Shown here: positions 1 to 64,000 of the stretch, in pieces | Layout of the letters: each line of letters starts with the position of its first letter | How positions within the stretch are numbered: the first letter of the stretch is position 1 | NCBI GenBank assembly: GCA_003021105.1 | Contig: PXRG01000017.1 | Location: 39,352-103,351 of the forward strand | Origin: Halobacteriales archaeon QS_1_68_17 | Lineage (GTDB): Archaea; Halobacteriota; Halobacteria; Halobacteriales; Haloarculaceae | Length of the DNA: 64,000 bases | Direction: 5' to 3' | Program-made: the position numbers and the translations under genes | Notes under the pieces: generated by a model | Databases searched by the model: none | What the model saw: only the letters and a program-made list of their open reading frames with translations | What the model was told of the DNA's origin: nothing

Positions 1-711
1 CGTCCACGCGCTGGCGCTGTACCTGGCCGAGAGCGAACACGCCACGACCCAGGCGGAGGTGGTCGACGACCTGCTGGTCCTCGACGGCCCCATCTATCCG
101 ACCGGACTCCTGCGGTGGGCCGACCAGGACACCGCGCTCCGGGAGTTGCTCGTCGAGGACGAGCGTCCCCGCGACGTGGTCGCCAACTACGTCGACCTCG
201 TGGAGACGTTCGTCGAGCGGGACGTGCCCCTGATCGGGTTCGTCAAGAACAGCGCCGCGAAGGGGATCACCCGCACGCTCCGGTCGAAAGTCGGCGCACC
301 GTGGGTCGACGACGCCGCCTTCTTCTCGCGGGTGCTCGAACGCCGCGAGGACGGCGAGACCCGGACTGACTGCCTGACGTTCACCAACTGGTTCGTCTCC
401 CGGCTCGGGACCGACCGGGTGCTCTCGGCCGACGGCGACGCGCTCGACATCGACCGGGCGCTTTCGCCCGACGCCTACGAGGTGACCTTCTTCGTCGTCT
501 ACGACCCGCGGGATGATCTCCTCTACCGCGTGGAGGCTCCCCGGGCGTTCACCCGCGACCCCGACCGGCGCGAGCGGCTCGCCCGGCAGGTGGTGGCCGA
601 CGTGGCCGCCGAGCGCGGCTCCGGCGCAAACTGGAGGGGCTGTTCGACGCCGACCGCCAGCGGAGCTACGACGACCTCCGGTGGGCCTCGGAGTTCGAGC
701 CGGCGTTCTAA
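1..711 (+). CDS. nurA: NurA-domain 5'-3' nuclease, truncated at left window edge; apparent frameshift near 610-630
   Basis: ORF 59..772 resembles NurA (LVLDGPIYPTGLL..., FVKNSAAKGITR..., FTNWFVSR, YRVEAPRAF). Frame is open to position 2. True C-terminus KLEGLFDADRQRSYDDLRWASEFEPAF* is in another frame, ending at 711. Confidence 0.75.
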
Positions 712-768
712 CCGACCGGCAATCCCCGACCCCCTTTTCCCGTCGTTCGCCGGAACGTTCCCCGTGGA

Positions 769-1248
769 ATGACGGTCACTGCACTCGGGAAGTACGGACT
801 CGAATCGATGGACGAGGCGGCGATCCGGGAGTTTCTGACGAACAGGGGCGTGGGCGTGCTCGGGCTCCCCACCGAGGACGGGCCGTACCTGCTGTCGATG
901 TCCTACGGGTGCGACGGCGACGCCGCGCTCTATTTCACCTACGTCGGCGGGGACGACAGCCGGAAGGCGTCGCTGAGCGACCGGGCGGAGACGGCCGGCT
1001 TTCTCGTCTACGGCGCCGGGACGGCGTTCACCTGGGCGTCGGTGTTTCTGCGCGGGGCCCTCGAACGGGTCCCCGAACCGGAAGGGGACGTCCACGGGGA
1101 CGCGATGAGCAACGCGTGGCGGCCGGCGGTCTTCGAGACGGCCGACGTCGACGTGGCCGTCTACCGGTTCCGGATCGCTGAGCGGTCGGGCATCAGGCAC
1201 ACTGGCCTCCCGCCGGGGTTCGAACCCCGCGAAAGCGAGTCCGGCTGA
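769..1248 (+). CDS. Pyridoxamine 5'-phosphate oxidase-like (flavin-binding split-barrel) protein
   Basis: ORF 159 aa: MDEAAIREFLTNRGVGVLGLPTEDGPYLLSMSYG... Confidence 0.75.
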   Translation: MTVTALGKYGLESMDEAAIREFLTNRGVGVLGLPTEDGPYLLSMSYGCDGDAALYFTYVGGDDSRKASLSDRAETAGFLVYGAGTAFTWASVFLRGALERVPEPEGDVHGDAMSNAWRPAVFETADVDVAVYRFRIAERSGIRHTGLPPGFEPRESESG

Positions 1249-1311
1249 CGGCCGGCCCCGCGGAGACGAGCGCTACACAGTCCTTAAACGTCCGAGCGGC
1301 CTATCGGGGAC

Positions 1312-1644
1312 ATGTACCTGGTCCGCGGTCGTGCCGGCGGGACGACGCTCACCGGCACGCTCTACGAGCGGGGGGAGACCCCGCCATCGTTCAAGGGTGC
1401 GCCGGACGAGGACGCCCCCTACGTGTGGGTTTGCGACGAATTCTACGAGGTCGACAGCGGCGGGACCGCCCAGACAGTCGCCGGCCGGGAGATCCACGTC
1501 GCCTTCGAGTCGCCGATGCCCCGGGGGTTCGAGACGCGCGAGCAGGCCGTCGACGCGGCCGAGGAACACGTCCGGACGCAGTTCGCCCGGATCGGCGTTC
1601 CGCCCGGCGACGTCGAAGTGGAGTTAGTCAAGCAAGACCCGTAG
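1312..1644 (+). CDS. Conserved haloarchaeal hypothetical protein (DUF7113-like)
   Basis: ORF 110 aa with an acidic haloarchaeal composition. Confidence 0.6.
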   Translation: MYLVRGRAGGTTLTGTLYERGETPPSFKGAPDEDAPYVWVCDEFYEVDSGGTAQTVAGREIHVAFESPMPRGFETREQAVDAAEEHVRTQFARIGVPPGDVEVELVKQDP

Positions 1645-1801
1645 CGGTATCGATCCCCGGTTATCCCGCGATTGTTACTGGCGTAAAATACCTAATTTTA
1701 CCAATTCTATAGACGTATATCGGGGCGTCAGACTTTCGTTCGACGGGGGTGTGTGCGATCCGGTACAGTTACCACCGACCGTTCGCTATCTCGGTAGGGC
1801 G

Positions 1802-3169
1802 ATGGACGAGGGTAGTCAGACGGTCGGCGACGCGATCGACGAGATACCGCTCGGGCGGTTCCACCGTCGGTTGTTCCTGATCACCGGCGTGCTCTGGGCG
1901 GCGATGGCGGTGTCGGTGCTCGGCATCTCGTTCGTGCTCCCGACGCTGATCGCGCGCTGGAACCTCTCGGGGTTCGCGGCCGGCGTCCTCGGGAGCGCCA
2001 GCCTCGCCGGGATGATGGTCGGCAACACCGCCGGCGGCTGGTACGCCGACCGCGCCGGCCGGAAGCGGACGCTGGTGGTGACCGTCACCGTCTTTCCCCT
2101 GTTCACGGCGCTGACCGCGCTGGCGGTCGGCCTCTACTCGGCGGTCGTCCTGCGCTTTCTGACCGGCGTCGGTCTCGGCGGGGCGCTGGTCGCCGGCGCG
2201 ACCTACCTGGCCGAGTACTTCCCGACCGAGAACCGCGGGCGCTACGTGACCTACCTGGAGGCGTTCTTCTCGGTGGGGAGTCTCGTGACGGTCGCGGCCG
2301 CCTGGCTCGTCCTCCGTCGGCTGGCGACCGACGGGACCGTCTGGAACGTCGCCGCCTGGCGGCTGTACTTCGCTGCCGGGGGGATCCCGATCCTGCTGGC
2401 GCTGGCCATCTACTGGTACCTCCCGGCGTCGCCGTACTTCCTGGCCAGCAAGGGCCGGACGGAGGCGGCCACCGAACGGCTGGCGTCGGTGGCGCGGGAA
2501 AACGACGCCGCCGCCCCGTCGGTCGGCGGATCGCTGTCGGTCGGCCGGTCGGACGAGGCCGGGCTCCGGCGGCTGTTCGACGTCGACCTCCGCGGGACGA
2601 CGCTTTTGATGGCCGGCCTGTGGTTCGGCGTCAACCTCGCGTACTACGGCATCTTCACCTGGCTGCCGAGTACTGTCCAGGCGGCCGGGTACGTCGACAG
2701 CCTCTACCGATACCTGTTCGTCGTCGCGGTGTTCCAGTTGCTCGGCCAGGTCAGCGCCGCCTATCTCATCGAGGTGATCGGCCGGAAGTGGACCGTCGGC
2801 TCGTACATGCTCCTCGGCGGGGCCGCGACCTACCTCTTCGCCTCCGCCATCCCCGACGGGACCACCGGCACGGGCGACCAGACCCTCTTTACCGTCGGCC
2901 TGTTCGCAATGGGCTTTGCCCTCTTCGGCGCGTGGGCCGTGCTGTACGCCTACACCGCGGAGATATTCCCGACGGAGGTCCGCAGTTCCGGCCTCGGGTT
3001 CGCGGGCACCGTCGGCAAGGTCGCCGCCACCGCCGGTCCCGTCCTGTTTGGGACGCTCGTCCAGTTCGGCTACCTGGCGGCACTCGCTCCCGTCACCGTC
3101 GTCCTCGTCGTCGCCGGCCTCGTCCTGCTCGCCGTCGGCCGCGAGACGAAAGACCGGACGCTGATCTGA
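1802..3169 (+). CDS. MFS transporter (sugar/metabolite-type)
   Basis: About 12 TM ORF with GGWYADRAGRKRT and YLAEYFPTENRGRY MFS motifs. Confidence 0.85.
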   Translation: MDEGSQTVGDAIDEIPLGRFHRRLFLITGVLWAAMAVSVLGISFVLPTLIARWNLSGFAAGVLGSASLAGMMVGNTAGGWYADRAGRKRTLVVTVTVFPLFTALTALAVGLYSAVVLRFLTGVGLGGALVAGATYLAEYFPTENRGRYVTYLEAFFSVGSLVTVAAAWLVLRRLATDGTVWNVAAWRLYFAAGGIPILLALAIYWYLPASPYFLASKGRTEAATERLASVARENDAAAPSVGGSLSVGRSDEAGLRRLFDVDLRGTTLLMAGLWFGVNLAYYGIFTWLPSTVQAAGYVDSLYRYLFVVAVFQLLGQVSAAYLIEVIGRKWTVGSYMLLGGAATYLFASAIPDGTTGTGDQTLFTVGLFAMGFALFGAWAVLYAYTAEIFPTEVRSSGLGFAGTVGKVAATAGPVLFGTLVQFGYLAALAPVTVVLVVAGLVLLAVGRETKDRTLI

Positions 3170-3496
3170 CGCCCGAAAGCGGACGTCCCCGTCCGGGGAC
3201 GGGAGGACGTCGCTGCCCGCGGTTTCTGCCCTTCCTAAAAACGAATAAATTTTGCTTCAGAAAGCGTTATTTGAGCGTGGCATTTCAGCATTCGAACCCC
3301 ACTGCAATCGACCGGCAACGACGCTCGAACGGCGTGCGAACGCGATGTCGCTCATTCCGCCCTGCGAACTGATGCCATCGGTTTGCTACTGTCGGACCTT
3401 TCCCTGTCCGTTGCTCTGATCTCGGAGCATAAAATATAAATAAAATCTAATTTAATTTAAGATAATTTTATTAGAAGTCAGGTAAAATAGCGACAC

Positions 3497-3640
3497 ATGC
3501 GCTCCACTGACGAAACCCGCGCGGAAGAACTCGAACGGCGTACAAACGACTGTGTTTGTCCGGGCGATCCGGTCTGTCCGCCCCTGCCACCGCTACCGCC
3601 GCTCCCCGGTCCGCTCCCCGGTCCGCTCCAACCGAACTGA
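3497..3640 (+). CDS. Small Cys/Pro-rich peptide, putative precursor peptide (47 aa)
   Basis: ATG 3497 to TGA 3640: MRSTDETRAEELERRTNDCVCPGDPVCPPLPPLPPLPGPLPGPLQPN. Strong AT-rich upstream region (aaaatataaataaaat). Stop codon abuts a MITE. Confidence 0.5.
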   Translation: MRSTDETRAEELERRTNDCVCPGDPVCPPLPPLPPLPGPLPGPLQPN

Positions 3641-3749
3641 TAGTGATTGTTGCGACTCTTTACCGCCGAGAAGTCACAATTCGTGGGCTTCAGCCCGCGA
3701 ACCAACCGTTCACGTGATGTGGTCGCAAAAATAATCGCAACAATCACTA
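3641..3749. mobile_element. MITE-B copy 1 (109 bp), TIR tagtgattgttgcga/tcgcaacaatcacta, TGA flank on both sides
   Basis: Perfect 15-bp TIR. TGA at 3638-3640 and 3750-3752. Near-identical to 20688-20796. Confidence 0.88.
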
Positions 3750-3857
3750 TGAGGCACGGATCGCACCAACCACGCTTTTTTACGTTTTTCGCTGCGTACG
3801 TTGTGTTTATAAAAGCGAAAGTTTTATTTATGATTATTGTTTAAGTTGAACTGCACC

Positions 3858-4010
3858 ATGTCACGAGATTCACAGGGTGAGGGCGAATCGAGCGAGGTCC
3901 ACTTCGTCGCCGACCTCGACGAACGAAAGAATACCTTCCACAACGGTCCCACCACGCAGGCCTGTTACGAGACCGGCTGTAGCGGTGGCGGCGGCGGCGG
4001 CGGTTACTGA
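3858..4010 (+). CDS. Putative RiPP/secreted peptide precursor, paralog 1 (50 aa)
   Basis: MSRDSQGEGESSEVHFVADLDERKNTFHNGPTTQACYETGCSGGGGGGGY. Shares promoter and N-terminal half with 4517..4699. Confidence 0.65.
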   Translation: MSRDSQGEGESSEVHFVADLDERKNTFHNGPTTQACYETGCSGGGGGGGY

Positions 4011-4222
4011 GGATTGCTCGCGCCGGACGTCCGGTCGTCATTCCTCTTGACCGGTCTCGCTGCTGTGCGTCGTCGGGGTAGTTCCCGACGGCGAGATCAC
4101 TTCTGTCGGACCAGGGAACATCTCGGGAAGAACCGACTGTGCCGGTATATAATCAGAATATCCAGTATAAAATTTACTAGAAAGAACATTTATTCTCCCG
4201 CTACGTTGTCGCCACCGGAGCC

Positions 4223-4378
4223 ATGAGTCACGAACAGCCCTCCAGGGACGGTGAATCGGGTGGGATCCACTTCGTCGCGGACCTCGAAGAGCGGAAGGCC
4301 GGGTCCCACCCCTGCGTGCCCGGCGTGGAGTGTACGACGGCCAACCACTTCGAGGAATCCGACTACGACGGCTGGTGA
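4223..4378 (+). CDS. Putative RiPP/secreted peptide precursor, paralog 2 (51 aa)
   Basis: MSHEQPSRDGESGGIHFVADLEERKAGSHPCVPGVECTTANHFEESDYDGW. Conserved HFVADLxERK block. Confidence 0.6.
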   Translation: MSHEQPSRDGESGGIHFVADLEERKAGSHPCVPGVECTTANHFEESDYDGW

Positions 4379-4516
4379 CCGCACGCTGGTCCGGTTCCCG
4401 GCTGGCGGCGACGCCGCCAGCATCGCCCCGCTAACCGGTTACATTTTTCGCTGTGTACGTTATGTTTACAAGAGCAATAGTTTTATTTATAATTACCATC
4501 TAAGTTGAACTGCACC

Positions 4517-4699
4517 ATGACACGAGATTCACAGGGTGGGGACGAATCGAGCGAGGTCCACTTCGTCGCCGACCTCGACGAACGGAAGAACGCACAGGAC
4601 GCGATCACGCAGGCGTGCTACGAGACCGGGTGTGGGGGTCCGCCCGAGCCGCCGATCACGACGTTCGCAATCGGCGAAGAGAGTCCCGGCGACTGGTAA
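4517..4699 (+). CDS. Putative RiPP/secreted peptide precursor, paralog 3 (60 aa)
   Basis: MTRDSQGGDESSEVHFVADLDERKNAQDAITQACYETGCGGPPEPPITTFAIGEESPGDW. Upstream ~75 bp duplicated relative to 3858..4010. Confidence 0.65.
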   Translation: MTRDSQGGDESSEVHFVADLDERKNAQDAITQACYETGCGGPPEPPITTFAIGEESPGDW

Positions 4700-5741
4700 T
4701 ACTGGTGGCTGTAAGTACGTGAAAACTCGAATTGAGAATCCAGGCGGAAAGGGTCTGTATCCGCAGATAGCAGAGACTGTTGAGTAAAAGAATTACAAGG
4801 TGGCCGGCAACGTCGGTCCCGGCGTGTGCGTCGAAGCCGGCGAACATCGGCGACGGGTTCGCTTCGAGCACCGCGAAGTCGTCGCCGTCGACGAGGAAGT
4901 CGACAGCGGTGAACGCGAGGTCGAAACAGCCGGCCGCACGGACCGCCGTCTCCGCGATGTCGGGGCCGATCTCGTACCGTTCGAGTCCTTCTTCGGAGCC
5001 ACGGTAGTCGAGGTCGTCCGACAGGATGCGGGCCGCGGCGACGGCCTCGCCGCCGATGACGAACACCCGGACGTCGTCCCCGTCGACCCGTTCCTGGAAC
5101 TGGACGGGCGCGTTCGCAAGGCGGCCGAGCCGGTCGTCGGTGAGGTCCTCCTGGCCGACCGGGCGGGCCTGGCCGCCGCCGCCGACGGGCTTGTAGATGG
5201 CGTCGTCGATCCGGTCGACGAACGCCCGGACCCGCTCTGGATCGTTGGCGGCGAGCGTCTCGGGGACGGGAACGCCGGCCTCGGCCAGCTGCGACAGCTG
5301 GTACGGCTTGTTGGCGTGGATGCCGGACGAGTCCGGGGGGTTGACCACCCGGACGCCGGCCTCCTCGAGGTACATGAGCACCGACCGCAACAGGCCCCGG
5401 TACTCGCGGTACTGATTGAGCACGGCGATGGGTCGCTCGTCGAACTCGTCGTCCTCCCGGTCGACCACGCGGGGGTCGAACCCCATGCGCCGGAGGTAGA
5501 CCGCGTCGAGTTCGTCCGGATCGACGACGTCCTCGCCGACGCGAATCCGCGTCTCCGTCCCGGCCTGTTCCATCCACAGCGGCGTCTCCCCCGGCCAGGC
5601 GTCGGCGTCCCAGACCGTCCAGTCCGCCCCCCGGTCGTCGAGTTCACGGCCGACTGACTGTACCTGTGCATCCCCCGGCGAGCCGAGCAGCGCGATGCGC
5701 AAGTGTGACCCCCTCGGGGAACCTGTTACTTCGCGGGGCAT
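4656..5741 (-). CDS. ATP-grasp ligase (RimK-like); C-terminus runs into MITE-A
   Basis: NPPDSSGIHANKPYQLSQLAEAGVPVPETLAAND, DAIYKPVGGGGQARPV, AFTAVDFLVDGDDFAVLEANPSPMF motifs. The sequence after ..TDVAGHLV is MITE-encoded. Confidence 0.82.
   Translation of the reverse strand: MPREVTGSPRGSHLRIALLGSPGDAQVQSVGRELDDRGADWTVWDADAWPGETPLWMEQAGTETRIRVGEDVVDPDELDAVYLRRMGFDPRVVDREDDEFDERPIAVLNQYREYRGLLRSVLMYLEEAGVRVVNPPDSSGIHANKPYQLSQLAEAGVPVPETLAANDPERVRAFVDRIDDAIYKPVGGGGQARPVGQEDLTDDRLGRLANAPVQFQERVDGDDVRVFVIGGEAVAAARILSDDLDYRGSEEGLERYEIGPDIAETAVRAAGCFDLAFTAVDFLVDGDDFAVLEANPSPMFAGFDAHAGTDVAGHLVILLLNSLCYLRIQTLSAWILNSSFHVLTATSITSRRDSLRRLRTS
4700..4797. mobile_element. MITE-A copy 1, right TIR truncated
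   Basis: Starts tactggtggctgtaa immediately after stop TAA (4697-4699). Matches 32727-32834 until ..aattaca, then diverges. Confidence 0.85.
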
Positions 5742-5838
5742 TATAATCTACCGGACGGGCTGAAATGATGACGAGCGTGCCGGAAAATAACCGTCGGCGG
5801 GGGAAACGCGTTTGGGGGACGGGTTCGATGGGTGGGCT

Positions 5839-7668
5839 ATGTCCGATCTCGGCGACTTCACCGACTTCGAGGGCGACGACGGCGACGAGGAGGCCGCGGG
5901 GAGCGACGCGGCGGAGGACGGCGGCCAAGCGGCCGGGGACCGAGGCGATGAGTCGTTCGAGACCGTCGACGTGCGGCCGGTCGGCGAGGACCGCGGGATC
6001 GGCGTGCTCTCGGCGTCGGAGGGGCTGGCGCTCAGCGAGGACGAGCGGGACACCCTGTTGCAGGCGTACGTGACAGTCGGCAACCGGTCGGACATCCGGA
6101 TCGGGAAGTACCTGCTCGTCCCGTACCCCGACGGCGAGCGGCTGTTCTGTCGGATCACGGCCCTCGAATACGCCCAGGAGTTCCGCTCGGACGACGCCAC
6201 CGAGATCCACGCCCGGCGGGCGATGCGGTCCCGCGAGATCGACGAACAGGATTTCAAGCTGCTGGCGACGCTCGATCCGGTGGCGGTCCTGTTCACGGAG
6301 GGCGGCGAGACGAAACGGCGGATGACCGACCGCGTTCCGAAACCCGAGACGGTCGTCCGGCCGGCTACCGACACCGACGAGATCAAGACCGGCCTGAAGA
6401 TCCCGGACGCGGGCGTGTTCCTGGGCCACCTGGCGGTCGGGGGCGAGAAGGTCCGGACCGCCGCGGAGCCGCCGACCATCGACTACCGGCTGAAAGACGA
6501 CTACGCGACCGGCGACCCGCTGGTGTTCCGGCACACGCTGGTCGCCGGGGGGACCGGCTCCGGGAAGACCCACGCCGCGAAGAACGTCCTCCGGCAGTAC
6601 CTCGACGCCGACCGGGCCTACCCCGTCGAGGCGGGCAGCGACCGCCGGGTCAGTCCCGCGGTCGTCCAGTTCGACCCCCAGGACGAGTACGCCCAGATGC
6701 ACGACGACAACCCCGCGGTGACCGACGACGACCGCCGGCGGTTCGAGCGCGAGGGGATCGCCCACGGCGGCCACGGGGACACCGTCGCGTTCGTCCCGGC
6801 CGTCGAGGGGGCGACCTACGCGGCCGACCACCACCGCGCGGAGCAGGTCTCCTTTACGATCCCGTTCTCGATGGTCCGGTCGAACAAGTGGCTGGTCGCG
6901 GGCGGCCGACTCAACGACAACCAGTACAACGCCCTCTCGTACCTGCTGGACCGGTTCTTCCGCGAGCACGGCGACGGGGGCACCTACGCGGAGTTCTTGT
7001 CCTCCCTCGACGACCCGGCGATCAGGGAGGAACTCGACGAGACCGGCCGCGTCCACGAGGCGACCTTCGACGCGGTCAAGCGCCGCGTCTCGGTGGCGGC
7101 GTTCCGGCGGGTGTTCGACCGGGACGCCCGCCCGATCACCGAGCAGGTCCACGAGTTCGTCCGCCCCGGGGGGCTGTCGGTCGTGCCGACATACCACATC
7201 ACCGACAGCCGCGCGACGGAGGTGGTGGTGCTCGCGGTCGCCAGCCTGCTGGTCGACGAGAAACTCTCGAACGATCCGGCGTACGACCGGATCAAGGAGA
7301 CGCCGCTGGTCGTCGGGATGGACGAGGCCCACAACTTCCTGACCGACGCCGAGAGCGCCCAGGCCCGGCGGGTCATCGGGAAGTTCACTGAGGCCGCAAA
7401 ACAGGGCCGGAAGGAACGGCTCGGCCTCTTTCTGATCACCCAGGACCCGCAGGACATCGCCGACCCCGTCTTCAAGCAGATAAACACGACTGTCGTGTTG
7501 AACCTGGGCGACGAGGACGCCATCGCGTCCGTGAACATCCCGTCGAGCCTGGAGGCGAAGGTCCCCTACATGGAGAAAGGCCAGATGGTCGTCTACTCGC
7601 CGGACAACTCCGAGCCGGTCGAACTGATCGGCCTCCCGACGTGCCTGACGAAACACGGCCGGGAGTAG
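5839..7668 (+). CDS. herA: HerA-type bipolar DNA helicase/ATPase (DUF87)
   Basis: Walker A VAGGTGSGKTHAAKNVL; LVVGMDEAHNFL; LFLITQDPQDIADPVFKQINTTVVLNL. Confidence 0.85.
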   Translation: MSDLGDFTDFEGDDGDEEAAGSDAAEDGGQAAGDRGDESFETVDVRPVGEDRGIGVLSASEGLALSEDERDTLLQAYVTVGNRSDIRIGKYLLVPYPDGERLFCRITALEYAQEFRSDDATEIHARRAMRSREIDEQDFKLLATLDPVAVLFTEGGETKRRMTDRVPKPETVVRPATDTDEIKTGLKIPDAGVFLGHLAVGGEKVRTAAEPPTIDYRLKDDYATGDPLVFRHTLVAGGTGSGKTHAAKNVLRQYLDADRAYPVEAGSDRRVSPAVVQFDPQDEYAQMHDDNPAVTDDDRRRFEREGIAHGGHGDTVAFVPAVEGATYAADHHRAEQVSFTIPFSMVRSNKWLVAGGRLNDNQYNALSYLLDRFFREHGDGGTYAEFLSSLDDPAIREELDETGRVHEATFDAVKRRVSVAAFRRVFDRDARPITEQVHEFVRPGGLSVVPTYHITDSRATEVVVLAVASLLVDEKLSNDPAYDRIKETPLVVGMDEAHNFLTDAESAQARRVIGKFTEAAKQGRKERLGLFLITQDPQDIADPVFKQINTTVVLNLGDEDAIASVNIPSSLEAKVPYMEKGQMVVYSPDNSEPVELIGLPTCLTKHGRE

Positions 7669-7722
7669 CTCCCGGGTGGTCCGCCGCGGTAGCTTCAAAA
7701 CCCGTGGCTGTCAATATCACGC

Positions 7723-8151
7723 ATGAGCAAACGCATCCTGGTTCCGGTCGACCGGTCGGAGCAGGCGATGCGGGCCGTCGACTTCGCCGTCGAGGAGTTT
7801 CCCGCGGCCGAACTGGTCCTCTTCCATGTCATCAACCCGACGGATGCGGGCTACAGCGCCCAGGCGAGCATCCCGAGCTACTCCGAGGAGTGGTACGAGA
7901 ACGAAAAGCAAAACGCCCGACGGCTGTTCGAGGAGGTCCGCGAGCGGACCGCGGACCGCGGGATCGAGACCGAGACGGCGACGGAGGTCGGGAAGCCGAG
8001 CCGCGCCATCGTCGCGTACGCCGACGAGCACGACATCGACCACATCGTGATGGGGAGCCACGGCCGCGAGGGCGTCACGCGCATCCTGCTGGGCAGCGTC
8101 GCGGAAGCGGTGGTCCGCCATTCCCCGGTGTCGGTGACGGTCGCGCGGTAA
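7723..8151 (+). CDS. Universal stress protein (UspA family)
   Basis: MSKRILVPVDRSEQAMRAVDFA...DHIVMGSHGREGVTRILLGSVAEAVVRHSPVSVTVAR. Confidence 0.95.
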   Translation: MSKRILVPVDRSEQAMRAVDFAVEEFPAAELVLFHVINPTDAGYSAQASIPSYSEEWYENEKQNARRLFEEVRERTADRGIETETATEVGKPSRAIVAYADEHDIDHIVMGSHGREGVTRILLGSVAEAVVRHSPVSVTVAR

Positions 8152-8180
8152 CGGAGCGTGGCCGCCGTGTCTCCGCGAGC

Positions 8181-8228
8181 GTCCGGGACGTTTTTCCCCA
8201 CGTTGTCCGGGACGTTTTTCCCCACGTT
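8181..8228. repeat. Tandem 2 x 24-bp repeat (gtccgggacgtttttccccacgtt) between convergent genes
   Basis: Two identical adjacent units, each with a T5 run. Confidence 0.9.
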
Positions 8229-8294
8229 GTTACGAGGCGAGGTACGCGAGCGGAGCGAGCGCACCCGACGCCGTAAAACGTGGTCGAGCCGCGG

Positions 8295-9377
8295 TCAGAA
8301 GATGCTCGCCTGTTCGTAGACGGAGATGCCCTGGCCGGTAATCTCGTAGGGTTTCGTCTCCCGGGAGTGGTTGGCGTTGCGGATCTTCTGGATTTCGACC
8401 GCGAGGCGGGTCTCCCGGGTGCCGTCCCGGACGTACTGGAGGACGATCACGGCGTCGGTGAGGTACTCGATGATGCCGTGGCGGGAGGCGTAGGGGTTGG
8501 ACTCGTTGGCCTCGCTGGTGAGCATCGTCGTGACCCCGGCGTCCTTGAGACTGCGGGTAAAATCGAACACCTCGGTGCGGCGGCCGGCCTGGTCGTCGTA
8601 CATCATCTCCAGCAACGACACGGAGTCCAGCACGAGCCGATCGGCCTCGAACTCCTCGATGAGGGGCGGCAGTTCGCCCCGGATGTTGTCGATGCTGTTG
8701 GCCATCTCGACGGGGTCGAGGTCGATCACCGCGAGGCGGTCGGCGTCGGCGTAGTCGTCGAACGCCCAGCCCCGCTCGTTGGCGGTGTCCATGATGGCGG
8801 TGCGGCTCTGTTCGAGCGTGATGAAGACGGCGTCCTCGTCCTGTTCGAGGCCGTTGTGGAGAAACTGGAGGCCGAACGTCGTCTTCCCGGTCCCGGGGCC
8901 GCCGACGGTGACGATCAGCGAGCGCTCGGGGACGCCGCCCTGGATCATGCGGTCGAGCCCTTCGATCCCGAGGTCGATCCGGGGAATCTCCGACTCGAAG
9001 TCCTCGTCGTCGAAGCCGGCGTCGCCGCCGCCCGCCGACCCCATGGCCGACGCGAAGTCCTCGTCGAACAGTCCTCCGCCCCCGCCGCCTCCGCCGTCGT
9101 CGCCGCCGAAGGGGCCGTCGGCCGCGTCGCCGAAGGGATCCCCGGCGGCGTCGCCCTCGAACGGTCCCGACTCCGGCGCGTCCGCGTCGGCGAACTCCTC
9201 CTCGAAGGAGGCGTCGAACGGCGACTCCCCGTCGCGGTCGGCGTCGTCCCTGCGGTCCGCGTCGCCCTCGCGGGATCCCGATCTGTCGTCGCTCCCGGAG
9301 CCGTCCCCCGCGTCGCGTTCCTCGTCCTCCAGGTCCGAGAGGGCGCTTTCGAACCAGTCTTCCTCGTCGTCGCTCAT
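8295..9377 (-). CDS. KaiC-like/RAD55-family ATPase with long acidic Gly-rich N-terminus
   Basis: [35 protein letters not shown]-terminal ~140 aa is low complexity. Confidence 0.8.
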
Positions 9378-9561
9378 CTGTCCGTCCCCGGCCAGGGCTG
9401 GCCGTATCCGATCCTTGGAGCGCACCAAATTAACAGTATTGCCGGGACGGTCCTCTGGCGGGACCGGCCGGCCGGGTTCAGCCCGGCGTGTGCGGGGGCC
9501 GGGCGGCCGTCGGCACCGGCCCCGCGGGGACTTTATAACCCGGACGGGCGAACCCCGACAC

Positions 9562-10407
9562 ATGGAAGTCGGCGTGGTCGGCCAGCAGGACAACCCCAGG
9601 GCGGCCGAGCTGGCGGCGGAGATCGCCGAGACGCTGACCGACCTGGACGCGACCGTCGTGGTCGACGCGGCGACGGCCGCGACGCTCGGGTCGGGAGCGA
9701 CGCCGTCGGTCCGGTCGGGCCCGGTCGAGGAGATGGACGACCGCGACCTGGTCGTCAGCATCGGCGGCGACGGGACCTTCCTGTTTGCGGCCCGCGGTGC
9801 CGGGACGACGCCGATCATGGGCGTCAACCTCGGCGAGGTGGGGTTTCTGAACGCGGTGTCGCCGGCGGACGCCCCGGCGGTCGTCGCCAGGGAGGTCGAG
9901 CACATCCGCGAGACCGGGCGGGCCCGGACCGTCGAGATGCCGCGGTTGTGCGCCAGCGGCGACGGGTGGGAGCTCTCCCCGGCGATCAACGAGGTGACGG
10001 TGCTGGGTCCACAGCGCGGCCACGGCAACGGCGTCGGCGTCGAGGTCAGGGTCGACGGGTCGCTGTACGCCAGCGGCCACGCCGACGGCGTCCTGGTGGC
10101 GACGCCGACCGGGAGCACCGCCTACAATCTGAGCGAGGGCGGGCCGCTCGTCCACCCGCGGGTCGACGGACTCGTCGTCACCGAGATGTGCGCCGCCGAG
10201 TCGATGCCGCCGCTGGTGGTCGAACTCGACAGCGAGATCGAGGTCGGCGTGGCCGACGCCGAGGGTGCCGTCGTCGTCGTCAGCGACGGCCGCATCTCCC
10301 GGGAGATCGACCCGCCCGCGCGGGTCCAGTTGCGCCGCGCGGGCCACCCCGTCCGGATCGCGGGACCGCCGCTCGATTTCTTCACCGCGCTCGGAAAACT
10401 CGACTAG
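9562..10407 (+). CDS. nadK: NAD(+)/NADH kinase
   Basis: [58 protein letters not shown]. Confidence 0.93.
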
Positions 10408-10664
10408 CGGCGGGCCGTGATGAACAGCATCGGCCCCAACACCAAAAGCGCGATGCCGATGAACTTGAAGTAGAGGTCCTCGAGGAGGCTCTGTGGCGTC
10501 ACCAGGAACAGCAGCCCGAAGACAATGACGTGGAGCGACAGAACCTTCCTGGATCGCAGCGGGAGCGTCGCCAGGGCTCCGAGGACGAACGCCAGCAGGA
10601 GCACCTGCCCGATGTTGTACTGGATCAGGAAGTTGTCGATCACCTGCAGCGGTAACGCGAGCAT
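10404..10664 (-). CDS. Small membrane protein, haloarchaeal hypothetical
   Basis: 86 aa ORF with hydrophobic segments. Confidence 0.6.
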
Positions 10665-10817
10665 TCCTGTCCGGGAATCGCCCTGACACAGCCTTTAAGC
10701 TTCCGTTCCACCCTGACTCCGCTTCGCGGCCGAACGCGACGGCGGTTCACGGCCGAACGCGACGGGTCGAGTCGCGGGGTGCAAACTTATATGACACCCT
10801 GACCGCCACTACGTGGT

Positions 10818-11396
10818 ATGGCCGAGGAACCGGAGCGGGCGACCGTCCTCGTGGTCGACGACGAGGAGGAAGTGGCCGACGTGTACGCCCTCACACTCGA
10901 GCAGGCTTACGACACCCGGACGGCCTACGGCGGCGAGGCGGCCATCGAGGCACTCGACGGGACAGTCGACGTCGTCCTGCTCGACCGCCGGATGCCGGAC
11001 ATCTCCGGCGACGAGATCCTCGAGGAGATCAGAGCCCGCGAACTCGACTGCCGGGTCATCATGATCACCGCCGTCGATCCCGACTTCGACATCATCGACA
11101 TGCCGTTCGACGACTACCTCTGCAAACCGGTCGAGGGCGACGACCTGACGACGGCCGTCGAGCAGCAACTCGCCGCCCGGACCTACGACGCCCGGCTCTC
11201 GGAGTATCTCGAACTCGTGTCGAAACTGGCCCTGCTGGAGTCCGAAAAGACGTCACAGGAACTGGAGTCGAGCGAGGAGGTCGCCCGACTGCGCGAGCGG
11301 ACCCAGACGCTCAAGGCCGAGATGGACGCGGCCCTCGAGGAGTTCGAGGACATCGAGCTGGCCTTCCGGGAGATCGGCCGTCGGCCCGGGCGCTGA
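10818..11396 (+). CDS. Response regulator with HalX domain
   Basis: VLVVDDEEEVADVYALTLE...VDVVLLDRRMPD...; C-terminal coiled HalX-like region. Confidence 0.88.
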   Translation: MAEEPERATVLVVDDEEEVADVYALTLEQAYDTRTAYGGEAAIEALDGTVDVVLLDRRMPDISGDEILEEIRARELDCRVIMITAVDPDFDIIDMPFDDYLCKPVEGDDLTTAVEQQLAARTYDARLSEYLELVSKLALLESEKTSQELESSEEVARLRERTQTLKAEMDAALEEFEDIELAFREIGRRPGR

Positions 11397-11679
11397 TCCG
11401 CGCGTCGCAGCGAACAACGGCTGGCTAGTTTACGAGCGTTTGAAGTAGATATACCACGCTGGCAGCCAACTACGGCGTAGGCAGCACGGCACGGTCAGCC
11501 GTCCGGCCGCGCCGTCGCGCCCTCCGAACAATGTCCAGGGGCCAGGTTCCGGTGTACTCGGTGGTGGTCGCGGCCGGCGTCGACCGCGGGGTTTCGGCGG
11601 TCCGGCGGCCGGGGGTGTCGCCCGTCGACAGCGACGGTCCAGTCGTCCGGAGCGACCGGCGTCCGGTGGTGGTCGCGTC

Positions 11680-14178
11680 GTGAGCGTCGACTACCAGGCG
11701 GCCATCGACTGGGTCGACGACCGCATCGCCAACAGCCCCGGCAGGATCATCGTCCTCTTTCTGGTCGTCACGGCCGCGTTCGGGACGGGGCTCGGGGCCA
11801 TCGAGACCGAGACCGGCCAGGAGCAGTTCATCGAGGACCTGCCCTCCTACAATGCCCTGGAGGACATCCAGCGCGACTTCGGCCCCTCGTTCGGGAGCGG
11901 CCCCTCGACGAGCACGACCCTGTTACAGGAGGGCGGGAACGTCCTCTCGAAGCCGGCGATGGAGCGGCTGTTGCGCGCCCAGCAGCGCGTGGCCGACCAG
12001 AGCGAGATGCGGGTCACGGACACGTCGAGTCCGGCGGCGACGGTGGCACGGACGCTCGACCCGAACGCGACGACGCTCGACGCACAGATCGACGCCATCG
12101 AGCGGGCGTCGCCGGCCGAAATCGACGCCGCGATCCGGACGGCCGCCCAGCAAAACCCCGGTTTCACCGACCAGCTCAGCACCGACTTCAACCGACGGTC
12201 CGCGTCGGCGTCGGCCGCGGAAGCGACAATCACGCACGGCACCGACGACGTCCAGGACCGCGAGGACCGCGTCCGGCGGATCGTCGGCTCGGTCGGGGGC
12301 GACATCCGCGTGCTCGGGAGTTCGCCGGACACCATCACGGACTCGCTGACGCTCGTCCTGCCGGCCGCGTTCCTGTTTATCGTCCTGTTTCTCGTGGTCG
12401 CCTACCGCGACTTCGCCGACCTCGTGCTCGGGGTGGTGTCGATCGTCGTCGCGCTGGTCTGGACGTTCGGCTTCCTGGGGCTGGCCGGCATCAAGTTCAA
12501 CCCCCTGCTGGTGGCGGTCCCGCCGCTTCTGATCGCGGTCGGCATCGACTTCGGTATCCACGCGGTGAACCGCTACCGCGAGGAGCGCATCCGGGGGAAA
12601 GACATCGAGGAGTCGATGCGGCTGACGACCGACCAGTTGCTCGTGGCCTTCTTCATCGTGACCGGGACGACCGTCATCGGCTTCCTCTCGAACCTGGTGA
12701 GCGCGTTCCCGCCGACCCGGGACTTCGGGGTCGCGGCCGCCGTCGGCATCGTGTTCACGTTCCTGATCTTCGGGATCTTCCTGCCCGCGGCGAAGGTGTA
12801 CTTCGACCGCCTCCGCGAGCGGTACCCGATCCCGACGATCAGCGACACGCCCCTGGGGTCCGAGGAGTCGGCGCTCGGGCGGGTGCTCTCGGGCGGCGTC
12901 GTCGTCGCCGAGCGCGCGCCAGTGCTCTTTTTGCTCGTGGTGCTGGTGGGGACGGCCGTCGCGGGGTCGTACGCCACGGGCGTCCAGACCGGCTTCGACT
13001 CCGACGACTTCCTCCCGGCCGAGGAGCCGCCGGACCACCTGCAGGCGCTGCCGGAACCGATCGCGCCGCCCCCGGAGTACCAGTACGTCAAGAACAAGAA
13101 CTTCCGCGAGCGGCGGTTCGACCTCGACGGCGACGTCCTGTTCTACGTCGAGGGGCCGATGAAACGCGACGACGCCCTCGAATCGCTCCACCGGGCCACC
13201 CGGAATCCGCCGGAGACGTTCCGCGGCGACCGAGAGGCGGAGGTCAACAGCATCGTCACCGTCATCCGGCAGCGCGCCGAGCAGGACCCCGAGTTCCGGC
13301 GACTCGTCGAACGCAACGACCAGAACGACAACGGCATCCCCGACCAGAACCTCCCCCGCATCTACGCGGCCCTGGAGGACTCGCCGGCGAGCGACCAGGT
13401 CGACCAGTTCCTCGGGGACGACCGCCGGAGCGCGCAGGTCGTCTACAAGGTCGACGACGGCGCGGCCAACGACGCCGTCACGGCCGACGCGTACGCGGTC
13501 GCCGACCGGTACCGCCAGGAGGCATCGCCGACCGGCTTCGCCGTCATCTTCGAGGAGGCCGGCGACCTGATCCTCGAGACGGTGGTCGAGAGCCTCCTGA
13601 TCACGCTCGCCGGCGCCTCGGCCTTCCTGGTGGTGATCTACTGGGTGCTGGAGGGCCGCCCGTCGCTGGGCATCGCCAACGTGATCCCCATCGGTGTCGG
13701 CGTCGTGTTCGTGGTCGCGTCGATGCGGTACGCCGGGGTCAAATTCAACGCCGTGAACGGGACGATTCTGGCGATCACTATCGGTCTGGGTATCGACTAC
13801 TCGGTCCACATCGTCCACCGTTTCGCCGACGAATTCGAGTGCCGCGACCTCGAACCGGCGCTCCGGCGTACCATCGTCGGCACGGGCGGGGCGCTGACCG
13901 GCAGCATGCTCACCACGGTCTCCGGCGTCGGCGTGCTGGTGCTCGCGCTGAACCCCGCCGTCGGCGTGTTCGGCCTGCTGACCGCCCTGTCGGTCGTCTA
14001 CGCCTACCTCGTCTCGCTTTTCGTTCTCCCGTCGGTGCTGGTGGTCTGGGACCGGGTGTGCAACCGCACCAGCCGGGCGTTCGGGCCGGACCTCTCCGAG
14101 ACGGACCTCGGCTGGCGGCCCGTCGGGGAGGCAGACGCCGACGGCGACGGCGACGGCGATGTCGACGTCGACGACTGA
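11680..14178 (+). CDS. RND superfamily/MMPL-type exporter
   Basis: 832 aa; repeated GIDFGIHAVNRYREE / GIDYSVHIVHRFADE motifs in two halves. Confidence 0.88.
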   Translation: MSVDYQAAIDWVDDRIANSPGRIIVLFLVVTAAFGTGLGAIETETGQEQFIEDLPSYNALEDIQRDFGPSFGSGPSTSTTLLQEGGNVLSKPAMERLLRAQQRVADQSEMRVTDTSSPAATVARTLDPNATTLDAQIDAIERASPAEIDAAIRTAAQQNPGFTDQLSTDFNRRSASASAAEATITHGTDDVQDREDRVRRIVGSVGGDIRVLGSSPDTITDSLTLVLPAAFLFIVLFLVVAYRDFADLVLGVVSIVVALVWTFGFLGLAGIKFNPLLVAVPPLLIAVGIDFGIHAVNRYREERIRGKDIEESMRLTTDQLLVAFFIVTGTTVIGFLSNLVSAFPPTRDFGVAAAVGIVFTFLIFGIFLPAAKVYFDRLRERYPIPTISDTPLGSEESALGRVLSGGVVVAERAPVLFLLVVLVGTAVAGSYATGVQTGFDSDDFLPAEEPPDHLQALPEPIAPPPEYQYVKNKNFRERRFDLDGDVLFYVEGPMKRDDALESLHRATRNPPETFRGDREAEVNSIVTVIRQRAEQDPEFRRLVERNDQNDNGIPDQNLPRIYAALEDSPASDQVDQFLGDDRRSAQVVYKVDDGAANDAVTADAYAVADRYRQEASPTGFAVIFEEAGDLILETVVESLLITLAGASAFLVVIYWVLEGRPSLGIANVIPIGVGVVFVVASMRYAGVKFNAVNGTILAITIGLGIDYSVHIVHRFADEFECRDLEPALRRTIVGTGGALTGSMLTTVSGVGVLVLALNPAVGVFGLLTALSVVYAYLVSLFVLPSVLVVWDRVCNRTSRAFGPDLSETDLGWRPVGEADADGDGDGDVDVDD

Positions 14179-14222
14179 CCGCGCCCGCCTCGGTCGTCGA
14201 ACGACGCGCCGACGCCGACCGC

Positions 14223-14324
14223 TCAGTCGACGATGCCCACGTCGTGGACGTGCCTGTCGAGTTCGCGTTCGGTGTCGAACTCCTCGCCGCAGACCTCGCA
14301 CCGGTAGGTCCCGCGGTCGGTCAT
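14223..14324 (-). CDS. Zinc-finger microprotein (33 aa)
   Basis: Reverse strand ATG..TGA: MTDRGTYRCEVCGEEFDTERELDRHVHDVGIVD (C2H2-like; not in supplied ORF track). Confidence 0.6.
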   Translation of the reverse strand: MTDRGTYRCEVCGEEFDTERELDRHVHDVGIVD

Positions 14325-14453
14325 GGACCGACAGACGGCGGCCGCGCCAAAGAACCTCTCGCCGTCGTGTGCCGGGGAATCCCGCGGGAAGTTACAATCC
14401 GTAACTGACTGCCCGCGGGTAACTATTTATCCCCGACCGCCGAAGGCCGACAC

Positions 14454-14822
14454 ATGGCGGCCGACGACCCGCTCGAAATCTGGTGTGCGGGCGAGGAGTG
14501 GTGTGCGGTGACCGCGACGGCGACGCTGGTCGGCAAGAAGTGGCACCCGGTCATCGTCGACCGGTTGCTCCAGCACGGGCCGCTGGGGTTCAACGCGCTG
14601 AAAGACGCCGTCGACGGCATCTCCAGCAAGGTGCTCTCGGACAGCCTCGACGACCTGGAGGAGAGCGGCATGGTCACCCGGGAGGTCATAAGCGAGAAGC
14701 CGTTCCGGGTCGAGTACTCCCTGACCGAGCGCGGCGAGGACCTCCAGCCGGTCATCGCGGCGATGCGCGAGTGGGGCCGGGACTACCTCGTCCCGACCTC
14801 CGACGCGGAGACGGGCCGGTAG
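14454..14822 (+). CDS. HxlR-family winged-helix transcriptional regulator
   Basis: CAVTATATLVGKKWHPVIVDRLLQHGPLGFNALKDAVDGISSKVLSDSLDDLEESGMV. Confidence 0.9.
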   Translation: MAADDPLEIWCAGEEWCAVTATATLVGKKWHPVIVDRLLQHGPLGFNALKDAVDGISSKVLSDSLDDLEESGMVTREVISEKPFRVEYSLTERGEDLQPVIAAMREWGRDYLVPTSDAETGR

Positions 14823-16229
14823 CTACTCCGTCCCGACCTCGTCTGCGGCCTCGCGGAGGAGGCCGTCGATGATCTCGGGCGTCGTCGGGTGGTAGGCCCG
14901 GTCGGGGACCGCGCGGACGTCCATGCCGTTCTCGACGACGACCTGCATCGTCTTGGCCATCACGTCGGCGTGGTAGTGGAGTCCCTGGTAGCCCAGAACG
15001 GTGCCGTCGCCGGCGTCGACGACGAGTTTCGCCAGCCCCTCGGGGACCGCCTTCGTCTTGAAGACGCCGTCGTCGCTGGCCTCGCGGACGACCGCGACGA
15101 CGTCGCGGCCCGCGGCCCGCGCGGACGCCTCGGAGTGGCCGACGCGGGCGAACGGGTAGACGCCCAGACCCGAGAAGACGACGTGGTGGTGGACGTTCTC
15201 GTACTCGCGGAGCGGTTCGCCGCGGACCTGGCGGCGGATGTTCGCCGCCGCGGTGAACCCCTGTTCCTTGGCGACGTGGAGGATCGGCTCCTTTCCGTTG
15301 ACGTCCCCGACGACGTAGACCCGGTCGTCGTCGCGGGCGCGCATCGTGTCCCGGACCCACCCCGGTCCCGGCTCCAGCGCCGTCCGGTCGAGCCCGAGTC
15401 CGTCGAGGTTCGGGCGGCGGCCCGTGAACAAAAACAGGTCGTCGGCTTCGACGGTCGCGCGGTCGTCCTCGCGGTCGGTGTGCAGGCGGACGCCCCCGTC
15501 GGCGGTCGGTTCGACCGACCGCTCGCGGGTTTCGGTCAAAACCTCGATCCCGAACTCCTCCCGGTACAGCTCTAAGAGCGCGTCCCCGAACGGGGGGTCG
15601 GCCTCGTCCAGCGGCCGGGCGTCGTGTTCGATCACGGTCAGGTCCATCCCCCCGGCCTCCGCGAGGTACGGGACCAGTTCCAGGCCGACGTAGCCGAAAC
15701 CCATCACGATCCCCGAGTCCGGGAACGCCGTGGCGTCCAGTACGTCCGCGCTCGTCGCGTAGTCGACGTCGTCGATCCCCGGCAGGTCGGGGACGCTGAC
15801 CGTCGACCCGGTGGCGACGACCACGTAGTCCGGCTCGAACTCCCGGTCGCCGACGACCACGGTGCGGTCGTCCGCGAACCGGGCGGTGTCGTGGTGGAAA
15901 TCGACGTGCTCGCGGTCGGCCATCCGCCCGACGGCGGCGCGGCGGTGTTCGGCGAACCCGTGGACGTGCTCGTCTTTCGTCTCGACGACCGCGTCGAGGT
16001 CGACCGACGGGACCCCTTCGATCCGGCCGTCGTGGCGGGCCTGGAAGCGGTGGGCCCCCGCCGAGAGGATCTCCTTCGAGGGCATACACCCCCGCAGGAT
16101 ACAGAGGCCGCCGCCCGGCTCGCCGTCGTCGACGAGCGTCAGGCGGTCGACCTCCGGGGCGTCGACGAGGTCGTCGGCGACGGCTACCCCCGCGCTCCCG
16201 TACGCGCCGATGATCAGCACGTGAACCAT
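14823..16229 (-). CDS. Dihydrolipoyl dehydrogenase-like flavoprotein disulfide reductase
   Basis: GGGLCILRGCMPSK redox motif; NAD/FAD binding motifs. Confidence 0.87.
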   Translation of the reverse strand: MVHVLIIGAYGSAGVAVADDLVDAPEVDRLTLVDDGEPGGGLCILRGCMPSKEILSAGAHRFQARHDGRIEGVPSVDLDAVVETKDEHVHGFAEHRRAAVGRMADREHVDFHHDTARFADDRTVVVGDREFEPDYVVVATGSTVSVPDLPGIDDVDYATSADVLDATAFPDSGIVMGFGYVGLELVPYLAEAGGMDLTVIEHDARPLDEADPPFGDALLELYREEFGIEVLTETRERSVEPTADGGVRLHTDREDDRATVEADDLFLFTGRRPNLDGLGLDRTALEPGPGWVRDTMRARDDDRVYVVGDVNGKEPILHVAKEQGFTAAANIRRQVRGEPLREYENVHHHVVFSGLGVYPFARVGHSEASARAAGRDVVAVVREASDDGVFKTKAVPEGLAKLVVDAGDGTVLGYQGLHYHADVMAKTMQVVVENGMDVRAVPDRAYHPTTPEIIDGLLREAADEVGTE

Positions 16230-16413
16230 ACCGGTATGGCGGCGGCCGCGCGGTTGACTGTTGCGGTCGCGGCCGGCACGCCGACACGGCCGCTCGCCGG
16301 CCGGGATGCCGGCGGGCTAACCGCCCGGTAATCCGCTTACGTTGTGGTGTGCTAACACTTATCAGTATCGGGCGGTAACTTACTACTGTCGGGTACCCAT
16401 CCCCGCGCTTCCG

Positions 16414-16584
16414 ATGACAATGTACACAACGGACAGCACCGAGGCGGCCGCGACCGACGACCGACCCGAGAGCCGGTACGCCGGCATCGAGATCGAGGGC
16501 GAACGGTTGCTGGTCTACGACCGCGAGAACCACCGGGCCTGGCTCCAGTCCGACGCGGCCGTCCCGGTCGCCGACGCGCGCTGA
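16414..16584 (+). CDS. Small haloarchaeal hypothetical protein (DUF7331-like)
   Basis: MTMYTTDSTEAAATDDRPESRYAGIEIEGERLLVYDRENHRAWLQSDAAVPVADAR. Confidence 0.6.
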   Translation: MTMYTTDSTEAAATDDRPESRYAGIEIEGERLLVYDRENHRAWLQSDAAVPVADAR

Positions 16585-16719
16585 TACCGCCGGTCGCAGG
16601 CTACGAAGTCGCCACGACGTGGTGGCGCTAGACGGCGCGAACGGCCCTCCACTCCACCGCCGGACCTCGGTCCGCGCGGATCGCCCTCCTTTATGCTCGC
16701 TCGCGGCCGACGGCCTACC

Positions 16720-17673
16720 ATGACGGACCTTGCGACGTTCGGCGAGACGATGTTGCGGCTCTCGCCGCCGGACGACCAGCCCATCGAGATGGCCGAGCAG
16801 TTCGACGTCCACGCGGCGGGGGCCGAGAGCAACGTCGCGGTCGCGGCCAGCCGGCTCGGCCTCGACGCGGCGTGGCTCTCGAAGCTCCCGGATTCGCCGC
16901 CGGGCAGGCGGGTCGCCGGTGCTCTTCGCCGGTACGGCGTCGATCCGGTGGTCGTCTGGAGCGACGAGGGCCGCCAGGGCACCTACTACCTGGAGACGGG
17001 ACGCCGCCCCCGCGGGGCGAACGTGGTCTACGACCGCGCGGACGCGGCTGTCACCACGGCGACGGCCGACGAACTCCCCACCGGTCGGATCGAGGCGGCC
17101 GACGCCTTCCACACGACCGGCATCACGCCGGCGCTCTCGGCGACGCTCGCGGAGACCACCGCCGACCTCCTGGCGCTGGCCCGCGAGGCCGGGACGACGA
17201 CCAGCCTCGATTTGAACTACCGGTCGAAGCTCTGGTCCCCGGCCGCGGCCCGCGAGACGCTCCGGGAACTGTTCCCGCTGGTCGACCTGCTGGTCGTGGC
17301 GGACCGCGACGCCGAGACCGTCCTCGACCGGGCGGGCGATCCGGCCGCGGTCGCGCGGTCGCTGGCCGCCGACCACGGCTTCGAGACGGTCGTGGTCACC
17401 CGCGGCGCGGAGGGCGCGGCCGCCCACCACGACGGCGAGACGGTCGAACAGCCCGTGTTCCCGGCCGACAGCCCCTACCCGGTCGGGACCGGCGACGCCT
17501 TCGTCGGGGCCTTTCTCGCCCGCCGTCTCCGCGGGGGCAGCGTCGCCGACGCGCTGGAGTACGGCGCGGCCGCCGCGGCGCTGAAACGGACCGTCCCGGG
17601 CGACATGGCCGTCGTCTCCCGCGAGGACGTCGAGTCGGTCGTCGCCGGCGGGACCGACGACATCTCGCGGTAG
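16720..17673 (+). CDS. kdgK: PfkB family sugar kinase, likely 2-keto-3-deoxygluconate kinase
   Basis: [16 protein letters not shown]...[16 protein letters not shown]...[14 protein letters not shown]. Confidence 0.8.
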
Positions 17674-17674
17674 C

Positions 17675-19429
17675 CTACAGCCCGTAGACACGCGCCTCGT
17701 AGGGCCGCAGGGAGAGCACGCCGGGGTCGTTCCCGGGGCCGTCGTCGACGGGAGCGCCGTCCTCGGACCCGTCCGCGGGGTAGTTGCCGATCAGCAGGTC
17801 GGCGTCGTCGGTCGGGGCGTCCCCGGGCGGGCGGAACGTCGCCGTTTCCGGGGCGACGTTCAGCGCCACGAGGGCGCGCCGGTCGTCTAACGTCCGGCGG
17901 TAGGCGAAGACGGTGTCGTGGTCGGGCGAGACAAGTTCGTAGTCGCCGTAGATCAGGACGGGTTCGCGGTCCCGGAGGGTGATCAGCTCGCGGTAGTAGT
18001 GCCACACCGAGTCCGGGTCCGCGCGCTCGCGTTCGACGTTGATCTCGGTGTAGTTGGGGTTGACGGTGATCCACGGGTCGCCGTCGGTGAAGCCGGCGGC
18101 GCGGTCGTCGGACCACTGCATCGGCGTGCGGGCGTTGTCCCGGGAGCGGTAGCTGACGAGGTCGCTGAGTTCGGCGTAGTCGTCGATGCCGCGCTCGGCC
18201 ATCAGCAGGTCGACGTGCTGGCGGGTGTCCACATCGCGGATGTCCTCGATGCGGTCGAACGGGGCGTTGGTCATCCCGATCTCCTCGCCCTGGTAGATGA
18301 AGGGGGTCCCGCGGAGGGTGAAAAGCAGCGTGGCGAGCAGCTTCGCCGACTCGGCGCGGTACCGGTCGTCGTCGCCGAACCGCGAGACGCTCCGGGGCTG
18401 GTCGTGGTTGTTCAGAAAGAGGGTGTTCCACCCATCGCCGGCCAGCCCCTCCTGCCAGCGGGTGAACACCTCCCTGAACTCCGGGACGGTCCACTCGCCG
18501 ATGTCCCAGCGCCCGGCCTCGCCGTAGTCGAGCTGGACGTGCTCGAACTGGAAGGCCATGTCGAGCGCCCCGTCCTCGCCGACGTGTTTCCGGGCGGACT
18601 CGACGGTGAGTTCCGGCATCTCCCCGACGGTCATCGCGTCGTAGTGGTCGAACACCTCTGTGCGCATCCCCCGGAAGTAGTCGTGGATGCGCGGCCCGTC
18701 GACGAAGTGCTTGACGCCGGTCCAGTCGCTGTCGGGGTCGCCGTCGGGGAACTCGCGGGGTTTCGACAGGAGGTTGATCACGTCCAGCCGGAAGCCGTCG
18801 ATGCCCTCCTCCAGCCACCAGCGCATGATCTCGTAGATCGACTCCCGCACGTCGGGGTTCGCCCAGTTGAGGTCCGGCTGGCGGTGGTGGTAGAGGTGGA
18901 GGTAGTACTCGCCGGTCCGCTGGTCGTACTCCCAGGCGGACCCGCCGAAGTGGGACTCCCAGTTGTTCGGCGGCTCCCCCGGCTCGCCGGGGTGCCAGAT
19001 GTAGTAGTCCCGGTAGGGGTTGTCCCGGGACTTCCGGGCAGCGCGGAACCACTCGTGCTCGTCGGAGGTGTGGTTGACCGCCAGGTCCATGATGAGCTTC
19101 ATCCCCCGGTCGTGGAGGTCCGACAGGAGCGCGTGCAGGTCGTCGAGACCGCCGAACTCCGGCAGGATCGCCCGGTAGTCGCGGATGTCGTAGCCGTTGT
19201 CGACCTTCGGGGAGTCGTAGACGGGGGTGAGCCACACCACGTCCACCCCCAGGTCGTGGAGGTAGTCGACCTTCTCGCGGACGCCCGGCAGGTCGCCGAT
19301 GCCGTCCCCCCTGGAGTCGTTGAAGCTCCAGGGGTAGATCTGGTAGACGACGGCCTCCTTCCACCAGGCGCGGTCCCGCTCGTCGGTCGATCGGTGTACT
19401 ATCATCGTGTGTCGCTCCCGGATGTCCAC
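17675..19429 (-). CDS. GH13 alpha-glucosidase / oligo-1,6-glucosidase
   Basis: WWKEAVVYQIYPWSFNDSRGDGIGDL; DGFRLDVINLLSK; NNHDQPRSVSRFGDD. Confidence 0.92.
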   Translation of the reverse strand: MDIRERHTMIVHRSTDERDRAWWKEAVVYQIYPWSFNDSRGDGIGDLPGVREKVDYLHDLGVDVVWLTPVYDSPKVDNGYDIRDYRAILPEFGGLDDLHALLSDLHDRGMKLIMDLAVNHTSDEHEWFRAARKSRDNPYRDYYIWHPGEPGEPPNNWESHFGGSAWEYDQRTGEYYLHLYHHRQPDLNWANPDVRESIYEIMRWWLEEGIDGFRLDVINLLSKPREFPDGDPDSDWTGVKHFVDGPRIHDYFRGMRTEVFDHYDAMTVGEMPELTVESARKHVGEDGALDMAFQFEHVQLDYGEAGRWDIGEWTVPEFREVFTRWQEGLAGDGWNTLFLNNHDQPRSVSRFGDDDRYRAESAKLLATLLFTLRGTPFIYQGEEIGMTNAPFDRIEDIRDVDTRQHVDLLMAERGIDDYAELSDLVSYRSRDNARTPMQWSDDRAAGFTDGDPWITVNPNYTEINVERERADPDSVWHYYRELITLRDREPVLIYGDYELVSPDHDTVFAYRRTLDDRRALVALNVAPETATFRPPGDAPTDDADLLIGNYPADGSEDGAPVDDGPGNDPGVLSLRPYEARVYGL

Positions 19430-19727
19430 TCGCCGGCAGCCCCCGCCGCCGGCCGCCCTCCTCGTCGGCCGGTCGCGGGAGGGACTGCCGTTCGCGCCGT
19501 CTCACCGCCCGGCAGCGGCCGCCGCGGGTTGCAGCGGCCGCCTCGGCCATGGAACGGTACGGGAAGCGGGGGATTTATGTGTAACCCTTCGCCCCCGTGC
19601 CGGCCGTCGCCGGATTGCCGGTAATCGCACGTGCCGCGACCCCGCAGAGGGCGGTATCGGGGTCGAGGGCCCGTGCGCGCCGGACGGACCGGCGGGCTTT
19701 ATCGGCCGCGCGCCCGGACGGGGGCAC

Positions 19728-20687
19728 ATGACCGACAGGGACATCCTCGTCGCCGGCGAGACGCTGATCGACTTCCTGCCCGGCCGGGCGGGCCCGCTGT
19801 CGGACGTCGAGCAGTTCAGGCGGCGGGCGGGCGGCGCACCGGCGAACGTGGCGGTGGCGCTGGCCCGCCTCGACCGGACGCCCTGGTTCTGGACCCGGGT
19901 CGGCGACGACCCGTTCGGCGACCACCTCGTCGAGACGCTCGACTCCTCCGGCGTTCCCCGCCGGTTCGTCGAGCGCGACCCGACCGCGAAGACCTCGCTG
20001 GCGTTCGTCAGCCACGACGCCGACGCCGACCGCGCGTTCACGTTCTACCGCGACGACACCGCCGACACGCGGCTCGAACCCGGCGGCGTCCCCGACGAGG
20101 CGCTCGACGCCGTCGACTGGGTGTACGTCGGCGGCGTGATGCTGGCCCAGGAACCCGCCCGCGGCGCGACGCTCGATCTCGCCGAGCGCGCCCGCGAGCG
20201 TGGCTGTACGGTCGCGTTCGACCCGAACGCCCGGCCCGAACTCTGGACGCCCGGCGAGTTCGAGACACTGGTCGGCCGGGCGCTCGAACTGGCCGACGTG
20301 GTGAAGGCCACCCCGGCGGACCTGCGCGCGGCCGGGATCGACGCCGACGGCCCCGCGGCGCTCGCCGAGGCAGTCGCCGCGACCGGCCCCCACACCACGC
20401 TGCTGACGCTGGGCGACGAAGGGGCATACGCGCGCTCGACCGACGCCGCGCCCTGGGGGAGCGGCGAGGCGTCCCACCCGGGGTACGCGGTCGATCCCGT
20501 CGACACGACCGGGGCCGGCGACGCGTTCACCGCGGGTGCGATCGCGGCGCTGTCCGACGGCGAACCCCTCGACGAGGTTCTGGCGTTCGCCAACGCCGTC
20601 GCGGCCGTCACCACGACCGCCCCCGGCGCGATGGCGGCGCTGGCCACCCGGGAGGAGGTCGCCCAGTTCCGCACCTCCCGGGACTGA
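19728..20687 (+). CDS. PfkB family kinase, fructokinase-like
   Basis: MTDRDILVAGETLIDFLPG...RRAGGAPANVAVALARL...DTTGAGDAFTAGA. Confidence 0.85.
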   Translation: MTDRDILVAGETLIDFLPGRAGPLSDVEQFRRRAGGAPANVAVALARLDRTPWFWTRVGDDPFGDHLVETLDSSGVPRRFVERDPTAKTSLAFVSHDADADRAFTFYRDDTADTRLEPGGVPDEALDAVDWVYVGGVMLAQEPARGATLDLAERARERGCTVAFDPNARPELWTPGEFETLVGRALELADVVKATPADLRAAGIDADGPAALAEAVAATGPHTTLLTLGDEGAYARSTDAAPWGSGEASHPGYAVDPVDTTGAGDAFTAGAIAALSDGEPLDEVLAFANAVAAVTTTAPGAMAALATREEVAQFRTSRD

Positions 20688-20796
20688 TAGTGATTGTTGG
20701 GACTCTTTACCGCCGAGAAGTCACAATTCGTGGGCTTCAGCCCGCGAACCAACCGTACACGTGACGTGGTAGCGAAAACAATCGCAACAATCACTA
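20688..20796. mobile_element. MITE-B copy 2 (109 bp)
   Basis: tagtgattgttggga ... tcgcaacaatcacta; TGA at 20685-20687 (kinase stop) and 20797-20799. Confidence 0.88.
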
Positions 20797-20926
20797 TGAT
20801 TGCCCGGGCCCGAATATTTCGGGAGTGCTCGCCCGGTTTCGCGCCCCTCGTGACGCCGCCGGGCGTCGGTTCGGACCGCCGCGAGCACCGTGGATCGCGG
20901 CGTCGCCGTGCTCGGGCCGTCACGCC

Positions 20927-21019
20927 CCGGTCCCGCAGGTATAACGCCCTCTGGCGGGACAGTCGGCTTTCTCGCATGGGGCGTCTGGACCCGGTCCCGC
21001 AGGTATAACGCCCTCTGGC
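20927..21019. repeat. 29-bp direct repeat (ccggtcccgcaggtataacgccctctggc) x2, period 64 bp, upstream of 21034 ORF
   Basis: Identical copies at 20927-20955 and 20991-21019. Confidence 0.9.
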
Positions 21020-21033
21020 CCATACCCCGTGGT

Positions 21034-21285
21034 ATGAGCACCGATCGGCTCGACGACGCCGCAGCGGAGACAGAGGAGACGGAAACCTGGCCCGAACTGG
21101 CGATCAGCCTCTACGAACGGCTCACCGGCCGGGGCGCGACCATCTCCTACGAGTTCGAGGACATGGAGATCGAGGTTCCCAACAGGGTCGGCGAGGACGC
21201 CGACCACGCCCACTGGCGGGTCGACGGCACGCTCCGTGTCAGCACTGACGAACGGGAACTGGACGGGACCCCCGACCGGGAGTAA
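21034..21285 (+). CDS. Haloarchaeal hypothetical protein, paralogous core with 21649..21927
   Basis: YEFEDMEIEVPNRVGEDADHAHWRVDGTLRVSTDE. Confidence 0.55.
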   Translation: MSTDRLDDAAAETEETETWPELAISLYERLTGRGATISYEFEDMEIEVPNRVGEDADHAHWRVDGTLRVSTDERELDGTPDRE

Positions 21286-21292
21286 CCCGGCC

Positions 21293-21601
21293 GTGGACGT
21301 CGACGCGGAACTCAGGCTCGAACGGGACGGCACCGAGTTCGGCGTCTGGACCGAGGGGGACCTGCTGGTCGTCGCCGCCCCGTCGTTGCGGGCACTCGGC
21401 GACCTCGCGTCGCTCGAACGGCTCGTCCCGGCCGACGCGCTGGCGACCCGGGTCGGGGCCGTCGAACTCCGCGTGCGCCGTGCGACGGTCGCGCGCATCG
21501 GCGACGGTCCCCCGAGCCGCGTCGCCCGCCGGCTGTTCGGCCTCGACGCGCGCGTCCGCTGGCCGGGCGTGGCCGTCGCGGCGGTCCGGGCGCTGGGGTG
21601 A
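21293..21601 (+). CDS. Haloarchaeal hypothetical protein (GTG start likely)
   Basis: VDVDAELRLERDGTEFGVWTEGDLLVVAAPSLRALGDL..., immediately downstream of 21285. Confidence 0.5.
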   Translation: MDVDAELRLERDGTEFGVWTEGDLLVVAAPSLRALGDLASLERLVPADALATRVGAVELRVRRATVARIGDGPPSRVARRLFGLDARVRWPGVAVAAVRALG

Positions 21602-21648
21602 CGGGGGGACGCGAAACAACAAGGTAGCTGGGGTGTGACTGCCCGCAT

Positions 21649-21927
21649 ATGGATACCGAGACCGGCGACGCCAGCCCCGCCCCGGAGACGTGGCTCGACG
21701 CCATCGACGAGATGTTGGACGAGGGCGTCGACAGCGACGAGGCGGTGACCCTGACCGCCGAGGAACTGACCGTCGACGTGCCGATGGCGTTCGGTGCCGA
21801 CGCCCCGCGGGCGACCTGGCGGTTCGACGGCAGCGTCACGGTCAGCGTCGACGGGATGCGCCGCCCGCTGGCCGGGTGGCTCCGCCTGTGGGCTCGCGGT
21901 CCCCGGTCCGACGACGAGTCGCCCTGA
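21649..21927 (+). CDS. Haloarchaeal hypothetical protein, paralog of 21034..21285
   Basis: LTAEELTVDVPMAFGADAPRATWRFDGSVTVSVDG. Confidence 0.55.
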   Translation: MDTETGDASPAPETWLDAIDEMLDEGVDSDEAVTLTAEELTVDVPMAFGADAPRATWRFDGSVTVSVDGMRRPLAGWLRLWARGPRSDDESP

Positions 21928-21996
21928 GCCGTCCGGTCACCGCCCCGTCACTGCCCCGTCACCGCTACAGCGCCCGATTTCGGGGCCGCTGTCCAG

Positions 21997-22979
21997 TCAT
22001 CGCCACAGGACGCCGTGGCGTTCGATTTCCGGGCCGCCGCCGACCGGTTCGACGGCCGCGGTCGGCCACTCGCCCGTCGCCGACAGCACCTCGGTCCCGT
22101 CGGCGGTCACGAGCACCGTGTCCTCGCTTTTCGCTCCCTGCACGGTGGGGTTCCAGGCGTAGGCCATCGGGAGCGCGACGGGCGCGTCGCCGGCGGGCGT
22201 GGCGATCCACTCCCGCCGGCGGTCCCGCCCTCGCGGCCCGCGTCGCGGGTGGCCGCCAGCGCCGTCGCCTCGACGCGGGCGGCCGCGCGGTGCCGGTCGG
22301 CCAGCCAGTCCGGGGCGTCGAACGCCACCGTCCGGGTGAGGCTGGCGTGGAGGCCGCCGCGGCTCGCGGTCACCGACACGAGCGCGTACTCGCCGAGCGG
22401 CTCGTCTTTCGGGGTGTAGTGGCGGTATGCCCGCGCGCGCTCCCCGCCGCCGACGAGCACGACCGGCGACTCGACGCCGCGCTCGAACAGCCGCCCCCGG
22501 AGGTCGGCCGCGACGGCACGCTCGGCGTCCGTCGCCGCGGCCTCGCGGCAGACCGACTCCACGACCGCCGCACAGTCCGCCGCGAGGTCGCGGTAGCGCG
22601 CAACGTCCCCGTCGGTCAGGGGCTGCCGGAGCGGCGACGCGTCGACCGACGCGAGACCGGGCACGTCGAAGTCCGCGGCGGCCGGGCGCGGCGTGACCGC
22701 GGCGACGGCGTCCGCGAGCGACCGCTCGTACCAGTCGAACGCGACCAGCGACGCGTCGGCCGGCAGTTCCTCGGCCCGCAACCGGGGGGCCTCGATGTTG
22801 CTCGTCACGACCGTCAGCCCCTCGCCGTCGTAGCCCGCGGCCGCCACGCCCGTCGTCCCCGCGCGGTCGACGACGTTGTCCCCGCCGGTCAGCCACGCGA
22901 ACGAACCCGGCCGCGCGAACCAGACCGCCGCCAGGTCCCGTTCGTCGAGGTAGTCGTCCAGCCTGTCCGTCCGGGTCAC
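21997..22979 (-). pseudogene. M24 family metallopeptidase (Xaa-Pro-like) with internal deletion/frameshift
   Basis: N-part in frame of ORF 22107..23573 (VTRTDRLDDYLDERDLAAVWF...ARDAGREGGTAGG). C-part EWIATPAGDAPVALPMAYAWNPTVQGAKSEDTVL...HGVLWR* in frame of ORF 21997..22896. Confidence 0.78.
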
Positions 22980-23103
22980 TGGCCCCACCCCCGCCGGGGC
23001 GGGACTGCGCTCGTTCCGGTCACGGTTGGTTTCGCCGCCCGGAGGCGCATAGTTTATTCGAAATTGAGTAAACTTCTTATCGGAAGCGAACATAGGCGGT
23101 GGT

Positions 23104-24534
23104 ATGGCCACGACGCGACTCCAGCACGACGCGGAACTGTACATCGACGGCGAGTGGGTAGGCTCCGACGGCCACCTGGAGGTGACCGACCTGGCGGACG
23201 GTGGTGTGTTCGCGCGGGTCGCGGCGGCGAGCCCGGAGCAGGCCGAGCGGGCGCTGGCGGCGGCCGACGGGGCCAAGCGGCCGATGCGCGAGACGACCAT
23301 CGTCGAGCGGGTCGAGTGGCTCGAGACCATCGCCGACGAGATCGAGGCCCGGAAGGACACGCTGGCCGAGGTGATCGTCCGGGAGGCCGGCAAGCCGATC
23401 TCCAGCGCCAGGGGCGAGGTGGACTCGGCGGCCGAGCGGTTCCGGCGCGCGGTCGAGGAGGCCCGCGACCAGCAGGGCGAGTTCGTCGAGGGGACGACCG
23501 AGGGCCACGAGGGCTGGCGGGCGATCGTCACGCCCGAGCCCATCGGGACGGTCCTGTGTATCACGCCGTACAACTACCCGCTCTCGACGACGGCGCTCCA
23601 GCTCGCGCCGGCGCTGGCGGCGGGCAACAGCGTCGTCCTGAAGCCGGCGTCGAAGACCCCGATCAGCGCGGCCATCCTCGCGGAGTGCATCGAGGCCGCG
23701 GACCTGCCCGACGGGGCGTTCAATTTCGTGGCGGGCCGCGGCAGCGAGATCGGCGACGTGCTGGCGGGGGACGACCGGGTCAACGCCATCGCCATGACCG
23801 GCTCCTCGGGGGCCGGCAAGCACGTCGCCCGCGAGAGCGGCATCGTCAACCTCCACATGGAACTGGGCGGCAACGCGCCCGCGATCGTCTTCCCGGACGC
23901 CGACCTCTCGGCGGCCGTGAGCAGCTGCGCGAAGGGGTCGTTCAAGTACGCCGGCCAGCGCTGTTCGGCCGTCTCGCGGGTGCTCGCCCACGAGTCGGTC
24001 CACGACGAACTGGTCGACCGGCTCGACGCCGAGATGGACGACTGGGTCGCCGGCGACCTCTTCGAGGAGGAGACGATGTTCGGCCCGCTCATCTCCGAGG
24101 GCCAGGCCGACTGGGTCGAGGAACTCGTCGAGGACGCCGTGGCGAAAGGTGCCGACCTCGTGCGCGGCGGCGAACGCGACGGCCAGTTCTTCGAGCCGAC
24201 GCTTCTGGCGAACGTGCCCCACGACGCCCGCATCGTCCACGAGGAGCAGTTCGGCCCGGTCGCAGTCGTGACCTCCTTCGCCGAGGAACCCGAGGCCGTC
24301 GAGATCGCCAACGGCGGCGACCTCGGGCTCGACGCCGCGGTCTTTACGTCCGACTACGACCGCGCGATGCGGGTCGCGGACGCCATCGAGGTCGGTGCCG
24401 TCCGGATCAACGGCGCGCCCTCCCACGGCCTCGGTGACATCCCCTTCGGCGGCGTCAAGGACTCGGGAATCGGCCGCGAGGGCATCGGCTACAGCATCGA
24501 GGAGTTCACGACCACCAAGAGCATCGTCCTGTAG
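23104..24534 (+). CDS. Aldehyde dehydrogenase, GapN-like
   Basis: ITPYNYPLSTTALQLAPALAAGNSVVLKPASKTP; MELGGNAPAIVF; GQRCSAVSRVL; next to pyruvate kinase. Confidence 0.88.
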   Translation: MATTRLQHDAELYIDGEWVGSDGHLEVTDLADGGVFARVAAASPEQAERALAAADGAKRPMRETTIVERVEWLETIADEIEARKDTLAEVIVREAGKPISSARGEVDSAAERFRRAVEEARDQQGEFVEGTTEGHEGWRAIVTPEPIGTVLCITPYNYPLSTTALQLAPALAAGNSVVLKPASKTPISAAILAECIEAADLPDGAFNFVAGRGSEIGDVLAGDDRVNAIAMTGSSGAGKHVARESGIVNLHMELGGNAPAIVFPDADLSAAVSSCAKGSFKYAGQRCSAVSRVLAHESVHDELVDRLDAEMDDWVAGDLFEEETMFGPLISEGQADWVEELVEDAVAKGADLVRGGERDGQFFEPTLLANVPHDARIVHEEQFGPVAVVTSFAEEPEAVEIANGGDLGLDAAVFTSDYDRAMRVADAIEVGAVRINGAPSHGLGDIPFGGVKDSGIGREGIGYSIEEFTTTKSIVL

Positions 24535-24595
24535 GGGCCCCGTTCCTCCCCGACTGTACCCAACTGCTGAATAGTCTGCCCGGAGAGACCCCGTT

Positions 24596-26380
24596 ATGCG
24601 CAACGCAAAGATCGTCTGTACCCTCGGCCCGGCCTCGGAGACGGCGGCGGAGATCGAGGCCCTCGCCGAGGCCGGGATGTCGGTGGCGCGGCTCAACACC
24701 AGCCACGGCACCCCCGAGAAACACGAGACGCTGATCGAACGGGTCCGGGCGGTCGACGCGGCCACCGACGAACCGCTGGCCGTGATGCTCGACCTCTCGG
24801 GGCCGGAGGTGCGGACGGCCCCGCTCGACGAGCCGATCGCGCTCCGGGAGGGGTCGACGGTCCGCTTTTTCCCGGGCGACACCGCCACCCCCGAGGCCGT
24901 CGGGCTCTCGACGTCCGTCGCGGCCGTCGAACCGGGCGACAGCATCCTGCTCGACGACGGCCGCATCGAGACGACCGTCGAGCGGGTCGAGGGGGAGTCC
25001 GTCCACGCCGTCGTCGAGAACGGCGGGGAACTGTCCGGCCGCAAGGGCGTGAACGTCCCCGGCGTCGACCTGGGTCTCCCGACGATCACCGACTCCGACG
25101 AGCGGCAACTCGACGTGGCCGCCGAGACCGAGGCGGACTTCGTCGCGGCCAGTTTCGTCGGGAGCGGCGAGGACATCTACGAGATCAGCACCGCCCTCGA
25201 GGAGCGTGGGGCCGAGATCCCGGTGATCGCCAAGATCGAGCGGGCCGAGGCCGTCGCCAACCTGGACGAGATCGTCGACGAGGCCTACGGCGTGATGGTC
25301 GCCCGCGGCGACCTCGGCGTGGAGTGTCCCCTGGAGGACGTGCCGCTGATCCAAAAGCGGATCATCCGGAACTGCAACGAGGCGGGCGTGCCCGTGATCA
25401 CGGCCACGGAGATGCTCGACTCGATGGTCCACGAGCGCCGCCCGACGCGGGCGGAGGCCTCGGACGTGGCCAACGCCGTCCTCGACGGGACCGACGCGGT
25501 GATGCTGTCGGCCGAGACGGCGGTGGGCGACCACCCGGTCCGGGTCGTCGAGACGATGGACCGGATCGTCCGGGACATCGAGGACAGCGCGGAGTACGCC
25601 GAGTCCCGCGAACAGCGCGTCCCGGCCGCCGAGGACACCCGCACCGACGCGCTGGCCCGCTCGGCGCGGTACCTCGCCCGGGACGTCGGCGCGTCCGCCG
25701 TCGTCGCGGCCAGCGAGTCCGGGTACACCGCCCTCAAGGCCGCCAAGTACCGCCCGGACATGCCCGTCGTCGCCGCGACGCCGAACGAACCCGTCCGGCG
25801 GCGACTGGCCCTCTCGTGGGGGATCATCCCCAAATCGGTCCCCTACGAGACCGGCGGGGCCGACGCCATCATCCAGGGCGCGGTCCAGGCCGCGCTGGAC
25901 GCGAACGTCGCCGAGGGCGGCGACACGATGGTCGTTCTCTCGGGGATGATGCCCGAACTCGAGGGACTCAACACCGCGAACATGCTCAAGGTTCACGTCG
26001 CCGCCGAGACGCTCGCCTCCGGCCGGTCGGTCGTCGAGGGGCTGGCCACCGGACCGGTCCACCGGGTCCCCGACGGCGACCTCGCGGACGTGCCCGAGGG
26101 GGGTATCGCCGTCGTGCCGGCCGACTTCGACGGCGAGTTCGACGGCGACCTCGCGAAACTGGGCGGCCTCCTCGACGGGCACGCGGGCGTGACCGGCTAC
26201 GCCGTCATCGTCGCCCGGGAACTGGGAATCCCGGCGATCAGCGACGTCACCCTCCCCGAGGACGTCGCGGACGGGACCGTCGTCACGCTCGACGCCGAGC
26301 GCGGCGTCGTCTACGAGGACGCCGTCGGCGAGCGCGGGCGCGAACGGCGGGGCCTCGGCGGCGGTCGGTCCGGGCAATGA
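24596..26380 (+). CDS. pyk: Pyruvate kinase
   Basis: MRNAKIVCTLGPASETAAEIEALAEAGMSVARLNTSHG; VITATEMLDSMVHERRPTRAEASDVANAVLDGTDAVMLSAETAVG. Confidence 0.97.
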   Translation: MRNAKIVCTLGPASETAAEIEALAEAGMSVARLNTSHGTPEKHETLIERVRAVDAATDEPLAVMLDLSGPEVRTAPLDEPIALREGSTVRFFPGDTATPEAVGLSTSVAAVEPGDSILLDDGRIETTVERVEGESVHAVVENGGELSGRKGVNVPGVDLGLPTITDSDERQLDVAAETEADFVAASFVGSGEDIYEISTALEERGAEIPVIAKIERAEAVANLDEIVDEAYGVMVARGDLGVECPLEDVPLIQKRIIRNCNEAGVPVITATEMLDSMVHERRPTRAEASDVANAVLDGTDAVMLSAETAVGDHPVRVVETMDRIVRDIEDSAEYAESREQRVPAAEDTRTDALARSARYLARDVGASAVVAASESGYTALKAAKYRPDMPVVAATPNEPVRRRLALSWGIIPKSVPYETGGADAIIQGAVQAALDANVAEGGDTMVVLSGMMPELEGLNTANMLKVHVAAETLASGRSVVEGLATGPVHRVPDGDLADVPEGGIAVVPADFDGEFDGDLAKLGGLLDGHAGVTGYAVIVARELGIPAISDVTLPEDVADGTVVTLDAERGVVYEDAVGERGRERRGLGGGRSGQ

Positions 26381-27717
26381 CGGACAGGTCCGCCTCCCGT
26401 GCGCTGGCCGGCGAGACCGCCCGCCCGTCGCGCCGTCGGGTCCTCGCCGCCCTCGGTGCGGCCGTCCTCCCGGGCTGTCGCGCCCCCGTTGCCGGCCCGT
26501 CGCTCTCGGCTCCCGACCGGACGATGGTCGACGAGGGGGTCGACCTCGACGCGACCGGCGTCGGCCGCGAGGCGGTCTGGCTCGAGGCCCGGACCGAGGA
26601 CGGCGGCGGCTACGAGTGGGTCGGACGGGCGAAGTTTGCCCCCCAAGACGGCACTGTCGACCCCGCGCGGACGGCCCCGCTGGCGGGGAGCTACGAGGGA
26701 GTCGACCCGATGGGGCTGTTCTGGTCGATGCAACCCGAACGGCTCGACCGGCCGCGGTACCGCAGGGACCAGCGAACCCAGTCGGTCGCGCTCCTGGTCG
26801 TCCCCGAGGACGGGGGCGCGGCGGTCGCGGCGACGACTCTCGACCGCCACCTCGCACACCCGGACAGCGCGGAGACCGACGTCGGGGATCCGGTGGTCGG
26901 GACGCTCGTCGAGGCGCCGGGCGACGGTCCCGGGCCGGGCGTCCTCCTGTTGCACGGGTCGGCCGGCAACCGCCCGGTCGCACAGGCCCGCGTCCTCGCG
27001 GCCCACGGGTTCACGGTCCTCGCTTTGCAGTACGTGTCCCCGGACCATCCGGAACTGCCCGACGCGCTGGTGGAGGTGCCCGTCGAGTACGCCGACCGGG
27101 CCGTGGCGTGGCTGGCCGACCACGACGCGACGACCGCCGACCCGGTCGGCGTCGGCGGCTTCTCGCGTGGCGGCGAACTCGCGCTGTTGCTCGGCACCCG
27201 CCACGAGGTGGGGGCGGTCGTCAACTGGCTCGGCGCGGGGATGCTCTTCCACGCCCACGTGCCCGGCGAACCGCCGCCCGACACGTCGGCCTGGAGCCTC
27301 GACGGCGACCCGCTGGCGGCCGTCCCGCCCGCGGCCACCGCACGGCGCGGGAACCTCGCGGCGGCCTACAGGGACGGACTGGCGCGACTCCCGGAACGGA
27401 CCGTCGCGGCCGCCGAGATCCCCCTCGACGCGGTCGAGGCTCCCATCATCCTGATCTCCGCGGGCGACGACGGCGTGTGGCCCTCGCGGTTCCTGTGTGC
27501 CCGTGCCGCCGCGCGCCTCGACGCGGCGGACTACGACCACCGGTACGAACACCGTACCTACGACGATGCCGGACACGGGATCGGCGTCCCGTACCTCCCG
27601 ACCTGGGAGCGGAGTCCGCGGATCGACCGCGGCGGGACGCGCCGCGGCACCGCCGCGGCCGAAGTCGACGCCTTGCCCCGTGCCGTCGCGTACTTCGACC
27701 GCGGCGCGGGCCGCTGA
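26377..27717 (+). CDS. Alpha/beta hydrolase, acyl-CoA thioesterase/BAAT-like, with Tat-lipoprotein-like N-terminus
   Basis: SRRRVLAALGAAVLPGC; GVGGFSRGGELALLLG nucleophile elbow; DDGVWPS, DAGHGIGVPY. Confidence 0.78.
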   Translation: MTDRSASRALAGETARPSRRRVLAALGAAVLPGCRAPVAGPSLSAPDRTMVDEGVDLDATGVGREAVWLEARTEDGGGYEWVGRAKFAPQDGTVDPARTAPLAGSYEGVDPMGLFWSMQPERLDRPRYRRDQRTQSVALLVVPEDGGAAVAATTLDRHLAHPDSAETDVGDPVVGTLVEAPGDGPGPGVLLLHGSAGNRPVAQARVLAAHGFTVLALQYVSPDHPELPDALVEVPVEYADRAVAWLADHDATTADPVGVGGFSRGGELALLLGTRHEVGAVVNWLGAGMLFHAHVPGEPPPDTSAWSLDGDPLAAVPPAATARRGNLAAAYRDGLARLPERTVAAAEIPLDAVEAPIILISAGDDGVWPSRFLCARAAARLDAADYDHRYEHRTYDDAGHGIGVPYLPTWERSPRIDRGGTRRGTAAAEVDALPRAVAYFDRGAGR

Positions 27718-27895
27718 CCGCCTGGCGATACGGTGAACGCCCGGCGTACGGGCTGTCGACCGCCGGTCGACCGGACGAACGCGGCCTACGCGTCGGCCGC
27801 CCACCCTTCCCGCCGGTCGGAACAAATACACGTTAATTGATCAACTCCTTCGATTTAAAGAAAACTCCTATTAGCATCCCGTACAAAACCCCGCC

Positions 27896-28774
27896 ATGGC
27901 CTACAGCTACGCGGGGGAGGCCCATTCGGCACTTCTGGCGTCCTACCGTTCGGACGAGGAGCCGTTCCCGACCGGGAGTTGCTGGAACTTCCCGCGGCGG
28001 GACTGCGTGCGCGAGGAGGTCGACGTGTTGCGGCGGCTCCTGTTCCCGCGGTGCTGGGATTCGGATTCGCTGATCGAGGACGAGTCGGCGGTCCGCGAGC
28101 TGGTCTCCGAGCTGGGCGAGCTGTTCTACACGGGCATCCGCCCCTACACGGGGGACGACCCCACGGACGCGGTCGACGCCGTCTTGGACCAGTTGCCGGC
28201 CATCCGGGAACTGCTCAAGAAGGACGTCGAGGCCGCCTACAAGGGCGACCCGGCCGCCAAGAGCTACGCGGAGATCATCCGGTCGTACCCGGGCTTTCGG
28301 GCCATCACGGTCCAGCGGATGGCCCACGCCCTCTACGAGGCGGGCGCGCCGGAGTACGCCCGGGAACTCACCGAGTTCGCCAAGACCGACACGGGGATCG
28401 ACATCCACCCCGGGGCCGAGATCGGGGAGTACCTGTTCATCGACCACGGAACCGGCGTCGTCATCGGCGAGACCGCTACCGTCGGCGACTGGGCGCGCAT
28501 CTACCAGAACGTCACCCTCGGCGCGCTCCACTTCGAGGAGGAGGAAGACGAACGGAACATGCTCAAGAAGGGGTACAAGCGCCACCCCGACATCGGCGAT
28601 CACGTCGTGGTCGGGGCCGGGAGCAACATCCTGGGCGCGATCACCATCGGTGACCACGTCAGCATCGGCGCGAACTCCTGGATCACGGAGGACGTTCCCG
28701 ACCACACGACGGTGTACGTCTCCGACCACCCCGAGCAGGAGCGCAAGCGGACTGAATCGGCCCCCCAGGACTGA
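27896..28774 (+). CDS. cysE: Serine O-acetyltransferase
   Basis: TGIDIHPGAEIGEYLFIDHGTGVVIGETATVGDWARIYQNVTLGAL hexapeptide repeats. Confidence 0.9.
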   Translation: MAYSYAGEAHSALLASYRSDEEPFPTGSCWNFPRRDCVREEVDVLRRLLFPRCWDSDSLIEDESAVRELVSELGELFYTGIRPYTGDDPTDAVDAVLDQLPAIRELLKKDVEAAYKGDPAAKSYAEIIRSYPGFRAITVQRMAHALYEAGAPEYARELTEFAKTDTGIDIHPGAEIGEYLFIDHGTGVVIGETATVGDWARIYQNVTLGALHFEEEEDERNMLKKGYKRHPDIGDHVVVGAGSNILGAITIGDHVSIGANSWITEDVPDHTTVYVSDHPEQERKRTESAPQD

Positions 28775-29040
28775 TACTGGTGGCTGTAAGTACGTGAAAA
28801 CTCGAATTGAGAATCCAGGCGGAAAGGGTCTGTATCCGCAGATAGCAGAGACTGTTGAGTAAAAGAAGTCGGTGTGGTGACGTACTCCTCGACGGCGATC
28901 ATGAGCGCCGCGACGAAGAGGAAGCCGGTGCCCAGCGCCGGGCGGCCCTTCAACAGGAAGTCGACGCCGAGCATCGCCACCGGGATGGCGAACACGAGCG
29001 TCGCCGCCAGGCCGAGCGTCCCGAGGATACCACGTCCCAT
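28600..29040 (-). CDS. Small membrane protein (DUF7533-like); native stop lost, reads through MITE-A and antisense cysE
   Basis: MGRGILGTLGLAATLVFAIPVAMLGVDFLLKGRPALGTGFLFVAALMIAVEEYVTTPTS then MITE-encoded FTQQSLLSADTDPF... Confidence 0.6.
   Translation of the reverse strand: MGRGILGTLGLAATLVFAIPVAMLGVDFLLKGRPALGTGFLFVAALMIAVEEYVTTPTSFTQQSLLSADTDPFRLDSQFEFSRTYSHQYQSWGADSVRLRSCSGWSETYTVVWSGTSSVIQEFAPMLTWSPMVIAPRMLLPAPTTT
28775..28867. mobile_element. MITE-A copy 2, right end truncated
   Basis: Starts tactggtggctgtaag directly after cysE stop TGA (28772-28774). Identity to other copies ends at ..taaaagaa. Confidence 0.85.
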
Positions 29041-29298
29041 CTTCCCGGGGTAGCCACCCGACAGACAAAAGCGCCCCGGACCGTTCCGGGACTCGCCGGG
29101 ACGTGCCGGGTTGCGTCCGTCGGGGTTGCCAGCACGTTCGCCCGGCGCTGTCCGGATCGCCGCGCGCCCGCCGGGGTCGTCCGGCACCTCCCAGCGTCGC
29201 CGGCGCGTTCGACCGGTGTCGTGCGACCTGCTCAGCGGGAGCCATCCGGCGCGGCCGAGGGCAGTAGCTTTTCCCCGGCAGGGCGGCTAGGCGCGGCC

Positions 29299-29880
29299 AT
29301 GTTCACCGGAATCGTCGAGACGACGGGCGAGGTACTCGCCGTTGAGGACGACGAGGGCGGGCGGCGCGTCCGGGTGGCAGCGCCGTTCGACGTCGAACAC
29401 GGCCAGAGCATCGCCGTCGACGGGGCCTGCCTGACCGTCGAGGAGTACAGCGACGGCTGGTTCTCGCTGTTTCTCTCCGCGGAGACGCTGGCCCGGACGG
29501 CCTTCGACCGCCTGCGCGAGGGCGACCGGGTCAACCTCGAACGGGCGCTCCGGGCCGACGGCCGGTTCGACGGCCACGTCGTACAGGGTCACGTCGACGC
29601 CACCGCGGAGGTGACGGGCATCGAGCGGGTGGGCGACGACTGGGAGTTCCGGTTCTCGATCCCCGAGGGGTGTGGCCGGTACCTCGTCGAGAAGGGGTCG
29701 GTGACCGTCGACGGGATCAGCCTGACGGTCGCCGGCCTCGCCGACGGGGAGTTCTCGGTGGCGATCATCCCGACGACCTACGCGGAAACGACCCTCTCGA
29801 CGGCGTCGGTGGGCGACCCGATCCACCTGGAGGTCGACGTGATCGCCAAGTACGTCGAGTCGCTCGTCGAGGGCTACTAG
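29299..29880 (+). CDS. Riboflavin synthase (alpha-type)
   Basis: MFTGIVETTGEV...VDGACLTVEE...DGHVVQGHVDATAEV...VTVDGISLTVA. Confidence 0.96.
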   Translation: MFTGIVETTGEVLAVEDDEGGRRVRVAAPFDVEHGQSIAVDGACLTVEEYSDGWFSLFLSAETLARTAFDRLREGDRVNLERALRADGRFDGHVVQGHVDATAEVTGIERVGDDWEFRFSIPEGCGRYLVEKGSVTVDGISLTVAGLADGEFSVAIIPTTYAETTLSTASVGDPIHLEVDVIAKYVESLVEGY

Positions 29881-30905
29881 AACTCGAACTCCGTGAGGTC
29901 GACCGGGCCGGTCTCGTCCTCGGGGCGGCCGTGGAGGTCGTTGTACGCCCCGCGGTAGGCCGCCAGCTTCCGGTAGAGCAGGTAGCCGAAGATCCCGTCG
30001 TAGACGACCACGAACCCGAAGAACGCGACGATCTGCGAGAGACCGACCAGTTCCGCCAGGCCGGGCACGAGAACGCTCGCGGAGGTGTTGTAGAAGCCGT
30101 GGATCAGCGCGGCGACGACGATCCCCTTGACGACGATGGGGCCGGCGTTCTCGCGGTTGAACTTCGCAAGGCCGAGGTAGTAGCCGGCGAACGCCGAGTA
30201 GATGACGTGGCCCGGACCGGCCAGCGCGCGGACGGTGGCGATGCCCGCCCCGGCACCGATGAGATTGAGCGGGTCGCCAGCGGCCTCGATGCTCCGGGTG
30301 ATATAGAGGGCGTTCTCGATGGTGGCGAAGCCGAGGCCGGCGACCGCGCCGTACACGGCCCCGTCGATGACGGCGTCGAACCGGGCGTCCCGGAAGGCCC
30401 ACAGCCGGACCGCGAGCAGTTTGACGCTCTCCTCGACCGGCCCGACGACGAGGAAAAACAGAAAGACCATGCCCAGCGCGGGGAACGCGCCGAAGCCGGA
30501 GCCGACCCCGGAGACGACGCCGCCGAGCACCGGGTTCAGGATGCCCGCGAAGGTGGCGAACAGCACCCCGAGAAAGAAGGTCACCACCAGCAACCCGAGC
30601 GGTTCGGACGTCGTCACGTCGGCGTACCAGACGTACGCCGCCAGCAGGAACGCCGGGACGACCGAGAGGATCGTAAAGGCCCCCACGACCGGGTTGGCGA
30701 CCGCCCCGAGTCCCCCGAGGACGACCTGTGCGAGCAGGATGAGGCCGGCCAGGAGGACGACCAGCACTCGCGTTCCCGAGACCGCCGCCGCGTACAGCAC
30801 CACCGAGAGCCGGTCGAGCAGCGACCGTACCTCCCACTCCGAGACGTCGTACAGGTCCTGCGTCCCGTCGTCTCTCGCCTGCAGCGGATCGCGTCCACTG
30901 GTCAT
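29877..30905 (-). CDS. PrsW family intramembrane protease
   Basis: Multi-TM; FLVVGPVEESVKLLAV; FATIENALYI; GPGHVIYSAFAGYYLG. Confidence 0.88.
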   Translation of the reverse strand: MTSGRDPLQARDDGTQDLYDVSEWEVRSLLDRLSVVLYAAAVSGTRVLVVLLAGLILLAQVVLGGLGAVANPVVGAFTILSVVPAFLLAAYVWYADVTTSEPLGLLVVTFFLGVLFATFAGILNPVLGGVVSGVGSGFGAFPALGMVFLFFLVVGPVEESVKLLAVRLWAFRDARFDAVIDGAVYGAVAGLGFATIENALYITRSIEAAGDPLNLIGAGAGIATVRALAGPGHVIYSAFAGYYLGLAKFNRENAGPIVVKGIVVAALIHGFYNTSASVLVPGLAELVGLSQIVAFFGFVVVYDGIFGYLLYRKLAAYRGAYNDLHGRPEDETGPVDLTEFEF

Positions 30906-30961
30906 ATTCCAAAGGCGGTCGGGTGCTACCTAACGCTTGTGTCGCGTCCGATCGACGGCCG

Positions 30962-31156
30962 TCACCGGAGCCGCCGGGCCACCCGTAGCGCCACGGACGC
31001 GAGCACGCCCAGCCCCGGCACCCGGGAGGAGAGCGCCGCGGCCCCGAGCAGGATCGCGCCGCTTTTCGGGTTGCCGCGTGCGAACGCCAGCGCCGCGTCG
31101 ACCAGCGTCGAGACGATCCCGAGTCCATTCACCACGTTCGAGGAGGTGGCCGTCAT
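30962..31156 (-). CDS. Small membrane protein, haloarchaeal hypothetical
   Basis: MTATSSNVVNGLGIVSTLVDAALAFARGNPKSGAILLGAAALSSRVPGLGVLASVALRVARRLR. Confidence 0.55.
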   Translation of the reverse strand: MTATSSNVVNGLGIVSTLVDAALAFARGNPKSGAILLGAAALSSRVPGLGVLASVALRVARRLR

Positions 31157-31262
31157 CACGTCGTGTTCGTGGGGCCGGCCGGGCAAGACGGGTGGGCCTG
31201 CGTACGCAGGGGCAGGGCGGGAAACGGTGGGGTTTTCCCGCCGCGCGGCATACCTGGCCCCG

Positions 31263-31856
31263 ATGACGCTGACAGCCGGCGTGGTCGCGGTCCAGGGCGA
31301 CGTCAGCGAGCACGCCGCCGCCATCGAGCGGGCCGCGAGCGCCCGCGGGGAGACCGCCGAGGTCCGCGAGATCCGACGGGCCGGAATCGCCCCCGACTGC
31401 GACGTGCTGTTGTTGCCGGGCGGGGAGTCGACGACCATCTCCCGGCTGCTCGCCCGCGAGGGTATCGACCGAGAGATCCGGGACCACGTCGCCGCCGGCC
31501 GGCCGGTCCTGGCGACCTGTGCGGGCCTGATCGTGGCCTCGCGGGACGCCAACGACGACCGGGTCGAAACGCTCGACCTGCTCGACGTGACCGTCGAGCG
31601 CAACGCCTTCGGCCGCCAGAAGGACAGCTTCGAGGCCCCGCTGGACGTGGCGGGGCTGGACGACCCGTTCCCGGCGGTGTTCATCCGCGCGCCGCTGATC
31701 GAGTCCGTCGGCGACGCCGAGGTGCTGGCGACCTGGGAGGGCCGGCCGGTCGCGGTCCGCGACGGCCCCGTCGTTGGCACCTCCTTCCACCCGGAACTGA
31801 CCGACGACGACCGCATCCACGCGCTGGCGTTCTTCGAGCGCGCGCCGACACCCTAA
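31263..31856 (+). CDS. pdxT: Pyridoxal 5'-phosphate synthase glutaminase subunit
   Basis: GVVAVQGDVSEHAAAIE; LLLPGGESTTISRLL; TCAGLIV; SFHPELTDDDRIH. Confidence 0.95.
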   Translation: MTLTAGVVAVQGDVSEHAAAIERAASARGETAEVREIRRAGIAPDCDVLLLPGGESTTISRLLAREGIDREIRDHVAAGRPVLATCAGLIVASRDANDDRVETLDLLDVTVERNAFGRQKDSFEAPLDVAGLDDPFPAVFIRAPLIESVGDAEVLATWEGRPVAVRDGPVVGTSFHPELTDDDRIHALAFFERAPTP

Positions 31857-31893
31857 GGAACGGGTTTTTGCCGTCCCGGCCCGTCGCGGGGGT

Positions 31894-32346
31894 ATGGACG
31901 CTCGCATCGAGGCCGTCCGCGTCGCCGGCACGGAGTCGGGCCCCGTCCCGGTGGTCCTGCTCGCGCCCGCCGACGAGACCGACGGCGACCTCCTGCCGAT
32001 CTTCATCGGCTTCGACGAGGCCCGCAGCATCGTCCACGGGCTGGACGCCCGGGACATCGGCCGGCCACTCACCCACGATCTCGCGCTCGACCTCGTCGAG
32101 GAACTGGGCGGCCGGATCGACCGCGTCGTCGTCAGCGCCGTCGAGGACGGTACCTACATCGCGGACCTCCACGTCGAGACGCCCCGGGGCCACGCCGCCG
32201 TCGACGCCCGCCCGAGCGACTCGCTGGCGCTGGCCGCCCGCACGAACGCCCCCATCGAGGTCGAACCGGACGTCTTCGACGCCGGCCGGACCGACCCCGC
32301 GGAGTTCGACGAGTTCCAGGACATCCGGGAGGTCGTCGAACTGTGA
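31894..32346 (+). CDS. Bifunctional nuclease (DUF151) family protein
   Basis: LPIFIGFDEARSIVHGLDARDIGRPLTHDLALDLVEELGG. Confidence 0.88.
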   Translation: MDARIEAVRVAGTESGPVPVVLLAPADETDGDLLPIFIGFDEARSIVHGLDARDIGRPLTHDLALDLVEELGGRIDRVVVSAVEDGTYIADLHVETPRGHAAVDARPSDSLALAARTNAPIEVEPDVFDAGRTDPAEFDEFQDIREVVEL

Positions 32347-32726
32347 CCGACACACCGGACACACCGGACGCGCCGGACGCACCCGACGCCCCCGACGCGC
32401 ACGACGCGGACGCCGGCGGGGCCGACGCCTCCCCCGACGTCGATCCGTCGGTGCTCGAAGAACTGTTCGCGGTCATCGAACAGCGCAAGGCCGACCTCCC
32501 CGAGGGTTCGTACACGGCGTCGCTTTTCACACACGAGAAAGGCGAGAACGCAGTCCTGGAGAAACTCGGCGAGGAGACGACCGAACTGGTGCTCGCGGCC
32601 AAGGACGGCGACCGCGAGGCGCTCGCCCACGAGAGCGCCGACATCGTCTACCACCTGCTCGTCCTGCTGTCGATGGAGGACATGGACCTGGCGGACCTGC
32701 TGGCGGAACTCCGCGAGCGGCGCTGA
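32343..32726 (+). CDS. hisE: Phosphoribosyl-ATP diphosphatase
   Basis: LPEGSYTASLFTHEKGENAVLEKLGEETTELVLAAKDGDREALAHESADIVYHLLVLL. Confidence 0.93.
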   Translation: MTDTPDTPDAPDAPDAPDAHDADAGGADASPDVDPSVLEELFAVIEQRKADLPEGSYTASLFTHEKGENAVLEKLGEETTELVLAAKDGDREALAHESADIVYHLLVLLSMEDMDLADLLAELRERR

Positions 32727-32834
32727 TACTGGTGGCTGTAAGTACGTGAAAACTCGAATTGAGAGTCCAGGCGGAAAGGGTCTGTATCCGCAGATAGCAG
32801 AGACTGTTGAGTAAAAGAATTACAGCCACCAGTA
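32727..32834. mobile_element. MITE-A copy 3, complete (108 bp), TIR tactggtggctgtaa/ttacagccaccagta
   Basis: Perfect 15-bp TIR; TGA at 32724-32726 (hisE stop) and 32835-32837. Confidence 0.92.
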
Positions 32835-32931
32835 TGAGGCCCGTCCCGGGTCGCGCTGACGTGGTGCACCCGCCCGACACGAGCGGTACCCACAGCCGTC
32901 ACGGCGTCGGTTCTCGGTCGGCACCTGGCCT

Positions 32932-33291
32932 TCAGGCCAGCAGCGCGCCGATGACGCCGCCGATCGCGCTGTCGATCGCCAGAAGGAGCGCGATGGCGAG
33001 CGCGACGGTGAACAGGCCGACCCCGCCGAGCAGGCTCCCGGCCGGACCGCCGACGATCCCGAGGACCGCCCCGAGGAGCCCGAACAGGACCGCGAGGATG
33101 ATCCCGCCGATGGCACCCGCCAGCAGGCCGTGCCACGCGCCGCGGCCGAGGCCGCCGCCCGCCAGGTACCCCGCGGCGATCCCGCCGAGCAGTCCCGCGC
33201 CGGCGTGGCCGATCACCGGCAGCGCGAACGCGAACACCCCGGCGACGAACTCGACGAGAAAGCCGATGCCGACCGCGCGCCAGTTGGTCAT
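32932..33291 (-). CDS. DUF5518-like membrane protein
   Basis: Gly/Ala-rich multi-TM ORF, 119 aa. Confidence 0.7.
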   Translation of the reverse strand: MTNWRAVGIGFLVEFVAGVFAFALPVIGHAGAGLLGGIAAGYLAGGGLGRGAWHGLLAGAIGGIILAVLFGLLGAVLGIVGGPAGSLLGGVGLFTVALAIALLLAIDSAIGGVIGALLA

Positions 33292-33408
33292 ACCGGCGGT
33301 TCGCGGCGCGGACGGAAAACCCTCGCGGTCGCGTCTACCGGTTTCGGCGCGTGCGGGCCTGCCGCCCGGAAGGACGGCCTTTTACGTGCGGGCGGCCTAC
33401 GGCCGGCA

Positions 33409-34407
33409 ATGATTTTCGAGGACCTCCCGACGACGCCCACGTCGGAGGAGCTGGTCGACAAGGCCTTCTCGCGGGCCGCCAGGGCCGGCCGGGCCAAGTC
33501 CGGCGTCGAGGCCCAGGAGTCGATGCTGCGGACGGCCGCCAACATCGTCTCGGACAACCTGGAGAACGTCGTGACGGCCTGGCCGGACTTCGCTGACCTC
33601 GACCCGTTCTACTACGACCTGGCGGACGCCGTCGCCCGCCGGACGCTGGCGTCGACCGCCGAGGCCGACCGCGAGGGCGGGATCGACGCCCTCCGCCAGC
33701 ACCTCTCGGAAGTCGGCTGGGCCGCCCGGAAGGCCGGCGAGATCCGCCGGGAGTACGAGGGCCGGCTCCGGGGCGACCCCGACACCGCACGGAAGCTCCG
33801 CAAGCAGGCGTTCGCCCGGCTGGCGGACGTCGTCGAGGAGGTCGAAGACGACCTGGCGGCACTCGCGGCCGCCCGGGAGTCGCTGCGGACGCTGCCGGAC
33901 ATCCGGCCCGACGAGCCGACCATCGTCGTCGCCGGCTACCCGAACGTCGGGAAGTCATCGTTCGTCAACGCCGTGACCAACGCCCGCAACGAGACCGCAG
34001 CCTACCCGTTCACGACCCGGCAGATCCGCGTCGGCCACGTCGAGCGCGACCGCGTCCGCTACCAGCTCGTCGACACGCCCGGCCTGCTCGACCGGCCGGC
34101 CGACGAACGCAACGACATCGAGGCCCAGGCGGTCAGCGCGCTCGAACACCTCGCCGACTGCGTGCTGGTGTTCGTCGACGCCAGCGAGACCTGCGGCTAC
34201 CCGCTGGACGTGCAACTGGCGCTCAGGGACGAACTGGCCGGGCGGTTCCCGGTCCCGGTGCTGACGGTCTGTAACAAGGCCGACCAATCCCGCGCGGTCG
34301 AGGCCGACCACTACACGAGCGTCACCGAGAGCGAGGGCCTCGACGGAACGCTCGACGCCGCCGTCGCGGCCATCGGGTACGAACCCGACCTGCCCTACGA
34401 GGGGTGA
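33409..34407 (+). CDS. NOG1/OBG-type GTPase
   Basis: VVAGYPNVGKSSFVNAVTNARNETAAYPFTTRQIRVGHVE; DTPGLLDRPADERNDIE. Confidence 0.92.
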   Translation: MIFEDLPTTPTSEELVDKAFSRAARAGRAKSGVEAQESMLRTAANIVSDNLENVVTAWPDFADLDPFYYDLADAVARRTLASTAEADREGGIDALRQHLSEVGWAARKAGEIRREYEGRLRGDPDTARKLRKQAFARLADVVEEVEDDLAALAAARESLRTLPDIRPDEPTIVVAGYPNVGKSSFVNAVTNARNETAAYPFTTRQIRVGHVERDRVRYQLVDTPGLLDRPADERNDIEAQAVSALEHLADCVLVFVDASETCGYPLDVQLALRDELAGRFPVPVLTVCNKADQSRAVEADHYTSVTESEGLDGTLDAAVAAIGYEPDLPYEG

Positions 34408-34483
34408 TTGTCGACCGTCCACTCGACCTGCCCCGCGAGCAACCATCGACCGGCCGGTGTCGCCGGCCGCCCAGCGGGGGCGG

Positions 34484-35233
34484 TCAGCCGCTCGCGTTGT
34501 AGACGACCTGCACCTGCGCGGTCACCGTCACCGGTCCCGATTCGATGGCGGTGCCGCCGCCGCCGTCGCCGGCCATCGCCGCCTCGGTCCGGTACGGCCG
34601 GGCGTCGACGTCGACGGTGCTGGCGGCGTGGACGCCGGTGATCGACAGGCCGGCCTTCCCGGCGATGGTATCGGCCTGCGCGCGGGCGTTGTCCATCGCG
34701 TCGTCGAGCGCCTGCCGGCGGAGTTGCCGGCGGCGGTCCTCCGAGAGGGTGAACTCGACGCCGTCGACCCGGTCGGCACCGCTGGCGACGGCGGTGTCGA
34801 TGACGGGTCCGACCCGGTCGACGTCCGAGAGCGTGATCTCGAAGGCGTGGATCGCGCGGTATTTGCGCTCCCTATTCTCGGGCCGGTGGTCCTCGCTGAT
34901 GTCGTAGTGGGCCGTCCGGATCTGGTCGTCGGCCACGCCGGCGTCCGCGAGCGCGCTCCGCATGGCCGAGACGTTGTCCGCGAGTTGCTGGCGCGCGGCT
35001 GCCACGTCGGGCGAGCGGGCGACGACTGCCACCCGCAGGACGGCCTGGTCGGGGTCGGCCTCGACCGCTCCGCTGGCCCCGACTTCGACCGTCCTACCGT
35101 CTCCGGATTCCGCCGCGCCGTTCGCGTCCGACGAGAACGCGACCGCGCCGGCGACGCCCGCCGTCGCCACGACCGCGCCGAGGACGACCGCGACTGCCGC
35201 GAGTGATCGCTGCTGGTTTCTGGCTGGTGCCAT
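34484..35233 (-). CDS. SIMPL domain (DUF541) protein
   Basis: VEVGASGAVEADPDQAVLRVAVVARSPDVAAARQQLADNVSAMRSAL... Confidence 0.85.
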   Translation of the reverse strand: MAPARNQQRSLAAVAVVLGAVVATAGVAGAVAFSSDANGAAESGDGRTVEVGASGAVEADPDQAVLRVAVVARSPDVAAARQQLADNVSAMRSALADAGVADDQIRTAHYDISEDHRPENRERKYRAIHAFEITLSDVDRVGPVIDTAVASGADRVDGVEFTLSEDRRRQLRRQALDDAMDNARAQADTIAGKAGLSITGVHAASTVDVDARPYRTEAAMAGDGGGGTAIESGPVTVTAQVQVVYNASG

Positions 35234-35292
35234 ACACCGCCGGACGTTCCCGAGGGGAAAGACGCTGCCGGAGAGTCAAAGGGGGGTTTGAG

Positions 35293-36588
35293 TCACGCGG
35301 TGTCGACCTCGACGAAGCGGACCTGCACCGACACTGGCTGGTCGGTTTCGGCGGCGGCCCGCTGCTTGATCCGTTCTGCGAGGTCCGGATACTCGGTGGT
35401 CCGCGGGCGGCCGACGGTGACAGTGATGTTGGTGCGTTGCTCGCGGAGCGGAAGCGAACTGGATCGTTCGATCGTTAGATCGAGTAGTGCGAGTCCCTCG
35501 TACTCCGGCGATTCGAGGAGCGTCCCCACTTCCTGGTTGACCCGCTGTTCGAAGGTGGCTCCCTGGATCGAGGTGAGTGTGACGCCCCCGAGGAACACGG
35601 AGAGGAAGACGATCGCGGCCACGAGGACGGCCATCCGGCGGCCTACCTCCATGCGGGTCTCGGGGCGCTTGAAGATACTCTCGGGCCGGTAGCCGGTGTA
35701 CCACAGCGTCGCCAGCGCGGCGAGGTTGATCGAGAGGATGTTCACGAGCACGAGCACGGCGGCGTTGACGACGACGGTCGGGCGCTCCCAGGCGATGCCG
35801 ATGCCGATGACGCCGACCGGCGGCACCAGCGCCGCGGCGATCATCACACCGACGAGCGCGGTCGAGACGCCCGTCGAGAGGGTCAGCGCCCCCGCGACGC
35901 CGGCGCCGAGCGCGATGACCAGCGACAGGAAGTCGGGCGAGAGCCGGCTGCTGACCTGCGTCAGTTCCAGGATGTCCATCCCCGGCGGCACGAGAAGCAG
36001 CGTCCGGACGGCCACCGCGAAGATAGTCGCCCCGACGACGGCCACCAGCCCGCCGAGCAACTGGAACTTCACGCCCCGGAGGAACAGTTCGGCGTCGTCG
36101 ATGACGCTGCCGACGCTGGTCTCGATGGCCGGCCCGATCAGCGGCGCGATCACCATCGATCCGACCACGACGGCCGGCGAGTCGAGCAGGAGACCGGCCG
36201 TCGCCACCATGGCGCTGATCGCAGTCATGACCACGAACACCCGGCCGCTGGGGGCCATCTCGACGGCCTTGGCCCGGAGTTCCTGCCTGGCGATCCGGTC
36301 GGCTGATTCGTTCTCCTCCGCGTAGCGTTCCTGTAACTTGTCGAACCGGCTCGAGATGACGGCCTCGGCGTCGATGATGACCGTGTAGGCGTCCTCCTCG
36401 ACGCCCGCCTCCCGGAGCTTGTCGAGGACCGGCTCGACGGCGTTGGTCGGGAGCGGGAAGTACGCCACCCCGGTGTACTCCCGGCCGGTCGTCTCGTCGG
36501 TAACCACGTAGTCGACGTCCTCGTCGTCGAGGGTCTCCAGGATCACCGATCGCTTCCCGGCCGGAATGGTGAGCTGAACGAGGCGCAC
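35293..36588 (-). CDS. DUF389/TIGR00341 membrane protein
   Basis: VRLVQLTIPAGKRSVILETL...; multi-TM SPAVVVGSMVIAPLIGPAIETSVG. Confidence 0.85.
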   Translation of the reverse strand: MRLVQLTIPAGKRSVILETLDDEDVDYVVTDETTGREYTGVAYFPLPTNAVEPVLDKLREAGVEEDAYTVIIDAEAVISSRFDKLQERYAEENESADRIARQELRAKAVEMAPSGRVFVVMTAISAMVATAGLLLDSPAVVVGSMVIAPLIGPAIETSVGSVIDDAELFLRGVKFQLLGGLVAVVGATIFAVAVRTLLLVPPGMDILELTQVSSRLSPDFLSLVIALGAGVAGALTLSTGVSTALVGVMIAAALVPPVGVIGIGIAWERPTVVVNAAVLVLVNILSINLAALATLWYTGYRPESIFKRPETRMEVGRRMAVLVAAIVFLSVFLGGVTLTSIQGATFEQRVNQEVGTLLESPEYEGLALLDLTIERSSSLPLREQRTNITVTVGRPRTTEYPDLAERIKQRAAAETDQPVSVQVRFVEVDTA

Positions 36589-36617
36589 ACTCGACCCACT
36601 CCGGCCGGTGACTAATA

Positions 36618-36689
36618 TCCAGTGCTGCTCCCGGGGTTCGACTCGCCTCGGAGTCCAGTGCTGCTCCCGGGGTTCGACTCGCCTCGGGG
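36618..36689. repeat. Tandem 2 x 36-bp repeat (tccagtgctgctcccggggttcgactcgcctcggag)
   Basis: Two adjacent near-identical units between divergent genes. Confidence 0.88.
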
Positions 36690-36802
36690 AGGTGTCGCGC
36701 GCACGTCGCCGCCCGAGCGTCCGGGCCACCCAGCAGGCCCTGCACGCGTTGCCAGCCCAGGGGAGTCGCGGCGCTTAAGCGGCGTCCCCGAGTAGCCCGG
36801 GT

Positions 36803-37420
36803 ATGTTCGACGACCGCCCGGACCGGAGCGCCGAAGTCGTCCTCCTCGGGCGCTCGAACGTCGGCAAGTCGACGCTGATGCGCGAACTGACCGGCCACAC
36901 GTTCGAGGCAGGCTCCCGCCCGGGCGTGACCCGGTCCCCGAACTTCTACGACTGGGCCGCCGAGGACTTCCTGCTGTCCGACCTGCCGGGCTTCGGCTTC
37001 ATGGAAGGGGTCCCCGAGGAGGTCCGCGAGCGCATCAAGACCGACGTCGTCCGGTACGTCGAGGCCCACGCCGACGAGATTCTCGTCGGCGTGCTCGTCC
37101 TCGACGGGAAGGCCGCGGTCGACATCATCGACCGCCACTCCGGTCCCGACGAGGTCCCCCACGTCGTCGAACTGTTCGGCTTCCTCCGGGACCTCGGCAT
37201 CCCCGCTGTCGTCGCGGTCAACAAGATGGACAAGGTCGACGACCGCAACGCCCGCCTCGACTCGATCTGTGACCGCCTGGGACTGGTGCCGCCCTGGCAG
37301 CAGTGGCAGGACGTCATCGCCCCGATAAGCGCAAAGCGGGGGAACGTCTCGGCGCTGACCGAGGCGGTCCGGGAACACCTCCACGACGCGAACCGCGACG
37401 ACCTGTTGCAGTTCTTCTGA
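36803..37420 (+). CDS. engB: GTP-binding protein EngB
   Basis: [50 protein letters not shown]. Confidence 0.93.
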
Positions 37421-37439
37421 CAGTAGGCCGTCCTTCCGG

Positions 37440-37965
37440 TCGGCCGCCGGCCGGGGGCGAGACCGCGACAGACTCCCCGGATCGCAAGTAATCCGCGGTT
37501 GCCGGGATCCGCGGTCCGTTCGCCGTCCGCGCCCGGCCGCCGGCTTCGAGACCGACCACGATCCTGTCGTCGGCGAGGGTCCCGTCCCTGTCGTCGTTCC
37601 CGTCCTCGTCTCCCTCCCCGCCGTCCGTCCCGCTACCGCCCGCCCCGGCAGGTAGATGTCGTCGATTTCGTGTCCCGTCCAGTCCGGCGCGAACGCCGGG
37701 TCGACGCGGCGTAGATGCCGGGCCGCGGGCGGATCGGCTCCGCACAGACCGTCGACGGCAGGCCCAGTTCCGCCAGCGACGGGTCGGCGGAGTCGCTCGT
37801 CCCGTTTCCCGCAGGTGTGTTCCCGGGTGTTCCCGACGTTCCGCGGTCCGTCGGCCGCTCGTCCGCCCCGGCTCTGCCGTCCTCCCTCGGTGCGTGTCGT
37901 CCGAGACAGCCCGCGGAGAGCCCGCACGCGGCGGCCATTCCAGCCAGGTACGCCCGCCTGTCCAT
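37440..37965 (-). pseudogene. Degraded lipoprotein gene with two apparent frameshifts
   Basis: MDRRAYLAGMAAACGLSAGCLG Tat/lipobox, then ..CAEPIRPRPGIYA | VDPAFAPDWTGHEIDDIYLPGRA | GGSGTDGG..DDRIVVGLEAGG.. continue in different frames. Confidence 0.55.
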
Positions 37966-38184
37966 ACTCGTTCCCGGTCCGCCGGGACAATAGCTGGCCC
38001 GCGCGATGGCCGCCGGCACGCACGAACACCGGGACGTTGCTCGGGGTCGCGGAGAGGCGGTGGCTCGGTCGAACCTCTCATCAGAAGGGGCTCAGCGGGG
38101 GTAACGTGTCGTCATCGCCACCGCGTGCCAGTACGGTCCCGGGAGTAAAAGACCACGCGTTCGACCGGCGGGAGCGCACGGGAC

Positions 38185-39534
38185 TTACCCGCCATTGGTC
38201 GCGTCCCGGTCGGGTTGCCAGTCGGTCAGCTGGCGGTGGTCGCGGGCGACGGCCCGCACGTCGGCGGGGACGAGCGTGCCGTCCTCGGTGACCACGCCGT
38301 CCAGGAGGTCCGACGGGGTCACGTCGAACGTCGGGTTGGCGACCGTCAGGTCGGCGTCGCCGTCGTACAGTTCCCCGGGGTCGCGCTCGTCGGTGTGTGG
38401 CTCGCCGCCCGGGCTGATCTTGTCCCGGGCCGCGACGGCGTAGACCGCGCAGTGTTCGTGCCGGCCGGCCAGCGCCGCGGCGCGCGAGCCGACCTTGTTG
38501 ACTACCCGCCCGTCGGACAGCACCGTGTCCGCGCCGAAGACGACCGCGTCGACGTCCCGGCGTGCGATCGCGTGGGCCAGGGCGGCGTCGGTCGTCAGCG
38601 TCACGTCGAGGCCGGCCGCGGCCAGCCGTTCCGCGACGGCGACGCCCTCGCCGCCCGGCCGGGACTCGGGGAGCAGGACCGCCGCGGGCTCGCCCCGGAA
38701 CAGCGCGTCGAGGACGGTCCCCGACCGCGAGAGCGTCGCCACCCGCAGGTCGGCGATCCGTTCGGCGGCCGCGAGCGCGGCGTCGCGGTCGGCCGCCAGC
38801 GCCCGCCTGATCCGGTCGCGCGCCGCCCGCTCGACGCTCGCCGCAGTCCGGCCGTCGGCCGCCTCGCTCATCAGGCGGTTGACGCGGTTGGCTACCACCG
38901 TCATCGACGGCCGGGCGTCCAGCAACTCGGTCGCCAGGTCGACCAGTTCGTCCCAGGCCGCGGTCGACCCGCCCCGCCCGCCCGACGTACCGCGGTCGCC
39001 GTCGGCGTCGCCGAACGCCAGTTCCGCCGCCCGGTCCCGGAGAACCTCCATCGCCCGGAGCGAGATGTAGGCGGCCCCGTGGGTGCGGTCGGTCCGGACC
39101 GTCTCGACCGTCGGGGCGACCCGCCGGTAGGACCGCCAGAGGTCGGGTACCGTCTCGCGGCGCAGGATCGCGGTCGGCGCGGTCCACTCCCAGTCGGCGA
39201 CCTCCTCGTTGGGGTCGACGTCGCGGCTCCCGCAGTCGAACAGGTAGGGGTGGACGACCCACCGCCGGTCGAGAGCCGCGTCCTCGACGGCGAAGGGGTC
39301 GCCGGCCCGGACGAGGTCGGCGGCGTCCCCGAGGCCGGTTTCCTCCTCGATTTCCCGGCGGGCGGCCCCGTCGGGATCGCCCTCCGCGTACCCGCTGACC
39401 ATCCCCCACCGGCCGGTGTAGGTGCCCACCGACTCGCTGCGGCGCACCAGTAACACTTCGCCGCCCTGCCGGAGAACGCAGGTGAAGACGTGGGTTTCCT
39501 CCATGGGCGTCGTATCGGACCCGGCGACATTCAA
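38185..39534 (-). CDS. NUDIX hydrolase fused to eIF2B-alpha-like domain
   Basis: N-term GYAEGDPDGAARREIEEETGLGD Nudix box; C-term DVDAVVFGADTVLSDGRVVNKVGSRAAALAGRH eIF2B/ISPR-type. Confidence 0.85.
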   Translation of the reverse strand: MNVAGSDTTPMEETHVFTCVLRQGGEVLLVRRSESVGTYTGRWGMVSGYAEGDPDGAARREIEEETGLGDAADLVRAGDPFAVEDAALDRRWVVHPYLFDCGSRDVDPNEEVADWEWTAPTAILRRETVPDLWRSYRRVAPTVETVRTDRTHGAAYISLRAMEVLRDRAAELAFGDADGDRGTSGGRGGSTAAWDELVDLATELLDARPSMTVVANRVNRLMSEAADGRTAASVERAARDRIRRALAADRDAALAAAERIADLRVATLSRSGTVLDALFRGEPAAVLLPESRPGGEGVAVAERLAAAGLDVTLTTDAALAHAIARRDVDAVVFGADTVLSDGRVVNKVGSRAAALAGRHEHCAVYAVAARDKISPGGEPHTDERDPGELYDGDADLTVANPTFDVTPSDLLDGVVTEDGTLVPADVRAVARDHRQLTDWQPDRDATNGG

Positions 39535-39572
39535 GCCGGGGGGATTTGTACCGGGCGCGCGAAGCCGGGGAC

Positions 39573-40094
39573 ATGGAGGTAGCGATTCTCGGCGACACGC
39601 ACGTGCCCTCGCGGGCGACCCGAATCCCCGACTGGGTCGCGGAGCGCGTGCGGGGTGCCGACCACGTGATCCACACGGGCGATTTCGACTCGGAGGGCGC
39701 GTACGAGCGGATGCGTGAACTGGCCCCGGCGCTGACGGCCGTCGCGGGCAACATGGACCCCCGTTTCAGCCTGCCGGACGTGACGACGGTCGAACTCGGG
39801 GGCGTCGCGTTCGTCGTCACGCACGGCACGGGCAGCAGGCGCACCTACGAACAGCGAGTCGTGGGGGTCGTCCGCGAACACGCGGGCGACGCCCAGTCGG
39901 GGATTCGGGTCGCCCGCGAGGGGCCGACCGTCGGCGTCGCGGGCCACACCCACGCGGTGGTAGACGACACCGTCGACGGGGTGCGCCTGCTCAACCCCGG
40001 GAGCGCCACCGGCGCCGCGCCGGCCGACCGGACGACGATGATGACCGCCGAGGTGGTCGACGGCGACCTCTCGGTCGCGCTCCACGAGCGCTAG
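39573..40094 (+). CDS. Metallophosphoesterase (YfcE/MJ0936-like)
   Basis: MEVAILGDTHVP...HTGDFDS...VAGNMD...THGTG...VAGHTHAVV. Confidence 0.93.
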   Translation: MEVAILGDTHVPSRATRIPDWVAERVRGADHVIHTGDFDSEGAYERMRELAPALTAVAGNMDPRFSLPDVTTVELGGVAFVVTHGTGSRRTYEQRVVGVVREHAGDAQSGIRVAREGPTVGVAGHTHAVVDDTVDGVRLLNPGSATGAAPADRTTMMTAEVVDGDLSVALHER

Positions 40095-40142
40095 CCCGCC
40101 GGTTTCGGACGGCTTTTTGTCGGTCGGCGCTGGAAGGCCAGT

Positions 40143-40916
40143 ATGGAGGTCTTCGCGGTTCAGGGGCTGCCGGAGGTCCGGCCGGGCGACGACCTGGCCG
40201 GGCTGATCGACGAGCGCGCCGACCTGCGGCCGGGCGACGTGGTGCTGGTCGCCAGCACCGTCGTCTCGAAGGCCGAGGACCGGAAGGCCGACCTCTCGGC
40301 GTTCCCGGCCGGCGAGCGCGCCCGCCGGATCGCCTCGCGGCTCGAAACGATCACCGGCGACCCGAAGGACCCGCGTTTCGCCCAGGCGGTCATCGAGGAG
40401 AGCGAGGAACTGCTGCTGGAGGCGCCGTTCCTGCTCGCGGTGACCCGCTTCGGCCACATCACCGTCAACGCCGGCATCGACCGGTCGAACGTCCCCGACG
40501 CGGACCTGCTCTTGCTCCCCGAGGATCCCGGGGCCAGCGCCCGCCGACTCGGCGACCGGCTGGACGTGCCGGTGATCGTCACGGACACGTCCGGGCGGCC
40601 GTTCCGGCACGGCCAGCGCGGCGTCGCGCTGGGCTACGCCGGGATGCCGGCCTCGCGGGACTGGCGGGGCGAGCGCGACCGCGACGGCCGGGAACTCGGC
40701 GTGACGGTGCAGTCGGTCGTCGACGAACTCGCGGGCGCTGCCAACCTCGTCACGGGCGAGGGCGGCGGCGGCACGCCGGTCGCGGTCGTCCGGGACTGGT
40801 CGTTCGGCGACCACGACGGCAGCGACGAACTGTTCCGCGACCCCGGGAAGGACGTCGTCAGACAGGCACTCAGGCAGTGGCGCTACACCGAAGACAGCGA
40901 CTGGAGCCCAGAATGA
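40143..40916 (+). CDS. cofE: Coenzyme F420-0:L-glutamate ligase
   Basis: LRPGDVVLVASTVVSKAEDR; VIVTDTSGRPFRHGQRGVALGYAG. Confidence 0.93.
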   Translation: MEVFAVQGLPEVRPGDDLAGLIDERADLRPGDVVLVASTVVSKAEDRKADLSAFPAGERARRIASRLETITGDPKDPRFAQAVIEESEELLLEAPFLLAVTRFGHITVNAGIDRSNVPDADLLLLPEDPGASARRLGDRLDVPVIVTDTSGRPFRHGQRGVALGYAGMPASRDWRGERDRDGRELGVTVQSVVDELAGAANLVTGEGGGGTPVAVVRDWSFGDHDGSDELFRDPGKDVVRQALRQWRYTEDSDWSPE

Positions 40917-41896
40917 AAGGAATCGAACTCACTCCGGAGCACCGCATCGAGACAGTCACCGACCTGGCCGCGACCGCCGAGGAAAGCGGGTTCGACACCG
41001 TGCTGGTCAGCGGCCACTACAACAACCGCGACCAGTTCGTCACGCTGACCAGCGTCGCCAACGCCACCGACGAGGTGGCGCTGGGACCGGGCGTGACCAA
41101 CCCCTACGAGATGCACCCCGCGGCGCTGGCCTCGCGGGTGGCCTCGCTCCAGGAGGTCAGCGACGGCCGGGCGGTCTTCGGCATCGGCGCGGGCGACCGG
41201 TCGACGCTGTCGAACCTGGGGGTCGAGCACGACCGGCCGCTCCGGCGCGTGCTTGAGACGTTCTCGGTGGCGCGCGACCTCTGGGACGGCGAGCGGGTCA
41301 CCCACGACGGCACCTTCCGCGTCGACGGTGCGCGCCTCACCTACGACGTCGCGGGCACGATTCCCGTCTACGTGGGCGCACAGGGGCCACAGATGATCCG
41401 CATGGCCGCGAAACACGCCGACGGCGTGCTGATGGAGGGGGCCCACCCCGAGGACTTCGAGTGGGGTGCCCGGCAGGTCCGGGCGGGCCTCGACGAGCGG
41501 CCGGCCGACCGCGGCGACTTCGACTTCGCCGCCTACGCCAGCCTGAGCATCGACGAGGACGAGGCCGCCGCCCGCGAGGCCGCCAAGCCGCCGACGGCCT
41601 TCATCGTCGGCGGGGCGTCGCTGCCGATCCTCGACCGCCACGGGATCGACCGCGACGTGGCCCGGGCCATCGGGACACTCCTCGAAGTGGGCGACTTCCA
41701 GACCGCCTTCGAGCAGGTCACCGACGACATGATCGACTCGTTCTGTCTCGCCGGCACGCCCGAGCGGGTCGGCCGCGAGATCGAGGGGATCATGGAACAC
41801 GTCGACAGTTTCGTCGCGGCGTCGCCGCTCGGCCCCGACCTCGAATCGGCGGTCCGGCTCGCCGGCGAGGTCGTTCCCCGCTCTATCTCGGAGTGA
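40913..41896 (+). CDS. F420-dependent LLM-class reductase, 5,10-methylene-H4MPT reductase-like
   Basis: MKGIELTPEHRIETV..; FGIGAGDRSTLSNLGVEHDRPL; overlaps cofE stop (ATGA). Confidence 0.85.
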   Translation: MKGIELTPEHRIETVTDLAATAEESGFDTVLVSGHYNNRDQFVTLTSVANATDEVALGPGVTNPYEMHPAALASRVASLQEVSDGRAVFGIGAGDRSTLSNLGVEHDRPLRRVLETFSVARDLWDGERVTHDGTFRVDGARLTYDVAGTIPVYVGAQGPQMIRMAAKHADGVLMEGAHPEDFEWGARQVRAGLDERPADRGDFDFAAYASLSIDEDEAAAREAAKPPTAFIVGGASLPILDRHGIDRDVARAIGTLLEVGDFQTAFEQVTDDMIDSFCLAGTPERVGREIEGIMEHVDSFVAASPLGPDLESAVRLAGEVVPRSISE

Positions 41897-42071
41897 CGAG
41901 GTCCGCGAGCATCCCCAGCGTCAGGTAGCCGACGACCGCCACGGGGGCCAGGGTGAGGACCGCACCGACCGCCAGCAGGACCGCGCCGAGCGGGTCGCCG
42001 AGCGCCACGTCCCCGAACATCCGCGCCAGTTCGCCGACGCTCCCGATCAGCCGCGCGAACGCGCTCGCCAT
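41883..42071 (-). CDS. Small membrane protein, haloarchaeal hypothetical
   Basis: MASAFARLIGSVGELARMFGDVALGDPLGAVLLAVGAVLTLAPVAVVGYLTLGMLADLVTPR. Confidence 0.55.
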   Translation of the reverse strand: MASAFARLIGSVGELARMFGDVALGDPLGAVLLAVGAVLTLAPVAVVGYLTLGMLADLVTPR

Positions 42072-42162
42072 GCCCGGCCGTTCGAACCGCCCGCACTTCG
42101 TCCTGGCGGCCCGGCACGCGCTCTCCGCCACGGCTAAGAGCCGCGAGCCCGCACGGTCGGCC

Positions 42163-42534
42163 ATGGCCGAGGACGCCTCGCTCGACGACTTTCTCGACGC
42201 CGGCGACTCGCCCGACGACGGCGAGGGCGACTCGCCAGCGGAGAGCCGCGACGAGGCCGACGCCGGCGACTCGCCCGGCGACGACCGGGACGCGGGAGCC
42301 GACGACTCGCCCGACGACAACGACGGCGGGGCCGGCGTAGAAGTCGGCGACGGCGACTCGCCGGGCGACACCGCTGGCGGATCCCGCGACGGCGACGAGC
42401 AGGCGGCCGAGCCCGCGGTGTCGACCTACCGGTGGACGCCCGGGGGTGGGGCCTGCGGGGAGTGCGGGGCGACGGTCGAGCGCCGGTGGCGGAACGGGGG
42501 GAACCTGGTCTGTGCGGACTGCAAGGAGTGGTAG
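42163..42534 (+). CDS. Acidic GDSP-repeat protein with C-terminal zinc ribbon
   Basis: DAGDSPDDGEGDSPAES...GDSPGDD...DDSPDDN...GDSPGDT... then CGECGATVERRWRNGGNLVCADCKEW. Confidence 0.65.
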   Translation: MAEDASLDDFLDAGDSPDDGEGDSPAESRDEADAGDSPGDDRDAGADDSPDDNDGGAGVEVGDGDSPGDTAGGSRDGDEQAAEPAVSTYRWTPGGGACGECGATVERRWRNGGNLVCADCKEW

Positions 42535-42734
42535 CGGTCGTGTGTGGGTCCCAGAGGCACCCAGCAAAGTTACCTTTCCCCAGCCGATAAGGGGAGTGTG
42601 AGCCGAGCGCAGACAGCTGTTCGGGGCGTCCGGTCGCGGCGAGAACGGCACTCACGTTCGACCGTTTCCGGTCGTCGGATCCCGCGTTCCGTCCGGTCGA
42701 CGGGCGGTGCGGCCGGCCGGCCCGGAGTCGACCA

Positions 42735-43684
<950 letters not shown>

Positions 43685-43688
<4 letters not shown>

Positions 43689-44671
43689 GGCCGACGCGAC
43701 GCACGGGTGCGCTGGTCGCGTTCCTGGCCGTCCTGGTGTGGCTGTCGGCCACCCACGGCCCGCGGGCGCTGAACGCCATCGCCGCCCCGGTGGTCGTCGC
43801 GCTCGCCGCGGGCCTGGTCCACGCCGCGTGGCTCGACCCGCCCGCGATCACCAGGTCCGACCCGGTACCCTGCTTCCCGGGGGAGACGCGGACCGTCGAA
43901 CTCGACGTCGACGGCGGCGGCCTCGCGCGCGTCGACGAGCGGGTGGGCGACCTTCCGGCCGCCGGGACGACCGCCGAGACGACGCTCCCGGGAACGGTCA
44001 CCTACGAACTCGAACCGGAGCGCCGCGGCGTCTACCCGCTCGGTCCGGCGACGGTGACCGTCACCGACGCCTTCGGGCTGTTCGAGCGGACGTTCGAAAC
44101 CGGGAGCAGCGGCGAACTCGTCGTCTACCCGACCGTCTACGACGTGGCCGACCGGAGCGTCCTGTCGGCCCTTCTGGGCGACGCGCTCGCGGACGAGCGA
44201 AGCGAGTTCGACCGCATCCGGGAGTACGACCCCGGCGACTCGCTCCGGGACATCAACTGGAAGTCGAGCGCCAAGCGCGAGGAACTGGTGGTCACCGAGT
44301 TCGCCACCGGACGCGAGGGCGAGACTGTCACCGTCGCCGGGCACGCCGCCGAAGGGGAGCGGGCGGCCGACCGGATGGCCAGCGCCGTCGCCACCGTCGC
44401 CGTGTCGCTGCTGGACGCCGGGATGGCCGTCGGGGTCGCGGTCCCCGGCGGGGAACTGCCGCCGGGCGGCGGCGACCACCACCGCAGGCGCCTGCTCGAC
44501 CTGCTCGCGCGGACCCCGGGCGGGTCGGTCGACGCCCCCGACGCCGAGGTGGTCGTCCGTGCCCGCGACGACGATCTCGCGGTCTCGGTCGCCGGCCGGG
44601 AGCAGCCGGTCGAGGCCGTGACCGGCCGCCGCCGGAACCCGCTGTCCGCCCGCGGGGGTGACCGCGCGTGA
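43685..44671 (+). CDS. DUF58 domain protein
   Basis: RIREYDPGDSLRDINWKSSAKREELVVTEF. Confidence 0.9.
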
Positions 44672-46749
44672 ACGTCGCGTCGCGGGTTCTCCGCCGGCTC
44701 CCGGTCGCCGACCCGAACCGCGCGCTCGCGCTCGGGTCGGCGGTCCTACTATACCTGTCCTTTGCGAGCGTGCTCTACGGGATCGCGGAGGTGGTCAGCC
44801 GGCCCCCGCTGCTCGTCGGGTTGCTGGTCGCGGCGGCGGCGGCCGCGACGGCGCTCTCGCGGGTGCTCCGGCTCCGGACCGCCGTGTTGCTGGGGCTGGT
44901 CCTGTTCGTCGGCGGCCTGGGCTGGTACCTGCTGGAACTGCCGCCCGACGCGCTGGACTTCGACCGGTTCGAGTCCACGGTTCTCGAGCCGTTCCTGGCG
45001 CTGCTGACCGGGCTGTCGGTGCTCCGGATCGTCAACGTCGAACTCTGGGTGCTGGTCGTCTCCCCGGGGCCGGTCTTTCTCGGCTGGTATCTCGCCATGC
45101 GCCGCCACTACGTCGGGTCGGCGGTCGTCGGCGTGCTCGGTCTGCTGTTTTTCGTGCTCGCTTCGGGGAACTCGACTGGCGCGACGCGACCGTCGAGGGC
45201 GCGGAGGTCGTGGCCGTCTTCCTGGCCGCGATGGTCGTCGTGACCCTCTCGTTCAGCGTCGTCCCCGGGACGACCGCACAGCCGCTGTCCCCCGGCGGTG
45301 GCGGCCAGACCGTCGAATCGACGCTGGTCGACGCCGACGACCGGGTCCGTATCCTCGGCAGCATCGAACTCTCGCCGGCGGTCCGGTTTGCGGTCACGAG
45401 CGACGAACAGGCCTACTGGCGGGTCGGCGCATACGACCGCTACACCGGCGACGGCTGGGTCCGGAGCGGCACCGACCAGGGTGCACCCGCCCGCGACTCC
45501 GGGCCGGGTCAGTCGCGGACGGTCACCCAGCGCTACCGGGTCGAGTCCCGACTGGACGTGATGCCCGCGGTCTGGCGGCCGGTCCGAGTCCAGGGCAGCG
45601 ACGTCCAGTATACCAGCCTCGGCGGGGTCAGCCCCGCCGAACCGCTCGCCCCCGGCGACACCTACCAGGTCACCAGCGAGCGGCCGGTGGCGACGCCCGA
45701 GCAGTTGCGCTCGGCCGGCACCGACTACCCCGACCGCATCGAGACGCGCTACCTCCAGTTGCCGTCGAGTACGCCCGACCGGGTCGCGCGCCGGACCGAG
45801 CGGATCACCGCCAACGCCGAGACGCCCTACGACACCGCCCGGGTCATCGAGCGGTGGCTGGAGAACACCCGCCGGTACTCGCTGGACGTCGACCGCCCGG
45901 ACGGCAACGTCGCCGACGCCTTTCTCTTCGAGATGAGTGCGGGCTACTGTACCTACTACGCGACCACGATGGTGACGATGCTCCGGAGCCAGGGCGTCCC
46001 GGCGCGGTTCGCCGTCGGCTACACGTCCGGCGAGCGGGTCGACCGGGACCGCTGGGTCGCCCGGGGGCTCGACTCCCACGCGTGGGTCGAGGTGTACTTC
46101 CCCGAGGTCGGCTGGGTGCGGTTCGACCCGACGCCGGCCGGGCCGCGGGAGGCGGCCGAGCAGTCCCGCCTCGACGAGGCGCGGGCCGAAAACGAGTCGA
46201 ACGTCGACACCAACGAGACCGGCGGCTCCGAGTACACCCCGACGCCGGCCTCGACCCCGCGGTTCACGGGACCGAACCGGACCGAGAACCCACTGACGAC
46301 TCCGAACGCGAGCACGGCCGCCGGTGGTCCGGCGCGGTCGACGCCGACCGCCGGCCGACCGCCCGCCGACGACGACCGCGGCGGCTTCTCGGTGCCGGAG
46401 CTGCCCTCCCGGGAAACGGCCGCGCTCTCGCTTTTCGTGCTGTTCGGCGCGGCCGCCGGCGTCCGGCGGAGCGGCCTGGGCGAGCGGGCCTATCGGGCCG
46501 TCTGGCTGCGCTGGCAGCCCCGTGCCGACCCGGAACGCGACGTCGAGCGTGCCTTCGACCGCCTGGAGTACCTGCTCGGGCGCAGACACCGGCCGCGCCG
46601 CCCCGGCGAGACGGTCCGGCAGTACGTAGACGCGGTCGACGCCGACGACCGCCGAACTCTACGAGCGGGCCCGCTACGCCGGCCGGGTCTCCGCCGCCGA
46701 CGCCGACGAGGCGGTCGCGCTCGTCGGCGAACTCGTCGGCGACCGCTGA
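44668..46749 (+). pseudogene. Transglutaminase-like (DUF3488/TgpA-type) membrane protein, split over three frames
   Basis: N-part ORF 44668..45243 (TM region); middle ..GELDWRDATVEGAEVVAVFL...SAGYCTYYATTMVTMLRSQGVPARFAVGYTSGE.. in frame of 44658..46772; tail AELYERARYAGRVSAADADEAVALVGELVGDR* in third frame. Confidence 0.8.
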
Positions 46750-46898
46750 CGGCGCTCCCCGCGGTCCAGTAAAACGCCCCGGCCGACGGGGGGCTCGGGG
46801 GCGTTGCCCGCCGGATTCGGTACACTCGGCGACTCTCGGTTGCGAATCGTGTCAGCGATCCGGCACTCCCGACAGCGTTTAATAGGTTGGTTTCGTAG

Positions 46899-47204
<306 letters not shown>

Positions 47205-47291
47205 CCGTTCGTTCTCCCCGGATGCTCGCGGTCCGGGTATCGATACCTGCGCCGACCGCCAGCGTCCGCTCTAGCGCCGACCGCCGGGGTC

Positions 47292-47858
47292 TCACAGCAG
47301 CCCCGCCTCGTCAGCCAGCAACAGCCCCTCGATGGTCGCGTCGTTGGCGGGCCGCTCGCGGGCGGCCTCGAGGGCTTCCCCGGCGGGGAGCGTGCGCACC
47401 GTCAGGAACTCGTTGTCGTCCAGCGCCGGGGCGACCGGCTCTAGCCCCTCGGCGAAGACGATTCCGCGCCGGTGGCGCAACACCCCCGTGGCACACCAGA
47501 ACGACGCCAAAAGCGAGACGCCGGCGGGGTCGAACCCAGTCTCCTCGCGGAGTTCCCGCGCCCCCGCCGTGGTGTAGGACTCGCCGTCCTCGACGATGCC
47601 CGCGGGCAGTTCGAGGCAGTGTTCGCGGATCGCCGGCCGGTACTGCTCGACGAACACCACCTCGTCGCCCGTCGTCGCCACCACCACCGCCGCGGATGGC
47701 AGTTCCGCCCAGTAGTAGCGCTTCGTCGACCCGTCGGGCTGTTCGACCAGGTCGTAGCCGCCGGTGTACCAGCCGGTCTCGTACTCGACTTCGGATTCGA
47801 GGACCGTCCACTCGTCCTTTCGGCTCTCCCGGTCACGGTCGGCGGCCGGATCGGTCAT
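47292..47858 (-). CDS. NUDIX hydrolase (ADP-ribose pyrophosphatase-like)
   Basis: LELPAGIVEDGESYTTAGARELREETGFDPAGV. Confidence 0.9.
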   Translation of the reverse strand: MTDPAADRDRESRKDEWTVLESEVEYETGWYTGGYDLVEQPDGSTKRYYWAELPSAAVVVATTGDEVVFVEQYRPAIREHCLELPAGIVEDGESYTTAGARELREETGFDPAGVSLLASFWCATGVLRHRRGIVFAEGLEPVAPALDDNEFLTVRTLPAGEALEAARERPANDATIEGLLLADEAGLL

Positions 47859-48253
47859 GTCGGTCGTGCAACCGCGACGCGGTAAAGCGTGCCGTTCGCG
47901 GTCACGTACACCGCGTCGCCGTCGGCGGCGCTGGCGTTTCGCGCCCGCACGGCGTCGACCTCGTCGAACGGCGAGTGGGTGAACACCCCCTTCAACCCGA
48001 GGGGGCCGCGCCAGTAGGGATCGGACCGGCCGGGTTCGGTCGCACTGGCGCTGTCGAGCGCGCTCGTCAGGTACGGGTAGCGTTCCGCCGGGAACCCGGA
48101 GGCGTTCACCGACGGGTGCGGGCCGTCGGCGGGCGTGGCGGTCAGGTAGTGGGGGTCGCCGCTCTTGAGATACCCGGGGACCGCCCCGAGGGCCAGCAAC
48201 AGCGCCACCACCGCCAGAACGCCCACCAGGAAGTTCCGCGTGACCGGTCGCAT
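47855..48253 (-). CDS. Membrane-anchored hypothetical protein
   Basis: N-terminal TM segment; overlaps next gene by ATGA. Confidence 0.6.
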   Translation of the reverse strand: MRPVTRNFLVGVLAVVALLLALGAVPGYLKSGDPHYLTATPADGPHPSVNASGFPAERYPYLTSALDSASATEPGRSDPYWRGPLGLKGVFTHSPFDEVDAVRARNASAADGDAVYVTANGTLYRVAVARPT

Positions 48254-48281
48254 ACCGCCGGTAGCGGTCCGACGGGGAAAA

Positions 48282-48704
48282 TCACTCCGTTACGATCCCG
48301 CGGTAGACCCGGCCGAACGCCTGCCGCCGGAGCGTCCCGACGGCGGCGTCCCGCTCGTCCTGGAAGGTCGCGGCCGCGACGACCTCCGCGGCGGGGGCGG
48401 CGTGCCAGACCACGTAGTCGACGTGCTCGCTCCCGGCCTCCCGTCGCTCGTAGTCGGGGTTGTCGGCACACCACTCCTCGAACTCCTCGCGGGTGCCCAC
48501 ACGGACCGACAGCAGCGACGCGAACAGCACGTCCCGCGCCGTCTCGACCACCCCGGACGTGACCCGCCGGTCGTACTCCTCGCGGTCGAACTCCATGGCC
48601 CTGGCGACCTCCCTGACGAGCACCTGTGCCGCGGGCCCGAGCGCCTCGTAGTGCTCGCGGGCCTCGCGTTCCGTCGCCGGTGAGAGCAACCCCTCGGTTT
48701 CCAT
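48282..48704 (-). CDS. DUF5809-like haloarchaeal protein
   Basis: METEGLLSPATEREAREHYEALGPAAQVLVREVARAMEFDREEYDRRV... Confidence 0.65.
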   Translation of the reverse strand: METEGLLSPATEREAREHYEALGPAAQVLVREVARAMEFDREEYDRRVTSGVVETARDVLFASLLSVRVGTREEFEEWCADNPDYERREAGSEHVDYVVWHAAPAAEVVAAATFQDERDAAVGTLRRQAFGRVYRGIVTE

Positions 48705-48729
48705 GTCCGACCGTACGGACGGCCGGTAG

Positions 48730-49413
48730 TTACCCGTTTTCGTCCGTCGCCGCCCCGGCGTCCGTCCCGTCCCCAGTCTCCGCGTCCATTCTCGGCTCTC
48801 CATCGGCGTCGGTGTCTGCCGTCGTACTCCCGTCCGCATCCACGGCAGCGTCCGCCGTCGTTTCTCCGTCCGCACCCGCGTCACCCACGTCACCCGCGTC
48901 ACCCGCGTCAGCGGTGCCAGCGTCGTCCGCGTCGTCCGTTTCGTCCGTCTCCGTCCCGTCGTCCGGCGTACGGTCCCGCATCCGTCGCGTTAGCTCGCGC
49001 GCCTCGCGGAGGATGCGCTCGTCCTCGGCGTCGAGGGCGGCCCGGCCCGTCTGCCCCGCCTGCCCGGGATGGGGACCTTCGCCGCGCCCAGACCGGTGCC
49101 CGGGACCGTCGTTTACGTCCGGATCGTGTCCGTGCTCCTGCTCGTGTTCGTTTCCGTGTTGATGTCCGTGCCCACGTCCGGTCGCGTGTGATTCTGTCGT
49201 ATCCTCGAACGCCTGCGGGAACTCGGTTTCCTCGGCGTGGTCGGCAACGCGGGGCGCGAGGTCGTCGGGTCCCATCGACCCCCAGTCGGGGACGCGGTCG
49301 TCGAGCCACCGCTCGTGGTCGTCGTCGCCGAGCACGGCAGTGAAGGCGAGGTGGTTCGCCAGGTGTTCCGCGTCGGCTTGCGGGGCCGCACAGACCGGAC
49401 AGGCGTAGCCCAT
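48730..49413 (-). CDS. DUF5810-like protein: zinc-binding N-terminus with His-rich and Asp/Ala low-complexity tail
   Basis: MGYACPVCAAPQADAEHLANHLAFTAVLGDDDHERWL; GRGHGHQHGNEHEQEHGHDPD; DAGDAGDVGDAGADGETTADAAVDADGSTTADTDADGE. Confidence 0.65.
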   Translation of the reverse strand: MGYACPVCAAPQADAEHLANHLAFTAVLGDDDHERWLDDRVPDWGSMGPDDLAPRVADHAEETEFPQAFEDTTESHATGRGHGHQHGNEHEQEHGHDPDVNDGPGHRSGRGEGPHPGQAGQTGRAALDAEDERILREARELTRRMRDRTPDDGTETDETDDADDAGTADAGDAGDVGDAGADGETTADAAVDADGSTTADTDADGEPRMDAETGDGTDAGAATDENG

Positions 49414-49497
49414 ACCCCGACCAAGGGAGCGGCGGGGCAAATGCGTCACGCTCGGGGATCGCGGCTCGCGTTTCGTGCTCCCGTCTCTTCGCTCCCG

Positions 49498-49986
49498 TCA
49501 CTCGCCGCGGTCGTCGAGGTCGGCGACCATGAGGAACGCGTCCTCGCCGTCCTCGTAGTAACGCGGGAGGGTCCGGCGGTGTTCGAAGCCGAACCGGCGG
49601 TACAGCGACCGTGCGCGCTCGTTCGAGCGCCGGACTTCGAGTTTCACCCGCCCGACGTTCCGCGCGGCCAGCCCCGAGATGGCGGCCGACAGCAGGCGCC
49701 TGCCGATGCCCTCGCCGCGCCGGTCGGGGTGGACGGCCAGGTCCTTGACGTGCCCGAGCGCCCGGCCGTGGTTCGGGACCGCGCTGGCGACGACGTAGCC
49801 GACGACCCCGTCGTCCGCGTCCTCGGCTACGAGAAAGACCGTCCCGTCGAGGTACCCCTCGAACGCCGAGTAGGGCCACGGCTGCGGGAACGACGCCTTC
49901 TCGATCCGGTAGATCGCCAGCAGGTCCGCCCGGACCGCCGCTCTGATCGACACGTCCGCGGCTGGATCGGGGGCGACGACGGTCAC
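49498..49986 (-). CDS. rimI: Ribosomal protein S18-alanine N-acetyltransferase
   Basis: DLLAIYRIEKASFPQPWPYSAFEGYL; VHPDRRGEGIGRRLLSAAI. Confidence 0.9.
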   Translation of the reverse strand: MTVVAPDPAADVSIRAAVRADLLAIYRIEKASFPQPWPYSAFEGYLDGTVFLVAEDADDGVVGYVVASAVPNHGRALGHVKDLAVHPDRRGEGIGRRLLSAAISGLAARNVGRVKLEVRRSNERARSLYRRFGFEHRRTLPRYYEDGEDAFLMVADLDDRGE

Positions 49987-50353
49987 GCCCGCGCTACGTT
50001 ACGGGGACCCATAGCACTCACGGTCCGGACCTTCCGATGTGATGTATCCGTAAGCTTCATAACAAGCAAGCACAAAGACGAACTTGCACCCGATTACGGG
50101 TGCCACCCCCCAACACCCCCCCTCTACCCCCCGTTTTTCGAACGCTAACCGCGAGATGTCGGTCCGCCGACAGCCGTAACGTTCCCCCTGACAGCCACTG
50201 GTTATTCCGGCGTTCGGCCGCCCCCGAAGTAGATTCCGTGCAGAAACAGTCGACTACGTTCCCGGGCGTCGTGCCGTCGCAGTACGTGCGAGCGAATAGT
50301 CGGCACCGGGAGGTGGAATACGGCAGGGCGTCGGGGGCGGATCGCCGCCCGTC

Positions 50354-52327
50354 TTAGTCGTCAGCCGGGGCCTGGCCGCCCTCGTCGTGTTGCTGTTTGA
50401 CGTGGGTCAGCTTGCCGCCGTCGGCGAGGATGCGCCGCTCGCGCTCCGAGGCGTCGAGGAACGCCGAGGCCTCCCACTCGTCGTTGACGCGGACAGTGAA
50501 CTCCTCTTTCCCCGACCGGACGGCTTCGGCGACGTCGTCGACGATCGCGATGTCGTCGCCCTCCTCGATCCGCTCGTAGGTCTCCTCGTCGACAGTCAGC
50601 GGGAGGAGCCCGAAGTTGAAGAGGTTCGCCTTGTGGATGCGGGCGAACGACCGGGCGAGCACGCCCTCGACGCCGAGGTACATCGGGCACAGCGCCGCGT
50701 GTTCGCGCGAGGAGCCCTGGCCGTAGTTCTCGCCGGCCACGAGGAAGCCGCCGTCGCTGTCGAGCGCGCGCTGGGCGAACGACTCGTCGACCCGCGAGAG
50801 GGTGAACTCGCTGAGCTTGGGGATGTTCGACCGGTACATCAGGATGTCCTGGGTGGCCGGGATGATGTGGTCGGTCGTGATGTTGTCGCTCATCTTCAGC
50901 AGGGCCGGCCCCTCGATGTCGGCGTCGAGCGGGTCCTTGAGCGGCACGTCGCCGATGTTGGGGCCTTTCACGAGGCCGTCGTCGACGGCCTCGTCCGGCG
51001 CAATGAGGTCGGACCCGGAGACGCCGACGTATTCGTCGGGCATCTCGAAGCCCGGGTCCTCGAGGTCGCCCAGTTCCTCGGCGAGGTTACGCGGGTCGAC
51101 GATTTCGCCGGCCAGCGCCGCCGCGGTCGCCACCTCCGGGGAACAGAGGTACACCGAGTCGTTCTCGATGCCCGACCGGCCCTCGAAGTTGCGGTTGAAG
51201 GTACGGAGACTCACGGAGTCGGAGGCGGGAACGTGGCCGATGCCGATGCAGGCCCCGCAGGTGGCCTCGGAGAAGTTGACGCCGGCGGCCATCATCTCGG
51301 CGGTCCACCCCTCGCGGGCCAGCATCTCGGAGGCCTGCTTGGACCCGGGCGCGACGATCATCTCGGTCTTCTTGTCGATCTCGCGGCCCTCGAGCATCTT
51401 GGCCGCGGGGAGGATGTCCTCGTAGGCCCCGTTGGTACACGAGCCGATGATGACCTGGTCGACGTCGACGCCCGCGGCCTCGCGGACGGGGACGACGTTG
51501 TCCGGCATCGAGGGTTCGGCGATCAGCGGTTCGATCTCCGAGAGGTCGATGGTGATCCGGTCGTCGTAGTCGGCGTCCTCGTCGGGGGAGAGTTCGACGT
51601 ACTCGTCGCCCCGGCCCAGGCGTTCGAGGTAGTCTTTGGTGTTCTCGCCGGTCGGGAAGATAGAGGAGGTGGCCCCGAGTTCGGTGCCCATGTTCGTGAT
51701 CGTCGTCCGCTCGGGGACCGACAGCGTTTCGACGCCGGGACCGGTGTACTCGAAGATCTTGCCGACGCCGCCCTTGACGGTCAGCCGCCGGAGCATTTCG
51801 AGGATGACGTCCTTGGCGGTCGCCCACTCGCCGAGTTCGCCCTCGAGGCGGACCTCGACGACCTCGGGCATCTCGATGTAGTAGGCCCCGCCGCCCATCG
51901 CCACGGCGACGTCGAGGCCGCCCGCCCCGATGGCGAGTTCGCCCAGGCCGCCCGGCGTCGGGGTGTGCGAGTCCGACCCCAGCATCGTCTTTCCGGGGGC
52001 GGCGAAGTTCTCCTTGTGGACGTTGTGGCAGATGCCGTTGCCCGGCCGCGAGAAGTGCGCGCCGAACGTGCCCGCCGCCGACCGGAGGAAGCGGTGGTCG
52101 TCGGTGTTCTTGAAGTCGAACTGGTAGGTCTGGTGGTCGCAGTACTGGGCCGCCAGTTCGGTCTGGACCTCGTTCAGATCGAGCGCCTCGAACTGCAGCC
52201 AGACCAGCGTCCCCGTCGTGTCCTGCGTGAGGACCTGGTCGATCTCGATCCCGATCTCCTCGCCGGTCTCGAGTTCCCCCTCGACGAGGTGGTCGTCGAG
52301 GATTTTCTCCGTGAGTGTCTGTCCCAT
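50354..52327 (-). CDS. acnA: Aconitate hydratase
   Basis: MGQTLTEKILDDHLVEGELETGEEIGIEIDQVLTQDTTGTLVWLQFEAL; LGSDSHTPTPGGLGELAIGAGGLD; GSCTNGAYEDI. Confidence 0.96.
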   Translation of the reverse strand: MGQTLTEKILDDHLVEGELETGEEIGIEIDQVLTQDTTGTLVWLQFEALDLNEVQTELAAQYCDHQTYQFDFKNTDDHRFLRSAAGTFGAHFSRPGNGICHNVHKENFAAPGKTMLGSDSHTPTPGGLGELAIGAGGLDVAVAMGGGAYYIEMPEVVEVRLEGELGEWATAKDVILEMLRRLTVKGGVGKIFEYTGPGVETLSVPERTTITNMGTELGATSSIFPTGENTKDYLERLGRGDEYVELSPDEDADYDDRITIDLSEIEPLIAEPSMPDNVVPVREAAGVDVDQVIIGSCTNGAYEDILPAAKMLEGREIDKKTEMIVAPGSKQASEMLAREGWTAEMMAAGVNFSEATCGACIGIGHVPASDSVSLRTFNRNFEGRSGIENDSVYLCSPEVATAAALAGEIVDPRNLAEELGDLEDPGFEMPDEYVGVSGSDLIAPDEAVDDGLVKGPNIGDVPLKDPLDADIEGPALLKMSDNITTDHIIPATQDILMYRSNIPKLSEFTLSRVDESFAQRALDSDGGFLVAGENYGQGSSREHAALCPMYLGVEGVLARSFARIHKANLFNFGLLPLTVDEETYERIEEGDDIAIVDDVAEAVRSGKEEFTVRVNDEWEASAFLDASERERRILADGGKLTHVKQQHDEGGQAPADD

Positions 52328-52521
52328 AACGTCCACTATATCGGCCGCGCACGGACATAAAACCCGCGTGTTCGTGCGAATACTGCTCCGCCGCCCCCTT
52401 GCGGTTTCGGGATCGCGGTGGGGAAACCGCGGACGACCGGCCTCCGCCCGCCGCTGGGCGGGGTTCGCGGACGGCCCGCGGGGACGGAAGACCTTTCTCC
52501 GCGTCGGCCGTCCCGTCGGCC

Positions 52522-52998
52522 ATGTTCCGTTCAGGTACGTTCGTCGCACAGCACGTCGAGGACGTGCGCGACGACCAGGTCCAGCCCAACGGCGTCGACC
52601 TGACGCTGGGAGCGGTGTTCGAACAGACGACCGCCGGCCGGATCGGCCGGGATGGAAAGACCGTCGGCGACCGGCAGGAACGCGAGCCGGTCGACGACGA
52701 CGACAGTGCGGTCTACCGACTCGAACCCGGGGGGTACGTCGTCCGGTACGCCGACCGCATCCGGATTCCCGAGGGACACGTCGGCTTCCTCTTCCCGCGG
52801 TCGTCCCTGTTGCGCAACTCCTGTATGCTCGATACGGCCGTCTGGGACGCGGGCTACGAGGGCCGCGGCGAGGGATTGCTGGAGGTGTACCACGAGGTCG
52901 AACTCGAACCCGGCACCCGCATCGCCCAGCTGGTCCTGGCGGCCGCCGCCCACGAGTTCACCTACGAGGGGAGCTACCAGGGCGAACACCTCGACTGA
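52522..52998 (+). CDS. Deoxyuridine 5'-triphosphate nucleotidohydrolase family
   Basis: PNGVDLTLG...FPRSSLLRNSCMLDTAVWDAGYEGRGEGLLEV. Confidence 0.85.
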   Translation: MFRSGTFVAQHVEDVRDDQVQPNGVDLTLGAVFEQTTAGRIGRDGKTVGDRQEREPVDDDDSAVYRLEPGGYVVRYADRIRIPEGHVGFLFPRSSLLRNSCMLDTAVWDAGYEGRGEGLLEVYHEVELEPGTRIAQLVLAAAAHEFTYEGSYQGEHLD

Positions 52999-53217
52999 GG
53001 GGAGGGGGCGGCGAAAGATTCTTACCATGCTATCTTGTACCATGTCATGAACTGGCACGGAGGTGGTGTACGACGAGTCCCGCATCCGGACGACGGCACC
53101 GACCGGCACGTTCCCGCGGCGTCAGGTACAGCCAGCCAACCACGCTCCGATCGGCACAGCCAGCCAACCGCCTTCGCCTCCGAGCCCCGTTCTGACGGTC
53201 GTATCGCCGGCCGACAG

Positions 53218-53643
53218 TCACCGCTCTAGGAACTCCGGGAGGTTCGTCTGGGAGAGTTCGGCCTCGTGGCGGTCCAGCAGGTCGGCGATCGACAGCGCCG
53301 GCGGGAGACTCGCCGGCCCGGGTCCCGTCGGGTCCGCGTCGCTCTCGTCCCGGTCGGGGACGTCGTCGACGACCACGAGGTCCTCCCAGACGCTCTCGGC
53401 GTCGGTGCCCCCGGCGTCGGAGCGACGGCGGCTGTCGTGGGCTTTCTGTTTGCCCTCCTCGTAGGCGAGTTCGACGATGCTCCGCTCGTAGCTGGTTTCC
53501 ATCTCGGCGTAGATCGCCTCGAGTTCCTCCCTGTCGGACTGCCCGACGGTGGCGGCGACGCCGAGCGCGAACGCCCTGGCGGTCGCCTCGTCGCGGTCGA
53601 GCGCGTCCCAGTCGGTGCCGTACTCGCGTTCGTAGAGCGTCAT
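53218..53643 (-). CDS. Haloarchaeal hypothetical protein coupled to KaiC-like gene
   Basis: MTLYEREYGTDWDALDRDEATARAFALGVAATVG...; overlaps 53640 stop. Confidence 0.6.
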   Translation of the reverse strand: MTLYEREYGTDWDALDRDEATARAFALGVAATVGQSDREELEAIYAEMETSYERSIVELAYEEGKQKAHDSRRRSDAGGTDAESVWEDLVVVDDVPDRDESDADPTGPGPASLPPALSIADLLDRHEAELSQTNLPEFLER

Positions 53644-54326
53644 CCCTTGATTTTCTCCCCCGGATGGACGCGGAGCCCGGCGTCGGAGAAACTGATCCGC
53701 CGGATGTCGCAGTCGATAGCCGTCCCGCGCATCTTGATGACCTGGATGCCGCGGGTCATCCCGCCCGACTCCAGATAGTTGTGGAAGAAGATGACCCCGT
53801 GGGCGAGGTAGTGTTCGTCCGAGTAGGAGGTCGGGTCGGTCATCTCGGAGATGAGCAGGATCATCGCCCCGGTCTGTTTCAGCGACGAGAGGAAGCCGGT
53901 GATCTCGCCCGAGGTGTCCCCGAAGAAGTGCTGGAGCAGCGTCGTCGAATCGATCACGGCGCGGTCGATGTCGTTGTGCTCGAGGAACGCCACCAGGCGG
54001 CTGGTCAGCCCGCTCTCGGAGCCGAACTGGGTGATCTACCGCTTGCCGTGTTCGGTCACGAGGTTCAGAAACTGCACACCGTCCGACCGGATCGCCTGCT
54101 CGAAGCCGAACTCGAAGTTCGACATGTCGTTGGCCAGTTCCTCCTGGGACTCGTGCATCGTCACGTACAGGCAGTTCTCGCCCTGCTTTGCCCCCTGGGT
54201 GATAAACTGCGAGCAGAAGGTCGTCTTCCCGCTCCCGGGCGGCCCGCTCACGACGTAGAGCCGTTCCCCGATCAGGCCGCCGTGGACGACCTCGTCGAAC
54301 CCCGGAACGCCGCTTGCGACTCTCAT
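53640..54326 (-). pseudogene. KaiC/RAD55-like ATPase interrupted by in-frame TAG
   Basis: MRVASGVPGFDEVVHGGLIGERLYVVSGPPGSGKTTFCSQF...VTEHGKR*ITQFGSESGLTSRLVAFLEHNDIDRAVIDSTTLLQHFFG...; both halves in the same frame. Confidence 0.8.
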
Positions 54327-54396
54327 ACCCTCCCCTCTCTGGGACGGGCGTATATCCTTTACCGCCACGTTCTCAGCGCTGAAAATCGGAGCGCGG

Positions 54397-55110
54397 TCAG
54401 CCGAACCACCGCCGGACGTCGCCGCGGTTTCGGGTGGCCAGCAGATCGCGGGTTGCCGGGCCGTCGAACCTGAGCGGCCGCCGCCACCAGGGACCCTTCC
54501 CGGAGTCGTTCGAGCGGTCGGTCACGAGGCGGTTCGGCGTCGTCCCGCTCGCGGGGTCGGAAAGCAAGAGCGCGCGGTCGTACAGCGCCGACCCGTCGGG
54601 GTCGCCGGCCAGCAGGACCCGGGCGTCGAATGACTCGCGTTTGACGTGGGCGTTGTTGGCGAACGCCGCCCGTTCGTCGGCCGGCAACCGCTCGTACTCC
54701 TCGCCCGTGACGGGGTCGCGGGCCAGTTTGAACTGGCCGATCACGAACGCCCCCCACTCCGGCGGGAGCCAGTCGGCCGGCTCCGCGACCGACAGCGTGG
54801 CATAGAAGAAGACGTAGTCGCCGGCCGAGAGCGCCGACAGCGGCCCCGCCTTCACGGCGTGTTCGTCGCCGTAGGTGTACCGCTCGCAACAGGGGTACTC
54901 CGCGAACTCGGGGTCGAGGTGGACCGGCCGGTCGAGCGTCCCCGGCGGGAGGTCCGTCGCCAACTCGAGGTCGGCGTAGGTCGGCACCGGTTCGGCCGTC
55001 GGTTCGGACTCGGGGATGGGGACGTACTCGAACCCGCCGTCGGCGTCGACCGGCGCGCGGACCCCCGGCTCGTTGGTGTTCGCGCCGACGTTGATTGCGA
55101 TGCCGCGCAT
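54397..55110 (-). CDS. Nmad3-like (nucleotide modification associated domain 3) protein
   Basis: MRGIAINVGANTNEPGVRAPVDADGGFEYVPIPES...; PRDPVTGEEYERLPADERAAFANNAHVKR. Confidence 0.6.
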   Translation of the reverse strand: MRGIAINVGANTNEPGVRAPVDADGGFEYVPIPESEPTAEPVPTYADLELATDLPPGTLDRPVHLDPEFAEYPCCERYTYGDEHAVKAGPLSALSAGDYVFFYATLSVAEPADWLPPEWGAFVIGQFKLARDPVTGEEYERLPADERAAFANNAHVKRESFDARVLLAGDPDGSALYDRALLLSDPASGTTPNRLVTDRSNDSGKGPWWRRPLRFDGPATRDLLATRNRGDVRRWFG

Positions 55111-55146
55111 GGCGACTCCTGGCAATCCACGGGAATAACGCTGTCC

Positions 55147-55410
55147 CTACTGGAGCGGTGTGACACACTCCCGGCAGTAGCGGTAGAGTTGCTCGTTGGT
55201 CGCCCCGCAGTTGCGGCAGCGAACGCCCTCGCCGTCGGCGGTCCGCTGCCGGTCGCCGCGGTCTGTCGCCGGCGGACGTGCCCGCTCGCCCGGGGACGTG
55301 GCCCCCTCGACCTCGACTGCCGGCTCGTCGTCCCGGACGTACCGGTAGACGAGCACCTGGAGCAGGGCGAACCCGACGACGTACGCCGCGATCCAGACCC
55401 ACGTCTCCAT
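55147..55410 (-). CDS. TM plus zinc-ribbon small protein
   Basis: METWVWIAAYVVGFALLQVLVYRYV...CRNCGATNEQLYRYCRECVTPLQ. Confidence 0.65.
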   Translation of the reverse strand: METWVWIAAYVVGFALLQVLVYRYVRDDEPAVEVEGATSPGERARPPATDRGDRQRTADGEGVRCRNCGATNEQLYRYCRECVTPLQ

Positions 55411-55510
55411 AGTGTGGCATACGTTGGCAGGGTACTTGTGGCTTGCCCGGGTTCCCGTTCGCTACACGCGCGTCACCTGCTCGGAGCCTCGGCGGCAGTC
55501 GGGGACGCGA

Positions 55511-56044
55511 TCACGCCGCGGAGTCGAACTCGCTCTCGAAGTCCCGTTCCCGGCGGTACTGTTCGACGAACGCCTCGACGTCGAACTGGTGCATCTGCTG
55601 TTCGAACTCCGCGAGCGCGCCGTCGTCGTCGGCGTGGCCGACGGCGTGTTCCATCAGTTCGACCACGAGTTCGACGACGATCTCGTGGAGGCGGCGGGCG
55701 TCGAAGTCGGTCACCCACACGAGCGCGAAGCCGACCTGGCCGTCCTCGGCGACGTCGGCGCTGGCGACCGCGTCGGGGAACTCCTCTCGGACGATGCCCA
55801 TCAGGTGGGCTGTGGTGAACTCGTCGAACTCGTCGGCGGTGTCGACGGTCGCCCGGAGCACGTCGACCAGAAACTCCGGGACGAACCGACCCAGGGGGTG
55901 CGGGTCCATCACCACCGCGTGGGACGCACCGCAGGCACAGTCGATCTCGCGCAACCCCAGGTCCAACTCGCGGACGTCCACCGTCTCCCCGCAGGGCAGG
56001 TCCAGTTCGGTGTCACGACCCCCGGGCACGCGCGGTTCGGCCAT
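55511..56044 (-). CDS. DUF5815-like haloarchaeal protein
   Basis: 177 aa with CxC...CG motif and acidic composition. Confidence 0.65.
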   Translation of the reverse strand: MAEPRVPGGRDTELDLPCGETVDVRELDLGLREIDCACGASHAVVMDPHPLGRFVPEFLVDVLRATVDTADEFDEFTTAHLMGIVREEFPDAVASADVAEDGQVGFALVWVTDFDARRLHEIVVELVVELMEHAVGHADDDGALAEFEQQMHQFDVEAFVEQYRRERDFESEFDSAA

Positions 56045-56113
56045 CGTCGGCCGGTTGGTGGCTCGTCCGGTTAAAGCCCGCGACTCCCGCGAAGCCGGCC
56101 CGGCACGGTCCGC

Positions 56114-56401
56114 TCACTCCTCCCCGTCTTCGGCTTCACCGGTTTCTTCCCCGTCGGCTTCCGCTTCGGCTTCACCGGTTTCTTCCCCGTCGTCGCTCTC
56201 CCCTTCGGCCGCTTCCCCGTCGTCGCTCTCCCCTTCGGCCGCTTCCTCGTCGTCCTCGCTGCCTTCGAGTTCGACCTCCACCTCGACCTCGACGCCGTCG
56301 GTCTCCAGTTCGGCCTCGGCGGACTCGCCGACCTCGATCTCCAGTTCGTCGGTGTCGACTTCGACCTCTACTTCCACTTCGATCTCGGGATCGTCCGACA
56401 T
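56114..56401 (-). CDS. Hyperacidic protein with alternating Glu/Val and repeat tail
   Basis: MSDDPEIEVEVEVEVDTDELEIEVGESAEAELETDGVEVEVEVELEGSEDDEEAAEGESDDGEAAEGESDDGEETGEAEAEADGEETGEAEDGEE. Confidence 0.55.
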   Translation of the reverse strand: MSDDPEIEVEVEVEVDTDELEIEVGESAEAELETDGVEVEVEVELEGSEDDEEAAEGESDDGEAAEGESDDGEETGEAEAEADGEETGEAEDGEE

Positions 56402-56446
56402 GTACGAACGGTCGGACTGTGCGGGAAAAAACGCTCCGTGCGAGCC

Positions 56447-56860
56447 TCAGGGCCAGTCGTCGCGGGAGTCCTCTTCCCGCTGGATCGTCTCCTCGGGGTC
56501 GCCGAGTTCCCAGCCGGCGGCCTCGGCGGCGTCCTCGACCGCGAGGTACTCCCAGTCGACGGCCTCGGCCAGATCGCGGTCGGCCGCCTCCGTCCCGACG
56601 AAGACGTGCCGTTCGGTGTCGAACTGGCGTTTGACGTTGGTGAGACTCTCCTCCCGGCCCCGCGGGCCGGAGAAGAAGTCCTGCCGGATCCGGTGTTTCC
56701 GGGTGAAGTTCGTCACCACGTACGTCGGCTTCTCGGAGACGACGCCGACGTAGCTGGTCCACTGGCGCGCGTTCGTGAACACCTGGTCCGGGTGCGCCAG
56801 CGATTTCAGCGCCTCCAGTTCGAACGCGAGTGTCATGTCGCTGCTCCCGCCGCCGTCCAT
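56447..56860 (-). CDS. DUF7124-like haloarchaeal protein
   Basis: MTLAFELEALKSLAHPDQVFTNARQWTSYVGVVSEKPTYVVTNFTRKHRIRQDFF. Confidence 0.65.
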   Translation of the reverse strand: MDGGGSSDMTLAFELEALKSLAHPDQVFTNARQWTSYVGVVSEKPTYVVTNFTRKHRIRQDFFSGPRGREESLTNVKRQFDTERHVFVGTEAADRDLAEAVDWEYLAVEDAAEAAGWELGDPEETIQREEDSRDDWP

Positions 56861-56954
56861 ACCCGAGATGGGCCGGGCGCGTGCAAAACGGCTTCGGTCC
56901 GCCGGCCGCCCGCGGGCCCGAACTGTTTTCAGCGGCGGCGTCGCCAACCCCGGT

Positions 56955-57335
56955 ATGGAAATCACCGGGATCGACCACTTCGTGCTCACGGTCGACGACA
57001 TCGACGAGACCTGCCGGTTCTACGAGGACGTGCTCGGCCTGGATGTCGTGCGGTTTTCCGGCGGGCGGTACGCCCTGCAGGTCGGCGACCAGAAGATCAA
57101 CCTCCACCCGACCGACGCCGACGTCGAACCGAAGGCGGCCGCGCCGACCGTGGGCGGCGGCGACTTCTGCCTGCTGGCGGACCTGTCTATCGAGGCGGTC
57201 CGGGACCGCCTCGACGAGGCGGGCGTCGACCTTGCGATGGGACCGATCGAACGCGAGGGCGCGCGCGGACCGATGCGTTCGGTGTACGTCCGCGACCCGG
57301 ACGGGAACCTCGTCGAGGTCGCAACCTACCAGTAG
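56955..57335 (+). CDS. VOC/glyoxalase family protein
   Basis: MEITGIDHFVLTVDDIDETCRFYEDVLGLDVVRF...VYVRDPDGNLVEV. Confidence 0.93.
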   Translation: MEITGIDHFVLTVDDIDETCRFYEDVLGLDVVRFSGGRYALQVGDQKINLHPTDADVEPKAAAPTVGGGDFCLLADLSIEAVRDRLDEAGVDLAMGPIEREGARGPMRSVYVRDPDGNLVEVATYQ

Positions 57336-57497
57336 TCACGGCAGCGACGGACGACTGGGAACGGCGGACGGCGGACAGGGGAGACAGGAGTTGCGGACAT
57401 CGGGAGTCGCGGACGACGGACAGGGGAGACAGGAGTCGCGGGATGGCACGGAAATGGGAGGAAGGGATGGACCGCGAGCGAGTCGTCGAGGGGACGG

Positions 57498-58739
57498 CTA
57501 CCGGCTGGCCGTCGCGTCGAGTTTGTCGAGGTCGACCTGCTTTTCGAGCAGCGTCTCGGCCTGGTCTGCGACCTGTCGTTCCTCGCGAATGAGCTGTTTG
57601 TACTTCGACTGCGGCGCGAGGTCGCCGATCAGGACGCCGCCGACGAGGCGGCCGTCCTCGAAGGCGAGCCGTCGCCACTCGGTGTCGGAGTACTTCCGCT
57701 CGGCGTGCTCGTCGCCCCGCGTCGGGTGCCCGAAGGAGAGAAACGGGAAGTCGAAGTGCGTGATCGAGTAGGAGGAGACCCAGCGAAACTCCTCGGCCTC
57801 GGCGTCGGCGACCATGTTCGTGCCGGCGACCGCGCCCTGTTCCTTGGCGCTGCCCCACGCCCCGTTCTGGTCGTAGTCGTCGAGAACCGTGTCGTAGAAC
57901 TTCGTAATGTCGCCGGCGGCGTAGACGTCGTCGACGCCGGTCCGCATGAACTCGTCGACGACGATGCCGTCGTCGACCTCGATCGGCGTGTCGTAGATGA
58001 ACTCGGTGTTGAAGTTGAGCCCGATGGCGACCCCGACGAACTCGCCCTCGAAGCGGCGGCCGGTGGGATCGATGGCGGCGGTGACCCTGCCATCGGCGTC
58101 GGTCTCGAACCGCTGGACGCCGCTGTCGAAGACCGGCGTGACGCCGTTGGCTTCGAGCGCGTCGTGGACGATCTGTGCCCCCTCCAGCGAGAGCGCGTAG
58201 CGCCACCACCGGTTGCCGCGCATCAGGTAGTGGGCGTCGATGTCCTGCGCCCCGCAGATCGCGGCCAGGTCGATCCCCAGTAGCCCCGCCCCGACGACGA
58301 TGCCCGTGTCGGCCCGGCTGGCGTGGTCGCGGATCGCCCGCGCGTCCTGGAAGGTCCAGAAGTGGTGGATCCCCTCGGTGTCGCTGTTCTCGACGGGCAA
58401 CTGGGTCGGCGTCCCCCCCGCCGCGATCAGCAGTTTGTCGTAGGTGATCGTCTCCCCCTCGTGGGTGTAGATCTCGTGTGCGTCGGTGTCGATGTCGACG
58501 ACGTGGGTGTTCAGCCGGAGGTCGATGTCCCGCTCGGCGTACCAGTCGGGCTCGTGGATCGAGATCGGGGCCTCGGGCAGCTTCCCTTTCGCGAACTCCT
58601 TGATGAGAATCCGGTTGTAGAGAGCCTCCCCCTCCTCGGTCACGACAGTCACGTCCGCGTCGGGATCGGCCTCGCGGATCGTCTCCGCGGCCGAACTCCC
58701 CGCGATCCCGTCGCCGATGATGACGTGCGACTCGCTCAT
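57498..58739 (-). CDS. NAD(P)/FAD-dependent oxidoreductase
   Basis: HVIIGDGIAGSSAAETIREADPDADVTVVTEE; GVDDVYAAGDITKFYD. Confidence 0.9.
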   Translation of the reverse strand: MSESHVIIGDGIAGSSAAETIREADPDADVTVVTEEGEALYNRILIKEFAKGKLPEAPISIHEPDWYAERDIDLRLNTHVVDIDTDAHEIYTHEGETITYDKLLIAAGGTPTQLPVENSDTEGIHHFWTFQDARAIRDHASRADTGIVVGAGLLGIDLAAICGAQDIDAHYLMRGNRWWRYALSLEGAQIVHDALEANGVTPVFDSGVQRFETDADGRVTAAIDPTGRRFEGEFVGVAIGLNFNTEFIYDTPIEVDDGIVVDEFMRTGVDDVYAAGDITKFYDTVLDDYDQNGAWGSAKEQGAVAGTNMVADAEAEEFRWVSSYSITHFDFPFLSFGHPTRGDEHAERKYSDTEWRRLAFEDGRLVGGVLIGDLAPQSKYKQLIREERQVADQAETLLEKQVDLDKLDATASR

Positions 58740-58936
58740 GCAGAGAGAATTGAAATCGTGCCTAATGTGAATTGCTATCTGGCCGTTCCGTCACGCGGAA
58801 GGCATCGCTCGCCGCCGGGCCGTCCCGGACCCCCGTGCCGGCCGGGACGTCCGGGCCTGCCGCGATCGTTCGACGAGCCGATCCCGGCCCGTCCAGTCGG
58901 GACGTTCAAGATGGTCGGGTCCCAAGCGACGGTACC

Positions 58937-59533
58937 ATGAAGATCCGACAGAACGTCCGCCACTGGGCCTCGAAGCAGGCGCTGACGCTGCCCGTTGTCG
59001 GGAGCGTGGTCCGGGAGAAACTGGTCGAGTTCCACACCGACTACTTCCTCAACCTGGCCGACGAGGACCGCCGGGCCGAGCGGCGCGACCGCCTGGCGGC
59101 GTTCTTCGACGCGACGATGGACGTCTACCTGGCGGCGCTCGACGCGGGCTACCCCGAGGCCGAGGCCCGGGAGATCACCCACGCCCAGGCGAACTTCGAC
59201 TTCTACAACCACGGCTGGACCGGGATGATGGAGATCCCAAGCGACGAGATCGAGGACCACTACGAGCGCTACGCGCCCTTTTTCCGGCGCCACGGCATCA
59301 CCATCGACGACCCGCTCGGCGAGTTCGCGCCCGCGGACCTCCCGGAGGCCCCCTCGACGCCGGAGAACCTGGACGATCCCGAACACCCCCACGCCGAGGG
59401 CGGGTTCGCCGACGACGTGTACGTCGAGACGGCGGACGGCGAGGTCGTCGTCGGTGGCCAGGCCGAACCCGAGGACGTCGACCCGACGGACGTCCCGGAG
59501 GTCGACGACGACTCGGCCGCGGCCGAGCGCTGA
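58937..59533 (+). CDS. DUF6149-like haloarchaeal protein
   Basis: MKIRQNVRHWASKQALTLPVVGSVVREKLVEFHTDYFLNLADEDRRAERRDRL. Confidence 0.7.
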   Translation: MKIRQNVRHWASKQALTLPVVGSVVREKLVEFHTDYFLNLADEDRRAERRDRLAAFFDATMDVYLAALDAGYPEAEAREITHAQANFDFYNHGWTGMMEIPSDEIEDHYERYAPFFRRHGITIDDPLGEFAPADLPEAPSTPENLDDPEHPHAEGGFADDVYVETADGEVVVGGQAEPEDVDPTDVPEVDDDSAAAER

Positions 59534-59534
59534 C

Positions 59535-60287
59535 CTACCCGAGCATCGCGTCCCGCAGGGCCGGCAGCACCTCGGTCACGTCGCCCCGCAGCGGGTAGTC
59601 CGCGGCGTCGTCGTGGGCGGTCTCCTCGTCGTTGACGATCACGACGGTCGCGCCGTGGCGCGCGGCGATCAGGGGCAGCGACGCCGCCGGCTCGACGGTC
59701 AGGGACGTCCCGGCGACCAGGAAAACCCCGGTGTCCTCAGCGAGTGCGCGCGCCCGGGCGAGCGCCCCCTCTGGCAGGCGCTGGCCGAACAGCACCGCGT
59801 CCGGTTCGAGGACGCCGTCGCAGTCCCGACACCGCGGCGGGGGTTCCCCGTCGCGGGCCCGCTCGCGCGGCCCCTCGGCGTCGACCCGGGCTCCGCAGGA
59901 CCGACAGACTGCGAGGTCACCTCGCCCGTGCAGCGCGACCACGTTCTCGCTGCCGGCCGCGGCGTGCAGGCCGTCGACGTTCTGGGTGACGACGGCGTCG
60001 AGCCAGCCGGCCGATTCGAGGTCGGCCAGCGCCCGGTGGGCGGCGTTCGGCGCGACGTCGCCCGCCCGGAGGTCGTCGGTCAGTGCCAGCCACCGCTCCC
60101 AGAACGCGCCGGGGTCGCGCCGGAACGCCCGCAACGAGAAGTCCGCCTCGTCGTAGCGGTCCCAGACGCCGCCCTCGCTGCGGAAGTCCGGGACGCCCGA
60201 CGCGGTGCTGACGCCCGCGCCGGTCAGCGCGGCGGCGCTTGACGCCCCCGCGAGCGCGTTCCCTGCCTCCCGCACGCGCTCGTCCAC
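59535..60287 (-). CDS. Sir2 family NAD-dependent deacylase
   Basis: ALTGAGVSTASGVPDFRSEGGVWDRY; QNVDGLHAAAG; CRSCGARV...CRDCDGVLEPDAVLFGQRLP. Confidence 0.95.
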   Translation of the reverse strand: MDERVREAGNALAGASSAAALTGAGVSTASGVPDFRSEGGVWDRYDEADFSLRAFRRDPGAFWERWLALTDDLRAGDVAPNAAHRALADLESAGWLDAVVTQNVDGLHAAAGSENVVALHGRGDLAVCRSCGARVDAEGPRERARDGEPPPRCRDCDGVLEPDAVLFGQRLPEGALARARALAEDTGVFLVAGTSLTVEPAASLPLIAARHGATVVIVNDEETAHDDAADYPLRGDVTEVLPALRDAMLG

Positions 60288-60389
60288 CGTCGAGGGCAGG
60301 ACCTACGGCGACAAAAGCCTGCGGTCGGTGTCCACGTTCTGCCCCGAGTCCTCGCGCCGGCGGCCGCGAACGCGGCGATTCGCCGGCGC

Positions 60390-61251
60390 TCACTCCGGCG
60401 CGGTCCAGAAGGCCCGAACCGGCCCTTCGAGGAACTCCCGGGACCAGGTCGCCCGCGCGTTCTCGGCGGTGGTCCCCAGGGGGACCTCGAAGAGGATCTC
60501 GCCGGACCGGGTCTCGCCGTCGGCAACTTCGCCGCCGGCGTACTTGTCGTCCTTGAAAAACGACTCGACGCCGTGTTCCTCGTCGTCTTTGGTCACGATC
60601 CCGAACGTGGACGGGGCCGGCAGTCTGGCGGCCTCGCCGGACGCGTTGGTCACGCTGACCGAGAGGAACGCCCACTTCGTCCCCGTGGTCGGCCGCTCGA
60701 CGTTGCCGGTCCCCCACTCGTACTCGCTGGCGAATCGGACGCCGTCGACCACGACCTCGATGCCGTTGGGGGCGGCGTACTGCTGGCCGTACTCGCGGGT
60801 CGTCCCCACGAACGAGACCTCGTAGAACGCGTCGTCGAACGCCTCGATCGCGATGTCGACGGTGGCCATGTACGCCAGCGAGAACGGCTCGCCCGACAGC
60901 CGAGACCGTCTCCTCGAAGCTGTACCAGGCGCTGCCGTCGACCGTGGACAGTCGCGTCTCGAACGGACCGGCCAGGTCGCCGGTGTTCTCCACCGTGAAC
61001 GACCACTCCGCCGTCTCGCCGATCTCGACGGTCTCCGGCCCGTCGACCGACAGCAGTTCGAACGACGCCGATGCCCCGTCCGACGTCCCAGTCGGCGAGG
61101 AAGTCGGCGTTCCATCCGACGACCCGTCGCCACCGTCGCCGTTCGACCCGTCGCCGCCTCCGTCGGGAGTGTCTTCCTCGCCGGTGGTGCATCCCGCCAG
61201 AGCCCCGGCGCCGACGAGCCCGGCTCCGCGCAAGTACTCCCGCCGTTTCAT
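60390..61251 (-). pseudogene. Lipoprotein with extracellular DUF4352-like domain, frameshifted near 60895-60905
   Basis: MKRREYLRGAGLVGAGALAGCTTGEED...GSAWYSFEETVSA (frame 1), then SGEPFSLAYMATVDIAIEAFDDAFYEVSFVG...VRAFWTAPE* (frame 2). Confidence 0.72.
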
Positions 61252-61672
61252 AGAGACACCTACGTGGAGGACGAAATAAGCGTTCGGGATGCGACCGGAA
61301 AGCAACGCGGAACGAAGCGGTCGGAACCGGGTGAACGTCACGGGACTCCCTGCAGGGGACCGAACCGACGGTCGACCCCCGACTCGCGTCCCTCGATTCG
61401 GGCGGCTGCGACGCTGCCGGACCGATGTAAGACACGGCTCGGGCAGGCGTCGCACGCGGAGGTCCGGAGCAATCTTACGGGGCCGTGCGTCCACCGGTCT
61501 GCGGAGTTCGCAGCGTGGCAGTCAGCCGTCCACGGAGCCGCGTACGCCGCCCCGAGCCACCATCGTCGATGACGTCAACGGGCTGAGAGGCTCCGACCGT
61601 GGCGACGGCTCCCGGCCGTACACGGCGCGGAGGCACCGGCGACTGTCGAACGTGAAACGGCTGGAGAACGAG

Positions 61673-61746
61673 TCCGCCCTCCCCGATTTGAACGGGGGAC
61701 AAGTCGATCTACAGTCGACTGCTCTACCAGTCTGAGCTAAGGGCGG
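61673..61746 (-). tRNA. tRNA-Tyr (anticodon GTA)
   Basis: Minus strand CCGCCCTTAGCTCAGACTGGTAGAGCAGTCGACTGTAGATCGACTTGTCCCCCGTTCAAATCGGGGAGGGCGGA. Cloverleaf with CTGTAGA anticodon loop. Confidence 0.92.
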
Positions 61747-61792
61747 GCATCCTGGAGTACCGCTCTCCCGGACTTAAGGATTATTATCCAGT

Positions 61793-62314
61793 TCAGCCGG
61801 CGGCGCCGTCCGGGCCCTGGATCTGGTCGCGACCCCCGATCAGCATCGCGAGCCCGAGGGGACCGAGGACGACGTAGATGGCGCCGTACACCAGGAAGAG
61901 GGGGTCCTCCCCGTACGGGGTGAAAGGTGCTACGATCGCGACCCCCAACGCAAACACGCCGACGAACGCGATGGCGCCGACCGTCCAACTCGATCTGGAC
62001 CGGTTGGACATCAGGTACACGACCAGCAGCATGACGACGAAGCTGGCGCCCGCGCTGTACAACATCCCGCTCTCGTTGGCGAATCCGCCGAGCAGGGCGA
62101 AGATGACGTTGTACACCGCGATCCCCATCGCCATCCACGAGAACGCGTCGAGGTTGAACAGCCGCCCGAGGTCGCGTTCCTCGTCATCGTCCATGCCTAG
62201 GGTCTGAAACTCCGCGTTACCGCAGTTCCGGCACTCCTCCGGCGGGTTCGACGAGAAAATCGCCGGATCCCCGTGGAGCGTTGCGCACTGTGTGCACCGC
62301 CATTGGGTCGACAT
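61793..62314 (-). CDS. Zinc-ribbon plus multi-TM membrane protein
   Basis: MSTQWRCTQCATLHGDPAIFSSNPPEECRNCGNAEF... followed by 4 TM segments. Confidence 0.7.
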   Translation of the reverse strand: MSTQWRCTQCATLHGDPAIFSSNPPEECRNCGNAEFQTLGMDDDEERDLGRLFNLDAFSWMAMGIAVYNVIFALLGGFANESGMLYSAGASFVVMLLVVYLMSNRSRSSWTVGAIAFVGVFALGVAIVAPFTPYGEDPLFLVYGAIYVVLGPLGLAMLIGGRDQIQGPDGAAG

Positions 62315-62458
62315 TGTCGTTCCTCCTGTGTGGCGGTTACACGGAGCCACAAATAAAACACCCACATGCGCGCCGAACGGCCGACAGACGCGCGTCTGAC
62401 GATCGGCGAAGAGTTTTTATAATAGTGAGACGACACAGTAATACATCGTGGGACAGCC

Positions 62459-62914
62459 ATGAGCAAGATCACGTTCCGAGCCGACGAGGAACTGGTCGAG
62501 CGGCTCGAACGGTTCGACGCCTCCAAGAGCGAGGTGATGCGCCGTGCGCTGCGGACCTACCTCGACGAGCAGCCCGCCCCGCGGCGGCTCGGCGGAGTCG
62601 GCGGCGGGGACCTGAATCTCACTATCTCGCTCGAAGGCGCGTCCGACGCGAGCGTCGAGCGGTCGTCGGCCGGTCGGACGGCCTCGACGGCCGCCGGCGA
62701 GTCGGGCGATCCGATCGAACCGTCGGACGACGAGCGGACCTGCGGCGGCTGCGGGACGAGCCTGGACGCCGACCACGTCTACTGTCCGAACTGCGGCGAG
62801 AAAGCCTCGCGGCGCGTGTTCTGCGAGTGCGGCGACGAACTCCGGTCGGACTGGGGGTTCTGCCCCGGCTGCGGGCGTCGGACCCCGGCCGCGGACGTGC
62901 TCGACGGATCGTAA
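62459..62914 (+). CDS. cdrL: CdrL-like RHH protein with C-terminal double zinc ribbon
   Basis: MSKITFRADEELVERLERFDASKSEVMRRALRTYLDEQ...CGGCGTSLDADHVYCPNCGEKASRRVFCECGDELRSDWGFCPGCG; upstream of cdrS-ftsZ2. Confidence 0.75.
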   Translation: MSKITFRADEELVERLERFDASKSEVMRRALRTYLDEQPAPRRLGGVGGGDLNLTISLEGASDASVERSSAGRTASTAAGESGDPIEPSDDERTCGGCGTSLDADHVYCPNCGEKASRRVFCECGDELRSDWGFCPGCGRRTPAADVLDGS

Positions 62915-62922
62915 CGACCCCG

Positions 62923-63083
62923 CGTCATACACGCTCGTCATACACGCGGTCCTATACCGGGGGAAAGTTTTAATATGTAAGACCATGTGCTTACGTTCGC
63001 GTAAGACGGTCGTCTTACACCGGCAGTTTGCCGGGAAAACCCGGAGAATGCGCGGGGTGTCCCGCGTTTGCCGGCGTAAGACG
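62923..63083. promoter_or_regulatory. cdrS-ftsZ2 promoter with repeated GTAAGACG palindromic operator-like sites
   Basis: gtaagacg-gt-cgtcttac at 63001-63018; further gtaagac(c/g) at 62977 and 63076; TATA-like tttaatat near 62970. Confidence 0.6.
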
Positions 63084-63143
63084 ATCGGGGGGCCGCCGCG
63101 GCCGCCCAGCGTCTGAGCACCACCAACCGAGGGGAAACAAGAT

Positions 63144-63329
63144 ATGGAGCGTGTGACACTCCGGATTCCGGAACAGCAGATCGAAGAGGTCGAAGAGATG
63201 GTCGAAACCGGCGAGTTCCCGAACCGCAGCGAGGCGATTCGGGCCGCCGTCCGCGACCTGATCAACGAACACGGGGACGAGGAGCGGTCCCGCGAGCGGG
63301 GGCGCAAGCGCTCCTGGGCGAAGGTGTAA
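63144..63329 (+). CDS. cdrS: CdrS-like ribbon-helix-helix regulator
   Basis: [47 protein letters not shown], directly upstream of ftsZ. Confidence 0.85.
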
Positions 63330-63331
63330 CG

Positions 63332-64000
63332 ATGCAGGACATCGTCCAGGAAGCCCTCGACAACGCCGAGCAGGAGAAGCGGGAGATGGACGCCGCCGAG
63401 GGCGACTTCGGCGACCCCCGGATCGTGATCGTCGGCTGCGGTGGCGCCGGCAACAACACCGTCAACCGTCTGTACAACATCGGTGTCGACGGCGCCGAGA
63501 CCGTCGCGATCAACACCGACAAGCAGCACCTCAAGATGATCGAGGCCGACACGAAGATCCTGGTCGGCAAGTCCCTGACCAACGGCCTCGGGGCGGGCGG
63601 CGACCCCAGCATGGGCGAGCGCGCCACCGAGATGGCCCAGGGCACGATCAAGGACGTCCTCGGCGACGCGGACCTGGTGTTCGTCACCGCCGGCATGGGT
63701 GGCGGCACCGGGACCGGCGCCGCGCCCGTCGTCGCCGACCTCGCGAAAGAGCAGGGCGCCATCGTCGTCGCGATGGTCTCGACGCCGTTCAACGTCGAGC
63801 GCGCCCGCACGGTCAAGGCCGAGGAGGGCCTCGAGAAGCTGCGCGACGAGGCCGACTCCATCATCGTGCTGGACAACAACCGGCTGCTGGACTACGTGCC
63901 GAACCTCCCGATCGGCAAGGCGTTCTCGGTGATGGACCAGATCATCGCCGAGACGGTAAAGGGGATCAGCGAGACGATCACCCAACCCTCGCTGATCAAC
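63332..64000 (+). CDS. ftsZ2: Cell division protein FtsZ, FtsZ2-type, truncated at right window edge
   Basis: [48 protein letters not shown]...[23 protein letters not shown]; open to end of window. Confidence 0.93.

Follow-up and report, generated by a model that had tools for sequence, protein, structure and literature searches.

The window (the whole 64,000-nucleotide stretch of haloarchaeal DNA analyzed here) carries three small paralogous genes on the forward strand, p1 (3858–4010, 50 aa), p2 (4223–4378, 51 aa), and p3 (4517–4699, 60 aa), which are putative graspetide precursor genes, and, convergent to them on the reverse strand, a gene (4656–5741) encoding a PsnB-like ATP-grasp peptide macrocyclase (predicted graspetide synthetase). 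An earlier note on this DNA had reported p1–p3 together with an upstream ORF, p4 (3497–3640, forward strand), and the coordinates and translations of all four were confirmed. p1 has the leader HFVADLDERK and a core module TTQACYETGC (3951–3980) with two Cys and a predicted Thr-Glu ester between T2 and E7; p2 has the leader HFVADLEERK and a core with TTANHFEE (4334–4357), in which TTxxxxEE is the plesiocin motif; p3 has the leader HFVADLDERK and two core modules, ITQACYETGC (4604–4633) and TTFAIGEE (4658–4681), the latter again TTxxxxEE. Common to all three is E-S-x-x-[VI]-HFVADL-[DE]-ERK, and the invariant columns in the alignment of the three paralogs are E10, S11, HFVADL, ERK, and then C34.

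The similarity is also found at the DNA level. A 51-nt leader segment occurs three times in the cluster at 80–94% identity, with the C-terminal halves diverged, and a 152-nt repeat (3780–3931 versus 4439–4590, 89% identical) spans the promoter region and the leader. The AT-rich region upstream of p1, a putative promoter (3780–3857, forward strand; TTTTATTTAT), has its second copy 5' of p3 (4439–4516). By their sequences, p1 and p3 arose by recent duplication, the region 5' of the gene having been copied along with it, and their cores diverge after the repeat. Both the alignment and the DNA repeats bear out the earlier description of three paralogs with a conserved N-terminal half and diverged C-termini. 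Within the codons of HFVADL[DE]ERK the paralogs differ mostly at third positions (GCC/GCG, GAA/GAG, CGA/CGG), so the leader motif appears to be conserved as protein.

The case for p4 as a precursor is tentative and weaker than that for p1–p3. It is a candidate degenerate precursor with a leader-like TRAEELERRTN, whose likeness to the leader HFVEDLEERTN beats 1996 of 2000 shuffles, and with a Cys/Pro-rich C-terminus; the HF of the leader motif is lost and the T-x4-E core is absent.

The ATP-grasp ligase

Compared with all PDB chains, the ligase found its best match in PsnB, the plesiocin macrocyclase (7drm, E 1e-58, residues 9–319), followed by 9bou at about 5e-17 and by lysine/RimK ligases at ~1e-9; for the microviridin ligases, E ranged from 3.5e-10 (5ig9) to 3e-4 (7mgv). 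The active-site residues YKP, FQE, DDVR, and LEANPS of the ligase correspond to YKP, FQE, DDVR, and LELNAS in PsnB. The top NCBIfam match was TIGR04187 (GRASP_SAV_5884), 'ATP-grasp ribosomal peptide maturase', at 3e-28, the window ligase scoring 98.9 bits and its relatives 108–128 against a cut-off of 350 bits, i.e., below the level of membership. An AlphaFold model of the ligase alone had a pLDDT of 38, too low for use. In the ligase tree, which has long outgroup rows and a root drawn at the midpoint only, the eight first-found haloarchaeal ligases of clade A group together (92/93), their nearest neighborhood includes PsnB, and a second haloarchaeal set, clade B, lies mostly apart from clade A. 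The earlier note had pointed to the adjacent ATP-grasp protein as a possible modifying enzyme, and the PsnB homology, the active-site residues, and the linkage with the precursors support this well; the ligase is very probably the cyclase of the plesiocin-type precursors p1–p3.

Precursors and ligases in other genomes

Briefly, a profile of the three window peptides was run over 392 genomes of the haloarchaeal order to which Halocatena and Halorussus belong, with both strands read, and real precursor ORFs were found in seven of these genomes. An independent ligase search of the 392 genomes recovered eight clade-A genomes (E below 1e-87), i.e., those seven plus G339. The precursor is within 1 kb of the ligase in all seven non-window loci, and five clade-A ligases found later, for which the outcome had been predicted beforehand, all came with a precursor and an adjacent M50 gene (5/5). 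Twelve other haloarchaeal genomes have the leader as well, and the precursor is adjacent to the same ligase in 12 of 12 relatives; the HMM search across haloarchaeal genomes and the look at genomic neighbors, both proposed in the earlier note, have turned up homologs, and the complete lack of homologs that the note had named as speaking against its reading is not what we see. Examples are the precursors of G696 (MTAENNDGVHFVEDLEERSNASPMVTTLAIGEEGGVTTLACAETGC) and G687 (...HFVEDLEERSNAAPMVTTMALGEEGATTMACFETGC), and a precursor gene missing from the annotation is present on the Halocatena salina plasmid (NZ_CP096022.1). On this plasmid (L091, 9873–11231), a 452-aa hypothetical protein is encoded after the ligase and M50 genes on the same strand and may share their operon.

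No clade-A ligase was found beyond the order in a phylum sample of 295 genomes, where one weak partial match reached 8e-21, and no relative of the cluster was found in viral contigs. A conserved ABC exporter was looked for across the loci and is absent, and no NHLM/PCAT transporter-protease is among the gene families common to the loci, M50 being present instead. Two sets of matches were rejected. Genome-wide codon-pattern matches for HFVADL[DE]ER (11 matches in 84,980 genomes) lie mostly inside or antisense to longer frames, and none has a graspetide-type core; the profile matches L011 and L013–L021 proved spurious as precursors when the other strand was read too.

The core motif and the match to PsnA2

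Fifteen precursors contain 22 T-x4-E modules, with at least one in each (15/15), four extra overlapping matches within TTxATGECPEK being left out of the 22. Please note that the constancy of T2 and E7 follows from the search definition and that the informative part is the presence of a module in every precursor; the shuffle values for the core motif are non-independent across related peptides and are not taken as a p-value. The module types are TTxAxGEE (plesiocin type), xT[LMQ][AS]Cx-E-T-G-C, TTxxxGEC-PEKC, and TTANHFEE. Strict TTxxxxEE is found in p2 (TTANHFEE) and p3 (TTFAIGEE), p1 having only TTxxxxE, and the eighth-position Glu is also absent from several relatives, so TTxxxxEE is not universal. 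The precursor of G696 has TTLAIGEE, identical to PsnA2, and that of G339 has zero Cys. Emphasis had earlier been laid on pairs of Cys spaced by four or five residues; the spacings (CYETGC, CVPGVEC) are correct, but Cys does not define the family, the feature shared by the cores being [x]T-x4-E (TTQACYET, TTANHFEE, ITQACYET, TTFAIGEE).

When the first ten haloarchaeal precursors were made into a profile and searched against the whole PDB at E ≤ 10, the sole match was PsnA2(14–38) (FIEDLGKVTGGKGGPYTTLAIGEE) with E 0.049, FVEDLEER aligning to FIEDLGKV and TTLATGEE to TTLAIGEE; with a wider precursor profile PsnA2 was again top-ranked (E 1.1). This match is weak by itself. Combined with the independent PsnB match of the neighboring enzyme it makes a strong case, because substrate and enzyme both indicate one known pair. 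The reading of these genes as RiPP precursors, made in the earlier note from the conserved leader, variable core, and tandem paralogs, is well supported, and the class can now be given as graspetide, plesiocin-like.

An M50 metalloprotease beside the ligase

A gene for a daptide/epipeptide-type M50 membrane metalloprotease adjoins the ligase gene in 12 of 12 clade-A relatives, and most clade-A and clade-B loci encode near the ligase a polytopic protein with HExxH and NPxxxGDG and a weak Pfam M50 match. All 16 M50 proteins compared match the daptide intramembrane metalloprotease family NF041824 (best 2.8e-20) and 15 of 16 match the YydH/LiaK epipeptide protease NF058609; the two copies scored against the 300-bit cut-off of NF041824 reached 44.6 and 56 bits (56 being the copy of the source genome), i.e., they are homologous and not members. 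The M50 and ligase genes share 4 bp in L036, L037, L039, L040, and L072, and in L038 and L041 the M50 gene lies a few bases downstream. It was found in 18 of the 392 genomes of the order sample, all 18 of which also have the ligase. A PqqD-like RiPP recognition domain was considered for the N-terminal ~80 residues of the M50 protein and found no support from Pfam or PDB profile searches. Epipeptides are removed or exported by M50 enzymes, which also have a part in pearlin pathways (PMC10885120), and graspetides use PCAT-type C39 transporters (PMC13097080); in the open-licence literature we found no description of a graspetide paired with an M50 protease, the two being mentioned jointly in one review only.

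The source genome has one M50 homolog, on contig 12, with 43% identity to the M50 of G286 and with HEWGH and NPLLEGDG intact. Its neighbors are an ABC-transporter ATPase and a 42-aa peptide (MNEDTDYIDDIERRRNLNHGGCKGTCPNTDPWPNDDDNDGRY), the YIDDIERRRN of which matches the leader better than 2000 of 2000 shuffles. Because the only M50 homolog of the genome lies there with an ABC ATPase, protease and export for the window cluster are probably supplied in trans from contig 12, where the M50 part rests on correct binning, the source genome being a 60.8% complete bin of 39 contigs with the window on contig 17. At the contig 12 locus itself (L094, 5607–8517) the leader-bearing peptide, the ABC ATPase, and M50 were seen with no ATP-grasp gene, and this peptide may use the window ligase in trans.

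Clade B loci

The clade B loci (L073–L092 and L156; Halorussus and others) encode 28–40-aa peptides with HF[IV]E[DE]L leaders beside a related PsnB-like ATP-grasp protein, and most of them have an M50 protease of the clade-A type; two tandem ATP-grasp genes occur in three Halorussus loci. The cores are unlike graspetides, several having no acidic residues (TPITWFGG, TYYTGGCIAYC, TCPLSC), and in several precursors no acidic residue follows the leader-end [ED]xR.N (TVVSTPITWFGG, NTYYTGGCIAYC, NTRVTCPLSC). It is a speculative and quite improbable idea that the haloarchaeal ligase family exceeds Thr-Glu esters, clade B joining another acyl donor, e.g., the C-terminus of the peptide itself, to a Thr/Ser/Cys side chain (macrolactone/thiolactone) and M50 releasing a signal-like peptide. 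If this were true, the window module T-x-[AS]-C-x-E-T-G-C with its Cys would be an intermediate form.

Proposed product and mechanism

We consider it highly probable that the window cluster encodes plesiocin-type graspetides, i.e., RiPPs with Thr-Glu side-chain ester rings. PsnB-type ligases bind the leader and activate Glu as an acyl phosphate, which is then attacked by the Thr hydroxyl, and because of its homology the window ligase would be expected to follow the same mechanism. The leader segment HF[V/I][A/E]DL[D/E]ER would bind to the neighboring ATP-grasp ligase in the way in which PsnA2 docks on PsnB through FIEDL, and the ligase would activate core Glu side chains with ATP and esterify them with Thr side chains, giving small hairpin rings. 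Rings are predicted at T2-E7 in every T-x4-E module and additionally at T1-E8 in full TTxxxxEE, i.e., up to three in p3 (one in ITQACYET and two in TTFAIGEE), two in p2, and one in p1. The leader would most likely be removed by the M50 metalloprotease, the gene for which lies here on contig 12, next to those for a fifth precursor-like peptide and an ABC transporter. We infer the ester bonds, the order of the steps, the role of M50, and the in-trans arrangement, and it is a guess that the paired Cys of several cores could form disulfides.

Our preferred reading of the function, by analogy and as the least certain step, is that the product would be an extracellular serine-protease inhibitor, since the characterized relatives act as inhibitors and T2 is followed by L, M, or F in the full TTxAxGEE modules. 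Such a residue would suit chymotrypsin- or subtilisin-like targets if it stood in a plesiocin-like inhibitor loop; haloarchaea secrete subtilisin-like halolysins.

Alternative functions and the state of the window locus

The suggestion of a halocin-type secreted antimicrobial in the earlier note is backed by no test, the cluster having no Pfam or NCBIfam hit to a halocin or antimicrobial family, and the closest characterized relatives, plesiocin and the microviridins, are serine-protease inhibitors (PMC13097080). The same chemistry could nevertheless yield an antagonistic (halocin-like) peptide against other haloarchaea and not a protease inhibitor, a possibility of some weight though an unlikely one: the tandem paralogs, the diverged cores, and the patchy spread (~2% of sampled genomes) would fit an arms race, archaeal lanthipeptides are antagonistic (PMC12144867, PMC10105419), and M50 relatives serve the antimicrobial epipeptide EpeX (PMC10885120), whereas no immunity gene is conserved beside the clusters across loci and the core loops are nearest to a protease inhibitor.

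It is rather improbable that the M50 intramembrane protease sets the mature peptide free as a pheromone-like signal. Across loci, the clusters have no conserved regulator or receptor gene beside them, and repeated modules suit an inhibitor or an antimicrobial better; set against this are the very short clade B precursors (28–40 aa), the presence of M50 in both clade-A and clade-B loci, and the processing of bacterial peptide pheromones by M50-type proteases. The serine-protease inhibitor is kept as the preferred reading.

The gene order in G286 and G191 is HerA-like gene, (DUF7113), ligase, M50, peptide, and gene X. Homologs of gene X, DUF7113, and the HerA-like gene flank the window cluster, no M50 gene lies between p3 and the ligase, and the site of M50 in the relatives is occupied by a MITE-like element (4699–4797) of a 110-bp type without the right 11 bp, the first base of which is the last base of the p3 stop codon. 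This 99-bp stretch has at least 40 copies in the bin at 94–100% identity. Complete copies are 110 bp long with 16-bp terminal inverted repeats (ATACTGGTGGCTGTAA), i.e., a MITE, with 52 forward and 37 reverse end sites in the bin, in which no full-length parent element was seen. Further copies lie in the window at 28774–28867 and 32726–32835. The right end is missing in the window copy and likewise in the copies L101, L104, and L115, which suggests deletions adjacent to the MITE, and the simplest history would be that the MITE inserted first and the M50 gene was then deleted. The native part of the ligase ends near base 4798, its last few native residues being lost and ~41 final codons extending into and past the MITE. 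With no M50 gene in the cluster and with a ligase C-terminus that the MITE has changed, the window copy may be impaired. A second MITE-like element (3637–3753), with 25-nt inverted arms containing TAGTGATTGTTGCGA...TCGCAACAATCACTA, lies directly 3' of the p4 stop, and a sequence related to it is itself hit by the 110-bp MITE in L102 and L110.

One could go further and take the window copy for a decaying relic, in which the MITE cost the cluster its protease gene and the end of the ligase and peptide maturation has ceased, as the element in place of M50, the extended ligase, and the second element after p4 might suggest. We give this a low probability: the catalytic core of the ligase is intact and open, the three precursors retain leader and modules with motif differences mainly at third codon positions, and the M50 homolog persists elsewhere in the bin.

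Several cores do have Cys pairs, and many haloarchaeal small proteins are zinc proteins, but it is very improbable indeed that these are unmodified small Cys (e.g., metal-binding) proteins beside an unrelated RimK-like housekeeping ATP-grasp protein, as PsnB is a much nearer relative of the ligase than RimK/LysX are, the precursor is adjacent in 12 of 12 relatives with the ligase, and what the peptides have in common is T-x4-E modules and not a Cys pattern (G339 has no Cys).

Comparison with known systems

The known archaeal RiPPs are lanthipeptides and predicted YcaO, radical-SAM, and lasso classes, and graspetides do not come up in a 2025 survey that covered 11,644 archaeal genomes (PMC12144867). 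We found no archaeal graspetide described in the open-licence literature, where neither a second study of archaeal RiPPs nor the graspetide papers name one, and archaeal entries in the main surveys (Lee 2020, Ramesh 2021) are possible. The plesiocin-type graspetides proposed here would add another ring chemistry to archaeal RiPPs, with a clear enzyme–substrate pair and with precursor genes overlooked by annotation. That a daptide/epipeptide-type M50 protein is systematically paired with a graspetide ligase suggests a candidate leader protease, most graspetide leader proteases being unknown. The ligases are small enzymes of one subunit with an adaptation to high salt, and Haloferax volcanii has already served as a host for expressing archaeal RiPP clusters.

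Archaeal lanthipeptides (archalan, sallan, larlan) are likewise haloarchaeal RiPPs; they differ in having LanM and thioether rings, with unrelated enzyme and precursors. The M50 proteases of daptide and epipeptide systems (YydH/LiaK/EpeP) resemble the haloarchaeal M50 proteins in the NF041824 and NF058609 matches, HExxH, and NPxxxGDG, whereas the haloarchaeal partner is an ATP-grasp ligase and not the daptide aminotransferase set or a radical SAM epimerase. With the microviridins (MvdC/MvdD, MdnB/MdnC) the window cluster shares the ligase superfamily, side-chain cross-linking of the Thr/Glu type, and leader guidance; the microviridin ligases are far more distant, and the window has one ligase, not two, and neither a PFFARFL leader nor a TxKxxxxD-type core.

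The closest system is plesiocin (PsnA2/PsnB, Plesiocystis pacifica, graspetide group 2, PDB 7drm–7drp), with the same leader segment F[IV][EA]DL, the same TTxxxxEE core (TTFAIGEE and TTANHFEE here, and an identical TTLAIGEE in the relatives), and a single ligase with full-length homology. Plesiocin has four repeats per precursor, whereas the archaeal precursors have one or two modules, their clusters have up to three or more precursor genes, and a second module type, T-x-[AS]-C-x-E-T-G-C, contains Cys. No transporter-protease was found in the archaeal clusters, which have M50 instead; graspetide group 2 co-occurs with NHLM transporters (PMC13097080), which is typical and not defining. The graspetide/plesiocin kind is thus already known from bacteria, and the departures here are the pairing with M50, the Cys-bearing module, and the split arrangement.
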